Part shown: piece by piece, positions 1 to 64,000 of the stretch
Layout of the letters: each line of letters begins with the position of its first letter
How positions within the stretch are numbered: the stretch's first letter is position 1
Assembly: GCF_012027495.1 (NCBI RefSeq)
Contig: NZ_SNUK01000006.1
Location: forward strand, 62,001 to 126,000
Source: Thermococcus sp. JdF3
Lineage (GTDB): Archaea; Methanobacteriota_B; Thermococci; Thermococcales; Thermococcaceae
Length of the DNA: 64,000 bases
Direction of reading: 5' to 3'
Notes under the pieces: generated by a model
Told to the model about the DNA's origin: nothing
Seen by the model: the letters and a program-made list of their open reading frames with translations, nothing else
Databases searched by the model: none
Program-made: the position numbers and the translations under genes

Positions 1-480
1 GCTGTTGAGGGAAGCTACGGGATAGCGGTCTTCTCCCACTGGCACATGAGAACAGAGGGTGAACTCAACCTTGAGAGCGTCGGCCAGGCGAGACCGGCAC
101 AGAAGGTCTTCATCGAGGAACTCGGCCTCACCCTAGTGAACGTCCACATGGGGCTGAGCGAGGAGGAGAGGGCGATGCAGGCCGAGGAGCTGCTCAAGTT
201 CGCGGAGAGCAAACCGGTGGCCCAGGTAATAGGGGGCGACACCAACGCGGAGCCTGACGAGGAGGCAATAGCAATACTCACGCGCGACTACCGCGACGCC
301 TTCCCCGAGAGGCCCCCGTACACCTTCCTCTGGGAGCGCAACGGGGTCAGGGACGAGGAGAACATAGACTACATTCTGCTCAAGAGGGACTGGCCGGCCC
401 GGGTTAAGGACTACGGTTGCCTCTGCGACGTCGAGGTTTCCGACCACAGGCCGGTGTGGGCGGTCATCGAGCTTCCGTGA
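1..480 (+). CDS. Endonuclease/exonuclease/phosphatase (EEP) fold hydrolase, 5' end outside the window
   Basis: The reading frame is open from base 1, so the gene begins upstream; 159 C-terminal residues are visible. The EEP-family signatures are present: NVHMG, the metal/nucleic-acid loop GGDTNAEP, an active-site asparagine-aspartate stretch near ENIDYILL, and the C-terminal SDHRPVW motif whose histidine is the catalytic residue of this fold. Family members are Mg-dependent phosphodiesterases acting on nucleic acids, phospholipids or inositol phosphates; the substrate here cannot be read from the fragment. The stop lies 31 bases before kptA, so the two may be co-transcribed. Confidence 0.8.
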
Positions 481-511
481 GGTTTTTTTATTTCCCCCTC
501 CACTCCTCTCC

Positions 512-1051
512 ATGCCGTCGAGGGTCAGGGTGAGCAGGCTGATGGCCTACATTCTGCGCCACTCCCCGGAGGAGTTCGGGCTGAAGCCTGACTCCAGGGG
601 CTTCGTTCCCCTGGAGGAGCTCGTGAGTGCCCTGCGGAGCGTTTATCCCGATGTCACCGAGGAGTTCGTGAGGGAGATAGTCCGGCTCGACCCCAAGGGG
701 CGCTACGAGATTAGGGATGGGAACATCCGCGCCCGCTACGGCCACAGCTTTCCGGTCTCTCTAAACCACGAGGAGGACACGGAATCGGAGGTTCTCTACC
801 ACGGAACGCCGAGGAGGAACCTCACGCGGATTCTGAAAGAAGGACTCAAACCGATGAAGCGGCAGTTCGTTCACCTAACGACGAGCAAAAGTGAGGCAAT
901 CGAAACGGGCAGGAGGCACGGGAGGGACGTGGTTCTTCTCGTCATAGACGCCGACTGTCTGAGGAAGAGGGGCCTGAGGATCTACAGAGCCGGAAAGAAC
1001 GTCAGGATAGTCGAACGCGTTCCGCCCGAGTGCATCACCCTGGCAGTCTGA
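512..1051 (+). CDS. kptA: RNA 2'-phosphotransferase KptA/Tpt1
   Basis: The 179-residue protein has the normal length of archaeal Tpt1/KptA enzymes, which move an internal RNA 2'-phosphate to NAD+, giving ADP-ribose 1''-2''-cyclic phosphate and nicotinamide. The N-terminal winged-helix lobe starts with the hallmark [15 protein letters not shown] (Arg-His of the Arg-His-Arg-Arg tetrad), and the C-terminal ADP-ribosyltransferase-like lobe carries YHGT and [18 protein letters not shown]. The physiological substrate in archaea is not settled. The last 17 bases overlap the convergent MFS gene. Confidence 0.93.
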
Positions 1052-2270
1052 GGGCTAAAACGAAGGCCAGCCCGAGGGGAATCAGCGTGCTCACGAAGTT
1101 CAGGGTGAAGCTTATCCCCGATAGGTAGCCCCCGAGGAGAGGCCCGACGACCCAGCCCAGGCTCATCATCGCGTTCAGCAGGCCCATCCCCTGGCCGCGT
1201 TCGCTCACCCTCACCCGCTCGGCGACGTAAGTGGAGGCCGAATTCAGCGTCATTGACCACTTCACGCCCGAGAGGAAGGCAACGGGGAGCATTAGGTAGA
1301 TGCTTTTCGCGAAGGCGTAACCGAGGAAAGCGATACCGTAGCCGGCTATGGAGAGGAGGTAGAACCTTTTGGCCCCGTACCTGTCGATGAGCCTCCCGAT
1401 GTAGTAGCCGCTCAGGGCGGCCGCGAGGGAATCGATGCCGAAGAGCAGGCCGACCCACTCCTCGCCGAAGGTCTCGCCGAAGTAAACCGGGACTACGGAG
1501 TAAACCTGGCCGCTGGCTACCATCATCAGCAGGACGCTGAGGTAGAAGGTTCCGAGGTGGCCCCGCATCAGCCTTCTCAGGGCTTTCTTTCCGACGGTCG
1601 CCCTATCGCTCTCCCGCCCTTCCTGGGGGATCAGGAGAAGCCTCGGCGCCCTTTTCGGCCGTGGTCTCTCGCGCATAGCCAGGGCTATAACCGCGGAAAC
1701 CGCCAGCAGAACGCCGGAAAGCACGAATATCCCCCTTATTCTGATTCTCTTTACAAGGAAGCCGCCGAGGAAGTTCCCAGCCATGTAGCCGGCGTTCTCA
1801 ACGGTTGAGAAGAGGCCGTAGGCCGAGCCTATCCTCGTGGAAAGCTCCGCTATGAGGGCCGACTTGGCAGGCATCATTGCCGAGCCGAGCGCTCCTTGAG
1901 CCGTTCTCAGGGCGAGTAGAGCCAGGGGAGTCGATACCAGGGCCATCAGGGCGTAGAAGAAGCCCGTGGAGAAGAGGCCGAGGGCTATGAAGCCTTTCCT
2001 GTTTCTGGTGGAGTCGGAGAGATAGCCGAAGGGGTACTGGAAGGCCGTGGAGGTCAGGTTGAAGGCCACGCTGAGGAGGCCTACCATGAGCATCGTTCCG
2101 CCGATGAGGCGCATGTAGACGCTCAGATACGGGAAGGCCATTCCGAAGGAGACGTTGGCGAGGAACATGGAGACCGCTAGGAGGAGGACGTTCTTTCTCT
2201 TCACCTTTAGCCGCCTGAGCTTCCCTGCCTTCTCCCTGCGCCCCTGGAGGATAGCCCTTTCCCTCTTCAT
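1035..2270 (-). CDS. Major facilitator superfamily transporter
   Basis: A 411-residue polytopic protein with about twelve hydrophobic segments in two six-helix halves, separated near residues 195-235 by a basic, charged cytoplasmic loop. The loop between helices 2 and 3 contains [12 protein letters not shown], the MFS motif A pattern, and the second half repeats it as [11 protein letters not shown]. This is the layout of MFS drug or metabolite exporters; nothing specifies a substrate. The start follows a TATA-like TTTATAAG stretch about 30 bases upstream on the minus strand. The 3' end overlaps kptA tail to tail. Confidence 0.85.
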
Positions 2271-2379
2271 CGACCGGCCCTACGGAAAGCCTCTTATAAA
2301 ACTTCCTCCGGGAACATGTATGTGGAAACGTGCCATTCGCATGGCTACGTAGGGGTTTCAGAACAAAAAGAGAGGGACG

Positions 2380-3771
2380 TCATCTCTCAGTGTTTGGATC
2401 AAGTGATTTGGGACAGAAGTTTCCAATACATGGGGGCAGAGAATCCTGGCCGTCATCTACAGTGGCAAAGTACATTGCTGCTTCCACGTTGTTGCTGTTA
2501 GTGAGTGTGAGGTTCCTTTTGAGTATTGAGGCGTAATAAGCCCGGTTGGGTGCCCCTTCCTCTATATCAATGCGATACGTTGCGACTGATTGAGACGTTG
2601 ATGAGTAGCTGAAAGTTATTGATAATGTTCCGATTCCGGGAAGTTTGCTCCAGAGCCAATTTGCCGCGGAACCCCCTAGGGGAGTAGAATAGAAGTTGTA
2701 TCCGGAGCTCCCCTGGAAATCAAACACGAGGTTTGGATACGAACCACGGAAATCCGTTTTGGCCACTTTTATTTCTGCCTTGATGTTACGTGTTGGAAAG
2801 TGAGAATTCGGGAGATAATCCGTTAGTAAGTGGTTCCTGTTCAGGTCGCTTTCCCCGACGTTATATTCTCCGCTCATCATAACTTCCAAGGGATAAACTC
2901 CGGCAATGGGGATGCTGGCGTATTCCTTCCTCCACTTGTCGTATACTGGAATGTTGTAAACAACGACCACGTACTTCAATGGGAGATTTAGGTATCTGTC
3001 CAAATAACCGTTCTCAGTTTCTATTACGTGTTCTGGCGCATAGCTGACCTTCAGCGTTGAGCCTGAGTATGAAGTTCCAAAATCTAGGACAGGTATTCCG
3101 TCTATGCTTAGACTCCACATTGAATTTGTACTTGTTGTTAATTGAATACCCCATGAAGCGCTGATGCTTCTTATTTCTTTATACCCTCCAGTTTTGACTT
3201 TCAATCCCATGAAGGGGATCCATTCTGTGAAGGTTTTTGAGTCAGCGTAGTATGAGTCTTTAAGGTACTCCCAGTTTTCGATTATGCAGTATCTGTCATT
3301 GAGTTCCTCATAGCCCCAAGGACAGGACGATGTGCCCAAAAGCGAGCGCAGTTTATATTTCAGTCTTGCCGTTATCGGGAGTCTCAGCCCCGGCTTGGTA
3401 TGGGGTTCCGCAACTTCCTCGATTGGGAACATTCCCTTCAATTCGAGGGGTTTTCCGGGCTGAATGCTTTTTACTCCCACCTTTCCGTCCTTTGTGATGT
3501 ATATTGCGAGCGGGGTGGGTACAGCGTGTAGGTTTTCAGTAGTCTCGGCTTCGCGCCACTTTTTGCTTTCCGTCCTCAGAGTCACGAGACCGCTGAGGTG
3601 TCCCTGCTTGAGGAGTTTTACCCCTCCCTCGGGGGAGGGTTGGAATATGAAGACCTTAGCGCCTCCCTGGAGGTAAGTTCTTTCGACACTCAGAAAGTCC
3701 GTTGCCGTCATGCCAAGGGTGGAGGTTAACAGTAGGGTCAGCAACAAGACTCCCACGATTTTGAGTTTCAT
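2380..3771 (-). CDS. Secreted protein of unknown function
   Basis: A 463-residue protein opening with a Sec signal peptide (MKLKIVGVLLLTLLLTST, cleavage probably near residue 21). I chose this start, eight codons inside the longest frame, because a GGGCGATG ribosome binding site sits just before it. The mature part is rich in Tyr, Ser, Thr and Asn and in alternating hydrophobic residues, as in extracellular beta-sandwich proteins; one cysteine pair (SCPW...RYC near residues 155-170) may form a disulfide. There is no membrane anchor or sorting signal that I can see. The gene is visibly AT-richer than its neighbours, which suits recent acquisition or relaxed selection. I do not recognise a family. 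Confidence 0.7.
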   Translation of the reverse strand: MKLKIVGVLLLTLLLTSTLGMTATDFLSVERTYLQGGAKVFIFQPSPEGGVKLLKQGHLSGLVTLRTESKKWREAETTENLHAVPTPLAIYITKDGKVGVKSIQPGKPLELKGMFPIEEVAEPHTKPGLRLPITARLKYKLRSLLGTSSCPWGYEELNDRYCIIENWEYLKDSYYADSKTFTEWIPFMGLKVKTGGYKEIRSISASWGIQLTTSTNSMWSLSIDGIPVLDFGTSYSGSTLKVSYAPEHVIETENGYLDRYLNLPLKYVVVVYNIPVYDKWRKEYASIPIAGVYPLEVMMSGEYNVGESDLNRNHLLTDYLPNSHFPTRNIKAEIKVAKTDFRGSYPNLVFDFQGSSGYNFYSTPLGGSAANWLWSKLPGIGTLSITFSYSSTSQSVATYRIDIEEGAPNRAYYASILKRNLTLTNSNNVEAAMYFATVDDGQDSLPPCIGNFCPKSLDPNTER

Positions 3772-3905
3772 AGCATCGCCCTGTAAAGTTTTCAATCAAT
3801 TTTTCAAATCCATTTTTTATAAACTTTACTGCATAAAGTTGTTTAATTGCTTGCCAACATATGGATAATCGATGATGGACTACAGTGCCTCTACGTCACA
3901 TTTCT

Positions 3906-3945
3906 CTTGAAAGCCTCGCCCTTCAGGGCGGAAAGTCAGGAAATC
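3906..3945. mobile_element. Relic end of an IS200/IS605 (TnpB-type) element
   Basis: In the 190-bp gap between the secreted-protein gene and galK stands the block TTGAAAGCCTCGCCCTTCAG followed by GGCGGAAAGTCAGG. The core CGCCCTTCAGGGCG is a perfect 14-base palindrome. From memory this closely matches the right-end/guide-RNA region that follows tnpB in archaeal IS605-group elements. No tnpA or tnpB reading frame accompanies it, so it would be a solo end or scar. Confidence 0.45.
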
Positions 3946-3961
3946 AGTGGTCAGAAGAAGT

Positions 3962-5023
3962 TCAGACCTTCCTCACGCGCACTCCATCGCTCGGGCTCAC
4001 GAGGTGGTAGTCAGGCTCCCAGTTGAAGTGCCTGACGTACTCGTCGGTCACCCTCATGGCCACGTCCAGTGCCAGCTCCTCCGGAACTATGGCCACCGCC
4101 GAGCCGCCGAAGCCGGCGCCGGTCAGCTTGGCCCCGTAGGCACCGAATTCGACCGCCTTCCTTACAAAGAAGTCCAGCTCCTCGCTCGAGACGTCGTAGT
4201 TCCTCGCCAGGTCCCAGTGCGAGGCCGTCATCAGCTCCCCGAATCTCTGGAGGTCGCCGCTCTCTAGGGCGTCCCTGGCCTCAAGGACGCGCCGGTTCTC
4301 CCTGACGATGTACCCGAAGAATCGCCGGTAAAGGGAGGGGAGGTTCCTGAGCTCCTGCTCCTCGACCTCCTTGGAGGTTCTCTTTCCAAGGAGCCTGAGC
4401 GTCTCCTCGGCGACCTTTCTCCTCTCTGCGTAGGCGGAGGAGGACAGCTCCCGTTTAACCCCCGTGTAAAACACGAGAATCTGAACGTCGCCGGGGAACC
4501 TGATATACTCGTGCCTCAGCGTGTCCGTGTCGAGGAATATGACGTGCTCTTTCTTTCCGTGGACGACCGCGAACTGGTCGAGTATCCCGCAGGGGACTCC
4601 GACAAAGTCGTTCTCCGCCTTCTGGGCGAGAAGGGCCATCTCTATTGGGAGGAGGTCCAGCCCGTAGGCCCCGTTGAGGAAAGCTAAAACAGCAAGCTCA
4701 AGGCTCGCCGAGGAGCTTAAACCGGAACCGATCGGCAGATCGCCCCCAAGGATTCCCCTCATTCCGCCAACTTTGTACCCTTCCTCCCTCAGAACCCAGA
4801 AGATTCCCCTAACGTAGTCGGCCCAATCGTTGGCCTTTTTGATGTCCTCTAGGTCGAACTCCTTCACCTCCCGGAAAATCTGAGAGTAAACCCTGGCTTT
4901 TTCGTCCTTTTGGGCGTGGAGAACAGTGTAGAGGTTTATTGCCACGGGCATGACGTATCCGAGGGCGTAGTCGGTGTGGTCCCCTATCGGGTTCACCCTG
5001 CCGGGAGAATCAACGCGGTACAT
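3962..5023 (-). CDS. galK: Galactokinase
   Basis: The 353-residue protein matches archaeal GHMP-family galactokinases, which phosphorylate galactose to galactose-1-phosphate with ATP. It has the sugar-binding signature near the N-terminus (GRVNPIGDHTDY, residues 8-19; most homologues read GRVNLIGEHTDY, so two positions differ conservatively), the phosphate loop LPIGSGLSSSASLE at about residues 95-108, and the C-terminal GHMP motif GAKLTGAGFGGSA. No other Leloir-pathway gene lies nearby. A TATA-like AAATATTT lies about 35 bases upstream. The unusual proline in the signature is worth noting but the fold and active-site aspartate region are intact. Confidence 0.93.
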   Translation of the reverse strand: MYRVDSPGRVNPIGDHTDYALGYVMPVAINLYTVLHAQKDEKARVYSQIFREVKEFDLEDIKKANDWADYVRGIFWVLREEGYKVGGMRGILGGDLPIGSGLSSSASLELAVLAFLNGAYGLDLLPIEMALLAQKAENDFVGVPCGILDQFAVVHGKKEHVIFLDTDTLRHEYIRFPGDVQILVFYTGVKRELSSSAYAERRKVAEETLRLLGKRTSKEVEEQELRNLPSLYRRFFGYIVRENRRVLEARDALESGDLQRFGELMTASHWDLARNYDVSSEELDFFVRKAVEFGAYGAKLTGAGFGGSAVAIVPEELALDVAMRVTDEYVRHFNWEPDYHLVSPSDGVRVRKV

Positions 5024-5083
5024 GAACTTCCCCTATGGAAAGTTGGGCTCGAAAATATTTAAGGGTGGCGAGAAAAGGAAAGC

Positions 5084-6244
5084 TCACCCCATCTGAAGGG
5101 CCTCTCCCCTAAGCTCCCCCCTCTCGAAGCGGTAGGGGTCGTACCACTCAACCGGGAGGGACGTTCTCCCCTTCGTCACAAGGTCCGCCACCATCTCAGC
5201 CACCGCTGGGGCCATCATGAAGCCGTGGCCGGAGAAACCGGCGGCAATGTAGTAGTCGCTCAGCTCCTCGATCTTTCCTATCGCCGGGTTGCTGTCAGGC
5301 GTTTTCGCGTAGTAACCCGCCCACGTCCTCAGTATGAGGAGCTCCCTAAGGGCGGGGATGATCTTGGTGAAGTAGTAGCTGACCTCGCGGAGGAACTCGT
5401 AGGTCGGGTTGAGGTCATAAGTTGGCCCCAGCTCGTAGCCGACTCCTCCGACTACGCCACCGTGGGCCGTCTGGGTCAGGTAGGCGTGGCCGTACTTGAA
5501 GGAGATGACCATCGGCCTTATGGAGCCCTTCTTTATGGGCTGTGTGATGACGGCCTGGTGCTTGTAGGGCTCTATCGGGATGTGGGTCTTTATCCCGGCC
5601 ATCGCGTTGATGAGCTTCGCCCAGGCGTTGGTGGCGTTTATGACGGTGCCCGTCTTTATGGTTCCCCTGCTGGTCTTCAGGCCCTTTATCTCGCCGTTCT
5701 CGACGATGAAGTCCTTGACCTCGGTGTATTCAACCAGCCTGGCCCCGAACTCCTCCGCATGGAGGGCGAACTTGGCGGTCGCGTGGAAGGGGTCGGCCTT
5801 TCCGTCGGTCGGGTTCCAGGAAGCAGCTACCACCTCACTGATGTCCAGGAGAGGGACTATCTCCTTGGCTTCCTCCGGCGTTATGAGCCTCGTCGGGACG
5901 CCGAAGCGGTTCTGAATCGCTATGTTCCGCTTGAACTCCTCGACCTCGTCATCGTCGTAGAGCAGGAAGAGGTAGCCGGTCTGCTCGAAGGAGAAGCCGT
6001 ACTCCTCGCTGTATTTCTTCCACAGCTCGACGGAGCGCTTCATAACCTGGACGTTCGCTTCATCGTTGAACTGCTGCCTTATGCCGGTTCCACAGCGGAA
6101 GGTAGAGCCCGAACCTATGAAGCGCTTCTCTATGACAGTGACCTCCTCCCCTCGCTTCGCCAGCTCATGGGCGAGCGTTACCCCGACTATCCCGCCACCG
6201 ATGATGACGATATCGCTCCTCCCGGGGAGCTCTTTACTCGGCAT
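5084..6244 (-). CDS. FAD-dependent proline dehydrogenase beta subunit (SoxB/DAO family)
   Basis: A 386-residue D-amino-acid-oxidase-fold flavoprotein with the FAD dinucleotide motif IIGGGIVGVTLAHELAKRG near residue 13 and the second FAD contact GFSGHGFMMAPAVAEMVADL near residue 345. It resembles the beta (substrate-oxidising) subunits of the dye-linked L-proline dehydrogenases characterised in Pyrococcus and Thermococcus, and more distantly sarcosine oxidase beta. It overlaps the upstream alpha subunit by 11 bases (start inside GGTGGAGGAGT-ATG), so the pair is translationally coupled. The nearby Na+/proline symporter supports proline as substrate. Only alpha and beta genes are present, which fits a two-subunit PDH2-like enzyme rather than the four-subunit PDH1. 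Substrate is inferred. Confidence 0.82.
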   Translation of the reverse strand: MPSKELPGRSDIVIIGGGIVGVTLAHELAKRGEEVTVIEKRFIGSGSTFRCGTGIRQQFNDEANVQVMKRSVELWKKYSEEYGFSFEQTGYLFLLYDDDEVEEFKRNIAIQNRFGVPTRLITPEEAKEIVPLLDISEVVAASWNPTDGKADPFHATAKFALHAEEFGARLVEYTEVKDFIVENGEIKGLKTSRGTIKTGTVINATNAWAKLINAMAGIKTHIPIEPYKHQAVITQPIKKGSIRPMVISFKYGHAYLTQTAHGGVVGGVGYELGPTYDLNPTYEFLREVSYYFTKIIPALRELLILRTWAGYYAKTPDSNPAIGKIEELSDYYIAAGFSGHGFMMAPAVAEMVADLVTKGRTSLPVEWYDPYRFERGELRGEALQMG

Positions 6245-7739
6245 ACTCCTCCACCCCCTCGGCGGTGACCTTCATTCTAATGTTCTTAAGGGGCGGCCTC
6301 GCGACGGGTATGTCCAGCCGGTCCATCGGCGTTCCAGTCCTCTGCGAAACCACAACCGCGCCGTTAAAGAGGCAGAAGCGGCCCTGGCAGAAGCCCATCG
6401 CTAAATGCGTTAGGCGCTTGATTATCTGCAGGTCGGTTATGCCCGACTTCACGACGTCGTCCACCTTCCCGAGCGAGACGTCGCACCCGCATATCTGGAC
6501 GTCCTCAAGGTTAAGGTTCCCGAAGTCTATTCTCTGAACCTGCACCGCCTCCGGTTCGTAATCCCCCAGCCTCTCCGCGTAGATGCACGGCTCCGCCTCA
6601 AAGCCGAATTCCCTGAGGATGTACGCCCCGACGAGCCTGCCCTCAATGTAGTTCGCGTAGTGGGGCTTTATGCTGGCGGCGCTCCCGGCCACGTAGATGC
6701 CGTCGCGGATTCTGTTCTTGGAATCGAGGACGGGGGTGTAGTAGCCGTGCCTGAAGACCAGCTTCCCGCCTGCCTGGGTCGGCGGGTTGATGTCGGGCCT
6801 CCTTCCCTCGGCCATTATGACGGCATCGACCTCGTAGGAATTCCCGTTCGTGTCTATGAGCCTCTCGACCTTTTCCCTGCCCTCAACGCGCTTGGGGTTT
6901 GGAACTGTGATGTACTTGATGCCCCAGCGGTCAAGCTCCGCGGTTATCTCCTCCGGCTTGCTACCCACGACCGCGACCTTCCTTCCAGGCGCAACTCCCC
7001 AGACGTTGAGAACCTCCAGGGCGTCGCTCCTCCTGAAAACTCCGGGATAGTCGTTGTTCTCGAAGAGGTGAATGTTGTCGACCGCCCCAACTGCCAGAAC
7101 GACGCGCTTGGCCATTATCTCGATGAGCTGGTTCTGTCCAGTGACTATCGGCACGAGGAAGTACTCGCCCTTGTCGAAGACCCCGAGGGCTATCGTGCCC
7201 TTGAAAACCCGGACGTTCTCGTTGAATTTCCCGACAAGCTCATTAACGACCTCCTGGGGCTTCTTCTCTCCAAAACCCTCCTGCGGAAGGCCCTTAAGCC
7301 AGAGGTCGCCGCCGAGCCAGCCCTTCTCCTCTATTATGGCGACGGTGAGGTGTTCCTGGACCTCTAGGACAGTCCCTATTCCCGCCGGGCCGCCGCCGAT
7401 GACGGCCACATCTACGACCAGTCTTCCAACCGGCTTGCCCTCGTCGATTTCCACGGTTTCCTGAAAGTCCCCATAGCCCTGCCTCTCCAGCCTCATGCCG
7501 TCACGAACCTTGGTCTTGCGGGCGTTGATGTTTTTGGTTCTGTCCACCACCATCGGCACCGGGCCGAAGGTGAAGGCTCCCCTTTTCCGTCCCTCCGTGC
7601 TGGTGGTGAGCCAGTACACCCCGTTAGCGAGGAGTGCGACGGTAATCTTTTCTCCCTCGTAGGCCTCGTAGGGTTTTCCTTCAAAGTGGATGGTGATCCT
7701 CTTAGAAGGGTCCTTCTCGGTCAGGTCGAGCGGTCTCAT
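6234..7739 (-). CDS. Proline dehydrogenase alpha subunit (FAD/NAD-binding, BFD-like C-terminus)
   Basis: A 501-residue partner of the beta subunit. Residues 1-90 match the N-terminal ferredoxin-like domain of sarcosine oxidase alpha chains but have none of its cluster-binding cysteines. Residues 105-400 form a two-dinucleotide-fold oxidoreductase (VAVIGGGPAGIGTVLE; a second site near VAVVGSKPEE). The C-terminus has the BFD-like [2Fe-2S] pattern QICGCDVSLG...MGFCQGRFC. In characterised homologues this subunit has NADH-dye activity and passes electrons. A TATA box on the minus strand (TGTATAAATAAG) about 35 bases upstream suggests its own promoter, separate from the symporter. Function by homology to PDH alpha; the natural electron acceptor is unknown. 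Confidence 0.82.
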   Translation of the reverse strand: MRPLDLTEKDPSKRITIHFEGKPYEAYEGEKITVALLANGVYWLTTSTEGRKRGAFTFGPVPMVVDRTKNINARKTKVRDGMRLERQGYGDFQETVEIDEGKPVGRLVVDVAVIGGGPAGIGTVLEVQEHLTVAIIEEKGWLGGDLWLKGLPQEGFGEKKPQEVVNELVGKFNENVRVFKGTIALGVFDKGEYFLVPIVTGQNQLIEIMAKRVVLAVGAVDNIHLFENNDYPGVFRRSDALEVLNVWGVAPGRKVAVVGSKPEEITAELDRWGIKYITVPNPKRVEGREKVERLIDTNGNSYEVDAVIMAEGRRPDINPPTQAGGKLVFRHGYYTPVLDSKNRIRDGIYVAGSAASIKPHYANYIEGRLVGAYILREFGFEAEPCIYAERLGDYEPEAVQVQRIDFGNLNLEDVQICGCDVSLGKVDDVVKSGITDLQIIKRLTHLAMGFCQGRFCLFNGAVVVSQRTGTPMDRLDIPVARPPLKNIRMKVTAEGVEEYAE

Positions 7740-7885
7740 GCTCCCACCTCGAAGATTTTACAACAGGCGCCCTTATTTATACACCAATGCTTATAAATGT
7801 TAGGTTGGCCAAAAATGGTTCAAAACCTTTGGTTTAACTTCATGCTGCGAACCGGTGGAAAAGAATGGTGGGAAGAAAAGGGAAA

Positions 7886-9505
7886 TCATACGATTCCCCT
7901 GGTGAGGACGAACTCGGCGACGTTCTCAACCTGGCTCTTGGCCCTGGTCTCGGTGACGCTCTTCTTACCGGTTCCCTCGATAGAAACCTTCCTGAATATC
8001 TCCTCGTGGAGCCTGACGACGTCCTCAGGCGGCTTTGTGAGCAGGCTGACGGTTATAATGACTATCAACGTCACGAAGAAGTTGATGAAGAACACCGGTA
8101 TGCCGTTGAACCAGCCGCCGATGGTGCCGAAGAAGCCAGGAGCGTCCGGGTTGAACGCCCAGCCGTATATCTTGGCCTCGAAGATGACCTCGCTGATGAG
8201 ACCGTAGGCCATTCCGACTATCGCTCCCTCCTTGGTCGTCCTCTTCCACCAGAGGCTCAGGACAAGGATCGGGCCAAAGCCGACCGCGAGACCGCCCCAT
8301 GCGGTGGCGACCATCTGGTAGATGACCTTCGGACCACTGAGGGCGAACCAGAGACCAACGAGAGCAACTCCAGCGACGACGAGCCTCGATATGTTGACCA
8401 TCTGCTTCTTGCCGAGCTCCCTGCCGAGAACCTTGTGGTAGAAGTCCCTGGCTATGGCCGAGGACGCGACGAGGAGCTGGGAGTCCGCGGTGCTCATGAC
8501 CGCTGAGATTATGCCCGCAATGACGAAACCTGCCAGCCAGCTCGGCATGAGTTCAACCGCCATGGCGGGGATGACCTTCTCGGGGTCGCTGACCTGGAGC
8601 ATTCCGGCGTGGTACATCGCGAAGCCCAGGAATCCTGCAAAGAACGCGCCCCAGAGGACGAGTATGGTCCATGTGCCGCTGATGAAGATACCCGGTCTCC
8701 TGAGCTTCCTCGGGTCCTCAACGCTCATGTAGCGGGTGACGATGTGGGGCTGACCGAGGTAGCCGACTATCCAGGAGGCGTAGCCTATTGCGAAAACTAT
8801 TGCCGCTATTCCGGTGGCGCCGCCGAATGGGTGCAGCAGATTGGGATCCGCGCTGGCTATTATCGCCGTGGCCTTATCGAAGCCGCCTATCTCCGAGAGC
8901 GCAAGGAACGGCACTATAATGAGCGTCAGCAGCATGAACATTGCCTGAACGACGTCGGTCCAGACGACGGCAAAGAATCCACCGGTGATAACGTATGCCG
9001 TCAGGATGATGACGGTTATGATGATTCCGGTGTTGTCGCTTATGCCGAAGCCCTCAGCGAAGGTCTTTCCACCCGCGGTGAACTGGGCGGCAACATAGGC
9101 GGTCATGAAGATGACGATTATCAGCGCGCTCAGGATTCTTATCAGTCTGGTGTCGTCCTTTAAGCGAGCCTCAAGGTAATCGGGGACAGTTATTGCTCTG
9201 AATTTACCGGCGTATATCCTCAACCTGGGCCCGATAAGGACGTAATCGGCGAGGGTACCGAAGAGACAGCCGATTCCGGCCCAGAAAGCACCGAGGCCGC
9301 TGGAGAACGCTGCACCCGGATAACCGAGCATCAACCAGCCCGAGAAGTCGCTCGCCTTGTCCGATAGGGTTGCGGCGAGGACGTGCACCTTCCTCCCGCC
9401 AACGAAGTACTGGTCTTCCGTCTTGGTGTAGCGGTTGGCCCACCAGCCTATGTAGGCCAGGAGGGCTAGGTACACCAGGAACCCAAGGAGAATTCCGCTG
9501 TTCAT
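7886..9505 (-). CDS. putP: Sodium/proline symporter (SSS family, PutP-like)
   Basis: A 539-residue polytopic protein with about thirteen helices. SSS-family hallmarks are visible: DKASDFSGWLMLGYPGAAF (helix 2 Na+/substrate region), GRxR-like GPRLRIYAGKFRAITVPDYLEARL, and the long segment with SAVMSTADSQLLVASSAIARD that supplies Na+-site serines in PutP. It catalyses Na+-coupled proline uptake in characterised relatives. It follows the small 59-residue partner gene with an overlapping ATGA, and precedes the proline dehydrogenase pair on the same strand. The C-terminal tail (about residues 500-539) is cytoplasmic and polar. Confidence 0.88.
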   Translation of the reverse strand: MNSGILLGFLVYLALLAYIGWWANRYTKTEDQYFVGGRKVHVLAATLSDKASDFSGWLMLGYPGAAFSSGLGAFWAGIGCLFGTLADYVLIGPRLRIYAGKFRAITVPDYLEARLKDDTRLIRILSALIIVIFMTAYVAAQFTAGGKTFAEGFGISDNTGIIITVIILTAYVITGGFFAVVWTDVVQAMFMLLTLIIVPFLALSEIGGFDKATAIIASADPNLLHPFGGATGIAAIVFAIGYASWIVGYLGQPHIVTRYMSVEDPRKLRRPGIFISGTWTILVLWGAFFAGFLGFAMYHAGMLQVSDPEKVIPAMAVELMPSWLAGFVIAGIISAVMSTADSQLLVASSAIARDFYHKVLGRELGKKQMVNISRLVVAGVALVGLWFALSGPKVIYQMVATAWGGLAVGFGPILVLSLWWKRTTKEGAIVGMAYGLISEVIFEAKIYGWAFNPDAPGFFGTIGGWFNGIPVFFINFFVTLIVIITVSLLTKPPEDVVRLHEEIFRKVSIEGTGKKSVTETRAKSQVENVAEFVLTRGIV

Positions 9506-9681
9506 GCCTTACCCTCCTCCTTGAGCTGTTCCATAAGGTCCTCGTCGTAGGCCAGAATCTCGTCGTCCACGTAGTACTCCTTGCCGGTTATTCTGTCCCA
9601 GTAGCCGTAGAGCAGCATGGTCAAAATTCCCAGGAAAGTGGGCACCAGCAAAGTTGCCCAAGCCGAACCACTCAAGCCCAT
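9502..9681 (-). CDS. Small membrane protein paired with the symporter (symporter small accessory protein)
   Basis: A short gene (59 residues, start MGLSGSAWATLLVPTFLG) with one membrane segment (about residues 8-25) and an acidic cytoplasmic tail of about 30 residues. A GGTGAAGTAAG site sits directly before its ATG, and its TGA overlaps the symporter ATG, so the two are translationally coupled. Small one-helix proteins of this kind are known to precede many SSS symporter genes; that is established only as a genomic association. Here it is the first gene of the proline-transport transcript. A role as subunit or stabiliser of the transporter is inferred. Confidence 0.75.
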   Translation of the reverse strand: MGLSGSAWATLLVPTFLGILTMLLYGYWDRITGKEYYVDDEILAYDEDLMEQLKEEGKA

Positions 9682-9697
9682 CTTACTTCACCTCGAT

Positions 9698-9755
9698 ACA
9701 TCGATGTGAATTAAGGGACATCGATCCACAATATGTGCGCATGAAAATATAAACA
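9698..9755 (-). promoter_or_regulatory. Promoter and ATCGAT repeats before the proline symporter operon
   Basis: On the minus strand a TATA element (GTTTATATTTTC, bases 9744-9755) lies about 65 bases before the small-protein ATG. Just downstream, around the expected transcription start, are two copies of ACATCGAT: the palindrome ACATCGATGT at 9698-9707 and ACATCGATCC at 9718-9727, 20 bases apart. Two same-face palindromic half-sites at the start point look like a repressor operator for proline-responsive control. The regulator is unknown. Confidence 0.5.
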
Positions 9756-9861
9756 TATTGGTTTAACAGTTCCCGATTAGGAACGGGATGTTAGAATACT
9801 GTGACAAACAAAAGGTAACAGTTAAGTAATGTATTTGGTGAACAATGACGGGGGCTGAAAT

Positions 9862-10347
9862 ATGAGGGTCAACGTCATGAGGCCAATATTTAAGCCTGAG
9901 GGCGTTTCGAATCCGGACTTCGTGCTGTATCCGTACCACATCTTTCACCTAAAGCTCCTCTACAAGCGTCTGGGCAGAAGCGACCGCGTTCTCGATTACT
10001 TCGCCTACGTGGACCTCTACCGTCTCGGGGCGGAGAGGGGGGACGGATTCATAGACCTCTACGAGTGGGACGTGGAGGAGAAGAAGGTAATGGAGCCGCT
10101 CGTTGATTACGAGGAGGCGAGGATGAAAGCCTTTGAAAGCGCGATAACCTGGGGGAACTCGAGGATCGTCTCCTGGTGGCTTCCCAGAATAGAGATAGTG
10201 CGGGAGGCCCGGGCCTACAAGGTGTTCTGGCTCTACGAAAAGGATGGGGAAAAGCTCATCATGGACAGCCTCGATGGGAAGGAGTTCAGCCTCGACGCGG
10301 TAACCGGAAAGGACGGGAGGAAGTGCAGGGGGCCGTTCTGCCGTTAG
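9862..10347 (+). CDS. Conserved-looking protein of unknown function
   Basis: A 161-residue soluble protein, no signal peptide or membrane segment, with a GGGGGCTG site before the ATG. It is rich in aromatic residues (HIFHLKLLYKRLG, SWWLPRIEIV, YKVFWLYEKDGEKL), giving an alternating strand-helix look, and ends in a short basic tail with two cysteines (KCRGPFC). Composition and codon use match the genome, so it is probably a real gene. I do not recognise the family. Its 3' end overlaps, antisense, the remnant PIN toxin frame, suggesting that the deletion which removed the toxin fused this gene's end to it. Confidence 0.6.
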   Translation: MRVNVMRPIFKPEGVSNPDFVLYPYHIFHLKLLYKRLGRSDRVLDYFAYVDLYRLGAERGDGFIDLYEWDVEEKKVMEPLVDYEEARMKAFESAITWGNSRIVSWWLPRIEIVREARAYKVFWLYEKDGEKLIMDSLDGKEFSLDAVTGKDGRKCRGPFCR

Positions 10348-10447
10348 ATAAGGAAAAGATGTCAACTCCAAAAAGTTCGCGGAGTATCCTTAGCTCCCCG
10401 ATGTTTGACAGCCCTATAAAAGGACTCGTGTTTGATACCACGATCAT
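10286..10447 (-). pseudogene. Truncated PIN-domain (DUF3368-like) toxin remnant
   Basis: Immediately downstream of the UPF0175 gene, and overlapping its stop as ATGA, a frame begins MIVVSNTSPFIGLSNIGELR and continues ILRELFGVDIF. This is the N-terminus of the DUF3368 PIN-like nuclease family, which commonly pairs with UPF0175 proteins and normally runs to about 150-160 residues. Homology stops near residue 31; the frame then reads antisense through the tail of the neighbouring gene and ends after 53 codons, so all remaining catalytic acidic positions are gone. It cannot be an active nuclease. Confidence 0.7.
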
Positions 10448-10686
10448 TCCAGACCCTCAATGGCCTTGATGTCCTCCTCGGCCTCTTCTCTCGTGTAGTT
10501 TAGCGGGACACCCCTCTTCCTCAGCTCGTAGAGGAATTCCCTCACACTCAAACCTGCAAATTCGGCAGCCTTTCCGAGGCTCAGCTTTTCCTCCCGGTAT
10601 AGCTCTATGGCCGCGAGGAGAACAAGCTCCCTCTCAGGCTTTGGGCCGAGGAAGTCACGGAATCCCTCGGGCATTGCACTCTCCAT
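10444..10686 (-). CDS. UPF0175 family protein (antitoxin-like)
   Basis: An 80-residue protein with the UPF0175 pattern: an amphipathic segment LVLLAAIELYREEKLSLGKA followed by AEFAGLSVREFLYELRKRGV, a helix-turn-helix-like fold seen in stand-alone antitoxin candidates. I place the start at the internal ATG (MESAMPEG) because it has a GGGTGG site; ten more codons are open upstream. The partner toxin directly downstream is truncated, so this is an orphan antitoxin. It may persist as a DNA-binding protein. The family role as antitoxin is inferred in the literature from gene pairing. Confidence 0.75.
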   Translation of the reverse strand: MESAMPEGFRDFLGPKPERELVLLAAIELYREEKLSLGKAAEFAGLSVREFLYELRKRGVPLNYTREEAEEDIKAIEGLE

Positions 10687-10730
10687 AATCCCACCCAATC
10701 TGTCTTTGGCATTCATTGAGAAAAACCTTT

Positions 10731-11897
10731 CTACCTCGCGTGAATCTCCACTATGTCCCCGTCCTCAAGGACGTGGTCGGCCCCAACGCGCTGGCCAGGG
10801 AACTTGACGCTCTTGCCCCAGACACGGGCGTAGCGGAAGTTCCTGGCGAAGTCCTTGTGGATCCTCTCCGCCAGATCCATAACCGTTGAGCCCTTCTTCA
10901 GCGGCACCGGTGGATAGGCCGGCTCCTCGCCGGGGCTCTTGGTGAAGACGCGGATTATCCCGGCCAGCTCGTATAGCTCGTCTTTGAGCTTGTCAAGCTG
11001 TATCTTCCTCTTCGCCGAGACGGGGATTATCTTGAACCTGTCCCCGTAGGCCTCAACGAGTTTCTCGTAGTTCTCCTTGCTTCCCGGGGCGTCGCCCTTG
11101 TTGGCGATGATTATAGCCCTCCTCCAGACGAGGCTCTCGTCGAGTGCGTCTGCGAAGTCCTCGAGCGTCACGGGTTCTTTCACCGTTATCTCCGCGGAGT
11201 GAATCCTCTCCTCGCGGAGCATCTTCATGACCTCGCTTATGTCGCCCTTGATGTTCTCCTGGCCGTTGATGACGATTCCGCCCATCGCGGTTCTCTTTAT
11301 CTCAACCCTCGGGCGGCGTTTGTTGAGCTTTATCCCCGCCCTCTCGAACTCCCTGAGAAGGGTTTCCAGCTGCTTTACCGGATCCTGGGATAGGTCAACG
11401 ACTATGGCCACGGCGTCGGCGTTTCTGATAACGCTCAGCAGCTGCGGCCCCATTCCCTTTCCGAGGGCGGCGCCCTCCACGAGGCCGGGAACCTCAACGA
11501 GCTGTATCTGAACGTCCCTGTGGTGCATCATTCCTGGGATGGGCTCGACGGTGGTGAAGGCGTAATCCGCGACGTCGGCGTCGACGTTTGTGAGTGCCTT
11601 CATAAGGGAGCTCTTTCCAACGTTCGGGAGGCCAGCGAGGACTATCTGTGCCGCGCCCTCTTTCCTGACGCTCAGCGATGGGCCGCCACCGCCCTTCTTC
11701 ATCTGCCGCTGCTTCTCCAGCTCCTTCCTCAGCTCGGCGAGCTTTCGCTTTATCTGGAGTCTGAGCTTTTCCGTTCCCTTGTGCTTGGGGACGGTGGCGT
11801 ACATCTTCTCAAGGGCGCGTATCTTTTCGGGAATCGTCCTGGCGTTCCTGTACTCCTCCTCCGCCGCGAGGTATTCCGCTGTCACGTTCGTTGGCAT
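10731..11897 (-). CDS. DRG-type GTP-binding protein with TGS domain
   Basis: A 388-residue translation-factor-class GTPase. Order of parts: a charged helical N-terminus (residues 1-75), the G domain with G1 GLPNVGKSS, G2/G3 TTVEPIPGMM and VEVPGLVEGA, G4 IANKGDAP, then a TGS domain at the C-terminus (DFARNFRYARVWGKS...EDGDIVEIHAR). This matches the Obg/DRG group; eukaryotic DRG proteins act at ribosomes, and the archaeal role is uncharacterised. A GGGAGGGTC site supports the start. The gene is transcribed divergently from the FL11-like regulator. Confidence 0.9.
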   Translation of the reverse strand: MPTNVTAEYLAAEEEYRNARTIPEKIRALEKMYATVPKHKGTEKLRLQIKRKLAELRKELEKQRQMKKGGGGPSLSVRKEGAAQIVLAGLPNVGKSSLMKALTNVDADVADYAFTTVEPIPGMMHHRDVQIQLVEVPGLVEGAALGKGMGPQLLSVIRNADAVAIVVDLSQDPVKQLETLLREFERAGIKLNKRRPRVEIKRTAMGGIVINGQENIKGDISEVMKMLREERIHSAEITVKEPVTLEDFADALDESLVWRRAIIIANKGDAPGSKENYEKLVEAYGDRFKIIPVSAKRKIQLDKLKDELYELAGIIRVFTKSPGEEPAYPPVPLKKGSTVMDLAERIHKDFARNFRYARVWGKSVKFPGQRVGADHVLEDGDIVEIHAR

Positions 11898-12016
11898 CGC
11901 TGACCCTCCCAGAACTTCTAGAGGTAAAAGGTGAGCGGCGTTTTATAAAAGTATGGTTCTCCAAAATCGGCAAGTTTATATAACCTTTCGAAAATTTTTT
12001 ACCGGCGGTGATGCTC

Positions 12017-12469
12017 ATGCGAATGGGTTTGGACGAGACTGACAAGAAAATCCTCTCCATCCTCCAGAAGAACAGCAGAACGCCCCTGAGGGAGATTTCC
12101 AAGGAGGTCGGGCTGGCGGAGTCAACGGTCTACGAGAGGATCAAGAAACTGAAGGATCGGGGCATAATAAGGAAGTTCACGGTCATACTTGACCCCGACT
12201 CCCTCGGTTTCCAGATCCTGGCGTTCATCCTCATAAAATCCAAGGCCGGTATGTACGCTCACGTCGCCAACGAGCTCAAGCAGCACCCCCAGATCGTCGA
12301 GATATACGAGACCACCGGCGACTACGACATGCTGGTCAAAATCCGAACCGGCGGGAGCGACGAGCTCAACGAGTTTCTCGACACCATCGGTGAGATCGAC
12401 GGCGTAGTGGCAACCCATACCATGGTCGTCCTCAAGATACACAAGGAGACCACGGAGCTTCCTCTCTGA
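12017..12469 (+). CDS. Lrp/AsnC family regulator, FL11-like
   Basis: A 150-residue feast/famine regulator: N-terminal winged helix-turn-helix (PLREISKEVGLAESTVYERI, residues 22-41) and C-terminal RAM ligand-binding domain with the characteristic EIYETTGDYDMLVKI stretch and the ending HTMVVLKIHKETTELPL. It is strikingly similar to the lysine-responsive Pyrococcus regulator FL11 that I recall. Two in-frame starts precede the one chosen; ATG at 12017 has GGTGAT at proper spacing. A TATA-like TTTATATAACC lies about 40 bases upstream. FL11 represses its own and other genes by binding TGAAA...TTTCA-type sites; here the target set is unknown. Confidence 0.88.
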   Translation: MRMGLDETDKKILSILQKNSRTPLREISKEVGLAESTVYERIKKLKDRGIIRKFTVILDPDSLGFQILAFILIKSKAGMYAHVANELKQHPQIVEIYETTGDYDMLVKIRTGGSDELNEFLDTIGEIDGVVATHTMVVLKIHKETTELPL

Positions 12470-12542
12470 CCGTTTCTGCCCAAAAATCCTTATAAGTGCC
12501 CCCTTTCTATTTTCTCCAAGCGTTTGAGTGGGGGTGTTCGGC

Positions 12543-13043
12543 ATGAGGGTGCTGTTTCTCAGTGCGGACGAGTTCGAAGACCTGGAGCTTATATACCCCC
12601 TCCACAGGCTCAAGGAGGAGGGACACGAGGTCTATGTGGCGAGCTTTGAGAGGGGGAGACTAACCGGCAAGCACGGCTATTCCGTGAACGTTGACTTGGC
12701 CTTTGACGAGGTCGACCCGGACGAGTTCGACGCCCTCGTCCTGCCCGGGGGAAAGGCGCCTGAGATAGTCCGGCTCAACGAGAAGGCAGTTGAGATAACC
12801 AGGAAGATGTTCGAGGCCGGAAAGCCGGTGGCGAGCATCTGCCACGGCCCGCAGATACTCATCTCGGCGGGCGTACTGAAGGGCAGGAAGGGAACGAGCA
12901 CGGTAACCATCAGGGACGACGTGAGAAACGCCGGGGCCGAGTGGGTGGACGAGCCGGTGGTCGTTGACGGCAACTGGGTGAGCTCAAGGCACCCCGGCGA
13001 CCTCTACGCCTGGATGAGGGAGTTTGTTAAGCTCCTCCGCTGA
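12543..13043 (+). CDS. pfpI: PfpI/DJ-1 family intracellular protease/deglycase
   Basis: The 166-residue protein is nearly the length of P. furiosus PfpI and P. horikoshii PH1704. The nucleophile elbow ASICHGPQ places Cys100 and His101, and Glu74 (KAPEIV) is the third catalytic residue, the same numbering as PH1704, which supports the start at the internal ATG rather than the GTG five codons earlier. Family enzymes form hexameric rings and have been assigned ATP-independent proteolysis and glycation-repair activities; the physiological role is debated. The gene stands alone with its own TATA (CTTATAAG) 48 bases upstream. Confidence 0.93.
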   Translation: MRVLFLSADEFEDLELIYPLHRLKEEGHEVYVASFERGRLTGKHGYSVNVDLAFDEVDPDEFDALVLPGGKAPEIVRLNEKAVEITRKMFEAGKPVASICHGPQILISAGVLKGRKGTSTVTIRDDVRNAGAEWVDEPVVVDGNWVSSRHPGDLYAWMREFVKLLR

Positions 13044-13116
13044 CCTTCGGCTTTTCTTTTAACGGTTGGGGGATGAGTTTTTAAGCTCCCCGGGTTTCTC
13101 TCTCTTGGTGAGAATC

Positions 13117-13548
13117 ATGACGGAGAAACTCATACGTTCAGGGGAGAACAGAATCCTCCTCGGTGTACTCGGCGGCATAGCCGAGCACCTCAACGTTGAC
13201 CCCACCCTTGTAAGGCTGATCTTCGTGGTTCTTCTGGTGTTCAACCCCGTCGCCATGACATTGCTCTACTTCCTTGCGGCGCTCATAATACCCGAGGAGG
13301 GCGAAGAGGCTGAGGAACCCCTGGCAGACAGGCTCGGAAACCTGGTGGACGAGACGGGGGAAAGGCTGGGGGAGGTCTTCTCCGGAAACGAAAACTCGAA
13401 GGCAATCGCCCTCCTGCTGATAGTGCTGGGCGCAATACTGCTGGCCGGCCCCTTCATGCCGTTCCTCCTGCCTGCGGTGGACTTCAGAACCCTGCTGGCG
13501 GTGGCCTTCCTCGTTATGGGAATAATACTCCTCATGAGGGGTGATTGA
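13117..13548 (+). CDS. PspC domain membrane protein
   Basis: A 143-residue protein. Residues 4-62 form a PspC domain (SGENRILLGVLGGIAEHL...VRLIFVVLLVFNPVAM, ending AALIIPEE), with the usual amphipathic start and one or two membrane helices. A charged linker (residues 63-95) is followed by two further hydrophobic helices. I use the internal ATG because GGTGAG precedes it. PspC proteins are stress or envelope-linked in bacteria; the archaeal role is unknown. The stop overlaps the ribosome binding site of the next gene, so an operon with the next two genes is likely. Confidence 0.82.
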   Translation: MTEKLIRSGENRILLGVLGGIAEHLNVDPTLVRLIFVVLLVFNPVAMTLLYFLAALIIPEEGEEAEEPLADRLGNLVDETGERLGEVFSGNENSKAIALLLIVLGAILLAGPFMPFLLPAVDFRTLLAVAFLVMGIILLMRGD

Positions 13549-13549
13549 G

Positions 13550-13777
13550 ATGAGAACCTTTGGCTTGATTCTGGTTTTCCTTGGCTTCCTCCTGCTCCTC
13601 AAGGAATTTCAGCCGGCCTTCCTCGACTGGCTCAGGCCGTACGCACCTTACATAAAGGACGCCTTCTGGGGCGTTACGCTCATAGCCTTCGGACTCTACA
13701 TGCTGACCAGGAGAGCCGCCCGCAGACTGGTGCTGCTCCTCTATCTCATCTACCTGCTCCTGTACCTGGTGGTCTGA
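13550..13777 (+). CDS. Small membrane protein, unknown
   Basis: A 75-residue protein of almost entirely hydrophobic composition: three membrane segments (about residues 5-20, 33-50 and 55-74) with an aromatic linker KEFQPAFLDWLRPYAPY. It starts one base after the PspC gene with a GGTGATTGAG site and ends one base before the CitG-like gene, so it is the middle gene of a tight three-gene run. Shape resembles the DUF5668/LiaF-like partners that often accompany PspC proteins in bacteria, but I cannot assign a family. Confidence 0.65.
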   Translation: MRTFGLILVFLGFLLLLKEFQPAFLDWLRPYAPYIKDAFWGVTLIAFGLYMLTRRAARRLVLLLYLIYLLLYLVV

Positions 13778-14704
13778 ATGGAACGGTGGAGGATAATCCG
13801 GGCTTTCACCCTTGGCCCCCTCCTTGAGGCGGCCCTTCCAAAACCGGGCAACGTGAGCCGCTTTAGGGACTTCAATGACCTGACGTTCTACCACTTCCTC
13901 TTCGCCGAGACCGCCGTCCTCGGCGTTTACTACGAGGCGATAAAGACCGCAGAGTTACTCAGGAAGGGTATCCTTGAGCCCCGGGAAGCTGGAATCGGGG
14001 AGCTGATAAAGAGGGCGGTTCAGGCATCGCGCGAGGCTCAGGACGCCAACCCCAACTTCGGGATCATAGCCCTTTCGATCCCTCTAATCATGGGGCTGGG
14101 CATGGGGAAGAACATGCTCGACGCCAGGGAGAAGGCCAAGCTCCTCATCGACGAATCAACGGTCAGGGACACGATGGAGCTCTACCGGGCGATAAGGATA
14201 GCCAACCCCAAAGGAATCCCCTCCGGGGTCAAGTACGACGTTTACAGCGACGATTCCTTCAGGGAGCTCTTCCAGGACGGTATCAACCTGTCCAGGCTCG
14301 CCGAGATAAGCTGTGAGCGCGAGATGATATTCTGCGAGTGGCTCAAGGAGTACGAGCTGAGCTACTCCACCTTTGGACGGCTCTACGAGCTGATAAAGGA
14401 GCTCCCTCTGGAGGAGGCCGTGCTCAGGGCTTTCCTTGAGCTTCTTGCCCATAACCTCGACACGCTGATAGTCAGGAAGGCCGGCATCGAAGAGGCGAGG
14501 CTCGTTCAGGAGAACGCCGGGAAAGTCCTTGAGGGAAAGATGGGCATCGAGGAGTTCGATGCGTTCATGCGGGAGAAGGGAGACCTGAGGAACCCCGGCA
14601 GTTTGGCCGATATAATGGCCGTCTCGCTCAGCCTTCTCGTCCTGAGGGGGCTGAGGGTGGAAATGAGAAACGGGAAGGTCTGGGGAGTTATAGGACGACC
14701 CTAA
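13778..14704 (+). CDS. CitG/MdcB-like (triphosphoribosyl-dephospho-CoA synthase family) protein
   Basis: A 308-residue, mostly helical protein. The start of the CitG family is visible as ALPKPGNVSRFRDFNDLTFYHF, then NPNFGIIALSIPLI and a helical second half. In bacteria the family makes the prosthetic-group precursor of citrate lyase and malonate decarboxylase from dephospho-CoA and ATP. No citrate lyase or malonate decarboxylase subunit is in the window, and archaeal members often occur without one, so the bacterial reaction should not be assumed. The gene follows the small membrane protein with no gap and overlaps the encapsulin-like gene tail to tail by 17 bases. Confidence 0.75.
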   Translation: MERWRIIRAFTLGPLLEAALPKPGNVSRFRDFNDLTFYHFLFAETAVLGVYYEAIKTAELLRKGILEPREAGIGELIKRAVQASREAQDANPNFGIIALSIPLIMGLGMGKNMLDAREKAKLLIDESTVRDTMELYRAIRIANPKGIPSGVKYDVYSDDSFRELFQDGINLSRLAEISCEREMIFCEWLKEYELSYSTFGRLYELIKELPLEEAVLRAFLELLAHNLDTLIVRKAGIEEARLVQENAGKVLEGKMGIEEFDAFMREKGDLRNPGSLADIMAVSLSLLVLRGLRVEMRNGKVWGVIGRP

Positions 14705-14969
14705 ACCTCTTCGCCCCGCCGGGACCGAGGCCAAGTGCCTTGCTGTCGATGACAACTGCATCCCCTCCGAGCTCGTCGAGCATGCGTATCTTAAGGCCCG
14801 AGAGCTCGAAAACCTCCTCCTCGTCGCCGAACTCCTCGTTTATCTGCTCCCTTATGAACTCGTAGGCTTCCCTTCCCAGGAGGACAACGTCCGGCTCGTA
14901 GCCGTCGAGCTTCAGCTCGTTGGCCTTCTCCTCAACTGAGCTGAGAACACGAATCAGGTCTCCGCGCAT
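14688..14969 (-). CDS. DUF1884 protein, predicted family 4 (A-domain) encapsulin
   Basis: A 93-residue protein beginning MRGDLIRVLSSVEEKANELK and containing DVVLLGREAYEFI and MLDELGGDAVVIDSKALGLG. From memory it is close along its length to P. furiosus PF0899, the DUF1884 protein whose structure matches the axial (A) domain of HK97-fold capsid proteins; this group has been named family 4 encapsulins in a computational survey. The start uses the ATG with GGTG six bases upstream, three codons inside the open frame. Reported family 4 genes often sit beside metabolic enzymes, so the convergent CitG-like gene is a candidate partner. Assembly state is unproven. Confidence 0.72.
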   Translation of the reverse strand: MRGDLIRVLSSVEEKANELKLDGYEPDVVLLGREAYEFIREQINEEFGDEEEVFELSGLKIRMLDELGGDAVVIDSKALGLGPGGAKRFRVVL

Positions 14970-15023
14970 TTTCAACACCGTGAAAAGTTGAACCTCCGGC
15001 TAAAAAATGTGCCGGTGGGAGCA

Positions 15024-15893
15024 TCACCCTTCTCCGATGCTTCCCGCCGTGAAGGCCTCTGCGTAAGCCTTGACCGTCTCCTCGTCGCCCATTATCATGA
15101 GGACTCTCACCAGATCCATGCCCTTGACCTCAGAGAATTCGACGTAGAGGTAATCGCCGCCTCTGCGGTAGAGTTTTGCACTCAACGGCCTGAAGTACTC
15201 GTTCTCGGTGGGTTTTTTATCCAGGATTCTCTCCTCAAATCCCTCCGCCTTTATGGCCTCGTCGAGCTGGGCGATTACCGCTTCAATGGGGCAGGTGCAG
15301 GCCCCGGTGAGCTCTGTCCTCCTTCTCTCCGAGATGCCGCCGCTCATCAGGAAGTCCGTCCCGTTCGAGTTCGCAAGGTTTTCCGTTACCTCCCAGGTGG
15401 TGTTCTTCGTGGGTATCACGTAGTGGGCGAAGTAAACGTTCCCCGCGGGCAGTTCGATGTCCTGCCTTTTTATCTCTCCCCTGTTTCCGGCAACTACCGG
15501 GTAGTACATTCCCCTCGCGGTGTCGTTGTTCTCGAAGAAGACGGCACTGCCAGCCAGCGTGCACTCAGGCAGTATTCCCATCTCCGCCGGCCAGTTCTCC
15601 GCGTGCAGGTAACCGCTGCTCGTTCCTTCACTCAGCGATACCTTTGGAACGAACTCCAGAAAATCGCTGAATTCCATCATGCGGTTGTCCACAAGCTCCC
15701 TGACGCTCCAGCCGGTCCAGGCGTTTGCGTGGGTGAATCCGGGCTCGGTCTCAAGCGTGCAGGTTACGGTGGAGTAGTCCACCCCGTCGCTGGAGTCCTT
15801 GCTTGGTAGCTGGTTCCCTGATATGTAGTAACCCAGCGTGAGAACCACAACAACGGAAAGAACCAGGACGGCAACCTTCACATTCTTATCCAT
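15024..15893 (-). CDS. Secreted/anchored protein, paralog A of a three-member family
   Basis: A 289-residue protein with an N-terminal hydrophobic segment (residues 7-26, no lipobox cysteine), so either cleaved or a membrane anchor, then an extracellular domain with several cysteines (TCTLE, PECTL, CTCPIE). Its last 80 residues (CPIEAVIAQLDEAIKAEGFE through KAYAEAF) are shared with the genes at 21404 and 22391, and the middle block NVYFAHYVIPTKNTTWEV recurs in both. Transcription should start from a promoter with a TGM-like operator. Unknown function; the family looks specific to these organisms. Confidence 0.7.
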   Translation of the reverse strand: MDKNVKVAVLVLSVVVVLTLGYYISGNQLPSKDSSDGVDYSTVTCTLETEPGFTHANAWTGWSVRELVDNRMMEFSDFLEFVPKVSLSEGTSSGYLHAENWPAEMGILPECTLAGSAVFFENNDTARGMYYPVVAGNRGEIKRQDIELPAGNVYFAHYVIPTKNTTWEVTENLANSNGTDFLMSGGISERRRTELTGACTCPIEAVIAQLDEAIKAEGFEERILDKKPTENEYFRPLSAKLYRRGGDYLYVEFSEVKGMDLVRVLMIMGDEETVKAYAEAFTAGSIGEG

Positions 15894-15928
15894 TTTGGAG
15901 CCCCCCTATTACACGGTGGGCTATTCTT

Positions 15929-15982
15929 CTATTTAACCCTTTCTATCACAAGAAGTGAAATTTCGGCCAAAACCAAGTTATA
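15929..15982 (-). repeat. 54-bp leader repeat, copy 1
   Basis: This promoter-proximal block upstream of paralog A is nearly identical (one mismatch by eye) to bases 23620-23673 upstream of the paralog C/B unit. It holds a TATA-like TTATAACTT, the sequence GGTTTTGGCCGAAA, and the palindromic site at 15944-15960. Outside the block the two leaders diverge at once. Confidence 0.85.
15944..15960 (-). promoter_or_regulatory. TGM-like operator (TrmBL1/Tgr site) of paralog A
   Basis: On the minus strand the site reads TTTCAC-TTCTT-GTGATA, one base from the Thermococcales glycolytic motif TATCAC-N5-GTGATA bound by the sugar-responsive regulator Tgr/TrmBL1. It lies just downstream of the TATA element, the position at which this regulator represses glycolytic genes in published work. 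Confidence 0.65.
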
Positions 15983-16017
15983 AAAATTTAAGTCCCGGGC
16001 AATAAAACCGTGAAACG

Positions 16018-16659
16018 CTAAAGCCCGAACGCCCCCTTGATGCCGTTGATTATCATCTGAACCGCCATAGACGTTAGTATGAGACCCATCATTCTCGTCA
16101 TAACCTTTATTCCTACCCTGCCAAGCTTCCTCTGTATCCTGTTGGAGGAGCAGAGGATCAGCCAGACGGTCAGGCCTATCGCGAGAATGCTCGCCACCAC
16201 CGTCGCCTTCTCCGGAATGGAAGTGCTCTTTGCCATGTAGAGCATGACCGTGGTTATCGCACCGGGCCCCGAGATAAGGGGTATCGCCAGGGGTATTATG
16301 GCAACCTCCTCCAGCGTGACCACTTCCTCGCTGAACTCCTCCGTCTCCTCTTTGCTTATCTTGACCGTCGAGAGCCTGCCAGAGAGCATGTCCATGGCCA
16401 TCTTGAATAGGAGGATTCCCCCGGCTATCGCGAAGGCGTCTATGCTGGATCCGAAGAACTTGAATATCCACTCCCCTATGAGGGCGAAGACGACGAGGGT
16501 CACGATAACCGTGGTGGCGGTTTTTTGTGCTATCTCCCTCCTCTGGCTCCAGGAGAGGTCGTGGGTGACCCCGAGGAAGACTGGAACCGCTCCGACCGGG
16601 TTCGTTATCGCGAACAGTCCGCCGTAGAGTATCACGAAATACTTGATCAGCTCTATCAC
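16018..16659 (-). CDS. snatA: MarC/SnatA family membrane protein (neutral amino acid transporter)
   Basis: A 213-residue protein with six predicted membrane helices arranged as two inverted three-helix repeats; each repeat has the family loop NPVGAVPVFLGVT (residues 20-32) and PLAIPLISGPGAITTV (about 122-137). The family member SnatA of a Thermococcus strain was shown to take up glycine and other neutral amino acids using a proton gradient, which is the best available guide. Start GTG with GGTGGTGAC upstream. The 3' end faces the regulatory region of paralog A. Confidence 0.85.
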   Translation of the reverse strand: MIELIKYFVILYGGLFAITNPVGAVPVFLGVTHDLSWSQRREIAQKTATTVIVTLVVFALIGEWIFKFFGSSIDAFAIAGGILLFKMAMDMLSGRLSTVKISKEETEEFSEEVVTLEEVAIIPLAIPLISGPGAITTVMLYMAKSTSIPEKATVVASILAIGLTVWLILCSSNRIQRKLGRVGIKVMTRMMGLILTSMAVQMIINGIKGAFGL

Positions 16660-16698
16660 GTCACCACCCGAAGGCGGGAAGAAGAGGGGGTTAAAAAC

Positions 16699-17106
16699 CT
16701 AACCCTTGATTATCTCGAAGGAGTACGTGACCTCGGCACCGCTCAGTTTGACGTGGGCAGAGGCGGAGCAGTACTTGTCCTGACTCAGCTCTATCGCGCG
16801 CCTGGCTTTCTCTTCCTTCACGTCGCCGTATATCCTGTAGTGGAGGTGGATTTTCCGGTATATCTTCGGGTGCTCCTCCCTCCTCTCGCCGCTGATCTCG
16901 ACCTCCAGCCCTTCGATCGGCTCGCGCATCTTCTGGAGAATCATGACGACGTCGTAGGCGGTGCAGCCGGCAACACTCAGAAGGAGGAGCTTCATGGGGC
17001 TTATCCCGCCCTCCCCAAGTATGACGGAGCATTTGTCGCTCTCCACCCTGCCGATGAACTGATAGTCCTTGAACCACTCAACCTTTCCCCTCACAGGTTC
17101 GGTCAT
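16699..17106 (-). CDS. OsmC family protein
   Basis: A 135-residue protein of the OsmC/Ohr superfamily. The buried cysteine motif is visible as SVAGCTAYDVVMILQK, and the second as DKYCSASAHVKLSGAEVTYSFE. OsmC-type enzymes reduce hydroperoxides through a cysteine pair, though many archaeal members are uncharacterised. I use the internal ATG because GGTGATGCTC immediately precedes it; 25 further codons are open upstream but would overlap the promoter of the divergent radical SAM gene. Confidence 0.85.
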   Translation of the reverse strand: MTEPVRGKVEWFKDYQFIGRVESDKCSVILGEGGISPMKLLLLSVAGCTAYDVVMILQKMREPIEGLEVEISGERREEHPKIYRKIHLHYRIYGDVKEEKARRAIELSQDKYCSASAHVKLSGAEVTYSFEIIKG

Positions 17107-17165
17107 GAGCATCACCGGTTCCACCTCGGGCAAGGACTTTAAAGGGGTTTCTGAAACTTGAGGTG

Positions 17166-18008
17166 ATGTACATACGTCCATTTGACCCCTGGAAGGCGAA
17201 GCTCTGCACCTGCCCCTTCAAGTACACGCTGAACATCTATACCGGCTGCGACCACGCGTGCGTTTACTGCTACATAACGGGCTACATCCCCAACGCCTTC
17301 CGCGTGCGGACGAAGGAGGCTCTTCTGCCAAAGCTGGAGAGGGAGCTCAGGCGGTTCGACAAAAGGTACATCATCGCCCTCTCCTACTCCTCCGACCCCT
17401 ACCCGACGGTGGAGCGTGAGCTGGGCATAACCCGGAGCGTTCTCAAGCTCTTCAGGCGCTACGACGTCCGCTGCCTGCTCCTCACGAAGTCGGATATCTT
17501 TGAGCGCGACCTGGACGTTCTGAGCAATCTCAAGTGCGCCGTCGGAATAACGGTAACCACGGTGGATAAACGGAAGGCGAAGCTGCTGGAGCCGAATGCT
17601 CCCTCCCCGAGGGCGAGAATAAGGGCCCTCCTGAAGGCAAAGAAAGCTGGAATTCCCGTCTACGCGCGCATAGACCCGATAATACCCTTCTACACCTGGG
17701 AGGACTTCGAGGAGACGCTCGACGCTTTAAGCTTCGTGAGTCACATAACCGTCTCAACGCTGAAGCTCAGGCCGGACTCGAAGAAACGGATGTTCGCCAA
17801 GTTTCCGGAGCTGATGGAGAGGCTCTGGCCCCTCTACGAGAGGGGGGAGAAGATTGGGGGATACCACTACCTGCCTCGCGGGCTGAGGTTTGGGATCCTA
17901 AGGGAAGCGGAGAGAAAGGTTTTGGAAAGGGGAATCAGCTTTGGCTCGTGTCGGGAGGGTTATCGGTCGTTTCCGAGCTGTGATGGCTCTCACCTTGTTC
18001 CTCCGTAA
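17166..18008 (+). CDS. Radical SAM protein, SplB-like
   Basis: A 280-residue radical SAM enzyme. The cluster-binding motif is Cys28-X3-Cys32-X2-Cys35 (CDHACVYCY), preceded by a second cysteine pair (CTC, residues 14-16). The layout, including SYSSDPYPTVE and the SAM-binding strand RIDPIIPFYTW, matches the Rv2578c/SPL-like subgroup (COG1533) of unknown substrate rather than true spore photoproduct lyase. A late cysteine pair (SCREGYRSFPSC) could hold an auxiliary site. Its last 74 bases overlap the convergent C26 amidotransferase gene, unusually long for this genome. Confidence 0.83.
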   Translation: MYIRPFDPWKAKLCTCPFKYTLNIYTGCDHACVYCYITGYIPNAFRVRTKEALLPKLERELRRFDKRYIIALSYSSDPYPTVERELGITRSVLKLFRRYDVRCLLLTKSDIFERDLDVLSNLKCAVGITVTTVDKRKAKLLEPNAPSPRARIRALLKAKKAGIPVYARIDPIIPFYTWEDFEETLDALSFVSHITVSTLKLRPDSKKRMFAKFPELMERLWPLYERGEKIGGYHYLPRGLRFGILREAERKVLERGISFGSCREGYRSFPSCDGSHLVPP

Positions 18009-18822
18009 TGGATGAGGCTTCTTCGATTTCCGCCTTCCCGAGCTTTTCCCTGAGCTCCGCCTCTATCTCGACCCTCTCAAGCTCGAGCCTCTTCGCCCGG
18101 TACTCGGCCGCGGCCCTTACGAGGGCTCCGTACAGTCTCTCCATCTCGGGCAGGTATTCGGGCTGCCACTGGACGCCCAGAATGAATCCTTCGGTGCCCT
18201 CCGCTCCTTCTATCGCTTCGATCAGCCCATCGACCGCGTACGCAACCGGCCGGATTCCTTCGCCCACCCTCTTGACGGCCTGGTGGTGGAAGCTGTTCAC
18301 CCGGAGGTAGACCTCGTTGGTACCCTCTATGTCCAGCTTGTCCTTGAGTATCCCGTAGAGCTTTGAGTTCATCTTTATCCTGACCCCGTGGACACGCTGG
18401 CTTGGCCCTATGAGTTTGAGCTCCCAGTCGTGCTTTATTGCCTTGGGTATCTCGTTGAGGTCTTGGTAGAGGGTTCCGCCCAGGGCCACGTTTATGACCT
18501 GCATGCCCCTGCAGATACCGAGTATTGGAACACCCCTCTCAACGGCCTTTTTCACGAGGCTTATCTCAAACTCGTCCCTGTCAACATCGACGTACTTGAT
18601 GGCACTGGAGGGGTCCTCCCCGTAGAAGTGGGGGTGAACGTCGGGCCCCTCTATGAGGAGTATGCCATCGACGTGCTCCAGAACCTCGTCCGGTGATGCG
18701 GCGGTGTTGAAAACCGCGGGGGTTCCGCCGGCCGCCGCGACCTTCTCGATGTGGGTTCTGTCCAGAAACAGCCTGTTCCTCGAGTGGTCAATCTGACCGA
18801 TTATACCGATCAGCGGTTTCAT
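17935..18822 (-). CDS. Class I glutamine amidotransferase, peptidase C26 (gamma-glutamyl-gamma-aminobutyrate hydrolase-like)
   Basis: A 295-residue protein with the PuuD-type layout: start KPLIGIIGQIDHS, oxyanion strand DGILLIEGPDVHPHFYG, nucleophile elbow ILGICRGMQVINVALGG, and the His/Glu pair in VQWQPEYLP. Enzymes of this family cleave gamma-glutamyl amides, but some act in other amidotransfer reactions. GGTGATAGTC sets the start at the internal ATG. The C-terminal 60 residues are charged and Ser/Thr/Glu-rich, without family similarity, and are the part overlapping the radical SAM gene on the other strand. Confidence 0.85.
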   Translation of the reverse strand: MKPLIGIIGQIDHSRNRLFLDRTHIEKVAAAGGTPAVFNTAASPDEVLEHVDGILLIEGPDVHPHFYGEDPSSAIKYVDVDRDEFEISLVKKAVERGVPILGICRGMQVINVALGGTLYQDLNEIPKAIKHDWELKLIGPSQRVHGVRIKMNSKLYGILKDKLDIEGTNEVYLRVNSFHHQAVKRVGEGIRPVAYAVDGLIEAIEGAEGTEGFILGVQWQPEYLPEMERLYGALVRAAAEYRAKRLELERVEIEAELREKLGKAEIEEASSITEEQGESHHSSETTDNPPDTSQS

Positions 18823-18888
18823 GACTATCACCTTAACTGGGGTTCTAAGAAGGGGATAAAAAGCTTTGCGAAAGGAAAAGAAGAGGGG

Positions 18889-20160
18889 TCAGCCCTTGAG
18901 GGCCTTCATCTCTTCCTCTATGACCTCGGCGAGCCTCTTGACGCCCTCGCGTATCTTCTCCTCGGGCACGTAGGTGAAGTTCAGGCGCATCGTGTTCTTG
19001 ACGTCGCGGTGGGCGAAGAACGCCTCGCCGGGAACGTAGGCGACGCCCTTGGAGACGGCTTTCTCCATCATGAGCTTGGTGTCGATGCCCTCCGGGAGGG
19101 TGACCCAGATGAACATTCCTCCCTCGGGCTTGGTCCACCTGACACCCTCGGGCATGTACTCCTCGAGGGCCTCGAGCATGGCATCCCTGCGGGGCCTGTA
19201 GAACTCGATTATCTTCGGTATCTGCTCGTCGAGGTAGCCCTCCTCAACGTACTTCCAGGCGATGAGCTGCGCGAGCGTGTTGGCGCAGAGATCAACGGCC
19301 TGTTTGGCTATCTCCATCTTTCTTATGAAGTGCGGGTGGGCGGCTATCCATCCGAGCCTGAATCCTGGCGCGAGTATCTTTGAGAACGTTCCGAGGTAGA
19401 GGACCCTTCCCTCGTCGTCGAAGTGCTTGATCGGCGGGATGGGCTCTCCGGAGTAGCGGAGCTCCGCGTAGGGGCTGTCCTCAACGATGAGGAAGTCGTA
19501 TTCCCTCGCGAGCTCGATGAGCCTCTTCCTCCTGTCGAGGCTCATGGTGACGCCCATCGGGTTCTGGAAAGTTGAGACCGTGTAAACGAATTTGATCTTC
19601 TTGCCCTCGGCGTTGAGCTTTCTGAGCTTCTCCTCGAGGAGGTCGACCATCATACCGTTGTCGTCCATGGGAATGCTGATAAACTCGGGGTCGTAGTACT
19701 TAAACGCGTTGAGTGCCGCGAGGTAGGTCGGTCCCTCGACGACGACCATGTCTCCGGGGTTGATGAACGTCCTTCCGATGAGATCGAGGGCCTGCTGGCT
19801 GCCGGCCACCATCATTATCTCGACCTTGCTGGTCGGAATGCCGTAGCGCTTCTCCATCCAGTCCGCGAGGGTAAGGCGGAGCGGGGTGAAGCCCTTGGTG
19901 GTTCCGTACTGGAGCGCCTTGTCGGCGTGGTGGGTGAGAACGTCCTGGGCTATCTCCCTGATCTTCTCAACAGGGAAGGTCTCCGGGGCGGGTAGGCCGC
20001 CGGCGAGGGAGATGACGTCAGAGCTCTCGACGAGCTTGAGGAGCTCCCTGATCTCCGAGGCCTTCATCCTCTGGGCCTTGTCCGAGAAGTACGTCTCAAA
20101 ATCCAGTGAACCTGAACCCAGCTTGCGCATGAGTTTTTCCTCCACTTCCGTTCCCCCCAT
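18889..20160 (-). CDS. PLP-dependent aminotransferase, class I/II (multi-substrate, KAT/AAD-like)
   Basis: About 423 residues with the fold-type I aminotransferase pattern: substrate arm SLAGGLPAPETFP, GSQQALDLIGRTFINPGD, the TFQNPMGVTMS asparagine motif, and the PLP lysine in YLGTFSKILAPGFRLGW. It resembles the kynurenine/2-aminoadipate aminotransferase group known in Pyrococcus and Thermus, which uses 2-oxoglutarate with aromatic, aliphatic or aminoadipate donors. The start is uncertain: ATG at 20160 (MGGTEVEE) or at 20130 (MRKLGSG, with GGAGG upstream). It is divergent from the R15P isomerase gene across about 220 bases. Confidence 0.9.
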   Translation of the reverse strand: MGGTEVEEKLMRKLGSGSLDFETYFSDKAQRMKASEIRELLKLVESSDVISLAGGLPAPETFPVEKIREIAQDVLTHHADKALQYGTTKGFTPLRLTLADWMEKRYGIPTSKVEIMMVAGSQQALDLIGRTFINPGDMVVVEGPTYLAALNAFKYYDPEFISIPMDDNGMMVDLLEEKLRKLNAEGKKIKFVYTVSTFQNPMGVTMSLDRRKRLIELAREYDFLIVEDSPYAELRYSGEPIPPIKHFDDEGRVLYLGTFSKILAPGFRLGWIAAHPHFIRKMEIAKQAVDLCANTLAQLIAWKYVEEGYLDEQIPKIIEFYRPRRDAMLEALEEYMPEGVRWTKPEGGMFIWVTLPEGIDTKLMMEKAVSKGVAYVPGEAFFAHRDVKNTMRLNFTYVPEEKIREGVKRLAEVIEEEMKALKG

Positions 20161-20203
20161 TAAATGCACACTTTTGAGCACGTCACCAATTCTATACACT
20201 TAA

Positions 20204-21352
<1,149 letters not shown>

Positions 21353-21403
21353 GGCTCTTCTCCCTTTATTCCCCGTCTTGTCGATGGTGAAAAGTGAAAG
21401 GCT

Positions 21404-22327
21404 TTAGCCTTTGACTTTTCCCGCGGTGAAGGCTTCCGCGTAGGCCTTCACGACCTCCTTTTCCTCAGCGAGTATCATGAGAACCCTGACCAGATCCATG
21501 CCCTTGACCTCGGCGAACTCCACGTAGAGGTACTCGTCGCCCCTGCGGTAGAGCTTGACGCTGAGCGGCTTGAAGCAGTCGTTTTCCATGGGTGCGGTCC
21601 AGAGTTCGGTCTCTTCGAAGCCCTGGGCTTTAATGGAAGCCTCAAACCTCTCGATCAGCGTTTCTATCGGGCAGGTGCAGGTCGCTTTAAGCTCCACAGG
21701 GGTCTCGAAGAAGATGTGGTAGTCCCTGAAGTCCGTCCAGGTCCTGGTCGGCGTCAGGACGGTGAGTTTCCAGGTTGTGTTGGCCGTTGGAATGTACTGA
21801 ACCGCGAAGTAGGCCTTTCCCGGCGGCAGTTCCAGCCACCGCCCGTTCCCTTCTCCCCAGCAGTCCCTAGCGTGTTTTGGAGGGGTTTCGTTCCTTAAAA
21901 CCGCCTGGTAGAAGGATTGCCCGCTCTCCCTTCCTACCAGGGCCAGTGTAAAGCCGCCCATGGAGCACGGCACAGTCAGGTTGAACTTCTCCGGCCAGTG
22001 GATTAAGTAGGCGTTCCAGCCCTCCGGCGGGGAGGTGAGGTTCATGTTGGGGTAAACGACGAACCAGTCGTCCAGTGTAATCTCGGAGCCGTTGGTCACT
22101 TCGGTGATTCTTTTGCCTATCCACCCGCCGATTAGGGCGTTTTCTGGCTGCTTTGAATAGATAGTAAGCCTGCATTCCGGGCTACATTCCTGGGGACTTA
22201 ACGTCTGGTTGTTGGGAGGGGTTGTTCCCTTTTCCCTGAAGTGGGGAATACTCAGCGTAGCGATCACTACCAGGGCTATCAGCAGAAAGATGAAAAAATG
22301 GAGCTTGGGTTTCTTGGAGCCTTTCAT
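21404..22327 (-). CDS. Secreted/anchored protein, paralog B of a three-member family
   Basis: A 307-residue protein with an N-terminal hydrophobic segment (about residues 9-28) and an extracellular domain with cysteine pairs (SPECRLTI, VPCSMGG, CTCPIE). The block KAYFAVQYIPTANTTWKL and the last 80 residues, ending YLYVEFAEVKGMDLVRVLMI, recur in paralogs A and C. It starts 64 bases after the stop of paralog C with GGAGGGTGAAGG before its ATG and no clear promoter of its own, so it probably follows C in one transcript. Function unknown. Confidence 0.7.
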   Translation of the reverse strand: MKGSKKPKLHFFIFLLIALVVIATLSIPHFREKGTTPPNNQTLSPQECSPECRLTIYSKQPENALIGGWIGKRITEVTNGSEITLDDWFVVYPNMNLTSPPEGWNAYLIHWPEKFNLTVPCSMGGFTLALVGRESGQSFYQAVLRNETPPKHARDCWGEGNGRWLELPPGKAYFAVQYIPTANTTWKLTVLTPTRTWTDFRDYHIFFETPVELKATCTCPIETLIERFEASIKAQGFEETELWTAPMENDCFKPLSVKLYRRGDEYLYVEFAEVKGMDLVRVLMILAEEKEVVKAYAEAFTAGKVKG

Positions 22328-22390
22328 AGTGGCCTTCACCCTCCGTAGATGGGTTGACTATGGTCAATATCTGTTGGTTACGTCTCAAGC

Positions 22391-23350
22391 TTAATTTTGG
22401 GAGACCAGCGTTCCAGCACTGAACGCCTGTGCGTAGGCTTTCACGACTTTCTCATCGCCCATTATCATGAGAACTCTAACCAAATCCATGCCCTTGACCT
22501 CGGCGAACTCCACGTAGAGGTACTCGTCGCCTTTGCGATATATGTATATCTCTATTTGTGAGAATATTTCGTTGGGGGTACTCTTTTCACCAGATACCAT
22601 CGTGCTAAAACCTGCCTCGGCTATTCCGTCCAAAACCTTTTTGATAATTGTGTGGCTGTTGCAGTAACAGGGGCTCGTAAAGTTCTTCACCCACAGTTCT
22701 GGATGGCCACAGACACTTAGATAGTCGATTACTCTACTGCAATAAACATGATCCCATTTGTCCCAACTAGTATTAGCCAGTGGAATGGCATATGTTGCCA
22801 TATGCACCCTTCCGGGTGGCAGTTCTGATTCATAGTTTACGGTTTTTAGAAATATGCATCTCTCGTTTGTAAGGTCGATCTGGGAAGAGGTTGATACGCA
22901 TAGGCCCAAATCGTGAAAACCCTTACTTGTAGAGTTGTTGTCCAGGGTAGCTTCTCCTCCCTGGATGTAACATGGAACGGTTATCCCAATTTCATGAGTC
23001 CAGTTTTGAAGGTACATCTTTCCTGCTGTTATGGATTTATTTAGGTCTGTCTTTGGAATTATTATTATGTTTTCATTAAATCTTACAGCTGAATTATTGG
23101 GAAGTCTCTCTGATACAATAATGTTCCCAAAAGAGTTTAATCCTGGGATAGTGTTCACATCATTTTTGCATTGATTTTCCATCAGATAGTGCTTCTCACT
23201 CTGATGGCCTTGACTTTGGGAAACATTAATCTGGCCTGACAGACTACCATGACTGGAGACGTTATTGTTACTCGCTTCGTGATCTGCGTAAGTAATAGTC
23301 AGAATAAAAATAACAAAAAGCACTGAAATAATATAAAGGGTCTTATTCAT
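22391..23350 (-). CDS. Secreted/anchored protein, paralog C of a three-member family
   Basis: A 319-residue protein opening with a signal-anchor (MNKTLYIISVLFVIFILTIT) and an Asn/Ser-rich extracellular domain. The C-terminal block (EYLYVEFAEVKGMDLVRVLMI onward) is close to identical with paralogs A and B, whereas the rest is much more diverged and its DNA is far AT-richer, a sign of a conserved or gene-converted 3' end. The start has GGAGGAGGTG at good spacing and overlaps, as ATGA, the end of a decayed upstream frame. Function unknown. Confidence 0.7.
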   Translation of the reverse strand: MNKTLYIISVLFVIFILTITYADHEASNNNVSSHGSLSGQINVSQSQGHQSEKHYLMENQCKNDVNTIPGLNSFGNIIVSERLPNNSAVRFNENIIIIPKTDLNKSITAGKMYLQNWTHEIGITVPCYIQGGEATLDNNSTSKGFHDLGLCVSTSSQIDLTNERCIFLKTVNYESELPPGRVHMATYAIPLANTSWDKWDHVYCSRVIDYLSVCGHPELWVKNFTSPCYCNSHTIIKKVLDGIAEAGFSTMVSGEKSTPNEIFSQIEIYIYRKGDEYLYVEFAEVKGMDLVRVLMIMGDEKVVKAYAQAFSAGTLVSQN

Positions 23351-23612
23351 TTTCGGGGCACCTCCTCCAGTGAAGTTGGGCATATTCCTGATGGACAGGA
23401 ATTTGGTTTGACAGTAACTATTGTTGCTCCCGGTAGGCTGTCAACGATCACCCAGTCGGAAGTTGGTCTGCCATTAAGCCACGATGCCCGTGTAGTATGA
23501 ACGTAAATATGACGGGTGCCATCACTGTACTCACGGCCCTATAAGTAATACTGCCGCGGCTTTCCGGCCCATAACCTGCACCTCCAGTGGGGAATGGCAT
23601 TACAAAATATGC
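23347..23612 (-). pseudogene. Decayed frame between the leader repeat and paralog C
   Basis: Between the 54-bp leader and paralog C, two overlapping minus-strand frames look coding but neither is whole. The first (from about 23612) reads AYFVMPFPTGGAGYGPES and is reminiscent of the family block KAYFAVQYIPT; the second (23538 to 23347, stop overlapping the paralog C start) reads REYSDGTRHIYVHTTRASW and continues with two cysteines but has no start codon. A frameshift near 23540 would join them. I read this as the remnant of a deleted fourth gene. Confidence 0.4.
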
Positions 23613-23619
23613 CGTTGGA

Positions 23620-23673
23620 CTATTTAACCCTTTCTATCACCAGAAGTGAAATTTCGGCCAAAACCAAGTTATA
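23620..23673 (-). repeat. 54-bp leader repeat, copy 2
   Basis: Same sequence and orientation as 15929-15982 (one mismatch by eye), upstream of the decayed frame and the paralog C/B genes, 7.7 kb from copy 1. It carries the TATA-like TTATAACTT at its outer end. Confidence 0.85.
23635..23651 (-). promoter_or_regulatory. TGM-like operator (TrmBL1/Tgr site) of the paralog C/B unit
   Basis: Minus strand TTTCAC-TTCTG-GTGATA, one base from the TATCAC-N5-GTGATA consensus; the only difference from copy 1 lies in the five-base spacer. Position relative to the TATA element is the same as in copy 1. Confidence 0.65.
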
Positions 23674-23848
23674 TTATGGCGAACCCCATACAATTTTAAA
23701 CCCCTACACAGGTTCTTAAAACTCTCAAGCTAACGGTGCTCATTGACTGTTGGGGGGTCTCCGCGGAAGTTGATGCAAAGAACACACAAGGGTTTAAAAC
23801 GCCTAACCCTTTTATACTTCGGAAACAAAAACCGAGAGGGTGATGATG

Positions 23849-25126
23849 ATGAAAGCTTACATAGCGGAGAACGTCAGGGGCATCTATGCCTTTGACGAGA
23901 GCGGTAATCTCATCGATCAGAAGGTCTTCTCCGGAAGGCCGGAGGTGAGCCTCGACAAGCTCCTCAAGGGCGAGCCGAGCGATGAGCTTTTGGCCTTCCT
24001 CGACGAGCTGAGCGGGGAGGGCTACGACGAGTTCGTGGTTGAGGACTCGGAGCTTAGCAGGAAGCTCAAGGAGCTCGGCTACAACGCCACCGCCGAGTTC
24101 CCGAACGTGGCAGGAGAAAAGCTCCGCTCAAGCCCCGGGGAGTTCCTCGGCGAGAAGTGGTTCGACGAGTACTTCAACGTCGGCGTCGCTCTCACCAGGC
24201 TCCGCATACAGGAGCAGAGCGGCGCGCGCGACAAGATGATTATACAGGCCATCGAAGCCTTAGACGACATTGACAAGGTCATAAACCTCCTCGTCTCCAG
24301 GCTGAGGGAGTGGTACGGCCTCCACTTCCCTGAGCTGGATGAGATACTGCCCAAGCACGAGCAGTACGTGGCCTTCGTCAAGGAGGTTGGCCCGAGGGAG
24401 AACGCCACGGAGGAGAGGCTCAGGAGTCTTGGTTTCCCGGATTCCAAGGTGGAGAAGATACTGAAGGCCGCAGAGACATCAATGGGCGCTCCGCTCGGCA
24501 AGTTCGACAGCGACATCATAATGAAGCTGGCCAGCGAGATAAACGACCTCTACAAGCTCAGGAAGGAGATAGAGGACTACCTGGAGACGGCCATGGATGA
24601 GGTCGCACCGAACCTGAAAGCTTTGGTCGGTGCGAAGCTCGCCGCCCGCCTTATGAGCCTTGCAGGAGGTCTCAAGGAGCTCGCCATAATGCCCGCCTCG
24701 ACGATACAGGTCCTCGGTGCCGAGAAGGCCCTCTTCAGGCACCTGAGGAGCGGTGCTAAACCTCCAAAGCACGGCGTCATCTTCCAGTATCCTGCCATAA
24801 ACCGCTCACCGTGGTGGCAGAGGGGTAAGATCGCGAGAGCTTTGGCAGGAAAGCTCGCCATAGCGGCGCGCGTTGACTACTTCTCCGGCGAGTACATAGC
24901 CGAGGAGCTGAAGCAGGAGATAGAGCAGCGCATCCAGGAGATAAAGCAGAAGTATCCGAACCCGCCCAAGAGGAAGGCCAAGCCTGAAAAGAAGAAGAAA
25001 AAGAAGAAGTTCAAGGGTAAGGAGAAGAAGGGTAAGGGCTTCGGCGGCAAGAAGAAGGAAAAGGCCGGAAAGGGTAAGAAGGGCGAGAAAGGCGGAAAGA
25101 AAAAGAAGAAGGGCGGCAAGAGGTGA
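23849..25126 (+). CDS. nop5: C/D box RNP core protein Nop56/Nop5
   Basis: A 425-residue archaeal Nop5/56 protein. Order: fibrillarin-binding N-terminal domain (residues 1-120), coiled-coil (about 125-245), NOP domain with GAKLAARLMSLAGGLKELAIMP and HLRSGAKPPKHGVIFQYP, then a roughly 55-residue Lys/Gly-rich tail. With fibrillarin and L7Ae it forms the RNP that 2'-O-methylates RNA under C/D box guides. GGTGATGATG precedes the chosen ATG; TTTTATACTT about 35 bases upstream is the likely TATA box. Fibrillarin follows after five bases, the usual archaeal pairing. Confidence 0.95.
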   Translation: MKAYIAENVRGIYAFDESGNLIDQKVFSGRPEVSLDKLLKGEPSDELLAFLDELSGEGYDEFVVEDSELSRKLKELGYNATAEFPNVAGEKLRSSPGEFLGEKWFDEYFNVGVALTRLRIQEQSGARDKMIIQAIEALDDIDKVINLLVSRLREWYGLHFPELDEILPKHEQYVAFVKEVGPRENATEERLRSLGFPDSKVEKILKAAETSMGAPLGKFDSDIIMKLASEINDLYKLRKEIEDYLETAMDEVAPNLKALVGAKLAARLMSLAGGLKELAIMPASTIQVLGAEKALFRHLRSGAKPPKHGVIFQYPAINRSPWWQRGKIARALAGKLAIAARVDYFSGEYIAEELKQEIEQRIQEIKQKYPNPPKRKAKPEKKKKKKKFKGKEKKGKGFGGKKKEKAGKGKKGEKGGKKKKKGGKR

Positions 25127-25131
25127 GGTAG

Positions 25132-25812
25132 ATGAGGATTAAGAAGCACAGGTTCCCCGGTGTTTACGTCTTCGTTGATGAGGACGGGAGCGAGAGGATA
25201 GCCACCAAGAACCTCGTTCCGGGCCAGAAGGTCTACGGCGAGAGGCTGATAAAGTCTGAGGGTGAGGAGTACAGGATATGGAATCCGAGCAGGTCGAAGC
25301 TCGGTGCGGCCATACTGAACGGTCTCGAGAACTTCCCGATAAAGCCAGGCTCAAAGGTTCTCTACCTCGGAGTGGCAAGCGGAACCACCGCCAGCCACGT
25401 CAGCGACGTTGTTGGCTGGGAGGGTAAGGTGTTCGGCGTTGAGTTCTCCCCACGCGTCCTGAGGGAGCTGGTGCCCCTTGTGGAGGAGCGCAGGAACCTC
25501 GTCCCGATACTCGGCGACGCCACCAAGCCGGAGGGCTACCGTGCGCTGGTCCCCAAGGTTGACGTCATCTTCGAGGACGTGGCCCAGCCGACGCAGGCAA
25601 AGATACTCATAGACAACGCCAGAGTCTTCCTGAAGAGCGGTGGCTACGCCATGATAAGCGTCAAAAGCAGGAGCATCGACGTCACGAAGGAGCCCGAGCA
25701 GGTCTTTAAGGAGGTCGAGAAGGAGCTCTCCGAGTACTTCGAGGTCGTTGAGAGGCTTTCACTCGAGCCCTATGAGAAGGACCACGCGCTGTTCGTCGTG
25801 AGGAAACCGTGA
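25132..25812 (+). CDS. flpA: Fibrillarin-like rRNA/tRNA 2'-O-methyltransferase
   Basis: A 226-residue protein of standard archaeal fibrillarin length. The SAM-binding motif I is [17 protein letters not shown], with [13 protein letters not shown] (motif II acidic residue), the catalytic-site aspartate in [13 protein letters not shown] and the lysine in AMISVKSRS. It supplies the catalytic subunit of the C/D box methylation RNP and binds the N-terminal domain of the adjacent Nop56. Gene order nop56-flpA with a five-base gap indicates one transcript. Confidence 0.96.
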
Positions 25813-25880
25813 CCTTCTTTATCCTTTTCTGTCCCCTTTCTTCGCCAATCGTCGAAAAAACCTTTTACTTTCACCGAAAG

Positions 25881-25890
25881 ACTTTTATAA
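25881..25890 (+). promoter_or_regulatory. Promoter of the HMG-CoA synthase operon
   Basis: ACTTTTATAA preceded by purine-rich CGAAAG (BRE-like) lies about 60 bases before the HMG-CoA synthase ATG, predicting a start near 25911 and a 33-base leader with a GTAGGTGATG ribosome binding site. Confidence 0.55.
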
Positions 25891-25943
25891 CTCTCCCCTG
25901 AACCTTAGCCGAAGTTACGTTCAGCTTTTGTAGGTGATGCCCC

Positions 25944-26996
25944 ATGAAAAAGCTCCTGAAGCCAAGGCGCGAAGTCGGCATCGTCGGCTACGGTGCCTAC
26001 GTCCCGATGTATAGAATCAAGGCCGAAGAGATAGGAAGGGTCTGGGGAGTTTCCAGCTTCCCGATACAGGAGAAGGCCGTTCCGGGCCTTGACGAGGATG
26101 CGCTCACGATAGGAATTGAGGCCGCGAGAAACGCACTCAGGAGGGCCCGGATAGAGCCGGCGCTCATCAGGGCCGTCTGGTTCGGAAGCGAGAGCAAGCC
26201 CTACGCGGTCAAGCCCACCGGCACGGTCATAGCCGAGGCAATCGGTGCAACCCCCGACGTCAGCACGGCTGACTTCGAGTTCGCCTGTAAGGCCGGAACC
26301 GAGGCCCTGCAGACTGCCATAGGCTTCGTTGGCTCAGAGATGGCCGACTACGCCATGGCCATTGGAGCGGACACCGCCCAGGGAAGGCCCGGCGATCACC
26401 TTGAGTTCACCGCCGGTGCCGGTGGAGCGGCCTTCATAGTCGGCGAGAAGAGCAGCGAGACCGTTGCCTACTTCGAGGGCAGCTATTCATACGTTACCGA
26501 CACGCCGGACTTCTGGAGGCGCCAGCACGAGCACTACCCTAGGCACGGAAACAGGTTCACCGGCGAGCCGGCCTACTTCCACCACATAGTCAACGCGGCT
26601 AAGACCCTCATGGAGGAGCTCGACCTCACGGTGGACGACTTCGACTACGCCGTCTTCCACCAGCCGAACGTCAAGTTCCCACTCACCGTTGCCAAAATCC
26701 TTGGCATTCCGAAGGAGAAGGTTCTTCCTGGCCTGCTCACCGGAATCATCGGAAACACCTACAGCGGCGCCACGATGGTTGGTGTCTCTGCCGTTCTCGA
26801 CATTGCCAAGCCAGGGGACAGGATTCTGTGGGTCAGCTTCGGCTCGGGTGCTGGAAGCGACGCCTTCAGCATCGTCGTTCAGGACGCCATCGAGGAGAAG
26901 CGCGAGCTGGCTCCGAAGACCATGGACTACGTGAACAGGAAGAAGTACATCGACTACGCCCTCTACGCGAAGGCGAGGAGAAAGTTCATCATGTGA
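25944..26996 (+). CDS. Hydroxymethylglutaryl-CoA synthase
   Basis: A 350-residue thiolase-fold enzyme condensing acetyl-CoA with acetoacetyl-CoA to HMG-CoA, the mevalonate entry step for archaeal isoprenoid lipids. The acylated cysteine is Cys115 ([10 protein letters not shown]), with the histidine in [18 protein letters not shown] and the family start [17 protein letters not shown]. Archaeal HMGS of this type forms a complex with the thiolase and DUF35 protein encoded by the next two genes, which passes acetoacetyl-CoA between active sites. First gene of a tight three-gene operon. Confidence 0.95.
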
Positions 26997-27006
26997 GGTG
27001 GTTGAG

Positions 27007-28167
27007 ATGAGGAAGGCAGTCATAATAGGTGCCGGTATGACCCCCGTTGGCGAGCACTGGAGGCTCGGCCTCCGCGATTTGGCGGTCGAGGCTCTCCTCA
27101 AGGCTATGGACGATGCCGGAATAGAGAAGGTGGATTCCCTCTACGTCGGCAATATGATCTCAGGCCCCTTCGTCGAGCAGGAGAACCTCGGCGCGCTCAT
27201 AGCCGACTGGGCCGGACTTGGAAACATTCCGGCCGTTAAAATCGAGGCCGCCTGTGCCAGCGGCGGTGCCGCGGTTCAGGAGGGCGTTAAGGCCGTCCTC
27301 AGCGGTCTTGAGGACGTCGTTGCCGTCGTCGGAGTCGAGAAGATGACCGACGCGTGGCCGAGCGACGCCACCAGATACCTGGCCTACGCGGCCGACGCCG
27401 AGTGGGAGCTCTTCCACGGCGCGAGCTTTGTGGCTCTGAATGCCCTCATCATGCGCTACTACATGAAGGCCTACGGCTACACCGAGGAGGATCTGGCGCT
27501 CTTCGCGGTCAACGCCCACGCCAACGGCGCCAAGAACCCCTACGCCATGTTCAAGCGCCCGATTAAGGTTGAAACTGTCCTCAAGAGCCCCTACGTTGCC
27601 GATCCGCTCAAGCTCTTCGACGCCTCGCCGGTCTGCGATGGTGCTGCATCTGTTATAATCACCACACCGGAGAAGGCCAAGGAGCTTGGCGTTCCGAAGG
27701 AGAAGTGGGTCGAGGTTGCCGGAATGGGGCGCGCCATAGACACCATAAGCCTCGCCAGCAGGGAAGACCTGCTAACCCTAAAGGCCGCCAAAGTGGCCGC
27801 CGAGAGGGCCTACAAGATGGCGGGCGTCGAGGCAAAGGACATCGACTTCTTCGAGGTTCACGACGCCTTCACCGTCATGGCGGCGCTAAGCCTCGAAGCC
27901 CTCGGCGCCGCGAAGAAGGGAGAGGGAGCGAAGCTGGCCAAGGAGGGACAGATAGCCATTGACGCCGACTATCCGATACAGACTATGGGAGGTCTCAAGG
28001 CGAGGGGACATCCGGTCGGAGCCACCGGCGTTTACCAGACGGTTGAGGCCGTCCTCCAGCTCCGCGGCGAGGCGCCGAGCCAGGTGCCGGATGCGGAAAT
28101 CGGCCTGACCCAGAACATAGGTGGAACCGGTTCGAACATAACCGTTAACGTCTTTAGGAGGGTCTGA
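27007..28167 (+). CDS. Acetyl-CoA C-acetyltransferase (thiolase)
   Basis: A 386-residue thiolase: nucleophile Cys83 in IEAACASGGAA, the catalytic histidine in GGLKARGHPVGATG, and EVHDAFTVM before it. It makes acetoacetyl-CoA from two acetyl-CoA. The start follows GAGGTGGTTGAG and lies 10 bases after the HMGS stop. In archaea this enzyme depends on HMGS and the DUF35 scaffold to pull an unfavourable condensation forward; the gene order here is the standard one for that complex. Confidence 0.94.
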   Translation: MRKAVIIGAGMTPVGEHWRLGLRDLAVEALLKAMDDAGIEKVDSLYVGNMISGPFVEQENLGALIADWAGLGNIPAVKIEAACASGGAAVQEGVKAVLSGLEDVVAVVGVEKMTDAWPSDATRYLAYAADAEWELFHGASFVALNALIMRYYMKAYGYTEEDLALFAVNAHANGAKNPYAMFKRPIKVETVLKSPYVADPLKLFDASPVCDGAASVIITTPEKAKELGVPKEKWVEVAGMGRAIDTISLASREDLLTLKAAKVAAERAYKMAGVEAKDIDFFEVHDAFTVMAALSLEALGAAKKGEGAKLAKEGQIAIDADYPIQTMGGLKARGHPVGATGVYQTVEAVLQLRGEAPSQVPDAEIGLTQNIGGTGSNITVNVFRRV

Positions 28168-28168
28168 A

Positions 28169-28573
28169 ATGGCGCGCCCGATGCAGGTTTCCCGCTACTG
28201 GAGGCACTTCCGTGAGAAGTACATGCTCATAGGCGGAAAGTGCGAGAACGGCCACGTGCACTTCCCGAAGAGGTCGGTCTGCCCGGTCTGTGGCTCAAGG
28301 GAGATCGAGGAAATCGAGCTGAGCGGCAAGGGCAAGGTCCTCAGCTGGACCATCGTCAGGAACCCGCCCAGCGGCTTCGAGTACTACAAGCCCTTCCCGC
28401 TGGCACTCGTGGAGCTCGAGGAGGGGCCCGTCGTCCTTACCCAGCTGACGGACGTCGACCCGGAGGAGATAGACTTCGGCATGGAGGTCGAGGTCGTCAC
28501 CAAGAAGATAAGGGAGTTCGAGGAGGACGGAATAATCCTCTACGGCTACAAGTTCAGGCCTCCGGTGAAGTGA
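28169..28573 (+). CDS. DUF35 Zn-ribbon/OB-fold protein, scaffold of the thiolase-HMGS complex
   Basis: A 134-residue protein with an N-terminal rubredoxin-like zinc ribbon (KCENGHVHFPKRSVCPVCGS) and a C-terminal OB fold (GKVLSWTIVRNPPSGFEYYK onward). Begins one base after the thiolase stop. The structure of an archaeal thiolase-HMGS complex showed this protein bridging both enzymes and sharing the CoA path. The first cysteine pair is reduced to Cys plus His, as in other thermococcal copies I recall, so zinc coordination should be checked. Confidence 0.9.
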   Translation: MARPMQVSRYWRHFREKYMLIGGKCENGHVHFPKRSVCPVCGSREIEEIELSGKGKVLSWTIVRNPPSGFEYYKPFPLALVELEEGPVVLTQLTDVDPEEIDFGMEVEVVTKKIREFEEDGIILYGYKFRPPVK

Positions 28574-28608
28574 AGCCTTTTCTACTTCCTTTTTATGCCC
28601 GCTGTGGC

Positions 28609-28923
28609 TCAGGCCCGCTTAATCCTCAGCCTGTCACCGTTCTCAAACTCCATCTCCAGCCTTCCGCGCTCTGCCCGGACTTTCACCCCGTCAACGACGG
28701 TCTCTATCCTCCCATCCCTGGCCTCGACGCCCAGCATCTCGGCTATTTCCTCAACGCTCTTCAGAGAGCCTTTAACGGTCGTTTCCAGCTTTTCGCCCTC
28801 ACTCTCTATGACGACCTTCAGCCTGCCTTTACCCTCACGTATGAAACTCTCCTCTTTCAACTTCACCACCTTCTCGGGACTTGGGGGGCTTATGCACGGC
28901 ATCCCCACTCCTCCACACTTCAT
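28609..28923 (-). CDS. Small protein of unknown function
   Basis: A 104-residue protein made of short alternating charged strands (KGRLKVVIESEGEKLETTVK, GRIETVVDGVKVRAERGRLE) around one helix (SVEEIAEMLGVEA), an alpha/beta look reminiscent of KEOPS Pcc1-type or similar small folds, but I cannot make that assignment. The ATG overlaps the stop of the upstream acetyltransferase (ATGA), so the two are co-translated. A cysteine-containing N-terminus (KCGGVGMPCISPPSP) may be unstructured. Confidence 0.6.
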   Translation of the reverse strand: MKCGGVGMPCISPPSPEKVVKLKEESFIREGKGRLKVVIESEGEKLETTVKGSLKSVEEIAEMLGVEARDGRIETVVDGVKVRAERGRLEMEFENGDRLRIKRA

Positions 28924-29420
28924 TCGGAAGCGTTCCCCTCTTTTCTCTTCAGGTCTTTCACCATGCGTACCCAGATTCCGCTCTGGCCGACTTTCTTAAA
29001 GCCGTAGCCCTCGTAGAACCTGATGGCGCCCTCGTTCTTCTCCCCGACCCACAGCTCGACCCTGTCGTTGTGCTTCCCCAGGTACTCCAGGCACTTCTCC
29101 ATGAGCACGTGGCCTATGCCGTGTCCCTGAAACTTCCTGTCGAGCACGAACTCGTGGACTGCCCCGACGGTTCTCCCCTCGTACTTGCTGTACCAGTCGT
29201 TATCGCATACGATGAAGCCCGCTATCTCGTCGCCAATCTTCGCGATGAAAAAGCCGTCCTTCGCCTTGTTCCAGCACCAGCGGAGGTAGCGCTTCGCGTA
29301 GCTCTCCCCTTCACCGCCGTACTCCCGCATGCCCTCGTAGCCCCTCATGTATATCTCGATGAGTCTCTCCAGCGTGGCCTGGTCGAGTTTCCTGAGCCTT
29401 TCTACCTTCACTTCCGCCAT
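28920..29420 (-). CDS. GNAT family N-acetyltransferase
   Basis: A 166-residue GNAT protein: the acetyl-CoA loop is RKFQGHGIGHVLMEKCLEYL and the late motif ENEGAIRFYEGYGFKKVGQ. The substrate is not predictable. I place the start at the internal ATG (MAEVKVERL): a TTTTTAAA element lies about 28 bases upstream, so the message is probably leaderless, and the longer frame would run into the divergent MBF1 gene. The two genes share about 70 bases of promoter. Confidence 0.8.
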   Translation of the reverse strand: MAEVKVERLRKLDQATLERLIEIYMRGYEGMREYGGEGESYAKRYLRWCWNKAKDGFFIAKIGDEIAGFIVCDNDWYSKYEGRTVGAVHEFVLDRKFQGHGIGHVLMEKCLEYLGKHNDRVELWVGEKNEGAIRFYEGYGFKKVGQSGIWVRMVKDLKRKEGNASE

Positions 29421-29490
29421 CGATATAAGCTCATCGTGGGGTTTAAAAAGCATGACTCCCAGCTTTAAGTGGAGTAAGAAGGTGGTTGAG

Positions 29491-30027
29491 ATGGGGAAGG
29501 CCAAGCCAAGGTACTGTGAGGTATGTGGGGCGCCGATAAGAGGTCCCGGTCACAGGATAAGGATCGAGGGGGCGGAAGTTCTCGTCTGCGACCGCTGTTA
29601 TGAGAAATACGGCGGAAAGAAGCCCGGAACCTTCAGCATAATGCCCACCGGAAGGCGGCCGGTGAGAAGGACGTACTCGAGGCCGGCCTCCAGGCCCGCT
29701 CCGAAGCCGAGGACGGAGAGGCCGCTGTACACGGAGGAGATAGTTGAGGATTACGCCGAGAGGGTTTACAGGGCCATCCAGAAGAGCGGCAAGAGCTACG
29801 AGGAACTCTCCCACGAGGTCGGGCTCTCCATGAACGACCTCCGCGCCATCGCCCACGGCCACCGCGAGCCGACGATAAAGGAAGCGAAAAAGCTGGAGAA
29901 GTACTTCAAAATAAAACTCATCGAGACCTCCGGGGAGGAGGTTCTGGAGAAGAAGAGCATTCCGAGGGACTACGAGCCGACGCTCGGCGACATAGCCCAC
30001 ATCAAGATCAAGAAGCGGAAGAAGTGA
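29491..30027 (+). CDS. Multiprotein bridging factor 1 (aMBF1)
   Basis: A 178-residue archaeal MBF1: N-terminal zinc ribbon (YCEVCGAPIRGPGHRI...VCDRCYEKYG), a basic Pro/Arg linker (about residues 52-80) and a helix-turn-helix of the Cro/XRE type (YEELSHEVGLSMNDLRAIAH). In archaea MBF1 binds the small ribosomal subunit rather than acting as a classical coactivator. GGTGGTTGAG sets the start, so the frame is 48 codons shorter than the longest open one. Confidence 0.92.
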   Translation: MGKAKPRYCEVCGAPIRGPGHRIRIEGAEVLVCDRCYEKYGGKKPGTFSIMPTGRRPVRRTYSRPASRPAPKPRTERPLYTEEIVEDYAERVYRAIQKSGKSYEELSHEVGLSMNDLRAIAHGHREPTIKEAKKLEKYFKIKLIETSGEEVLEKKSIPRDYEPTLGDIAHIKIKKRKK

Positions 30028-30028
30028 G

Positions 30029-30451
30029 TCAGAGCTCCCCCAGCTCCCACTCCCCCTCTTCCCGCTCCCTCTTCTTCCTTAGCTCCTCCGCCCGGGTCCT
30101 CTTGGGAGGGTGGAAGCCTTTGAGCTTCTCAAAGGTTCCCCAGAGGCGCATTAGCTCTTCCCAGACTTCGGTATCGGGGGGAATCACGAGAACGTGGGCG
30201 GGTGGATGTATGTCCATAAGCCTCCCGATTGCCCTCGCCGGCGGGAGGTCTATCTGGGCGATCACGTGTGCCCTGAAGCGTCTCCTCGGCTTCTCGCCGC
30301 TTATCTTCTCAAAGGCCCAGTCCGAGAGTGCCGGGGGGATAATCCTCGGGTCGCCGCGTATCTGCATTCCTCCGTAGCGCACCAGGTCAGCCAGAGCGAT
30401 GCTGGCCTTCTGAAAGTTGTCGGTCCTTACTAAAACCATCGTGTTTCTCAT
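30029..30451 (-). CDS. DUF356-like protein
   Basis: A 140-residue soluble protein with a long basic C-terminus (PPKRTRAEELRKKREREEGE). The body (MRNTMVLVRTDNFQKASIAL, GDPRIIPPALSDWAFEKISG, IHPPAHVLVIPPDTEVWEEL) matches what I remember of DUF356, a family confined to methanogens and Thermococcales with no known function. GGTGGTGAGACC supports the internal ATG. Convergent with MBF1, one base apart. Confidence 0.65.
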   Translation of the reverse strand: MRNTMVLVRTDNFQKASIALADLVRYGGMQIRGDPRIIPPALSDWAFEKISGEKPRRRFRAHVIAQIDLPPARAIGRLMDIHPPAHVLVIPPDTEVWEELMRLWGTFEKLKGFHPPKRTRAEELRKKREREEGEWELGEL

Positions 30452-30611
30452 GGTCTCACCACCCCCAGCTCTGCCCAACACCTTTTAAGCCTTCTTGATT
30501 TTTAGTTACCGACACTTAAGAAAGTTCCAACTCCTGCCTGAACACTTGTGTGCATTTTCTCCGCTCCCCCTGCCATCGTGACCTAAACCTTTAAAAACTC
30601 AACCCGCCTCA

Positions 30612-30633
30612 TTTATAAAGGGTTTTTAAACCC
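30612..30633 (+). promoter_or_regulatory. TBP promoter with start-point palindrome
   Basis: TTTATAAAG (30612-30620) is the TATA element about 40 bases before the TBP start codon. It runs into the perfect palindrome GGGTTT-TT-AAACCC (30620-30633), which lies between the TATA box and the ribosome binding site GGAGGTG (30641-30647). Confidence 0.5.
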
Positions 30634-30653
30634 ACCATCTGGAGGTGTAAGCC

Positions 30654-31226
30654 TTGGTCGACATGAGCAATGTAAAGCTCAGGATTGAGAATATTGTCGC
30701 TTCTGTGGACTTATTCACCCAGCTCAACCTTGAGAAGGTCATTGAAATCTGCCCCAACTCCAAGTACAACCCCGAGGAGTTCCCGGGCATCATCTGCCGC
30801 TTCGAGGAGCCCAAGGTGGCGCTCCTTATATTCAGCTCCGGCAAGCTCGTCGTCACCGGCGCCAAGAGCGTTGAGGACATAGAGCGCGCCGTCAACAAGC
30901 TCATCCAGATGCTCAAGAAGATAGGCGCTAGGTTCCAGCGCGCGCCGCAGATAGACATCCAGAACATGGTCTTCAGCGGCGACATAGGTATGGAGTTCAA
31001 CCTCGATGCCGTCGCCCTGAGCCTGCCCAACTGTGAGTACGAGCCCGAGCAGTTCCCCGGCGTTATCTACCGCGTCAAGGAGCCGAGGGCGGTAATACTG
31101 CTCTTCTCGTCCGGAAAGATAGTCTGCTCCGGAGCGAAGAGCGAGCACGACGCCTGGGAGGCCGTTAGAAAGCTCCTCCGCGAGCTGGAGAAGTACGGCC
31201 TCATCGAGGAAGAGGAGGAGTGGTGA
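30654..31226 (+). CDS. tbp: TATA-box-binding protein
   Basis: A 190-residue archaeal TBP made of two direct repeats of about 91 residues; each half contains the saddle signature ([20 protein letters not shown] and [20 protein letters not shown]) and ends in an acidic tail EEEEEW. It recruits TFB and RNA polymerase to promoters. I keep the TTG at 30654 as start because GGAGGTG lies six bases upstream and the encoded MVDMS N-terminus matches the Pyrococcus protein; an ATG three codons later is the alternative. Confidence 0.96.
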
Positions 31227-31301
31227 AACCCTCTTGTCCCAGAATCTTTTATTCCCCTCCTGAGAGCACCGGCCTGAGAGTCGGGGGACATATGGACTCA
31301 G

Positions 31302-31336
31302 CTTACCCTGGGGTAAGTTACTTACCGGGGGGTAAG
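31302..31336. repeat. Pair of 16-bp palindromes at the 3' end of the ATPase gene
   Basis: CTTACCCTGGGGTAAG (31302-31317) and CTTACCGGGGGGTAAG (31321-31336) are separated by three bases. The ATPase stop codon (TAA, minus strand) lies inside the second palindrome. The same pair pattern stands at the 5' end of the gene. Confidence 0.85.
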
Positions 31337-32428
31337 TGGCATCCTCTTGATGACCTCTTCAACAACGGGGTCTGGAATTAGATACCTGCCTTCGTTTTTA
31401 GTAAGGTACCCATACTTTACTAGGTTTTTCAGCAGGTTTGAGAACTTTGAGTCGTTGATTTTGCCGCCTTTGAATTCGACGTACTCCTTAATCTCGCTCC
31501 ACGTTTCGTTGCCCATGGCAACGGCCTTCAGTATGAGCCCATATCTCCTGCTGTACGAAAGCAGGGATGAGAGCTCCTCTTTGACAAGGGCCTCCGCCCG
31601 ATGAAACAGCTCGTTCAGGGCATCCTTTTCCGGGAGTTTCCTCGCCCCCCTGAGATAACCGTACATGCTCAGCCATCCCACGATCCCATCGAGCCCGTCA
31701 ACCGCCCGTTCGAGCTCAGAGGGGCTCACATCAATCCCGAGCTCTTTGAAACCGCTCTCCAGGAAGTCAATACTCCGCTCCCTGCTGAACCTCTCCAGCG
31801 TTATTTCCCTGGCGTATCTGCCGAAAAGCGGCTTTTTGGGATTATCAAGGCCGATGAAGTCGTGGAGCATTCCGACCTCCGAGCCCGTCAGAACGAACGT
31901 CAGGGCGGGAAGGTTATCAACCGCGTAGGCTATCAGCCCATCGTACTGAACCCCGGAAAGCCGGAGATACTGGGCCTCGTCGAACGCTATGACGACCCGC
32001 TTCTCTTCGCTTTCCGCCCATGAGTTTATCCTTTCCAGGATTTCAGCCAGATCGGGCTTTTTCTCAAATTCCACGTGGACTCCAGAAAAGCGGAGCCCTT
32101 TGATGGATGAAAGCGCCTCGGTTATGCCGAGCCTGAGCTTTCCGCCCGGTGGGAGAGACCCAATGAGCGAACTCAGGATTCTTTTCGCGAGCATTTCCTG
32201 TGGAATGGAGCCGTGAGTGAAGTACAGGGAGCGAACGTCTATCTTGGCGTGGGGAAGGCCCGATTCAGAGAGCGCAACGTTGAGGAGGGAGCTTTTTCCG
32301 AGGCGCCTTATCCCCAGTATTAGAACCAGCCTCTCCCCGAGGTGGAGGCCCTCTTCAAACTCCCTGAGCTCATTCTCCCTGTCGTACAAATCCTCCCGTC
32401 TCGTCTTGGGCTGGAGGTCGAACAGCAA
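31322..32428 (-). CDS. Archaeal ATPase (ATP_2/STAND-like, PF01637 type) with C-terminal winged helix
   Basis: A 368-residue P-loop protein: Walker A variant GIRRLGKSSLLNVAL (residues 39-53), Walker B VVIAFDEAQYLR near residue 148, sensor LTGSEVGMLHDF, then helical bundle and a winged-helix C-terminus (WSEIKEYVEFKGGKI...LLKNLVKYGYLTKNEG). Such ATPases are abundant in Thermococcales, usually solitary and of unknown function; many are thought to belong to mobile or conflict loci. The only reasonable start is TTG, directly abutting a palindrome, and the stop lies in another, so the CDS is exactly bracketed. A paralog sits at 56828. Confidence 0.85.
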   Translation of the reverse strand: MLFDLQPKTRREDLYDRENELREFEEGLHLGERLVLILGIRRLGKSSLLNVALSESGLPHAKIDVRSLYFTHGSIPQEMLAKRILSSLIGSLPPGGKLRLGITEALSSIKGLRFSGVHVEFEKKPDLAEILERINSWAESEEKRVVIAFDEAQYLRLSGVQYDGLIAYAVDNLPALTFVLTGSEVGMLHDFIGLDNPKKPLFGRYAREITLERFSRERSIDFLESGFKELGIDVSPSELERAVDGLDGIVGWLSMYGYLRGARKLPEKDALNELFHRAEALVKEELSSLLSYSRRYGLILKAVAMGNETWSEIKEYVEFKGGKINDSKFSNLLKNLVKYGYLTKNEGRYLIPDPVVEEVIKRMPLTPR

Positions 32429-32471
32429 CTTACCCCACCGTAAGCTACTTACCCCGGGGTAAGTTATAAGG
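32429..32471 (-). promoter_or_regulatory. Promoter with two 16-bp palindromes before the ATPase start
   Basis: Minus strand: TATA element CCTTATAAC (about 32464-32472), then CTTACCCCGGGGTAAG (32448-32463), three bases, and CTTACGGTGGGGTAAG (32429-32444), with the TTG start at 32428. Palindromes fill the whole space between TATA box and start codon, so a protein bound there would block transcription; autoregulation is the obvious guess. Confidence 0.7.
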
Positions 32472-32530
32472 GTTTTGGCAACCCTGTAGAATGGCCTTAT
32501 GGGGAATCAGAATAGTTAAAAATAGGGGCA

Positions 32531-33139
32531 TCAGAGCCCCAGCATCTCCTTCGCCGCCTGGACACCGAGGTCGAAGGCCTTCATGTTGACGTCAACGGCC
32601 TTCGGCGGAACGCTGACGCGGATGACCTCTTTGACGTGCTCCGCCGAGAGCGGGAATCCCGGCGTCTGGGTCAGCGCGCCTATGAGGACGACGTTGGTCG
32701 TTATCACGTGGCCGGCCTTGACCGCGAGATCCTCGGCGTCGAAGGCCATGAACTTGGCCTGGAAGTCCTCCTCGACGACCTTCTTTATCTCCTTAAGGCT
32801 CGGGTAGGTGGCGAGCCCCATGGAGACCTGAACCGGCGGTATCGGCCTGGCGTTCGTGAAGACCAGCCCGCCCTTCTTGAGGTAGTTGATATACCTGAGG
32901 GCCTCGACCGGCTCGAAGGAGAGGATGACGTCCGCCTTCCCCTCGGGAACCATCGCGCCGTAGACCTCTTCGCCGAAGCGGACGTAGGCGATGACCGAAC
33001 CAAAGCGCTGGCTCATTCCGTGGACCTCTCCCATCCTGACCTTGTGGCCGGCGCGGAGGGCGGCCCAGCCGAGAAGGTTGGCGGCGGTGAGGATTCCCTG
33101 GCCGCCAACTCCGGTGATAACAATGTTGTACTCCTTCAT
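32531..33139 (-). CDS. iorB: Indolepyruvate:ferredoxin oxidoreductase beta subunit
   Basis: A 202-residue gamma-domain 2-oxoacid oxidoreductase subunit ([20 protein letters not shown] at the N-terminus, [20 protein letters not shown]). With IorA it oxidatively decarboxylates aryl pyruvates from Trp, Phe and Tyr to aryl-acetyl-CoA, reducing ferredoxin. Its ATG overlaps the IorA stop by four bases. Order ACD alpha-iorA-iorB on one strand is an operon that covers both reactions. Confidence 0.94.
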
Positions 33140-35082
33140 ATCTCTCCCTCCCTGACCTTCTCAAAGGCGTCGAACGGACAGATCTGCGCACATCCGCCGC
33201 AGCCCCAGCACATGAGCTCGTCTATCTTGGCCTTTCCGGTCTCGGCGTCCCAGTAGATTGCCGGACAGCCGTAGGCGTTGATACATATCTTACAGCCGGT
33301 ACACTTCTCCTCGTTGACCTGGTAGATTGGCCACTGTATCCTGGCCCTTCTGAGCTCTCCTATCCTGTGGAGGGCACAGACGCGCCTGGTGACGACGACG
33401 CTCACTCCCTCGACCTGGAGGGCCCTCTTCATGGTCTCGACGGTCGCCTTGATGTCGTACGGGTCGACGACCTCGACGAAGTCGGCGCCGAGCGCCTTGG
33501 CGACCTCCTCGATCTTTATCTGCTTGCCGGGTCCGTGCGGGGTGTCGCCGGTTCCCGGGTTCGGCTGGTCACCGGTCATTGCCGTGACGAGGTTGTCAAC
33601 GACGACTATGAGGACGTTGGAGCGGTTGTAGATCGCGTTGGCCAGGGCGGGAAGGCCGGTGTGGAAGAACGTCGAGTCACCTATGGTGGCGACGATGACC
33701 TTCTTCTCCTTACCCCTCTTGTGCTCCTCCTCTGCAACGGAACCGTTGAGGGCTATGCTGAGGCCGTGGGCAACTCCGATTGAACCGCCCATCGCGACTG
33801 TCGTGTCAACGGCCTTGAGCGGCGGGAGGACACCAAGGGTGTAACAGCCTATGTCGCTTGGGAATATGGCGCGCGGCGTGGCGGCCTTCTTTATGGCGTA
33901 GAAGGTGTTCCTGTGCGGGCACGCCGGACAGAGGCTCGGCGGCCTCGGCGGAACCATTCCTTTAACCTTCTCATACTTCTCATCGAGCTCCTCGAAGTTC
34001 ACAGGGGTCTCAAGGCCGAGGAACTTTGCTATTGCCTCAACGGCCCTCCTGGTGGTCATCTCATAAACTCTCGGCACGAGGTCCTTTCCGTGGATCGGGA
34101 TTTTCAGGCCCTTGTCGTAGGCCCAGGTCTTGACCTGCTCCTCGACGACCGGCTCGAGCTCCTCAACGATGAGAACCTTCTCAAGACCGTCGAGGAACTT
34201 CTCAAGCAGGCCGTACGGGAGGGGGAACGGGGTTCCGAGCTTGAGGACCTTTACGTTCTCGACGCCGAGCCAGTGAAGGGCCTCCTTCACGTAGGAGTAG
34301 GCAAGTCCCGGAGCGATGATACCAACCTTGGCGCTCTCGTCGCCCTCTATCCAGTTGAACGGGCACTCGTTGAGCTCCTCGCGTATCTTCTCTATCTTCT
34401 CGAGTATCTGCGGGTGGAAGCGCCTCGAGTTGGCGGGTATGTCGACGAACCTGTTCGGGTCCTTCTTGAAGTTTCCAAACTTCCTCTTGCCCTGCTTTAT
34501 CTCCTCGGGCAGCTCCCCGAGGACGATGTCTCCCCTGGCGTGCGACGTTCTGGTGGTCGTCCTCAGGATGACGAAGTGCTTGAACTTCTCGCTCAGCTCG
34601 AAGGCGTACTTCGTCATCTCCTTGGCTTCCATCGGGTCGCTGGGTTCGAGAACGGGAACGTTGGCGAACTTCGCGTAAACCCTCGTGTCCTGCTCGTTCT
34701 GGCTGCTCCACATGCTCGGGTCGTCGGCGACCATTATGACGAATCCGCCCTCGACGCCCATTCCAACGGCGCTCATGAAGGTGTCTGCCGCGACGTTCAG
34801 TCCAACGTGCTTCATGGCCGTCATGGCCCTGAGGCCACTCCATGCCGCTGAAAGGGCAGTTTCAAAGGCGACCTTCTCGTTGGTGGAGTACTCCATGTAG
34901 ACGCCGGCCTTCTTGGCGACCATGGCCATTGTGTCGGTAAGCTCTGAACTCGGGGTTCCGGGATAGGCCGCAAAAACGGCTATGTTGGCCTCGAGGGCAC
35001 CCCTGGCTATGGCCTGGTTGCCGAGGAGTATAACCTTCTCCCCGGGCTTGTCCCACAAAACCATGTCGGTAACCTTCGCCAT
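33136..35082 (-). CDS. iorA: Indolepyruvate:ferredoxin oxidoreductase alpha subunit
   Basis: A 648-residue TPP enzyme. N-terminal pyrimidine-binding and CoA-related domains are followed by the TPP/Mg motif ([19 protein letters not shown], with [16 protein letters not shown]) near residues 465-510 and a C-terminal 2x[4Fe-4S] ferredoxin module: [14 protein letters not shown] and [12 protein letters not shown]. The first motif has a longer spacing before its last cysteine, typical of IorA. It starts 11 bases after the ACD alpha stop with GGTGATTTTGG. Confidence 0.95.
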
Positions 35083-35093
35083 CCAAAATCACC

Positions 35094-36473
35094 TCATTCC
35101 TCTTCCTTCAAAACTCCCTTAGCCTTTGCAAACTCCACGAGGGCATAAGCCGCGGCGGCCGCGTCCTCCGGCCTCTCGTAGCTCGGAATGCCTGCCTTCT
35201 CGAGAACCTCCTTCGCGGGCTCGCTCACGTAGCCTGCCATGAACAGACCGAGAACCGGCTTGCCGTTGTTGACCTCCTTAACCGCCCTCACGACGCCCTC
35301 CGCGTGCTCAGTCGGCGTCATGCCCGCGAAGGTCGGGACGACACAGATGCTTATGAGCATGTCAACGTTGGGGTCTTCGAGGAGAAGCTTTGCCGTTTTG
35401 TAGTAGTCCTCTCCCCTGGCGGAGGCTATCATGTCGACCGGGTTCTTGACTGCCGCCATCGGCGGAAGGAACGAGCGAAGTCCCTCGATGGTCTCCTCTT
35501 CGAGGTTGGCCAGCTTCAGCCCACGCTTGTCTATCTCATCCGCGGTGAGAACTCCCGGTCCGCCGGCGTTGGTCATTATGGCGACGCGGGTTCCCTTTGG
35601 CAGGGGCTGGGTGAAAGCGCGGGCCATGCTGAGCATGTCGTCTATCGTGTCCGCGACGATTATTCCGCTCTGCTTGAAGGCCGCCTCGTATATCTTGTAG
35701 GAACCCGCGAGCGAACCCGTGTGGGAAGATGCCGCTCTCGCTCCGCTCTCGCTCTTGCCAGCTTTGAGGACGATGACCGGCTTCTTCCTGGTGGCGCGCT
35801 TGGCTATCTCCATGAAAGCCCTTCCGTTCTTCAGGCCCTCAATGTAGAGCGCGATTGCTTTGTCCTCCTCCGTGTCTGCCAAATACTCCATAAACTCGGC
35901 GAAGTCAACATCCGCCATGTTGCCTATGCTGACGAACTTGGAGAAGCCTATTCCTTCCTTGACGGTCTTGTAGATTATGCCCGCTCCGAGGGCACCGCTC
36001 TGGCTTATGAAGGCTATGTCTCCCTTCTTCGCGTTGGTCACGAAGGTGGCGTTCATGGCGTTGTGGGTGTTCATTATACCGACACAGTTGGGGCCGACTA
36101 TGCGCATGCCGTATTTGTGGGCTATCTCAACGAGCTCGCGCTCCTCCCTCTTGCCCTCCTCGCCGACCTCACCGAAGCCCGCCGTGATGAGGATTATTCC
36201 CTTGACGCCCTTCTCGCCGCAGTCCTCTACCGTGCCCTTGACGAAGCGCTTCGGAACGACGACAACGGCCAGGTCAACCTCGTCCGGAATGTCCTTCACG
36301 TTCTTGTAAGCCTTGACGCCCTGAACGACCTCGTCCTTGACGTTCACAGGATAAACCTTGCCGTCTTTGTAATCCTTGAGGTTCTTGAAGACCTCATAGC
36401 CAAGCTTGAGCGGGTCGTTGGATGCTCCGATAACCGCTATGGCCTTTGGCTTGAAGAAGTAATCAAACGTCAT
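35094..36473 (-). CDS. ADP-forming acyl-CoA synthetase (ACD/ACS) alpha subunit
   Basis: A 459-residue alpha subunit: CoA-binding domain (AIAVIGASNDPLKLGYEV), Rossmann domains with the phospho-histidine region SSHTGSLAGSY and the second with GPNCVGIMNTHNAMNATF. Alpha plus a separate beta subunit convert acyl-CoA, ADP and Pi into the acid, CoA and ATP, the energy-saving end of fermentation. Linkage to iorAB, as at PF0532-0534 in P. furiosus, points to the ACS II isozyme using aryl-acetyl-CoA; the beta gene is not in the window. TATA is CTTATATAG about 30 bases upstream; GGTGAT precedes the start. Confidence 0.93.
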   Translation of the reverse strand: MTFDYFFKPKAIAVIGASNDPLKLGYEVFKNLKDYKDGKVYPVNVKDEVVQGVKAYKNVKDIPDEVDLAVVVVPKRFVKGTVEDCGEKGVKGIILITAGFGEVGEEGKREERELVEIAHKYGMRIVGPNCVGIMNTHNAMNATFVTNAKKGDIAFISQSGALGAGIIYKTVKEGIGFSKFVSIGNMADVDFAEFMEYLADTEEDKAIALYIEGLKNGRAFMEIAKRATRKKPVIVLKAGKSESGARAASSHTGSLAGSYKIYEAAFKQSGIIVADTIDDMLSMARAFTQPLPKGTRVAIMTNAGGPGVLTADEIDKRGLKLANLEEETIEGLRSFLPPMAAVKNPVDMIASARGEDYYKTAKLLLEDPNVDMLISICVVPTFAGMTPTEHAEGVVRAVKEVNNGKPVLGLFMAGYVSEPAKEVLEKAGIPSYERPEDAAAAAYALVEFAKAKGVLKEEE

Positions 36474-36563
36474 CACATCACCGGCCTAAACTCGGCGGAA
36501 TTCTATATAAGCTTTCCTAAAAAGGACAGCGAGGTAAATATGGGCATGGTAGAGGAAAAGTAA

Positions 36564-36577
36564 AGCCCCAATGGGCT
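36564..36577 (-). terminator. Hairpin after the second symporter gene
   Basis: On the minus strand AGCCC-ATTG-GGGCT, preceded by TTTTT and followed by TTTACTTTT, 31 bases beyond the stop of the symporter gene. The T-rich flanks fit archaeal termination. Confidence 0.4.
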
Positions 36578-36607
36578 AAAAAGGACATCAATGGATAAAA
36601 ACAAAAC

Positions 36608-38074
36608 TCAGGCGGTGGTGGCTGCCTCCTTGGGCTTCAGGGCGTAGGTCGATATCACCGCAACCACAGCGGTCACGATGAAGGTCATGAGCCTTGCCGA
36701 GACGACCTTCTCAAGCCCCGAGCTGATCCAGAAGATGGTGAACAGCAGTCCCGTTACGATGGTCGGCGGGACGGCCCTTCCGTGGAACCTCTTCCAGAAC
36801 AGCGTCATTATGGCTATCACGGAGAAGGTGTCGCCTATTCCAGCCCAGGTGTAGCCGACGATGGTGTAGATGAGCTTTGAGGGCACGAGGTATGCGGTAA
36901 CGAGTGCTATGACACCCAGGGCGACGGTGGTGATCCTCGAAAGCTTGAGGCTCCTCTTCGGGTCGAAGTCCTCCTTGTAGACGAAGGGCTTGAGCAGGTT
37001 CTCCGAGAGCTCGGTGGCGGAGAGTATGAGCAGAGAGTCAGCCGTGGAGAGCATGGCCGCTATGGCACCGGTTATGAATATCGCCGCGAGGAATGGCGGG
37101 AACAGCTTCAGCATGACCGAGGGCATGACGGCCTCCTGGTCCTCGAGGCCGGTCGGGCCGAAGATGGCTATTCCAATCCATCCTATGAAGAGGGCACCGA
37201 TGTAGGCCAGTATGGTCCAGCTGACGCCGACGTTCCTGGCGAGTTTGGCGTTCTTCTCGTCCTTGATTGCCATGAACCTGATGCTGAGCTGGGGCATTCC
37301 ACCGAGGTAGCCGAAGAACCAGGAGAACTCGGCTATGACAAAGACGAACGCGGCGCCGTCGACGAGGCCGCCGAGGATTGTGGAGTACTCGGGCCCGGAC
37401 ATCTCCAGGGCGCTGGAAACGGAGTGGGCGAAAACATCCGGGTGGTTGGCGATGTAGACGAGACCGACTATTGGCGCTATGGTGAGGGTGAGTATCATGA
37501 CTATCGCCTGGACGGTGTCCGTGTACGCGACGCTCTTGAGGCCTCCGAGGACGGTGTACGGCAGAATTATCACCGCGGTTATCAGCATTCCTATCTTTGG
37601 ATCAACGCCGAAGAGGGCGTTCAGCGTCTTTCCGCCGCCGAGGAACTGGGCGCCGACGTAGAAGAAAAAGAAGAACACCACAGTAACACTGCCAAGGATT
37701 CTTATCCACTTCTCGGCGTCGGAGTGGCGCCTGGCGATGTAGTCGATGAACGTTGTTGCATCGTACTTCTCTGCCTCCCTCCTGAGCCTTCCGGCGAAGA
37801 CGGTCCACGCCACGATGATACCGGCCACACAGCCAACTGCAACCCATATCGCCGAGAGACCTGCGGCATAGGCGAAGCCCGGGAGGCCCAATAGTGCCCA
37901 CGCGGATTCACCTGTGGCGCGCTCTGAGAGCGCCGCTATCCAGCCCGGAAGCTGCCTGCCCGCGATGGCGAAGTCCTTGCCGCTCTTTGCCTTCCGTCCC
38001 TGATAAACTCCGAACCCTATCAAAAACGAAAGGTACAGAACCAGAACAATCAGTATTTGAGTCTGGCCCTCCAC
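36608..38074 (-). CDS. Sodium:solute symporter (SSS family, proline-type)
   Basis: A 488-residue SSS transporter with about thirteen helices: SERATGESAWALLGLPGFAYAAG (helix 2 region), TTFIDYIARRH and IAAMLSTADSLLILSATELSEN (Na+-site serines). It is a diverged paralog of the symporter at 7886 and, unlike it, lacks a small accessory gene upstream. Of several in-frame starts I prefer GTG at 38074, with GGTGAT six bases before it; ATG at 38092 is the alternative. TTTATAAAC about 40 bases upstream is the TATA box. Substrate likely proline or another small solute. Confidence 0.82.
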   Translation of the reverse strand: MEGQTQILIVLVLYLSFLIGFGVYQGRKAKSGKDFAIAGRQLPGWIAALSERATGESAWALLGLPGFAYAAGLSAIWVAVGCVAGIIVAWTVFAGRLRREAEKYDATTFIDYIARRHSDAEKWIRILGSVTVVFFFFFYVGAQFLGGGKTLNALFGVDPKIGMLITAVIILPYTVLGGLKSVAYTDTVQAIVMILTLTIAPIVGLVYIANHPDVFAHSVSSALEMSGPEYSTILGGLVDGAAFVFVIAEFSWFFGYLGGMPQLSIRFMAIKDEKNAKLARNVGVSWTILAYIGALFIGWIGIAIFGPTGLEDQEAVMPSVMLKLFPPFLAAIFITGAIAAMLSTADSLLILSATELSENLLKPFVYKEDFDPKRSLKLSRITTVALGVIALVTAYLVPSKLIYTIVGYTWAGIGDTFSVIAIMTLFWKRFHGRAVPPTIVTGLLFTIFWISSGLEKVVSARLMTFIVTAVVAVISTYALKPKEAATTA

Positions 38075-38212
38075 TATTGAATCACCGCTCATATTCAACA
38101 CTGTTCATGTTTATAAACCTTGCCCTTTTTTGTACAAAGATGTATTTTTATGTCCTATGGAGGCACATTCTGTTACATTGTACTTCAGTTACTACCTCTG
38201 TTACCATACTCT

Positions 38213-38277
38213 ACAGCCCTCGTAATTTGGGCTGTGGGGGAGTGGCCGTACCGTTCGGTGACGGTTGCCCCGGCCAC
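38213..38277 (+). ncRNA. Candidate structured RNA: two adjacent hairpins
   Basis: Two strong stems lie side by side in the 255-bp gap: ACAGCCC/GGGCTGT (38213-38219 with 38229-38235) and a compound hairpin with outer stem GTGGCCG/CGGCCAC (38242-38248 with 38271-38277) and inner stem ACCGT/ACGGT (38250-38254 with 38261-38265) separated by an asymmetric internal loop. ACA follows within the last stem (CCACAAC), which hints at an H/ACA-like unit but the hairpin is shorter than usual. A TATA-like TATTTTTATG lies about 65 bases upstream. It could equally be a leader structure or a terminator. Confidence 0.35.
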
Positions 38278-38329
38278 AACCCGAAAGACTTAAGTTAGTC
38301 CAGGTTATTATATCCGCGGGGGTGGTTTC

Positions 38330-39004
38330 ATGGTGAAGGTGAGGTTTCTGGGCCACGCTGCCTTTCTGATAGAGGGGAGCAAGAAAATCCTGATAGACCC
38401 GTTCCTGACGGGCAATCCTGCCGCCGCAGTCAAGCCTGAGGATGTTGAGGCGGACCTGATACTCGTGACCCACGCCCACGGCGATCACATCGGTGATGCG
38501 GCGGCGATAGCCAGGAGAACCGGGGCGAAGATAGTCGCCATGTACGACCTAGCCAACTACCTCGTTGAGAGCGAGGGCGGCATAACCACCATCGGCATGA
38601 ACTACGGTCCGACGGAGGTTGACGGGGTCAAGATCGTCCAGGTTCCGGCCTGGCACTCCAGCAGCGACGGCAAGTACAGCATAGGAAGCGCCTGCGGCTA
38701 CATAATCGAGCTTGACGGCGTCAGGATTTACCACGCCGGTGATACGTTTGTCTTCAGGGACATGGAGCTCTTCGCCGAGCTCTACGGGCCGATAGACGTT
38801 GCCCTGCTTCCGATAGGCGGCCACTTCACGATGGGAATCCGGGAGGCAGCAAAGGCAGTCGAGTTCCTGAAGCCCAGGAAAGTCGTGCCGATGCACTACA
38901 ACACCTGGCCCCCTATAGCGGCGGACCCCGGGGAGTTCAGGAGGCTTGTTGGGGACAAAGCTGAAGTTGTAGTCCTTGAACCCGGCGAAACCCTGGAGCT
39001 TTGA
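38330..39004 (+). CDS. UPF0173 metal-dependent hydrolase (metallo-beta-lactamase fold)
   Basis: A 224-residue protein with the MBL dinuclear metal motif THAHGDHIGDA (residues 46-56), further ligands in VPAWHSS and IYHAGDTFVF, and the closing histidine in VPMHYNTWP. Length and the start VKVRFLGHAAFLIEG match UPF0173/COG2220 enzymes related to UlaG lactonases. Substrate unknown. GGTGG precedes the start; TTATTATATCC lies about 25 bases upstream. Confidence 0.9.
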   Translation: MVKVRFLGHAAFLIEGSKKILIDPFLTGNPAAAVKPEDVEADLILVTHAHGDHIGDAAAIARRTGAKIVAMYDLANYLVESEGGITTIGMNYGPTEVDGVKIVQVPAWHSSSDGKYSIGSACGYIIELDGVRIYHAGDTFVFRDMELFAELYGPIDVALLPIGGHFTMGIREAAKAVEFLKPRKVVPMHYNTWPPIAADPGEFRRLVGDKAEVVVLEPGETLEL

Positions 39005-39049
39005 AAAACCTTTTAAGGGCCTTTTCCTACCCTTTTTTCAGGTGATGGA

Positions 39050-40054
39050 ATGGTTAAACGGGCCGTTGCTCTGACGCTCATCCTGCTGGTGTTCTCATCC
39101 TTCATGCTTCCTCTCTCCTCCGCACAGGATACGAAGGAGGGGCCAAAGTACGACCTTATAATCGTGAGAAACGATGATTTAATCGATTATATCATTGCTC
39201 TCCCCTACGCCAAGATGCTGGACGTCCCGATACTGCCCGTGAACCGCGAGGAACTCGACCCTGGAACGATCGCCCAGCTCCAGAGCTACGCCCAGTTCGG
39301 CTGGAACCACGTCCTTATAATCGGTGACTCACAGGCCATCAGCGACAGGGTTCAGGATGAGCTCCTTAAGATGGGCTTCATAGTCGAGAGGATAGGCGGC
39401 GCGGTCAGGACGGAAACGGCGGCAAAGCTGGCGCTGCACTTCTATCCCAACGGACACGACACGGTCGTCGTCGCCAGCTCCAGCGACTACGGCTCGGCCC
39501 TCGCTGCAGCGAGGTGGGCCATGATATACGGTTACCCCTTCCTCCTGACCCAGGAGGATGCCCTCTCCGACTCAACCGCCGACGCCATACAGAAGCTCCA
39601 CCCGGATCTCGTCGAGCTCATGGGCGCTGGCATGTCCAAGGACGTCCAGAGGAAGATAGAGGCGATGGGCTACCAGACCTACTGGGTCCGTGAGAACCTT
39701 GAGATAGAGATACCCTCCCAGCCCAAGGAGACCAACTGGGTGATGATAGCGGCCGCGGTGCTGCTCTCACTGGCCGTGGCGGTTCCGGTTTCGCTCTACT
39801 ACGCCAAGAAGAAGTGGTTCGCCAACAGGGTGCCCATAGAGGTGCTGACCGAGAAGGAGCGCATAGTCGTGAACGCCATACTCGAAAAGGGCGGTACGGT
39901 CAAGCAGGAGGAGCTGCCGGAGCTGACGGGCTACTCGAGGCCGACGATAAGCAGGATCATCCAGGAGCTGGAGAAGAAGCAGCTGGTCGAGAGGGAGAAG
40001 GTTGGGAAGACCTTCATCGTGAAGCTCACGAAGGAAATAATAATCAGGGACTAA
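39050..40054 (+). CDS. Membrane-spanning regulator: secreted CW-binding-like domain, one helix, cytoplasmic winged helix
   Basis: A 334-residue protein. A Sec signal peptide (residues 1-25) precedes an extracellular domain (about 30-220) similar to the cell-wall-binding repeat 2 fold (YDLIIVRNDDLIDYIIALPY, VLIIGDSQAIS, TVVVASSSDYGSALAAARWA). A single helix (about 230-250, WVMIAAAVLLSLAVAVPVSL) leads to KKKW and a cytoplasmic MarR-like winged helix (KQEELPELTGYSRPTISRII). This is a one-component transmembrane transcription regulator layout. The ligand and targets are unknown. A poly-T stretch follows the stop. Confidence 0.75.
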   Translation: MVKRAVALTLILLVFSSFMLPLSSAQDTKEGPKYDLIIVRNDDLIDYIIALPYAKMLDVPILPVNREELDPGTIAQLQSYAQFGWNHVLIIGDSQAISDRVQDELLKMGFIVERIGGAVRTETAAKLALHFYPNGHDTVVVASSSDYGSALAAARWAMIYGYPFLLTQEDALSDSTADAIQKLHPDLVELMGAGMSKDVQRKIEAMGYQTYWVRENLEIEIPSQPKETNWVMIAAAVLLSLAVAVPVSLYYAKKKWFANRVPIEVLTEKERIVVNAILEKGGTVKQEELPELTGYSRPTISRIIQELEKKQLVEREKVGKTFIVKLTKEIIIRD

Positions 40055-40087
40055 CGGTCGGAAAGCCCTACCGCTCATCACTTTTTT

Positions 40088-40120
40088 CAGCCCTGGCTGT
40101 TCTCCTCATCCCGCGGGATG
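40088..40120. terminator. Hairpins between convergent genes
   Basis: CAGCC-CT-GGCTG (40088-40099) and the perfect palindrome CATCCCGCGGGATG (40107-40120) follow a T6 run downstream of the membrane regulator and precede the end of the opposite zinc-finger gene, as expected for a bidirectional termination zone. Confidence 0.35.
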
Positions 40121-40161
40121 TTCAAGAACCGAAACTGAGAAAATGGCGGAAGAATAGGGAA

Positions 40162-40305
40162 TCACTTCCTGAACAGGTGCCCGTGGGCCCTGTTCACGTG
40201 CCTGGTGTAGTCCTTGGATGTTCTGAAGAGCATTCCGCAGCGCGGGCAGCGGTAGTAGCGGGTGCCGTCGCGGTCGTGGAATATAACCGCCTTCAGCTCC
40301 GCCAC
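40162..40305 (-). CDS. Small C2H2-type zinc finger protein
   Basis: A 47-residue protein (start [19 protein letters not shown]) with one C2H2 finger: CPRCG, twelve residues, then H-X4-H in [12 protein letters not shown]. The GTG start at 40305 has GGAGGTGG seven bases upstream; a second GTG two codons earlier is the alternative. Single-finger archaeal proteins of this kind are common in Thermococcales and Sulfolobales and are presumed nucleic-acid binding. It is too short for most gene finders but has genome-like codon use and a good ribosome binding site. Confidence 0.75.
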
Positions 40306-40378
40306 TTCCACCACCTCCGGACCTAGGTGAGAAAAGTCCTTTTAAAATTTTACGGAGGGATAGGGGAGGAGAGGGGAA

Positions 40379-41200
40379 TCAGACCCATATCCTGTTGCCC
40401 TTCACCTTCAGGTAGCCGAGGCTCTGGAGCTCCTTGAGGAAATCCTCTATTGCATCTTCGTCGAAGTATATGTTCATCCTCTCGCGCTCGCCCTCAACGA
40501 CTATCGGCTCCCTCTCCATTATGGCCTCCATCAGTTCGTTCTTGCGCCTGTGCCTCCCGGCCAGCTCCAGTATGACGTCCGCCAGAACCGAGCGGGCTAT
40601 GCCGTCGAACATCGCCTCGACCACGCTTTCCTCCGTGGCGTACTCCTTCGCTATCTCAAGCGCCTCTTCGATCAGCTCCCTGTCGACCTCCATAACCTCG
40701 ACGAAGTATCTCTTTTCGAGGGTGTACTCCGTCACCATGCCCGTTTTGAAGCGCTCCTCGACCTCCTCCAGGTACTCCTCGATATCGTCTATGGAGAAGC
40801 GCAGCTCCGCTCTGAGGAAGTCAAGGGGGACCATTTCGTTCAGAACGAGCGTTCCATCTTCCTCGGCAACGGCCCCGGCCTCCATGAGGGCCGTGACCAC
40901 TATCAGCTTTCCGAGGTCCGACTCGTCAAAGAGCCTCTCCAGGCTCTTTTTCTCTCCTACTTTCCAGTCTCGGGTTATCTCTTCGTACGCGAATCTGAGC
41001 TCATCCAGGGCGGCCTCAACGGGCTCTATCCCCTCCGCTTTCTCAAGAAGCTCGGCGTAAGTTCCCTCTATGACGACGTAGTGTGATATCTGGGGGGAAA
41101 CCTCCTCCCGGGTTCTGTTCATTATCCCCGCCCTGCTCAGCTCCCTGGAGAGGGCGTTCATATCCTCCCTGCTAAGGACTTCCAGCCTCAATCGCCTCAC
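40379..41200 (-). CDS. Protein of unknown function, helical, wHTH-like C-terminus
   Basis: A 273-residue soluble, very acidic protein dominated by long charged helices (LLEKAEGIEPVEAALDELRF, DDIEEYLEEVEERFKTGMV, ELIEEALEIAKEYATEESVV), ending in a segment that looks like a winged helix (DAIEDFLKELQSLGYLKVKG). No catalytic motif is visible. Start is GTG at 41200 or TTG at 41191, the latter with GGTGAGGCGA upstream. It is the last of six same-strand genes beginning with spermidine synthase, some of which may be co-transcribed. Not recognised. Confidence 0.65.
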   Translation of the reverse strand: MRRLRLEVLSREDMNALSRELSRAGIMNRTREEVSPQISHYVVIEGTYAELLEKAEGIEPVEAALDELRFAYEEITRDWKVGEKKSLERLFDESDLGKLIVVTALMEAGAVAEEDGTLVLNEMVPLDFLRAELRFSIDDIEEYLEEVEERFKTGMVTEYTLEKRYFVEVMEVDRELIEEALEIAKEYATEESVVEAMFDGIARSVLADVILELAGRHRRKNELMEAIMEREPIVVEGERERMNIYFDEDAIEDFLKELQSLGYLKVKGNRIWV

Positions 41201-41231
41201 CGAAAAAAGAACGGCAAAATGGTTATAACCT

Positions 41232-41882
41232 TTAGCCCCCGCTTCCCTCCACCAGTCCGGAGAGGAGGGCTTTCAGGGGTTTGTTGCTGAGCCTCCCCGC
41301 CGTCTCCCTAACCTCCTCCACCAGCTCCGGGGAGTAGTTTGAATAGAGGTAGAGTGCGTAGGCCATGAGCTTCGGGTCCCCCTCGGCCATCTCCTCCACA
41401 GAGCCCGCAAGAACCGGGTTGTTCAGCAGTTCGTCGGCTATGGCCCGCATCGTCTCCCGGTCATCCTTTTCGACGGCCTCCCTCAGCGGCCGGTAGAACC
41501 GCGTTAGAACGTCCCTTGCGAGCCGTTCCCTCTCCTCGAACTCCTCCATCGGGGTTTTCGGCTTCTCCCTCCCGCTCCAGAGCAGGTACACCGCGGGCGC
41601 GGCCAGGAGAACCAGGGCGATGACGATGTAAGGGAGCAGGGGGACGTTGAAGGAGTAGGGGAGGCGGGTCCTCATGAGGAGCAGGGCCAGAGTTCCGATG
41701 AGCATCCAGACCCCCATGAAGACGAGGTAGTACACCGTGTAGTCCTTCCTCTGGAGGGCGCGGTACCTCACGGGAGCGCCTATCTCCTCCAGGTATCTAA
41801 TCCTGTCCTCCGCCAGTTGAATTTCCGCTTCGAGGCGCTTTATGCGCCTGTCTATCTCGGCGAGGACTTCTTCCTTCCCCAT
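41232..41882 (-). CDS. Membrane protein with N-terminal coiled coil, unknown
   Basis: A 216-residue protein: a short coiled coil (residues 3-35, EVLAEIDRRIKRLEAEIQL), two membrane helices (about 50-70 and 82-102) in a hairpin, then a cytoplasmic helical domain (105-216). Its ATG shares one base with the creatininase stop, so it is translationally coupled to it. No family recognised; the hairpin-plus-tail shape resembles small scaffold or regulator proteins. Confidence 0.65.
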   Translation of the reverse strand: MGKEEVLAEIDRRIKRLEAEIQLAEDRIRYLEEIGAPVRYRALQRKDYTVYYLVFMGVWMLIGTLALLLMRTRLPYSFNVPLLPYIVIALVLLAAPAVYLLWSGREKPKTPMEEFEERERLARDVLTRFYRPLREAVEKDDRETMRAIADELLNNPVLAGSVEEMAEGDPKLMAYALYLYSNYSPELVEEVRETAGRLSNKPLKALLSGLVEGSGG

Positions 41883-42598
41883 TATCGTTCACCCACCAGC
41901 AGGCGGGCTATCTTCTCACTCACCACGCTGAGTATGGCCTCTCCCTTCTCGGCGGTGGCGAGGGATGGGTCGTCGTTCACCCCGTCGGGGAACAGCTCCA
42001 GACCGATGTCTCTCCTTATGCGCCTTACCTTTGATTTGCTCTTCTCTCCTGCGGCCCGCTCCATCTTAACGAGCTCCGGCCTTATGGCCAGGATGACCGA
42101 GGTCTCGTCCTGGCCAGCGTGCCCCTGGCTCGAGCATATCGAAAGAACGTCCTCCCTGAAGTCTATCCACCAGTTGATGAGCCAGACCTCAACATCGGGA
42201 AACTCCTCGGCCACCTCTTCCGCCGCCAGAACCAGCGGCGAGTAGTTGCCGCCGTGCCCGTTGAGGAGGACTATCCTTCTGAACCCCTCGGCCGCAAACT
42301 CGCGCATTATTCCGTGCATGTATGCTTTGAAGGCATCGCCCCCCACGTTTATCGTTCCGGGGTAAACGTTGAGAACGAACGTGTGTCCGTACCAGACTGG
42401 GGGGGCTATCAGAACATCGCGGCCAAGCTCCCTGACCCTCTCGTCCACGCGCTTCGCTATCTCGAGCGGGGCGAAGGTGTCGGTCCCCAGTGGGAGGTGT
42501 CTCCCGTGGGCTTCAACGCTCCCAACGGGGATAACAACGGTATCAACCCGTCGTTTAACCCCATCAAAATCCGGCCAGGTGAGTTCCTCCATTCTCAT
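41882..42598 (-). CDS. Creatininase family amidohydrolase
   Basis: A 238-residue protein with the creatininase-fold metal sites: PVGSVEAHGRHLPLGTD (residues 26-42), LNGHGGNYSPL and GHAGQDETSVIL. The family includes creatinine amidohydrolase, the archaeal FAPy deformylase ArfB of riboflavin/F420 synthesis and MftE-like peptidases; thermococcal members are uncharacterised, and no riboflavin gene is nearby. Start ATG at 42598. Same strand and close spacing with the glycosyltransferase upstream. Confidence 0.85.
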   Translation of the reverse strand: MRMEELTWPDFDGVKRRVDTVVIPVGSVEAHGRHLPLGTDTFAPLEIAKRVDERVRELGRDVLIAPPVWYGHTFVLNVYPGTINVGGDAFKAYMHGIMREFAAEGFRRIVLLNGHGGNYSPLVLAAEEVAEEFPDVEVWLINWWIDFREDVLSICSSQGHAGQDETSVILAIRPELVKMERAAGEKSKSKVRRIRRDIGLELFPDGVNDDPSLATAEKGEAILSVVSEKIARLLVGER

Positions 42599-42609
42599 GA
42601 GTGTTCCCC

Positions 42610-43752
42610 TTAAACACTTTGCAGTGCATCCTCATAAGCCTTTTCTACGCTCTCGGTAACCCTCCTCCATGAGTAGCGCTCCTCGACGGCTTTTCTTCCG
42701 TTGCTTCCAAACCATCTCCTGATGCCCTCGTCGAGGAGGAGTTTTTGAATTGCGTTCCTCAGCTCGAGTTCGTTGCCCGGGGAAACCAGAAGCCCGCTCT
42801 CGCTGTTTCTGATTATCTCCGGGATTCCCCCAACGTCCGTGGCAACCACTGGAACCCCCGCGGCCATGGCCTCCAGGATTACTATCCCGAAGGCCTCCGC
42901 CGTGGTGGAGGGAAGCACGAAGACGTCGGCCATGCCGAAGAGCCTCGGGAGGAGGGAGCCGTCAACGTATCCCAGGAAACGAACCCTGTCCTCTATCCCG
43001 AGAAACTTCGCCTGTGCCCTCAGAAACGGGAGCATCTCTCCGGAACCCGCCATGACGAGCGTTGCGTCGGTTATTCCTGAGAAGGCGTTTAAGAGGACGT
43101 GGGGGCCCTTTCTCGGCGACATCCTGCTCACGTAGAGGACAACGTCTCCCTCGATGCCGACCTCCTCCTTAACACGCTCCTTTTCCCTGTCGCTGAGGGG
43201 CCTGAAGACGTCATCGTCCACTCCGTTAGGGATGACTCTCACCGGAGCGTCAGTGAAGTGCCTTATGAACGCCTCCGCCGCCCTGCTGACGGCTATTATC
43301 TCGTGGGGATACTTCAGGTACCTGCTGAAGAGGGGGAACGTCAGACCGAGGGCCTCCCAGAGCCTGGATTCGTGGGCGAAGGAGATGCTGTGGGTTGTGA
43401 GGATGGTGGCCTTTCCCATCTCCCTGCCTGCCTTCGCGGCCTTAAGGGCCAGAGGGGTGAAGGCGTGGTGCGAGTGGATAACGTCGAAATCCTCCAGGAA
43501 CTCGTTTAGCTCTCCCGTGGATTTCAGGCTGTAGGAGAGGTTCACCTCAAGGACCGGGCTGATGACCCCTGGGATTTTTATGAGTTCAATCCCCTCAGCC
43601 TCCAGCTCTTTCTCCTTCCCCGTTTTCCTGTCGTTCGTGACTATCGCGACCTCGTGGCCCCTCTCACTGAGCTTCAGTGCCAGGCTGTGCATGTGGCTCG
43701 CGACGCCGCCCACTTTGGGGTAGTACCAGTCACTCACCAGCGCTATCCGCAA
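42610..43752 (-). CDS. Glycosyltransferase family 4
   Basis: A 380-residue GT-B fold enzyme: acceptor-side start MRIALVSDWYYPKVGGVASH, donor-side loop SRMSPRKGPHVLL, and the nucleotide-sugar signature EAFGIVILEAMAAGVPVV with E-X7-E acids. Retaining GT4 enzymes transfer hexoses to lipids or sugars; here it is paired directly with a UbiA prenyltransferase gene, so a membrane-lipid glycoside is a reasonable guess. Start is TTG, adjacent to the UbiA stop, with GGGGTGG eight bases upstream. Confidence 0.88.
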   Translation of the reverse strand: MRIALVSDWYYPKVGGVASHMHSLALKLSERGHEVAIVTNDRKTGKEKELEAEGIELIKIPGVISPVLEVNLSYSLKSTGELNEFLEDFDVIHSHHAFTPLALKAAKAGREMGKATILTTHSISFAHESRLWEALGLTFPLFSRYLKYPHEIIAVSRAAEAFIRHFTDAPVRVIPNGVDDDVFRPLSDREKERVKEEVGIEGDVVLYVSRMSPRKGPHVLLNAFSGITDATLVMAGSGEMLPFLRAQAKFLGIEDRVRFLGYVDGSLLPRLFGMADVFVLPSTTAEAFGIVILEAMAAGVPVVATDVGGIPEIIRNSESGLLVSPGNELELRNAIQKLLLDEGIRRWFGSNGRKAVEERYSWRRVTESVEKAYEDALQSV

Positions 43753-44538
43753 TCAGACCACCCCTGATGCCCTGAAAATCAGGACCGCGACCATCGCAGC
43801 GTCCATCAGCCTGTAATTGGTGCGGAGACCGTAAATTGTGGCCCCGAGCAGACCCAGGGTTGGTTGGACTCCCGCGAGGGCCAGACCTACCGCCCCGGCC
43901 GAAAATGCGATGACGAGGGTTTCGGAGAGCCCTTTGCCGATGACTATCGGCGTCGTCCTGAGGCCGGCTTTGAGGTCGCTCTCGTAGTCCTCAAGGTGGT
44001 TCCTCAGCTCAAGGGCGAGTGAGTAGAGGAACACCGCCGCGGCGATGCCCCACTCCTCCACGGTGATTGAGCCGTCGAAGTAGGCCCCGTAGAGGAAGGG
44101 CAGGGCCCCGAAGAATGCCCCGTGGGAGAGGACGTCCACCACCGGCCGCGCCTTGAGCCTCGGTGGGGCCGAGTAAGCGGTTGCCAGCAGGATCATCGAT
44201 GCGTACACCACCAGCTCTCCCGCCCCCAGCCTGCCGGCAAGCCCCAGTCCCAGCAGCGCCATGGCGAGGGAAGAGGCAATCCCCGCCCCAAAGCTCAGCT
44301 CTCCGCTGGCCACGGGGTTTTTCTCCCTCTTTCTCGGGTTTATCGAGTCGGTATCCGCGTCAAAGCAGTTGTTTATCGCGAAGGCATAGGCCACGTAGAG
44401 GACGAGCGAAATCAGGAACATGACCAAACGGGTGTAATCGGGGCTGTTCTCCAGACTGAACGCGAGTCCCAGGAGCCCCATGCCTACGAACGCCCGCCCA
44501 TCGGGGATTCGAGCGTTTCTGATAACCGCGCGGAGCAT
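43753..44538 (-). CDS. UbiA family prenyltransferase
   Basis: A 261-residue integral membrane protein with about eight helices and the two aspartate-rich UbiA sites: NNCFDADTDSINPRKREKNP (residues 56-75) and LRNHLEDYESDLKAG (about 177-191). UbiA enzymes join polyprenyl groups to aromatic or lipid acceptors. It is not a typical digeranylgeranylglyceryl phosphate synthase by its motifs, so the acceptor is open. GGAGGTACAACC precedes the ATG. Confidence 0.83.
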   Translation of the reverse strand: MLRAVIRNARIPDGRAFVGMGLLGLAFSLENSPDYTRLVMFLISLVLYVAYAFAINNCFDADTDSINPRKREKNPVASGELSFGAGIASSLAMALLGLGLAGRLGAGELVVYASMILLATAYSAPPRLKARPVVDVLSHGAFFGALPFLYGAYFDGSITVEEWGIAAAVFLYSLALELRNHLEDYESDLKAGLRTTPIVIGKGLSETLVIAFSAGAVGLALAGVQPTLGLLGATIYGLRTNYRLMDAAMVAVLIFRASGVV

Positions 44539-44571
44539 GGTTGTACCTCCAAAAAGGTTTTAGAAAAGCCG

Positions 44572-45438
44572 TCAGGCCCTCTCAAGGAGGTCCCTGACGT
44601 ACTTCGGCATCTGGAAGAGCGTCTCGTGCCTCTCCGGGTCGTAGTAGTAGAGGCCGAGCTTTTCTGCCCGCCTGGTGTCCACCTTTCTGAAATCAATGTC
44701 GCCCTTAACCCCCACCAGAAAGCTCCAGGGCGAGGCGTAGCCTATCACCGGGAAGCTGAAGTAGTAAACCCTGTCGAAGACCCTCTTCATCGCCCTGTAA
44801 GCATCGAGGAGCTCGTTGGTGAAGAGGTAGACGCTCCCGGCCTGGGTGATGTAGAGCCCTTTCTCGTTGAGCTTTTCGTAGGCCGAGCGGTAGAACTCCT
44901 CGCTGAACAGGAGCTTCGCCGGACCAACGGGGTCGGTGGAGTCCACTATTATGGCGTCGAAGCGCCCGTCGCTCTCCCGCAGGTACTTTACGCCGTCGCC
45001 GATTATGAGCTCGGCCCTCGGCTCCTCCCCCTTCAGGAGCCTGTCGAGGAGGTCCTTCGCCACGTCGAGGTAGATGTATGAGGCCTCCACCACGCCGTCG
45101 TCTATCTCCACCATCGTCGCCTTCTCCACCGTCCCGTGCTTGAGGACCTCCCTCAGCGTGCCGCCGTCGCCTCCCCCTATGACGAGCACTCTCCTCGGGT
45201 TCGGGTGCGCGAGCATGACCGGGTGAACGAGAACCTCGTGGTAGCTCTCCTCGCCGACCTCAACGAGCTGAACCGTCCCGTCGAGGACGAGCAGCTTTCC
45301 GAAGCCCTCTGTTTCGTAAATCTCAAGGCGCTGGTACTCGGTCTGCGTCTCAAATAGGCGCTGCTTGACCTTGAAGCCAACGCCGTAACCGCGAGGGTAC
45401 CATTCGATGAACGCCCTTTCCTTCTCGTTGTATCCCAT
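44572..45438 (-). CDS. speE: Spermidine synthase / polyamine aminopropyltransferase
   Basis: A 288-residue aminopropyltransferase with the SAM-like motif [17 protein letters not shown], the decarboxy-SAM aspartate [18 protein letters not shown] and the gatekeeper region TQAGSVYLF. Thermophile enzymes often accept agmatine as well as putrescine and longer amines. GGTGAGACTC defines the internal ATG as start. The pyruvoyl arginine decarboxylase at 46048, making agmatine, is two genes away, which fits the agmatine-first polyamine route known in Thermococcus. Confidence 0.93.
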
Positions 45439-45534
45439 GAGTCTCACCGCCCTTAGGTAGGGCACGGGGTTTTAAAGCTTAAGGTTCTTTCCCGCCGAAA
45501 AAATTTTTATAAGAGTTCCCCGGGACTACGGGTG

Positions 45535-46038
45535 ATGAATCCGAAAATAAGGCGTGAGCTTGCTCGAAAGCTTGAACTTGTGAGGGATGAGATCGAGGAT
45601 GGATTCCAATACGGCGTCCCCCACATAGTAGGTGAGATAAGAAACGCCCCTGACGATGACGGTTATCCGAATCTGAGTCTCTCGGTAGTGGTCTTTGAGA
45701 ACGCGAGGTACAGCTTCCTTCTCCGGGAGGATGGGCGTGCCCTCTTTATGTATCCCGCGGAAAATTCGAACCCCAGGAGGCTGTTCTTCAATCTCTGGCG
45801 TTTTCTGGATGGTAAGGATCACAGTGGAGGTCGTTTTGAGCCGGGAATGCACCTCAGGGGCATATTGAGAAGTGCCATTCAAAGGGCTGGGTTTGAGGTT
45901 CTGTGGATGAACGTTCGTCCGGCTGGAGATGGCGAGTACATAGACGTCTGGGCGGTGAAGGACGGGGTCAGGTACAACATGCTTTTCGAGAAAATCTCCT
46001 CCGGGGAGTACGTCCTCCTGGAAATTGAGAAAGTATGA
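45535..46038 (+). CDS. Protein of unknown function
   Basis: A 167-residue soluble protein: N-terminal basic helix (KIRRELARKLELVRDEIEDG), then alternating strands (YPNLSLSVVVFENARYSFLL, GFEVLWMNVRPAGDGEYIDV, VRYNMLFEKISSGEYVLLEI). No motif recognised. A TTTTTATAAG box lies about 28 bases upstream of the ATG, giving a short leader. It stands alone between divergent speE and convergent arginine decarboxylase. Confidence 0.65.
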   Translation: MNPKIRRELARKLELVRDEIEDGFQYGVPHIVGEIRNAPDDDGYPNLSLSVVVFENARYSFLLREDGRALFMYPAENSNPRRLFFNLWRFLDGKDHSGGRFEPGMHLRGILRSAIQRAGFEVLWMNVRPAGDGEYIDVWAVKDGVRYNMLFEKISSGEYVLLEIEKV

Positions 46039-46047
46039 AAAAAGGGC

Positions 46048-46521
46048 TCAGTAGGGGAACATCACCACGACGGCCAGCGCCGCGGCGGGCTTGTCTTTGA
46101 CGGTTATGCTAGCGCTGGCGACCTTAAACTCCGCCAGCTTCCAGCCGCGGACGGCGAAGCCCTCCTCAACCATCTTCCTTACCATCTCTTCGGCCTCTTC
46201 CTTCGTGCAGTAGCCGCTGTACTCGTAGATGAGACCGCCCTCGTTGTTCTCGCTGATGCCGATTCCAAGGGCGGCGCTTATGGTCATCCCCGGCTCGTCG
46301 CTCTCGATGTGGGCGTAGACCGTCGGGAGGAGCATGCCTATGGGGACGTCGTGAACCTCGTCGATCCACTCTATGTGCGCCGGAATGACGCTGCTCAGCC
46401 TGACGAGGTTAACGTTCCCTATGCCCAGCTTGAGGAGTGCGTTGTCAAATGCGTTCAGCTTGGTTCCGCCCTCTGCGGCGGCGGCACCTATAAAAGCCCT
46501 CTTGGGAGTTGTCCAGCTCAT
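46048..46521 (-). CDS. pdaD: Pyruvoyl-dependent arginine decarboxylase
   Basis: A 157-residue proenzyme. Self-cleavage at Ser43-Ser44 in VNLVRLSSVIPAH gives a beta chain and an alpha chain with an N-terminal pyruvoyl group; the acidic EGGLIYEYSGYCTKEEAEEM follows. It converts arginine to agmatine and CO2, the first step of thermococcal polyamine synthesis. The start with GGAGGAAGCTGAG is 16 codons inside the longest frame. Near speE but on a separate transcript. Confidence 0.94.
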   Translation of the reverse strand: MSWTTPKRAFIGAAAAEGGTKLNAFDNALLKLGIGNVNLVRLSSVIPAHIEWIDEVHDVPIGMLLPTVYAHIESDEPGMTISAALGIGISENNEGGLIYEYSGYCTKEEAEEMVRKMVEEGFAVRGWKLAEFKVASASITVKDKPAAALAVVVMFPY

Positions 46522-46687
46522 CTCAGCTTCCTCCTTTCTTCTCTCACGTATATGGCGATTATACGGCAAAGCAACGGTTCACTTACTCGCTACTCTGCGG
46601 GCGGCTTAAAAACGTTTCGCTATATCTGAAAGGACCTCTGATGGCCCGCCTCGTGGCCAGACCTCAGAGGTGAAGCAGGATTGAGCA

Positions 46688-47845
46688 CTATGCGGCACTG
46701 CTGGACCTCTTTTTCTGATGGTGGTTCACGACCCTTCCGAGGGTTGCGGAGGCGAATATGCCGAGCACGCTGGCCAGGGATGCCATGGCGTACATGTGCT
46801 CGCTTAGAACTCCCGAGACGAAACCCACCTCGCCGATGAGGAGGCCGAGGACACCGAAGCTCGCTATGCCGGCGCCCCTGACGAGGCTCGTGGAGAGATC
46901 TGTCTTTCTCACGGCCAGAACCGACAGCGTTAGCCTCACCGCGTATATCGCGGCGAAGAACTCCATCACCACGAAGGACAGCTCTGTTTCGAAGTTCAAA
47001 CCACGCCAGGCGAAGAATATCGGGGCGAAGATTCCGTAGGTGACTCCGCTGACTATCGTGGTCAGCCTGTCGTACTGCTTGGTACCGACGAGGTCGCTGT
47101 GCATCATCAAACCGGCGAGGAAGCCGCCTATGCTGAAGTGCATTCCTATCTCCTCGCTGATGAATGCGAGGGATGTGGAGAACACCATGAACAGTCCGAA
47201 AACGGCCTCGTCGCTCTTGAGCCTGCGGAGGAAGCGTATTATGCGGACCTTCTGCTTTATGCCGAGGAGGTAGTTGATGTAGAGCAGGGTCCCCACGAAG
47301 GCGAGGTCCTTCAGCACGCTCGACAGTATCGGCCCGTAGTCGCCGGGGTTCTCGTTAAACCTTATGACCATGTAAACGAGGAACAGACCGAATATCTCGC
47401 TTATCACCGCGTAGGAGAGGGCCACGTGGAGGAAGTCGCTTCCGAAGAACCTCTTGAGCCTGAGCACTATCGGGGCCGATGCTATTGACAGTATTGCCGC
47501 GGTTATGACGTTGTCCGGGCCGACGCGTCCCCCGGTGAACGGAATCGTCGTGAGGAACATCACCCCGTACGTGAGGATATAGAGGGGCAGGGTTCTCCTC
47601 CCCGCGTAGTGAAGCTCCTCCGGGGTCACCTCCAGGCCCGCGGATATCATGAGGAAGAACAGGCCCAGCTCCGCCAGCAGGGCCATCTGGTCCCTGGGCA
47701 TGTCTATCAGGATCGCGCTCAGGATCATTCCCGCGGTGATTTCGCCGAGAAACCCCGGGTAGCCCAGCCTCTCGAATCCCTCAGCCAGGAGTCTTGCGAA
47801 GGCTATGATTACGAAGACGTACCCTATGATTTCCATGGCCTCCAT
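46688..47845 (-). CDS. Cation:proton antiporter, CPA2 family (NapA/KefB-like membrane domain)
   Basis: A 385-residue protein with about twelve helices and no cytosolic regulatory domain. The family start LAEGFERLGYPGFLGEITAG and the ion-site region ILSIASAPIVLRLKRFF (in place of the usual DD/ND pair near helix 5) are visible; the glycine-rich HFSIGGFLAGLMM lies near residue 250. It exchanges Na+ or K+ for H+. A TATTAAC element about 25 bases before ATG 47845 suggests leaderless translation; ATG 47836 has GGAGG and is the alternative. Confidence 0.82.
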   Translation of the reverse strand: MEAMEIIGYVFVIIAFARLLAEGFERLGYPGFLGEITAGMILSAILIDMPRDQMALLAELGLFFLMISAGLEVTPEELHYAGRRTLPLYILTYGVMFLTTIPFTGGRVGPDNVITAAILSIASAPIVLRLKRFFGSDFLHVALSYAVISEIFGLFLVYMVIRFNENPGDYGPILSSVLKDLAFVGTLLYINYLLGIKQKVRIIRFLRRLKSDEAVFGLFMVFSTSLAFISEEIGMHFSIGGFLAGLMMHSDLVGTKQYDRLTTIVSGVTYGIFAPIFFAWRGLNFETELSFVVMEFFAAIYAVRLTLSVLAVRKTDLSTSLVRGAGIASFGVLGLLIGEVGFVSGVLSEHMYAMASLASVLGIFASATLGRVVNHHQKKRSSSAA

Positions 47846-47911
47846 TACGTGCGGGATGTTAATAATTTTTCTGCCGGCAACCCTTTTATTCCCGTGCGGA
47901 GAGTTTTAATC

Positions 47912-48319
47912 ATGAGACACTATGAGATAGTCAGGATTAAGGAGAACGGTAAGGTTGAGCTGCCCCGGGATTACGCCTACGAGCTTGGCGTGGTGGAGGG
48001 CGCATATTTCCTCCTCGAGATAGACACCGACCTCAAGGAGGTTCACTTGGAAAGGGTGGCCCTGCCTGGAAAGAAGCTCGTAGAGGTTGAGCTCGTTGTG
48101 GAGGACCGTCCGGGGGTTCTGGCAAGGATCAGCGGTCTCTTCGGCAGGCACGGGGTTAACATACTCTTCAGCGAGTCAGAGGAGTTCGGTGCCATTGGAC
48201 TGGCCGGCATCGTCGCGGTCGTGGACGTGAGCGGGATGAGCATAACCCTGGATGCCCTGAAAAATGAGCTCGCCTCCCTGTCCGCGGTGAAGGAGGTTCA
48301 TCTAAAACCCCTGGAGTAG
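47912..48319 (+). CDS. AbrB-like plus ACT domain protein
   Basis: A 135-residue protein with two small domains: an AbrB/SpoVT-like swapped-hairpin segment (RIKENGKVELPRDYAYELGV, residues 8-27) and an ACT domain (KKLVEVELVVEDRPGVLARI, then FGRHGVNILFSESEEFG). AbrB domains bind DNA and ACT domains usually bind amino acids, so a small-molecule-responsive regulator is plausible. The ATG has no ribosome binding site, and TTTTATTCC lies about 25 bases before it, so the mRNA is probably leaderless. It overlaps the end of the Mrp operon by 18 bases, tail to tail. Confidence 0.75.
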   Translation: MRHYEIVRIKENGKVELPRDYAYELGVVEGAYFLLEIDTDLKEVHLERVALPGKKLVEVELVVEDRPGVLARISGLFGRHGVNILFSESEEFGAIGLAGIVAVVDVSGMSITLDALKNELASLSAVKEVHLKPLE

Positions 48320-49804
48320 AATCATGGCTATGGCCATCATCACGAAAACCGCGGTGAGGATGTTCACATCCCTCCCGATTTCCCTGGGGCCGGCCCTTGG
48401 GCTCCTGCCGAGAACTCCGAGCCACTTTAGGAGTGCAAAGAGGAGGAGCGCGGAGGATAGATACAGGACGTCCCTGGGATTTACGCCTGCTCCGAGGTAA
48501 ACGCCGGTTAGGAGGGCCGCCAGCGCCAGGCCAAGCGACGGCAGCTTCCATGCCGCGGGCATTCCCGGGGCCTCACCCCGTCTAAGATGGTGGTTCAGTT
48601 TTGCGAAGGACGTGAGTGTCCCGATGCTTCCCAATGGGACGGCGAGCTTCCAAAGGCCCGACAGGCTTTCGTAGAGCAGTTCCTTTCCGTATGCCCCAAC
48701 CAGTGGTCCTATTCCTCCTATCGCGAGGCTGAGGGTGAGGACGGAGGCTGCCATAACGGGCGCGTTCCTGTAGCCGAACTCCCCGAGCTTTCTGCTCTCC
48801 CTCCCGAGCGAACCCACCGCAAGGAACAGGCCTCCCTTGAATATGGAGTGTGCCATCGCGTAGTACGCCGCCCCGACGAAGTTGAGGCTCCCAACGCCGA
48901 GGAGGACGTAGCCCATCTGGGAGACCGTGGAATACGCAAGGAAGCGCTTTGCATCCCGCTGGAGGAGAGCCCCGGCGATGCCGAAGAATATCGACGTCAC
49001 CGCCATCCCCATCACGGCCGCCCTGAAGGTTTCCCCTGAGGGGAGGGCGGAGAGGAGGAGTATCATCCCGTAGGCGGGGGCCTTGACAACGGCGCCGCTC
49101 AGAACCGCGCTCACGGGAGTCGGCGCGCTCGAGTGGGCGTCTGGGAGCCAGGAATGGAGCGGGAAGATGCCTGCCTTGAGGAGAAGCGAGGTAAATGCCA
49201 GTGCCAGGGCGGTGTTCAGCTCCCTGGATGGCCCGGCACTCTCTCTGACGAGATCGACGTTGAGATAGCCGGTCTCCATGTAGATTATCCCGACCGCAAA
49301 GACGAAGAGGTACGATGCCAGCAGGGACATTATGAGGTACCTGAACGCGGCCCTCTTGGAGCCCTTTTCGTCCGAGAAGGCCACGAGCGCAAAGGCCGAT
49401 ACAGATGCTATCTCGGAATATATGTAGAAATTGAAGAAGTCCCGTGCTATGAACGCTCCCATAAGCCCCGTGTGGAGGAGCAGAAGGAGCGCGAGAACCT
49501 TCGGCGTCTTTTTGTTCCTGAAATCGAAGTAGTACAGGGAGTACAGGGCGACGAAGATGAAGAGCACAAGCTCCCCCGCGATGAATGGCAGGTTCGTCCG
49601 CGTCAGGGCGACCTCTATTCCAGCCTCCCGCGCCCAGCCCCCGACGATCTCCGAACCAAGCCCGTTTAAGAGAACGACCGGAACCGGCAGGAGGGCTCCG
49701 AGCAGAAAAACTCCCCTGATTACGGTTCTCTTGACCTTCAGCACATCGAGGAGCATGAGTATGAAAGCAGCCAGCAGGGGCAGCGCGGCCATCAGGGGTA
49801 TCAT
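48302..49804 (-). CDS. mnhD: Mrp-type antiporter large subunit (MrpD/NuoN-like)
   Basis: A 500-residue proton-pumping subunit with about fourteen helices. The ion-channel helices carry the family acids and lysines (DFFNFYIYSEIASVSAFALV, LLKAGIFPLHSWLPDAHSSA, KRFLAYSTVSQMGYVLLGVG). It is the last gene of the Mrp operon and the only large antiporter-like subunit in it. With the smaller subunits it should exchange Na+ for H+ across the membrane. Confidence 0.88.
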   Translation of the reverse strand: MIPLMAALPLLAAFILMLLDVLKVKRTVIRGVFLLGALLPVPVVLLNGLGSEIVGGWAREAGIEVALTRTNLPFIAGELVLFIFVALYSLYYFDFRNKKTPKVLALLLLLHTGLMGAFIARDFFNFYIYSEIASVSAFALVAFSDEKGSKRAAFRYLIMSLLASYLFVFAVGIIYMETGYLNVDLVRESAGPSRELNTALALAFTSLLLKAGIFPLHSWLPDAHSSAPTPVSAVLSGAVVKAPAYGMILLLSALPSGETFRAAVMGMAVTSIFFGIAGALLQRDAKRFLAYSTVSQMGYVLLGVGSLNFVGAAYYAMAHSIFKGGLFLAVGSLGRESRKLGEFGYRNAPVMAASVLTLSLAIGGIGPLVGAYGKELLYESLSGLWKLAVPLGSIGTLTSFAKLNHHLRRGEAPGMPAAWKLPSLGLALAALLTGVYLGAGVNPRDVLYLSSALLLFALLKWLGVLGRSPRAGPREIGRDVNILTAVFVMMAIAMILLQGF

Positions 49805-50091
49805 TCGCCGTCACCCTCCATCCGCATTATAACCGCGAGAGCGAGGGAGGTTATCGCGACGTCCACGACGAGGGTGGTGAGCATGAGCGTTGCCGGGAGA
49901 GGATCAACGGGGTCAGTTGGCATTATCGGCACGTCCTTTTCGGGGGAGTACGCGAGACCTATGAAGAATAGGACAAGCCCGAGGGAGACGATGTTTATCG
50001 AGAGGACTAGCTTTATCGGCTCCCTTTTGGCCATCAGGCCGTAGATTCCAACGAGCATTATCAGGATTCCAGCATGCTCCGGACTAATCAC
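49801..50091 (-). CDS. mnhC: Mrp antiporter subunit C (NuoK-like)
   Basis: A 96-residue, three-helix protein (start MISPEHAGILIMLVGIYGLM) homologous to NuoK/MrpC, with the lysine and glutamate pattern at helix ends and a loop VPIMPTDPVDPLPATLMLTT. GTG start, overlapping the MnhB stop by eight bases; its end overlaps mnhD by four. Confidence 0.88.
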   Translation of the reverse strand: MISPEHAGILIMLVGIYGLMAKREPIKLVLSINIVSLGLVLFFIGLAYSPEKDVPIMPTDPVDPLPATLMLTTLVVDVAITSLALAVIMRMEGDGE

Positions 50092-50485
50092 TTTCGACCC
50101 ACCTCAGCAGGATGTAGAAGACGAACGTGAAAGCCGCGCCGACCTCCAGCCCCACGATCACGTTGAAAGGCAGGATTATCCCTCCCTCCGTCGGCAGGAA
50201 GTTTGAATAGAACGCCCCCAGCCCGAGGCCTGCAATTCCGAGGAGCACCAGCAGCGCCCCGGCGGAGCTCTCTATGAGGCCAGCCCAGTTGAAGTGGAAC
50301 TTCCTCCGGACTTTGCCGTAGCCGTGTGAGGTGATGAGCAGTATCACCGCCACCGCCAGGATAACCCCTCCTTGGAAGCCGCCGCCGGGACTTACGTGGC
50401 CGTAGAGCATCAGATAGGCCGCGTAGGTGACGAGGAATGGGCTTACCATCTTGGTCGTCGTCCTCACGACGGTGCTCATCTTCAC
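50084..50485 (-). CDS. mnhB: Mrp antiporter subunit B (MnhB domain)
   Basis: A 133-residue four-helix MrpB protein with the family motif YGHVSPGGGFQGGVILAVAV and FLPTEGGIILPFNVIVGLEV. It is a structural subunit around the large channel subunits in Mrp complexes. Overlaps the upstream small gene by four bases. Confidence 0.9.
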   Translation of the reverse strand: MKMSTVVRTTTKMVSPFLVTYAAYLMLYGHVSPGGGFQGGVILAVAVILLITSHGYGKVRRKFHFNWAGLIESSAGALLVLLGIAGLGLGAFYSNFLPTEGGIILPFNVIVGLEVGAAFTFVFYILLRWVESD

Positions 50486-50724
50486 TTTTTCTTCCCCCCG
50501 AGGAGGACGTAAAAGCCGATGACGGCCGTGAATAGCAGACTCGCCTCGCCAAGGCTGTCATAGGCCCTCCAGCCGGCCAGGATGGCCGACACTAGGTTGG
50601 GAACGTTTATCTCCGTCCAGTGGGTGACGTAGTACGTGTAGCTCCCTCCGTAGGGCGGCGAGTAGCTCAGCGAGAGGAGCAGAACGCCCAGTGCGAGCGT
50701 CAGGGCGGCGGCAGCGGCCCTCAC
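50482..50724 (-). CDS. Mrp/MBH small subunit (MbhE-like, equals the distal part of MrpA)
   Basis: An 80-residue, two-helix protein with the conserved stretch TEINVPNLVSAILAGWRAYD-SLGEASLLF typical of MbhE and of the C-terminal end of long bacterial MrpA proteins. In this operon the MrpA tail is thus a separate gene, as in thermococcal membrane-bound hydrogenase modules. Four-base overlaps on both sides. Confidence 0.8.
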   Translation of the reverse strand: MRAAAAALTLALGVLLLSLSYSPPYGGSYTYYVTHWTEINVPNLVSAILAGWRAYDSLGEASLLFTAVIGFYVLLGGKKK

Positions 50725-50951
50725 CGCGTCACCCCCTTTATCGTGAAGAGGAACACCCCTATGACTATTGCCCCCACCACTATCGCCGAGAGCGCAACGT
50801 CTGGGGCGTTCAGCTCGAAGAGTGCCAGGATGAAGAGCAGGCTGAGGAGGGAGTATTTAACGACCGCACTGACCAGGTTCCTCTCCTCAACCACCGCAAC
50901 GGCAAGGATCATCATCGCGAGGAAGACCACATCAAGGATTGTCCCAGGCAT
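50721..50951 (-). CDS. DUF4040 domain subunit (MbhD-like)
   Basis: A 76-residue, three-helix protein ending FELNAPDVALSAIVVGAIVI-type sequence, the DUF4040/MbhD pattern that corresponds to a penultimate part of bacterial MrpA. It overlaps MnhG by 20 bases and the next small subunit by four. Confidence 0.82.
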   Translation of the reverse strand: MPGTILDVVFLAMMILAVAVVEERNLVSAVVKYSLLSLLFILALFELNAPDVALSAIVVGAIVIGVFLFTIKGVTR

Positions 50952-51246
50952 ACATGTCCACCACGACTTTTGGCTTTACCCCGTAGCGGTAGGCCCCGCG
51001 CGCTATGGCGTGGCTCACCATGGGGTTTATCATGGCTATAAGGAAGGCCAGGACGAGGAGTTTGGCCCTCACCAGGGCGGGGGCGTTCATGGTGATGATG
51101 AGGTAGAGGATTATGCTCATCGCTCCCCCAGTGTCGCATTTTGTGGCCGCGTGGAGTCTGGTGTAAACGTCGGGAAATCTGAGTATCCCGAGGGCCCCGA
51201 AGAGCATTACAGCTTCCCCGAAGAGGAGGAGCAGAACCTCAAGCAC
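50932..51246 (-). CDS. mnhG: Mrp antiporter subunit G
   Basis: A 104-residue three-helix PhaG/MnhG protein with the family block FGALGILRFPDVYTRLHAAT and the adjacent KCDTGGAMSIILYL. The GTG at 51246 is spaced seven bases from GGAGG; a GTG two codons earlier is the alternative. Overlaps MnhF by eight bases. Confidence 0.87.
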   Translation of the reverse strand: MLEVLLLLFGEAVMLFGALGILRFPDVYTRLHAATKCDTGGAMSIILYLIITMNAPALVRAKLLVLAFLIAMINPMVSHAIARGAYRYGVKPKVVVDMYAWDNP

Positions 51247-51490
51247 CGGCACCCCTCCTTTCCATGTACTTCGCCAGAATCAGTCCCCCGACCGAGTTCA
51301 CCATGAGCAGGACTATCGCGAGGTCTATCAGGTAGTACTCGCCCCTCATGACGGAGACCAGTGCTATTATCACCACCACCTTCGTCGTTATTGTGTTCAG
51401 GCCCACTATCCTGTCTGGAAGGGTCGGTCCCCTGAGCACGCGGTATGTTATCAGCACCGCCGTGAAGACGAGCAGATAGAATGCGCTCAC
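51239..51490 (-). CDS. mnhF: Mrp antiporter subunit F
   Basis: An 83-residue three-helix MnhF protein with the typical core LRGPTLPDRIVGLNTITTKV. The GTG start overlaps the MnhE stop (GTGA), whereas the longer open frame upstream runs antisense-like through mnhE and is not used. Confidence 0.87.
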   Translation of the reverse strand: MSAFYLLVFTAVLITYRVLRGPTLPDRIVGLNTITTKVVVIIALVSVMRGEYYLIDLAIVLLMVNSVGGLILAKYMERRGAGA

Positions 51491-52092
51491 CAGAAGACCT
51501 TCTTGAGCCATTCCTCTATGTCCCCCTTTATTTTTTCTCCGGCCTTCTCCCGGTTGAGGGTCTCCAGGTCTATCCAGTGAACGTAGAGGTAGGTCTCGTC
51601 GAGCTTCTTCTTGACGTCCAGTGTAAGGGTGCCGGGCGTCAGGGTTATGGAGTTCGCGAGTATCGTTACGCCCGTGTCGGAGTGCAGATCGGTCCTTATC
51701 TTGACGATGCCGGGGTTGATATCCATGAATATTACGTTCCTGGCCACCTTCACGTTGCTCTCCAGCAGGCGGAAGGCCATTATCACCAGATACTGGGGCA
51801 GGTAGATGAGGGCGAAGTAGAGGATTTTCTCGAGTACGTGGCCGCTCCTCCTCACGTCTCCGGTCAGGAGATCGCGCATGAAGAGCGACACAAGGAGGGT
51901 AACCACGGCGCCGGTGATTAGGTTCCTCGGCTCCACACTGGAGGTTATGACGATCCAGAACGCCATCAGGGCGAGCCAGGTCAGGGCCACCCTTTCCCAG
52001 GGCGGCAGGCCGGACGCCCCGGAGGTTTCGTGGAGAACCCTCTCGTTGAGGGTCTTCAGCCTCTCCTTTAGGTAGAAGGGGACGCGGCTCAT
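51487..52092 (-). CDS. mnhE: Mrp antiporter subunit E
   Basis: A 201-residue MnhE protein: two or three N-terminal helices, then the family domain (NVKVARNVIFMDINPGIVKI, TLTPGTLTLDV, LYVHWIDLE). About 30 residues longer than bacterial MrpE at the N-terminus. First gene of the eight-gene operon E-F-G-D'-E'-B-C-D. The ATG lies 26 bases from the centre of a TATA box with no ribosome binding site, so the message is predicted leaderless. Confidence 0.87.
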   Translation of the reverse strand: MSRVPFYLKERLKTLNERVLHETSGASGLPPWERVALTWLALMAFWIVITSSVEPRNLITGAVVTLLVSLFMRDLLTGDVRRSGHVLEKILYFALIYLPQYLVIMAFRLLESNVKVARNVIFMDINPGIVKIRTDLHSDTGVTILANSITLTPGTLTLDVKKKLDETYLYVHWIDLETLNREKAGEKIKGDIEEWLKKVFW

Positions 52093-52114
52093 GTGGTGGT
52101 TTAGGGTACGAGGG

Positions 52115-52122
52115 GTTATAAC
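52115..52122 (-). promoter_or_regulatory. TATA box of the Mrp operon
   Basis: GTTATAAC, centred 26 bases before the mnhE ATG on the minus strand, which places the transcription start at or very near the start codon. Confidence 0.55.
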
Positions 52123-52287
52123 GCTTTTGCAATTGGCCAAAGGATTGCCCAGATCTGTGAAATTCGTTCGGAGTTCTTCGGGAAACACCGAAACTTTGTG
52201 CAGCCGAAGTGAAAACGGCGAATGCAGAATCCTTCACTCATGGAAAGGTTTAAATCTCTGCTCTTCCTACGAGAACCGGTGATGTTC

Positions 52288-52692
52288 ATGATTGAAGTCG
52301 GAGAATACAGGGTTAAGGAGGGCCTCTACTACACGAAGGACCACGAGTGGGTCCAGGTTCTCGATGACGGGACGGTTCTGGTGGGCATAAGCGACTACGC
52401 CCAGAAGGAGCTCGGCGATCTTGCATACGTCGAGCTTCCGGAGACCGGCTCCGAACTCAACAAAGGCGACGTTCTCTGCGAGCTTGAGAGTGTCAAGGCC
52501 GTTTCCGAGGTCTATGCCCCGGTCAGCGGCGAGGTCGTCGAGGTCAACGAGGAGCTCGAGGACAGCCCGGAGCTCATCAACGAGGACCCCTACGAGAACT
52601 GGATAGTCAAGCTCAAGCCGGGCAACCTCGACGAGGAGCTCAAGGAGCTTATGGACGCCAGCGCTTACGCTGAGTACCTTGAGAGCCTCTGA
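52288..52692 (+). CDS. gcvH: Glycine cleavage system H protein
   Basis: A 134-residue H protein of usual length with the lipoylated lysine Lys70 in ELESVKAVSEVYAP and the start YYTKDHEWVQV. It shuttles the methylamine group between the P, T and L proteins, none of which is in the window. GGTGATGTTC sets the internal ATG as start. A TTTAAATC box lies about 40 bases upstream. Confidence 0.95.
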   Translation: MIEVGEYRVKEGLYYTKDHEWVQVLDDGTVLVGISDYAQKELGDLAYVELPETGSELNKGDVLCELESVKAVSEVYAPVSGEVVEVNEELEDSPELINEDPYENWIVKLKPGNLDEELKELMDASAYAEYLESL

Positions 52693-52738
52693 GCAAGGCT
52701 TTAATACTTTTCTACTCTATCCCTTCTGGTGTTGGGTC

Positions 52739-53077
52739 ATGAAGGTTCTCAAGGAGTGGGACGTGAAGGTAAAGCTCGTAAGGACAAAGAGGGGCGCTGT
52801 TCTGCACATGATAGAACTTGAGCCTGGCCATTTCTACCTCGAGCAGAACCCGCTTAAGGATTCAAAGTACGGTGTCGCCTACAGGAAGATAAAGGAGAAC
52901 TTCCCCGAGTTCTACATGTTCTGGGAGATAAAGAACAACCGCTACACCGGCAAGCTCCTTGCCGGGGCGATCTTGGAGAAGAAGGAGATAGACGAGTTCG
53001 TCACCCTGCTCGCTAAGACGGAGGACTTCAAGAAGTTTGAGGAGATCCTCGAGGAAATCGAGGAGATGGAGGAGTAG
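52739..53077 (+). CDS. Protein of unknown function, thermococcal
   Basis: A 112-residue soluble protein with mixed charged composition (KLVRTKRGAVLHMIELEPGH, KENFPEFYMFWEIKNNRYTG) ending in an acidic helix. The longest open frame starts 20 codons earlier in the gcvH tail; I use the ATG at 52739. It has its own TATA-like TTTAATAC about 40 bases upstream. No known domain recognised. Confidence 0.65.
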   Translation: MKVLKEWDVKVKLVRTKRGAVLHMIELEPGHFYLEQNPLKDSKYGVAYRKIKENFPEFYMFWEIKNNRYTGKLLAGAILEKKEIDEFVTLLAKTEDFKKFEEILEEIEEMEE

Positions 53078-53084
53078 TGAGCTC

Positions 53085-53243
53085 AGGCTTTGACCATCAT
53101 CACCGCTGCGCGAGGCGCAGTCTCAGATACCCTAGAGGTCTTCATCGCTCGCCTCGTTCCTCGATTGGGGGCGGAGAGCCCTCTGTTCGTGAGCGACAAT
53201 AACCGCCTAGTTAAATCGCTCACAGAGAGCCCCCCCCACTACC
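53085..53243 (-). ncRNA. Candidate structured non-coding RNA with its own promoter
   Basis: On the minus strand a strong promoter (GAAAGTTATAAAAG, TATA at 53263-53270) is followed about 25 bases on by a region of nested stems: GGGGGC/GCCCCC outer arms (53229-53234 with 53167-53172), a CTCTG/CAGAG part, and a perfect GTGAGCGA/TCGCTCAC stem (53189-53196 with 53216-53223, 19-base loop), then a 6-bp CTGCGC/GCGCAG hairpin (53106-53120). Box-like GCGATGA, CTGA, GTGATGA and CTGA elements near the 3' end recall C/D sRNAs but the spacings are off. Small frames on either strand lack ribosome binding sites. Confidence 0.45.
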
Positions 53244-53295
53244 GCCTATTCCGTCGTCGGGGCTTTTATAACTTTCGTTCTTTTCAGATACCCTA
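53123..53295. repeat. Short direct repeat TCAGATACCCTA
   Basis: Two copies of TCAGATACCCTA lie at 53123-53134 and 53284-53295. On the minus strand both fall at the end of a wider match of about 33 bases beginning CGNGCGNTRAARAC, i.e. a partial duplication shared by the candidate RNA and the adjacent gene relic. Confidence 0.6.
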
Positions 53296-53476
53296 CCCGT
53301 TTTTAGCGCCCGGTGCTCATAGGGATCCCCGACGTTTACTCGCTGTCTGTGCGTGAACCGCAGAAGCTCAGCGAGGTCTGTCACTTCCTTGACCTCGTCT
53401 GTTTTTTGGAATGCGATGAGCTTCACGAACAGTTTACGAGGCCGTCGAGCACTCTGAACACTTCGCGCTCATTCAT
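53220..53476 (-). pseudogene. Frameshifted small gene next to the restriction island
   Basis: A good start (GGTGAAAGT then ATG at 53476, with a TATA-like TTAAACC upstream) begins MNEREVFRVLDGLV and stops after 17 codons. In another frame the coding-like sequence goes on (KLFVKLIAFQKTDEVKEVTD, then LAELLRFTHRQRVNVGDPYE) and ends at 53220. One or two indels near 53430 would restore a protein of about 80 residues. I do not recognise the family; relic status is an inference from the intact signals and broken frame. Confidence 0.45.
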
Positions 53477-53543
53477 ACTTTCACCGGTAATAATAGTGGA
53501 CAAAGGGGTTTAAGACTCGTAATGATGTGACACCGACGAGAAA

Positions 53544-53577
53544 GTTTATATACTCCAATGTGTCTGATATGTGTCTG
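53544..53577 (+). promoter_or_regulatory. Promoter and putative operator of the restriction-modification unit
   Basis: TTTATATAC (53544-53552) is the TATA element. Around the expected start point are two direct copies of ATGTGTCTG (53558-53566 and 53569-53577), 11 bases apart, one helical turn, directly before the ribbon-helix-helix gene. This is the arrangement expected for an RHH autorepressor. Confidence 0.5.
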
Positions 53578-53590
53578 GAGTGTGTGCCCC

Positions 53591-53770
53591 ATGGGTAAGA
53601 GGGTTCAGGTGACATTCACTGATGAGCAATGGGGGATTTTACAAAGGTTTAAGGGGAAGATGGGAGAAAGCGATGCGGATGTCATCCGTAACATCGTCTT
53701 ATCTTGGTTATCGGAGAAATCAATTATGTCCACGATTGTGAAAAGGGAGATTTCGGAGGGTGAAAAATGA
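53591..53770 (+). CDS. Small ribbon-helix-helix (CopG-like) protein
   Basis: A 59-residue protein: a beta strand KRVQVTFTDEQ followed by two helices (WGILQRFKGKM, DADVIRNIVLSWLSEKSIM), the ribbon-helix-helix pattern of small DNA-binding repressors. It overlaps the methyltransferase start by four bases and is therefore the first gene of the R-M transcript; a control-protein role is inferred from that position and from the repeats at the promoter. Codon use is AT-rich, unlike the genome average. Confidence 0.75.
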   Translation: MGKRVQVTFTDEQWGILQRFKGKMGESDADVIRNIVLSWLSEKSIMSTIVKREISEGEK

Positions 53771-54684
53771 AAATTCCAGCTATAAAGACTACACACAAAA
53801 TTATTTTCGGGGATTCAAGGTATATGGATGAAATCGAGGATGAGAGTGTCCATCTTGTTGTAACATCCCCACCTTACCCAATGATTCAAATCTGGGATGA
53901 CCTCTTCAAAAGTCTCGACGACCGCATAAGGGAAAAGTGGGAAGAACTCGAACAAACTACCGATGAGAATGAGAAGGAACGGATCGCATATCAAATCTAT
54001 GAACTGATGCACGAGGTTCTTCTTCCCGTTTGGAAAGAACTGTATAGGGTGCTTATCCCCGGGGGAATTGCCTGCATCAATATTGGTGATGCAACGAGGA
54101 AAGTGAATGGTATCTTCAGGTTGTTCCCGAACCACTCAAAGATTATAGAGCACTTTGAGAAGATTGGTTTCGTCACACTTCCATATATCCTTTGGAAAAA
54201 ACCCACCAACAAACCGAATGCATTCCTCGGTTCTGGTTTTCTTCCGACAAATGCTTATGTAACTCTCGATGTAGAATATATTCTCATATTCAGGAAGGGA
54301 GGCCCAAGAAGGTTTAAACCAAAAGACCCATACCGATATGCAAGTAAATACACGAAGGAAGAGCGAGACAGATGGTTCTCACAGATTTGGAACGACATCA
54401 GGGGAGTTCGTCAGAATCATAGTGCCCTCGCGAGGAGAACGGCGGCCTACCCCGAAGAGATACCCCGCAGGCTTATTAGGATGTTCTCTATCATTGGAGA
54501 TACCGTTCTCGACCCGTTCCTTGGTACGGGAACAACGACAAAGGTCGCCATTGAGCTAAAAAGGAACAGCATTGGGTACGAAATTGACCCCAATCTCGAA
54601 CCTGTGATAAAAGAGAAAATAGGAGCCAACCAGCGCAGGATTGATAGCCCCTTCGAGGTTCGATTCATTCATCGTGGGCAATGA
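53767..54684 (+). CDS. Type II DNA methyltransferase, beta class (probable N4-cytosine, CTAG-type)
   Basis: A 305-residue SAM-dependent DNA methyltransferase. Catalytic motif IV TSPPYPMIQIWDD is N-terminal (residues 33-45) and SAM motif I DPFLGTGTTTKVAIELKRN is C-terminal (from residue 249), the beta-class order. TSPPY points to N4-cytosine (or N6-adenine) methylation, and PMIQIWDD resembles what I recall of the CTAG enzymes M.MjaI and M.MthZI. It is convergent with two nuclease genes. AT-rich codon use marks the whole block as acquired. Sequence specificity is an inference. Confidence 0.85.
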   Translation: MKIPAIKTTHKIIFGDSRYMDEIEDESVHLVVTSPPYPMIQIWDDLFKSLDDRIREKWEELEQTTDENEKERIAYQIYELMHEVLLPVWKELYRVLIPGGIACINIGDATRKVNGIFRLFPNHSKIIEHFEKIGFVTLPYILWKKPTNKPNAFLGSGFLPTNAYVTLDVEYILIFRKGGPRRFKPKDPYRYASKYTKEERDRWFSQIWNDIRGVRQNHSALARRTAAYPEEIPRRLIRMFSIIGDTVLDPFLGTGTTTKVAIELKRNSIGYEIDPNLEPVIKEKIGANQRRIDSPFEVRFIHRGQ

Positions 54685-54691
54685 TCCCCCA

Positions 54692-55795
54692 TCATCTTTT
54701 GTCGAATAACCTGAAACTGAGAGTTGTCCCGCTTCTGGTGTATTTAACGAGGATAATCTCTTCAATTGTTCCGATTGGAGTTATCAGGTCTTCGAATGCC
54801 CTTCTGTTTATAGTGAAATTCTCGGCAACTATAACACCAGTGACTTTGAAATCACTCTGGTCGGCGCCGAAGAACTGGTCGAGATAAGAAGCCCGTACTG
54901 CAAGTTTTTTGAGTTCTTCTCGTAGTGCTGTCCAGTTTAAAGAACCTGCCTTAAGCTCCCATATCCATGGGTTGATAATTCTACCATTTCGTTCGTTCCA
55001 GGTTAAGAGGTCTGCCATTTTTAGATATCCAAGGGGGACTGTATTAAGAACATGACTATGTCTAAATTCAAGGCCGGATATGGTCAATGTCCCTTTGCGG
55101 ATACGATGAACCAACACGGCCTCGAGGTTTTTCTCATAACCATCCTGAAATGTATCAAAGGTCATAGGAGCAAAATTTACGGCGGGGGGCTGTCCAGCGA
55201 TGGGAGTGTCCGGCTGAGAGTAGTTCTCGAACAGGTCAATAATCCTCTCAAAATCTTTGCGGGTTACCCCCTTTATTGTTTTGTTTTTGTCCTCATATCT
55301 AAGCCGTGATGGCAGGCTAGTGATTCTTCCACGGACTATATCATTGAACAGTGGATCCATCGGCATCTCTTTGAAATATAACTCATCGACGGGGATTATA
55401 GGTATCCACCACACAAAATTTCCCGAATTTACAGTGGTAGTCACCGTGCTCCAGTTGTTGTTCCAAGTACTTGTGTTGACATTTTGTCCATCGAAGAGAT
55501 GCGAAAGGCCTGCATCGACAACAGGGTCTCCGTTAACCTCAAACACTCCAGTGATAGAACCCTTGGTATGAAGAAGGATGTAATCCCTCTCTCTCACCCG
55601 CGCAAGATCGGCGAGAATATCCCAATTCATTTTGACAGAATTTCCCACCCATTTTTTAAGGTGGGTTTCCTCACTCTCCCCCCTGCGCTTTGGTTCTCTT
55701 GTAAGCACAGGTCGTATTCCTACGAGTCCATCCTGTATGAATTGTGTCCTTATCTCATCCGAGTCGCAGGTTATGATATGATACTGCCTGCCCAT
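54692..55795 (-). CDS. PD-(D/E)XK nuclease-like protein with possible PUA/EVE-like N-terminus
   Basis: A 367-residue protein. The N-terminal 120 residues (QYHIITCDSDEIRTQFIQDG, then RVRERDYILLHTKGSITGVF) look like a PUA/EVE-type reader fold. The C-terminal part has a PD-(D/E)XK-type arrangement: conserved acid in YEKNLEAVLVHRI, LKMADLLTW and the E-X-K in PWIWELKAG, similar in layout to NucS/DUF91 nucleases. It could be a modification-sensing nuclease or the partner of the restriction enzyme. Starts four bases after the upstream gene's stop region with GGGGTGAGC, so likely co-transcribed with it. Not recognised as a named family. Confidence 0.6.
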   Translation of the reverse strand: MGRQYHIITCDSDEIRTQFIQDGLVGIRPVLTREPKRRGESEETHLKKWVGNSVKMNWDILADLARVRERDYILLHTKGSITGVFEVNGDPVVDAGLSHLFDGQNVNTSTWNNNWSTVTTTVNSGNFVWWIPIIPVDELYFKEMPMDPLFNDIVRGRITSLPSRLRYEDKNKTIKGVTRKDFERIIDLFENYSQPDTPIAGQPPAVNFAPMTFDTFQDGYEKNLEAVLVHRIRKGTLTISGLEFRHSHVLNTVPLGYLKMADLLTWNERNGRIINPWIWELKAGSLNWTALREELKKLAVRASYLDQFFGADQSDFKVTGVIVAENFTINRRAFEDLITPIGTIEEIILVKYTRSGTTLSFRLFDKR

Positions 55796-55808
55796 TTTGC
55801 TCACCCCT

Positions 55809-56486
55809 TTAGAGAAAGCTCTCCACTAATCTCGCAAATTCGGAGTAATCTATTTTCAAACCGGTTTTGGTCTTCTCATAATAGATGATCGGTGCCTCTA
55901 TATTTTCTTTCAGATGTTTCTCCTGTTTGTAGGTTACACCCTTTATCGAAACCGGGAACTCTCTCCCATTGATCATGATAAATCCATCGATGCCTTTTGA
56001 TTCCTCTTCAGGAGAGGATAATCTATAACTCATAGAATCCCCCGCGAAAATTTCAGCAAGCTTGCTAAGGATTGGTCTCTGAACCATAAGTCCCCAGAAA
56101 GTCTTCTTTAGTATCAAATCTTCTACCCACTCACGAATGGTGACTTCGTCTATACTTTCCAAGACTTTCCGCATTTCTTCAATTTTCTTTTCAATCCGTT
56201 TGACGGCTCTGTCGATGGCTTCCTCTCCAGTGACTCCTGGGATAACTTCCTTTGAAAGGTAGAAGTTCTCCCAGTTGTCAAAAGTCCATTTGTTCTTTGG
56301 GTATTCCTTTTGGAACTCTTTTATGAGTTCGGACATTTGGCCCACAGCGCGCGGTCTTGTTGCTTGGGCGAAGTTGTTCGCCAAATTTATTAGGGGAGAA
56401 ACATACTTTTCAAATTCCGTTTCTGGGACATCCAGAACCCTCATCAATTCCTCTCGTTTAATAACAACTTCATAGGCTTTGGGCAC
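55809..56486 (-). CDS. Type II restriction endonuclease, MjaI-like
   Basis: A 225-residue protein with a PD-(D/E)XK-type core at the C-terminus: SSPEEESKGIDGFIMINGRE followed by FPVSIKG (acid, then S-I-K). Length, overall helical N-terminal half and the pairing with a TSPPYPM methyltransferase fit the RE_MjaI family (recognition CTAG). GTG at 56486 has GGTGAT five bases upstream. It is transcribed opposite to the methyltransferase, so nuclease and protective methylase come from separate promoters. Family assignment is from memory of motifs. Confidence 0.6.
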   Translation of the reverse strand: MPKAYEVVIKREELMRVLDVPETEFEKYVSPLINLANNFAQATRPRAVGQMSELIKEFQKEYPKNKWTFDNWENFYLSKEVIPGVTGEEAIDRAVKRIEKKIEEMRKVLESIDEVTIREWVEDLILKKTFWGLMVQRPILSKLAEIFAGDSMSYRLSSPEEESKGIDGFIMINGREFPVSIKGVTYKQEKHLKENIEAPIIYYEKTKTGLKIDYSEFARLVESFL

Positions 56487-56547
56487 GACCATCACCAGTG
56501 AAATTCTCGTTACACAGACTCATAAAGTTGACGACACGAGGGTTTTG

Positions 56548-56694
56548 TACCGGGAGTTCAAGGCATGGGAGGTTCTTGGTATTCGCGTGGCCGCAACGAC
56601 GGGCGACTACGACTCGACCGATGAGTGGCTCGGAAGGTACGACATAATCATCGCCACCTCCGAGAAGTTCGACTCACTCCTGAGGCACGGCTCG
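56548..56694 (+). pseudogene. Fragment of Hel308 DNA helicase
   Basis: Forty-nine codons read YREFKAWEVLGIRVAATTGD and go on YDSTDEWLGRYDIIIATSEK-FDSLLRHGS without interruption. This is the motif Ia/Ib region of archaeal Hel308 (Ski2-like) helicase, nearly unchanged. Both flanks lack any further helicase sequence: homology breaks off sharply on each side. It lies between the restriction block and the second ATPase and looks like a duplicated or captured fragment. Confidence 0.7.
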
Positions 56695-56782
56695 GCCAGT
56701 ATGCCCCTCATCACGGGTCAGCTACCGTTAGGCTCGTCATCGCCGTACTGTCCTCCACCCTCACCTGATAAACTTCACGAAA

Positions 56783-56827
56783 CCCTTATAACTTCTGCCC
56801 CGGTAGTTAACTACTGGGGTGGTAGTT
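56783..56827 (+). promoter_or_regulatory. Promoter and palindromes before the second ATPase
   Basis: CCCTTATAAC (56783-56792) is the TATA element. Between it and the start codon are the perfect palindrome GTAGTTAACTAC (56803-56814) and the interleaved AACTAC-N7-GTAGTT (56809-56827). Positions relative to TATA box and start are the same as in the other ATPase gene although the sequences differ. Confidence 0.6.
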
Positions 56828-57922
56828 GTGTACTTTGACACCCGGCCGAAGAGAAGGCGGGAGGACCTGTACGACAGGGAAGAGGAGCTTGCGGAGTTCG
56901 AGCGCTCAATCAGGTCCGGAAACCCCCTCACCGTAATAACCGGCATAAGGAGGCTTGGGAAAACGTCCCTTCTCGTGGTGGGCCTGAACGAGCTCGCGGT
57001 TCCGTACGTTCTCGTGGATTTCAGGGGGGTAAACCCGAACTCCCGAATGGACGTTTACCGGAGGATAGAGAGCTCGGTCAATGCCTTCCTTCGCGAAAAC
57101 CGCGACCTCTGGGAGGAGCTCAGGAGAGACCTCAAGAACATAACGGGCCTCAGGGTTCTGAGCTTCGGGGTGAGCTTCTCCTGGAAGGACGAGAGAACCG
57201 ACCTCATAGCGCTCTTCCGGGAACTGGAAAAATACGACGTCGTCCTGGCCTTCGATGAGGTTCAGTACCTCCGGGGGCCGGTGGGGAGTGAATTCGCGGG
57301 CATCGTGGCCCACCTCTACGATTACTCCGACCTCAGAATGGTTATGACGGGTTCAGAGGTGGGCCTGCTCCACGATTACCTGGGCCTCGACGACCCGAGG
57401 GCCCCCCTTTACGGCAGGTACTTCCATGAGATTTCCCTTCACAGGTTCTCACCGGAGCAGAGCAGGGAGTTCCTCAGGATAGGCTTTGAACAGGTCGGTT
57501 TGAATCCCCCCGGAGAGCTCATAGACCTTGCCGTGGAGAGGCTCGACGGCATAGTGGGGTGGCTCGTTCTCTTTGGTAGGAAGGCAATGGAAAAGGGGCT
57601 CACCGAGAACCTCGTAGATGATGTTTTCGAGGAGGCAAGGGCCCTCGCCATGGAGGAGTTCGAGAACTTCCTTTCGAAGAGACCCGCCGCTAGAAAACGG
57701 TACGTCGAGATAATGAGGGCCGTTGCCAGCGGCAGGAGAACGTGGGAGGAGATAAAGGAACACCTTGAGATGAAGGAAGGCAGGAGCGTAGCCGACAGCG
57801 TGCTGGCAAGGCTTCTCAAGGCCCTTGTTGACTCCTCGTTCCTTGAGAAGAAGCGCGAGGGAAGAAACGTCCGCTATAGCATTCCCGACCCGATACTCGA
57901 GGAGTGCTTCAAGGAAAAATGA
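56828..57922 (+). CDS. Archaeal ATPase (ATP_2/STAND-like), paralog of the gene at 31322
   Basis: A 364-residue P-loop ATPase: Walker A variant ITGIRRLGKTSLLVVGL, Walker B VVLAFDEVQYLR, sensor MTGSEVGLLHDYLGLDDPRA, and a C-terminal winged helix (TWEEIKEHLEMKEGRSVADS). By alignment with the paralog (MLFDLQPKTRRED against MYFDTRPKRRRED) I place the start at GTG 56828, directly after a palindrome. Such ATPases are solitary and of unknown function. GC content here is back to the genome average, so the R-M island ends before it. Confidence 0.85.
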   Translation: MYFDTRPKRRREDLYDREEELAEFERSIRSGNPLTVITGIRRLGKTSLLVVGLNELAVPYVLVDFRGVNPNSRMDVYRRIESSVNAFLRENRDLWEELRRDLKNITGLRVLSFGVSFSWKDERTDLIALFRELEKYDVVLAFDEVQYLRGPVGSEFAGIVAHLYDYSDLRMVMTGSEVGLLHDYLGLDDPRAPLYGRYFHEISLHRFSPEQSREFLRIGFEQVGLNPPGELIDLAVERLDGIVGWLVLFGRKAMEKGLTENLVDDVFEEARALAMEEFENFLSKRPAARKRYVEIMRAVASGRRTWEEIKEHLEMKEGRSVADSVLARLLKALVDSSFLEKKREGRNVRYSIPDPILEECFKEK

Positions 57923-57931
57923 ATGAAAGGG

Positions 57932-60249
<2,318 letters not shown>

Positions 60250-60416
60250 AATGAACACCTCCGTACACAGGTTCAAACTTGGTCATCTAAAGGTTTGCAA
60301 CCTGTGGTGTTTATAAAGATGTTGTTAACCAAAGGTTTGCTGAGCGGAAGAATCCTCGAGCGTGCTGGGAAAAGATTAAAAAACGTTCGCAAAAAGGGCT
60401 GTTGGGGGGTAACGCT

Positions 60417-60641
60417 ATGAAGCGTCTCGTTTATTATGCATCAACACTGCTGGCGGCGGTCGCCCTCTTCTGGCCGGTGATCTACGGCAGCGTTCCGGCC
60501 CTGAGGGTGCTCCCAGGGAACCCCGTGGTTCAGGGTATCGTGGGGCTCGTGCTCTTTGGAGGACTCGCCTACATGACTTTCGACGAGACCGCAGAAGAGA
60601 CCGGCGGGATTGGAGAAAAGGGAGAGCTCACAGCTTCCTGA
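60417..60641 (+). CDS. Small membrane protein, unknown
   Basis: A 74-residue protein with two predicted helices (about residues 3-20 and 34-54; VYYASTLLAAVALFWPVIYG, then GIVGLVLFGGLAYMTF) and an acidic tail EETGGIGEKGE. GGGGGGTAACGCT precedes the ATG and a TTAAAAAACG-like box lies about 40 bases upstream. The end overlaps the convergent trmI by 14 bases. Not recognised. Confidence 0.6.
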   Translation: MKRLVYYASTLLAAVALFWPVIYGSVPALRVLPGNPVVQGIVGLVLFGGLAYMTFDETAEETGGIGEKGELTAS

Positions 60642-61389
60642 TGAATGTTATGTATCCCGTATGGGCCAGCATGGTCGTCTTCGGCCGCATGCACTCCTTC
60701 TTTACCTCCTGCTCCCTGACGAGGACCTCGACGACCCTCGGTTTGTAGAAGTGCTCCCTGTACTCCTGAAACGCCTGGAAGAATCTGTGGACCTGGTTCA
60801 TGCACGGGGTGTACGCCACGAAGTAGCCGCCGGGTCTGAGAACCTCAACGGCGTGAGGGAGGACATTCTCTGGCTGGGGCAGGTCGAGGACTATGTGGTC
60901 GGCGTACTCTTCATCTATGCCCTCGTAGATGTTCTTGAGCTTTATGGTTACCCTGTCCGAGAATCCAGCCAGCTCGATGTTCTTCTGGGCTATCCTGGCG
61001 AAGTCCTCGCGGCGTTCGTAGCTGATAACCCTTCCGTTTGGCCCGACGGCGTTGGCGAGGAATATCGTGAGCGCGCCGCTCCCGACGCCCGCCTCTATCA
61101 CCGTGTCGCCGGGCGAGATCCCCGCGTAGGCGAGTATTATCCCGGCGTCCTTGGGGTGGACTATCTGCGGTCCGCGCTTCATCTTGGCTATTATGTCGTT
61201 TATGTCCGGTTTGAGGACCCTGAACTCCTCGTTTCGGTGGCTGACTATCGTCTCGCCGTACTCCTTTCCGATGAGCTCGCCGAGCTTGAGTATTCCCAGA
61301 TCGGTGTGGAACTCCCTCTCCGATACCGTCACCAGGTAGCGCTTGCCCCTCCTATCGATGAGCAGAACCTTATCCCCTTCCCTGATCAA
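60628..61389 (-). CDS. trmI: tRNA (adenine-N1)-methyltransferase TrmI
   Basis: A 253-residue enzyme very similar to P. abyssi TrmI, which makes m1A at tRNA positions 57 and 58. SAM motif is VIEAGVGSGALTIFLANAVG; the motif X and catalytic stretch LDLPQPENVLPHAVEVLRPG and the late CMRPKTTMLAHTGYITF are intact. TTG at 61389 (MIREGDKV) is favoured: GGTGG is properly spaced and it aligns with the Pyrococcus start. Its start overlaps the upstream DUF257-like gene by 20 bases. Confidence 0.93.
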   Translation of the reverse strand: MIREGDKVLLIDRRGKRYLVTVSEREFHTDLGILKLGELIGKEYGETIVSHRNEEFRVLKPDINDIIAKMKRGPQIVHPKDAGIILAYAGISPGDTVIEAGVGSGALTIFLANAVGPNGRVISYERREDFARIAQKNIELAGFSDRVTIKLKNIYEGIDEEYADHIVLDLPQPENVLPHAVEVLRPGGYFVAYTPCMNQVHRFFQAFQEYREHFYKPRVVEVLVREQEVKKECMRPKTTMLAHTGYITFIRKL

Positions 61390-62008
61390 TCGCTCCACCT
61401 TCCTTTTTTACTTTCAGGCCGTCCCGTGATATGTGGAACACCATCGAGGCGATTTCCTCGAGCATCGCCAGGTGTTCACTTCTCAGAACGCCCGCGTTTA
61501 TAAAGTGTATCCCCACCCAGTCCTCCAGGGGTATCGTGCTGATGCCGGTTAGTATGGCCTTTATCGCCTCGTCCCCACCGAAGTGTATGTAGTGGCCGAG
61601 CCCGAAGGTGATGAAGTACTCCGGCTTTGTGGGGGAATGGCTTATCCTGCTGACGATGGCGTAGTAGTTCTTCAGGAACGTGTGTGAATCGTAGGCCGGA
61701 ACCACCTCCCCTATAACGTCGCCGTAGCTGGTGGAGCCGGGGCCTATCTTCACGACCTTTATTTTCTTAATGAGTTCTATTACTCCCGAGTACTCCTTTC
61801 CGGAGACCTTTCGGGTGTAGTTTCTGAAGAGAATACCCCCGATGCCAAAGAAATCTGCCACGACGACCCCGTCCCTCTCAACGAGTGCCGGCAAAAGGAC
61901 GCCCCACGAGAACTCTTCCACCGGATACGTGGGGGCGTACTCGAGCAGAATAACGTCTCCCCGGTTGGCCTTGCCGAAGATGTACTTCTCGAAGATGGGG
62001 ATGTCCAC
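61370..62008 (-). CDS. DUF257-like protein, Thermococcales-specific
   Basis: A 212-residue protein with a RecA/KaiC-like alternating pattern (FGKANRGDVILLEYAPTYPV, VVADFFGIGGILFRNY, FINAGVLRSEHLAMLEEIAS) but no intact P-loop, matching my memory of DUF257, a family found almost only in Thermococcales and of unknown function. GGTGAG precedes the GTG chosen as start (VDIPIFEKY); ten upstream codons are open. Co-transcribed with trmI by overlap. Confidence 0.65.
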   Translation of the reverse strand: MDIPIFEKYIFGKANRGDVILLEYAPTYPVEEFSWGVLLPALVERDGVVVADFFGIGGILFRNYTRKVSGKEYSGVIELIKKIKVVKIGPGSTSYGDVIGEVVPAYDSHTFLKNYYAIVSRISHSPTKPEYFITFGLGHYIHFGGDEAIKAILTGISTIPLEDWVGIHFINAGVLRSEHLAMLEEIASMVFHISRDGLKVKKEGGAIDQGRG

Positions 62009-62065
62009 ACGACTCACCAAAAGGGTTTTTAATGGCACTTCTTTTAAATCTTGTCAGGTGGGAGG

Positions 62066-62413
62066 ATGAGAAAGTTCGTGGTGTGGCCCAGCGAGCTCGA
62101 CGCAAGGCTCAGCAGGCGCTACGGAAGGGCTGTGAGCAGGGAACTTGCCATCGACGGACCGAAGGTTCAGGAGATAGCCGATGCCGCGCTGGCCCTCGGG
62201 ATGAGGGTGATCGAGCTCGATGAGGAGAAACTCAACCCCCGGCTGGCAGGTCTCGACGATGAGTACAGGCTCAGGGGAATGCTCCGAATCGAGAGCAGGC
62301 ACCCTAAGGGCAAATCCCTGCGGATGCTTGGGCAGAAAATCAGGGAAATCAGAAAGACCCAGGTTAAGCCCCGGGGCAAGAAGAAACGCAAATCCGGGAA
62401 GAAAAAGAGGTGA
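62066..62413 (+). CDS. srp19: Signal recognition particle 19 kDa protein
   Basis: A 115-residue SRP19: start RKFVVWPSELDARLSRRYGR, HPKGKSLRMLGQKI and a Lys-rich tail of about 20 residues. It binds helices 6 and 8 of SRP RNA and prepares it for SRP54. GGTGGGAGG sits before the ATG. The 7S RNA itself is not in the window. Confidence 0.93.
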   Translation: MRKFVVWPSELDARLSRRYGRAVSRELAIDGPKVQEIADAALALGMRVIELDEEKLNPRLAGLDDEYRLRGMLRIESRHPKGKSLRMLGQKIREIRKTQVKPRGKKKRKSGKKKR

Positions 62414-62659
62414 TCACTCCTCTTCTTCCATTTCTACGACTATGGCAGTGGTGGTATCGATAACGCCGTCAATGTTGTGTATGTCGTGGAGTATCTTCCT
62501 GGTGAGCTCGCCGAGGTCCTTCGCCTCGATGTGGACTATAGCATCGTAGGGGCCGGTGACGGCGTCGGCCTTGGTAACGCCCGGAATCTGCTTGAGCGCC
62601 TCTATGACGCTCTCGACTTTCCCAATCTCAACGGTCAGTAAAACGTACGACCTAACCAT
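62414..62659 (-). CDS. Stand-alone RAM domain protein (demi-Lrp/AsnC)
   Basis: An 81-residue ligand-binding domain of the Lrp/AsnC type without the DNA-binding half (SYVLLTVEIGKVESVIEALK, then VTGPYDAIVHIEAKDLGE). Such demi-FFRPs from Pyrococcus form ring assemblies and bind amino acids; they may modulate full-length Lrp proteins such as the FL11-like one at 12017. It directly abuts the end of srp19, tail to tail. Confidence 0.85.
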   Translation of the reverse strand: MVRSYVLLTVEIGKVESVIEALKQIPGVTKADAVTGPYDAIVHIEAKDLGELTRKILHDIHNIDGVIDTTTAIVVEMEEEE

Positions 62660-62885
62660 TTTTCATCACCGCGGAAAGGCTTTACGTCTCTATCTAGCCC
62701 TCCAACTCATTTAAGCTTTTCGTAGTTTTTTCGGATATCTTTGGGGAGTTGCATATTGAGAACGCTGCCTATAAGTAACCAGTAGTGCGCTTAAGGGGCT
62801 TACACGGCACTAAAAGTGGTATCGAAAGATTTATTACCTCATCAATCCTATAGAACATGCCCTTAATGTACAGGGGTGGATATTA

Positions 62886-64000
62886 ATGAAGGCCAAAGGT
62901 TCAATAGCCCTGTTAGTGGTTTTTTTGGTGGTTTTTTCTGTTGCAGCCAGCGGCTGTATAGGTGGAAATACTGGGGAGACAACCACCATTCCGCAGAGCA
63001 CCACTGGAAGTCCGACGGGTACCCAGACCACGTCTTCTGAGACGACTTCAGGCGGCACCACCGCGACATCAAGCCAGTCGGCCACCCAGACGCAGGCCCC
63101 CGCGGAGGTAAAGCCCGGGATACTGGAGATGGGTGACGTCTACGTTGTCGTTACCGACAAGAGCGTCGTGGTCGTCGGCCCGAAGGGCGCCAGCCCGACC
63201 GTTGACATCCCGAGCGACAGGAGGGTCATAAAGGTCGAGTACGAGGTTGACACCGCCAACACCCCGGACGTCAAGACCCTCATGGAGAAGGGTCAGGGAT
63301 TCGGTGCCATCGATCCTGCCTTCTTCCGTGATGAGCACGTCGATGCCCTCGTTGTGGCCGCCAGGCGCCAGACCGACCCAACCATAAGGACCGAGTTATT
63401 TAAGGCTGTTTACATGCTCGGAAACAAGCTCGCCCCGGAGGTTATCCTCGGTCAGAACAAGCAGCTCCGCGTTTACTGGGACTGGGTCAAGGGCAGATAC
63501 TACCACCCGACCCTTGCGGAGCGGTATGACCTCCTCACCGAGGACTCCAATGCTCCCTCCGTCAAGATCGGTATCAAGGACTACAAGAACGACCCCGAGA
63601 CCTACACCATAGCCACCATTGGCTGGCCGGAGAGCTTTGACCCGGCCATGACCTACGAGACCTTCGGATGGGAGATCTGGCACGAGGTCGGAGACACCCT
63701 CGTCACCTACTGGAAGGAGGAAACCGAAGAGGTCAGCCCGGACCTCGCCGTTGCCTGGGCCCACAACGAGGACGGTACCGAGTGGTACTTCCTCATCCGC
63801 GGCGGTGTCCAGGCCTACGACCCGTGGGACGACAAGACCTACCCGATCGACGCCACCGACGTTGCCTTCACCTTCCTCCGCGTTGCAAGGCTCGGACACA
63901 GCGTCAGCTGGATGGTTAGCAGTTTCATGGACGTTAACAACTCCGCCGCCATCACCGAGGACGAGTTCGACCAGTACCTCAAGGAGCACCCGCTCGTCGC
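62886..64000 (+). CDS. Peptide/solute ABC transporter substrate-binding lipoprotein, 3' end outside the window
   Basis: The frame runs from ATG 62886 (GGTGGATATTA upstream) off the window end; 371 codons are visible. A lipoprotein signal ends in AASGC (lipid Cys24), followed by a Thr/Ser/Gly-rich linker (25-70) that spans the S-layer side. Residues about 150-210 (RRQTDPTIRTELFKAVYML, LRVYWDWVKGRYYHPT) match the C-terminal lobe of SBP_bac_5 proteins, while residues 235-371 (YTIATIGWPESFDPAMTYET onward) match the N-terminal lobe. So the protein looks permuted or partly duplicated. TATA is GATTTATTAC about 55 bases upstream. Confidence 0.85.
   Translation, partial: MKAKGSIALLVVFLVVFSVAASGCIGGNTGETTTIPQSTTGSPTGTQTTSSETTSGGTTATSSQSATQTQAPAEVKPGILEMGDVYVVVTDKSVVVVGPKGASPTVDIPSDRRVIKVEYEVDTANTPDVKTLMEKGQGFGAIDPAFFRDEHVDALVVAARRQTDPTIRTELFKAVYMLGNKLAPEVILGQNKQLRVYWDWVKGRYYHPTLAERYDLLTEDSNAPSVKIGIKDYKNDPETYTIATIGWPESFDPAMTYETFGWEIWHEVGDTLVTYWKEETEEVSPDLAVAWAHNEDGTEWYFLIRGGVQAYDPWDDKTYPIDATDVAFTFLRVARLGHSVSWMVSSFMDVNNSAAITEDEFDQYLKEHPLV

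What the first reader, a model, noticed from the sequence alone, without database searches (positions are those of the whole stretch)
56548..56694. Uninterrupted 49-codon fragment of Hel308 helicase at the island edge
A short stretch of highly conserved helicase sequence with nothing before or after. It must derive from a hel308 gene, by duplication, aborted recombination or capture. Its near-perfect preservation argues for a recent event or for use of this DNA segment as a recombination or targeting site.
Basis: partly seen in the sequence, partly recalled or inferred. Interest (0 to 1): 0.5.

Follow-up and report, generated by a model that had tools for sequence, protein, structure and literature searches.

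The report
Helicase scrap at restriction-cassette junction
A 149-base scrap of a DNA-repair helicase gene, nearly identical to that of another species of the genus, marks the repaired edge of a restriction-enzyme gene cassette placed between two small-RNA genes, a spot where four related genomes also carry inserts; the scrap itself is most likely a non-functional scar.

Summary
Window 56548-56694 is exactly 49 codons (residues 85-133) of Hel308, without the rest of the gene. A full, intein-bearing hel308 lies 13.7 kb downstream in the same orientation. The scrap is not a copy of it (88% identical): it matches hel308 of another species, G026, at 148 of 149 bases. It is one end of a 3.5-kb block carrying an MjaI-type restriction-modification system, and that block replaces a ~35-bp linker between two tandem C/D-box sRNA genes. 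The scrap joins Rfam sR51 inside a 9-bp word (ACGGCTCGG) shared by hel308 and the sR51 3' end. The next gene (to ~58,000) is 94-98% G026/G017-like but 76-83% like the relatives closest elsewhere, so scrap and flank probably arrived together. The same linker holds inserts in four other genomes of 61: at least two unrelated kinds, three of the five with restriction-type genes. Best reading: a microhomology-guided repair patch at the edge of a restriction cassette, later imported by recombination. No evidence supports use as a recombination or targeting site. The scrap alone is modest; the sRNA-bounded slot is the more interesting result.

The parts
53081..53149 (-). C/D-box small RNA gene ('sRNA2'), left border of the slot; best Rfam match sR14, below its cut-off
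   Evidence: cmscan 22.7 bits, gathering 38, E 8e-4; its core is found in 59 of 61 genus genomes, own included
53152..53573 (.). left arm ('leader') of the insert: decayed start of a leftward gene (MNEREVFRVLDG..., my reading) plus promoter region, related to left arms of the inserts in G030 and G063 and to a leader next to another R-M locus in G013
   Evidence: local alignment against 60 shuffles: z = 15.7 (G030), 8.5 (G063), 24 (G013), 5.5 (G065), none for G068 or the native G012 locus; 82% over 53445-53573 to G013
53558..53770 (+). 70-aa small protein, weak ParG (ribbon-helix-helix) match; first gene of the R-M module
   Evidence: Pfam PF09274 20.8 bits, just under its cut-off of 21.4; a similar ORF precedes M in G027
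53767..54684 (+). DNA methyltransferase (N6_N4_Mtase)
   Evidence: PF01555 E 9.7e-45; 94% to G027; 52% to a Methanothermobacter plasmid methylase
54692..55804 (-). 370-aa protein without family match, extra gene inside the R-M module; absent from the G027 copy
   Evidence: no Pfam, PADLOC, PHROG or PDB match; G027 has M and R adjacent
55809..56495 (-). MjaI-type restriction endonuclease
   Evidence: PF09568 E 1.3e-54; PADLOC REase_II E 1.3e-58
56547..56695 (+). hel308 fragment, 49 intact codons (56548-56694), residues 85-133, 148/149 to hel308 of G026
56687..56695 (.). 9-bp word ACGGCTCGG shared by hel308 and the native sR51 3' end of G026: the right junction
   Evidence: two copies in the 19-kb G026 locus, one in hel308 and one at sR51
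56690..56744 (-). sR51 C/D-box sRNA gene, left intact; box D reads CCGA as in G026 and 15 of 20 native relatives
   Evidence: Rfam RF01305 48.4 bits, gathering 38, E 1.3e-9; native sequences, count
56819..57922 (+). archaeal ATPase gene in the imported right flank
   Evidence: PF01637 E 3.1e-16; 94-98% to G026/G017 against 76-83% to G012/G034/G001/G035/G033

Best explanation
The fragment is a scar. In a donor related to G026, a cassette occupied the ~35-bp linker between two tandem C/D-box sRNA genes. When its right end was broken or replaced, the end was rejoined through a 149-bp piece of the hel308 gene that lies about 13.4 kb away in the same orientation. The joint with sR51 was made on the 9-bp word ACGGCTCGG present in both. 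The likely chemistry is template switching or microhomology-mediated end joining: the broken end copies a stretch of hel308, lets go, and anneals to sR51. The block (R-M genes + scar + sR51 + ATPase gene) was later brought into the window's lineage by homologous recombination, with the left exchange at or near sRNA2 and the right exchange near 58,000. Shown by sequence: likely source of the fragment, 9-bp joint, empty sites, foreign-looking right flank, inserts of other genomes in the same slot. Inferred: that the R-M genes came with the flank, order of events, the donor, and the repair pathway.
For: Fragment 148/149 to G026 hel308, 88% to own hel308, while own hel308 is 94-95% to G012/G034/G031 in its window, i.e. 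native. The right joint lies in a 9-bp word shared with sR51; a random joint in that region has 9 or more shared bases with frequency 7e-5, and the word occurs only twice in 19 kb of G026, at exactly these two places. Native linkers of 34-37 bp (49 in G002) in 20 of the 22 relatives scanned; 41 of 61 genus genomes match the native-spacing pattern. The flank 56688-58000 is 94-98% to G026/G017 but 76-83% to G012, G034, G001, G035 and G033, of which G012, G034 and G001 are 91-98% identical in the windows on either side. The same slot holds inserts in G030, G063, G065 and G068. Archaeal microhomology-mediated repair is reported for Saccharolobus islandicus (PMC12019639, abstract and outline seen).
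Against: The left joint of the fragment (R-M side) shows no shared bases with hel308, and the original right flank of the cassette is unknown, so two-sided microhomology cannot be shown. Two copies of the 9-bp word also turn up in 6 of 200 shuffles of the 19-kb G026 locus. No genome with an intermediate, and no donor, was found; G026 and G017 both have empty sites. hel308 of G017, as near as G026 over the flank, is only 81% identical to the fragment. The genome is a 48-contig draft and no reads were available.
Confidence: 0.6

Rival explanations
1. Collapsed tandem duplication or circle junction. Unequal exchange between the two direct 9-bp words (sR51 and hel308, 13.4 kb apart) duplicated the segment or excised it as a circle; nearly all of the first copy was then lost or replaced by the R-M cassette, leaving 149 bp.
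For: The joint 'hel308 upstream part - ACGGCTCGG - sR51' with both in the same orientation is exactly the joint of such a duplication or circle.
Against: No other remnant of the 13-kb segment was seen in the island against six relatives, so a second, near-complete deletion is needed.
Confidence: 0.2
2. Stray DNA. A short piece of G026-like DNA was ligated to the R-M cassette before uptake, and one end integrated by short homology (homology-facilitated illegitimate recombination).
For: Such one-sided integration is known in bacteria (PMC3240628, search listing with start of abstract only).
Against: The piece comes from a gene only about 13.5 kb away in the same orientation; by my arithmetic a random source in a ~2-Mb genome would do that in about 1% of cases.
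Confidence: 0.12
3. Functional segment: the helicase fragment is kept as a recombination or targeting site, for example for the low-specificity pTN3-type integrase.
For: 149 bp exceeds the 104 bp reported as the shortest segment for the pTN3 integrase (PMC5495485, abstract and passages); the genome encodes tyrosine recombinases on contigs C3 and C5.
Against: Present in 1 of 61 genus genomes; only 88% identical to the resident hel308; no CRISPR-spacer-like match in the genome; preservation is explained by recency. Whether any of the recombinases is of pTN3 type was not tested.
Confidence: 0.03
4. Assembly chimera between the genome and contaminating DNA.
For: Draft of 48 contigs; foreign-looking tract.
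Against: Estimated contamination 0.22%; the flank is 94-98% to G026/G017, identical to neither, and runs into native sequence near 58,000; four other genomes, one of them (G063) a single contig and two more at least 98% complete, have inserts in the same slot.
Confidence: 0.05

Closest known systems
R-M gene insertion with long target duplication / R-M-linked rearrangement (Nobusato et al. 2000, not read, cited in PMC3031569)
   Same: An R-M unit without its own recombinase sits in a chromosomal slot with an empty site in relatives, and a rearranged host sequence at its edge.
   Different: Here the edge sequence is not a duplication of the target: it is a piece of a gene 13 kb away, of another species' type, joined on 9 bp.
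Microhomology-mediated end joining / templated filler DNA
   Same: Short foreign or distant filler with microhomology at a joint.
   Different: Natural event seen only as a scar; one joint lacks demonstrable microhomology.
Integration at 3' ends of tRNA genes (SSV-type and pTN3-type elements; recalled)
   Same: Insertion abuts the 3' end of a small structural RNA gene, which stays intact.
   Different: The RNA genes are C/D-box sRNAs, no integrase was recognised in the insert, and no direct repeat lies at its two ends.
MjaI / MthZI-type (CTAG) Type II R-M systems
   Same: MjaI-family endonuclease; methylase 52% identical to one on a Methanothermobacter plasmid. CTAG specificity and the name MthZI are recalled, not tested.
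   Different: An extra 370-aa gene between M and R.

Membership tests
Hel308 gene or protein | Walker A, DExH box and the remaining helicase domains in one reading frame | tested here: not met
   Only residues 85-133 are present; no GKT or DExH around it in the locus.
Insertion with long target duplication | Direct duplication of target sequence on both sides of the insert | tested here: not met
   The linker is lost, not duplicated. One search lists seven weak direct-repeat families; the longest (29 nt, 66-76%) links sRNA2, the left arm and sR51, none lies at both ends of the insert.
Site-specific integrative element | Recombinase gene and att-type direct repeats | tested here: not met
   No recombinase family matched among the island ORFs searched, no direct repeat at both ends; tyrosine recombinases lie on contigs C3 and C5.
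Microhomology-mediated end joining scar | Short identical sequence at the joint between two unrelated sequences | tested here: met
   9-bp word at the right joint, chance 7e-5.
Microhomology-mediated end joining scar | Microhomology also at the second joint | tested here: inconclusive
   The original right flank of the cassette is unknown.
MjaI-type restriction-modification | RE_MjaI endonuclease next to an N6/N4 methylase | tested here: met
   in the window a 370-aa gene stands between the two, in G027 they are adjacent.
MjaI-type restriction-modification | Cleavage and methylation of CTAG | not testable with these tools
   CTAG is ten times rarer than base composition predicts (29 against 302 in 80 kb), which is compatible but not specific.
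sR51 C/D-box sRNA | Covariance-model score over the family's cut-off | tested here: met
   48.4 bits against 38.

The most novel reading that the evidence does not exclude
The pair of tandem C/D-box sRNA genes is a true docking site for defence cassettes in this genus. The sR51 3' end (box D and terminal stem, GGCTCGG) acts as a recombination anchor, as tRNA 3' ends do for integrases, and cassettes with a common left arm swap their restriction cargo there. The hel308 piece was captured because it happens to carry the same anchor word.
Probability: 0.14. Interest if true: 0.65.

Novelty: new variant of a known kind. Interest (0 to 1): 0.4.

Why it matters
It gives a base-level record of how a restriction-modification cassette without its own recombinase was fitted into an archaeal chromosome: a 9-bp joint, a patch from a nearby gene, and probable inter-species transfer of the finished block. 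It also points to a slot bounded by two small-RNA genes, where 5 of 61 genomes carry inserts with Type II, Type IIG or HsdR-like genes or a shared family of putative membrane proteins; this is a place to look for uncharacterised archaeal defence genes. The insertion removes the conserved TATA-like box of sRNA2, a testable cost to rRNA modification.

Tried and rejected
Duplication of the present own hel308 was rejected: 20 of 149 bases differ from own hel308, one from G026. Intein homing as the cause was rejected: the intein of own hel308 is residues 332-734, about 0.6 kb from the part captured. A tyrosine-integrase relic at the left end (suggested to me by 'SPLFVSDNNRLVKS') was not supported: no PHROG match. 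Carriers of the fragment: none in the plasmid collection at blastn sensitivity, and none in viral contigs for the exact 24-base joint. CTAG cutting as the source of the break: CTAG lies in sRNA2 in all 17 loci printed and in 5 of 20 native linkers, but not in the linkers of G026 or G034; suggestive only. Family searches for the 370-aa gene gave nothing. Paper searches: none of the held papers has all of 'Thermococcus', 'box sRNA', 'genomic island' and 'insertion'; 6 papers hold the terms, two of which I opened and searched for words only without finding such a slot. The library holds only open-licence papers, so this is weak evidence of novelty.

Full report
WHAT IS THERE. The window is bases 62,001-126,000 of contig C6 of a 2.14-Mb draft genome, G000. 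That the genus is Thermococcus is inferred from the record titles of the nearest relatives and from Rfam families; no call names the organism. At 56548-56694 the plus strand encodes 49 uninterrupted codons of Hel308, residues 85 to 133, between the GKT motif and the DExH box of the full gene. DNA identity extends over 56547-56695.

The complete hel308 of this genome starts at window-equivalent 69,958 on the same strand; the counterpart of the fragment is 13.7 kb downstream. It is 1129 codons long and includes a 403-residue intein at residues 332-734 (the intein call is my reading of the sequence: C at the start, HN before S). Own hel308 differs from the fragment at 20 of 149 bases. The hel308 of G026, another species of the genus, differs at one, and that change is synonymous. 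In the 1-kb window that holds this part, own hel308 is itself 94-95% identical to G012, G034 and G031, which resemble G000 over most of the region, so it is the native allele. The fragment is the foreign one.

It is unique among the genomes searched. A genus search with the fragment hit 58 of 61 genomes; only G000 had two hits. I checked 71 fetched loci for hel308 context: 69 have GKT upstream and DExH downstream without a stop close by. The two exceptions are the fragment itself and a locus fetched for sR51, not hel308. These 71 loci include some genomes twice and leave out the 50 more distant loci.

THE SURROUNDINGS. Immediately right of the fragment lies sR51, a C/D-box sRNA gene on the minus strand (Rfam 48.4 bits, cut-off 38). 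Left of the island lies a second C/D-box gene, sRNA2, at 53081-53149 (best Rfam score below the cut-off, 22.7 against 38). Its core is found in 59 of 61 genus genomes, own included.

In relatives the two genes are neighbours: the linker is 34-37 bp (49 in G002) in 20 of 22 relatives scanned, and the native-spacing pattern matches 41 of 61 genomes. All 20 linkers carry GTTAAAA or GATAAAA, that is TTTTAAC or TTTATC on the minus strand, some 22-30 nt upstream of sRNA2: a TATA box, by my reading. In G000 the linker is gone, replaced by 53152 to about 56686, and I see no such box at that distance from sRNA2 in the sequence printed. sR51 and its upstream TTTATC are intact.

The island holds a small ParG-like protein, an N6/N4 DNA methylase, a 370-aa protein without family, and an MjaI-type endonuclease. 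G027 carries the same module (methylase 94%, endonuclease 76%, without the 370-aa gene) at another locus. On its endonuclease side lies a resident gene (mtnA by my recognition) found in all eight genomes searched, and the only hel308 match of G027 is on another contig. G006 has a short relic of the module.

THE JOINT. Native sR51 in G026 reads GGCTG ACGGCTCGG CCAGTATG; hel308 of G026 reads GAGGC ACGGCTCGG GCTGGATA; G000 reads GAGGC ACGGCTCGG CCAGTATG. The crossover therefore lies in nine shared bases, 56687-56695. In about two million random pairs of positions from the G026 locus, nine or more shared bases at a joint occurred with frequency 7e-5. The word occurs twice in 19 kb of G026, at hel308 and at sR51, 13.4 kb apart; 6 of 200 shuffles of that locus also held it twice or more. 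If the donor had GCGGCTCGG, as 9 of 20 relatives do, the overlap is eight bases (frequency 2e-4). The left joint of the fragment shows no overlap with hel308, but the former flank of the cassette is unknown.

THE IMPORTED BLOCK. By windowed identity, 56688 to about 58,000 is 94-98% identical to G026 and G017 and 76-83% to G012, G034, G001, G035 and G033. In the windows on either side (50,000-53,151 and 58,300-60,400) G000 is 91-98% to G012, G034 and G001, and 77-90% to G026 and G017. The flank that follows the fragment thus has a G026/G017-like source, with an exchange near 58,000 and the other at or close to sRNA2. That the R-M genes came in the same step is inferred, since neither G026 nor G017 has them in this slot. 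In that table the row 53000-56688 mixes island and flank and should not be read.

A SHARED INSERTION SLOT. Besides G000, four genomes have an insert bounded by the sRNA2 5' end and the sR51 3' end: G030 (6.6 kb), G063 (2.0 kb), G065 (1.5 kb) and G068 (1.15 kb). Cargo: a Type IIG-like restriction-methylase and a 570-aa protein in G030; an HsdR N-terminal-like protein in G068; proteins without family match in G063 and G065. The 570-aa protein of G030, the 339-aa protein of G065 and the two ORFs of G063 belong to one family (25-40% identity, E 2e-11 to 3e-29) and look membrane-bound to me. So the inserts are not five independent kinds: G068 is one, the others are linked by shared cargo or left arm.

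Of the 20 genomes that did not match the native pattern, five are these inserts (G000 included). Nine keep a native-type linker with sR51 changed or lost, or just miss the pattern (G005, G006, G009, G018, G028, G029, G075, G078, G082; my reading). Four are unresolved (G015, G021, G025, G073) and two gave no sRNA2 hit (G027, G032). Rfam at the gathering cut-off confirms sR51 in the fetched loci of G026, G065 and G068 but not in those of G030 and G063, where only the 3' core was recognised by pattern.

The left 450 bp of the G000 island are related to the left arms of the G030 and G063 inserts (z 15.7 and 8.5 against 60 shuffles), weakly to G065 (5.5), not to G068, and most closely (z 24) to a leader in G013 that stands before another methylase gene with an EcoRII-C-like neighbour (weak match, below the Pfam cut-off) at a different place in that genome. 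G030 and G063 also share right-arm stretches; in G000 no such right arm was found and the hel308 piece stands there instead.

INTERPRETATION. The simplest history is cassette turnover in this slot in a G026-like donor, with the right end healed by a patch from hel308, 13.4 kb away, annealed to sR51 on nine bases, followed by transfer of the block into the G000 lineage. Nearness and equal orientation of the source favour a local event over ligation of stray DNA. A tandem duplication or excised circle would give the same joint but then needs near-complete loss of the first copy. Microhomology-mediated end joining by primase is reported in Saccharolobus (PMC12019639, abstract and outline). For Thermococcus kodakarensis, homologous recombination is said to have been detected with 500 bp or more, and the pTN3 integrase acts on segments as short as 104 bp (PMC5495485, abstract and passages); neither explains a 9-bp joint. 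R-M units are linked to rearrangements and movement in bacteria (PMC3031569, passages).

FUNCTION OF THE FRAGMENT. I find no evidence for one. Its preservation is explained by recency. It has no further copy apart from hel308 in the genome, and no other searched genus genome has a second hel308 match.

LIMITS. The CTAG specificity of the R-M system is recalled, not tested.

Noticed in passing
53152-56686, and L223, L114, L220, L221: The linker between two tandem C/D-box sRNA genes is an insertion slot: 5 of 61 genus genomes carry 1.15-6.6 kb inserts between the same borders, of at least two unrelated kinds.
   Followed up: partly
L223:816-2525, L114:8222-9407, L220:389-1405: Three of the slot inserts share one family of putative membrane proteins without Pfam match; in G063 it is split into two ORFs.
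   Followed up: partly
53150-53180: The island removes the conserved TATA-like box of sRNA2; the sRNA gene may be silent or read from another promoter.
   Followed up: partly
54692-55804: A 370-aa protein without any family match inside the R-M module; by eye an EVE/PUA-like N-terminus and a WELKAG nuclease-like motif, so possibly a modification-dependent nuclease.
   Followed up: partly
G000:C6, window-equivalent 70951-72159 (L003): Own hel308 carries a 403-residue intein in the TPTL/SAGINLP motif; about 1.2 kb of extra sequence is absent from hel308 of G026, G017, G012, G001 and G020.
   Followed up: partly
whole window plus 16 kb: CTAG is about tenfold under-represented (29 seen, 302 expected from base composition).
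   Followed up: no
L115:8230-11743: In G013 a leader related to that of the window's island stands before a different methylase and a weakly EcoRII-C-like gene, suggesting a common arm of R-M cassettes.
   Followed up: partly
L114:9590-9640: The G063 insert ends with what reads like the start of a serine recombinase (MAVFAYLRVSTSEH, then stop), perhaps an IS607-type relic (recalled).
   Followed up: no
L081:8224-10026: A second locus of the same R-M module, in G027, next to an mtnA-like gene, without the 370-aa gene.
   Followed up: partly
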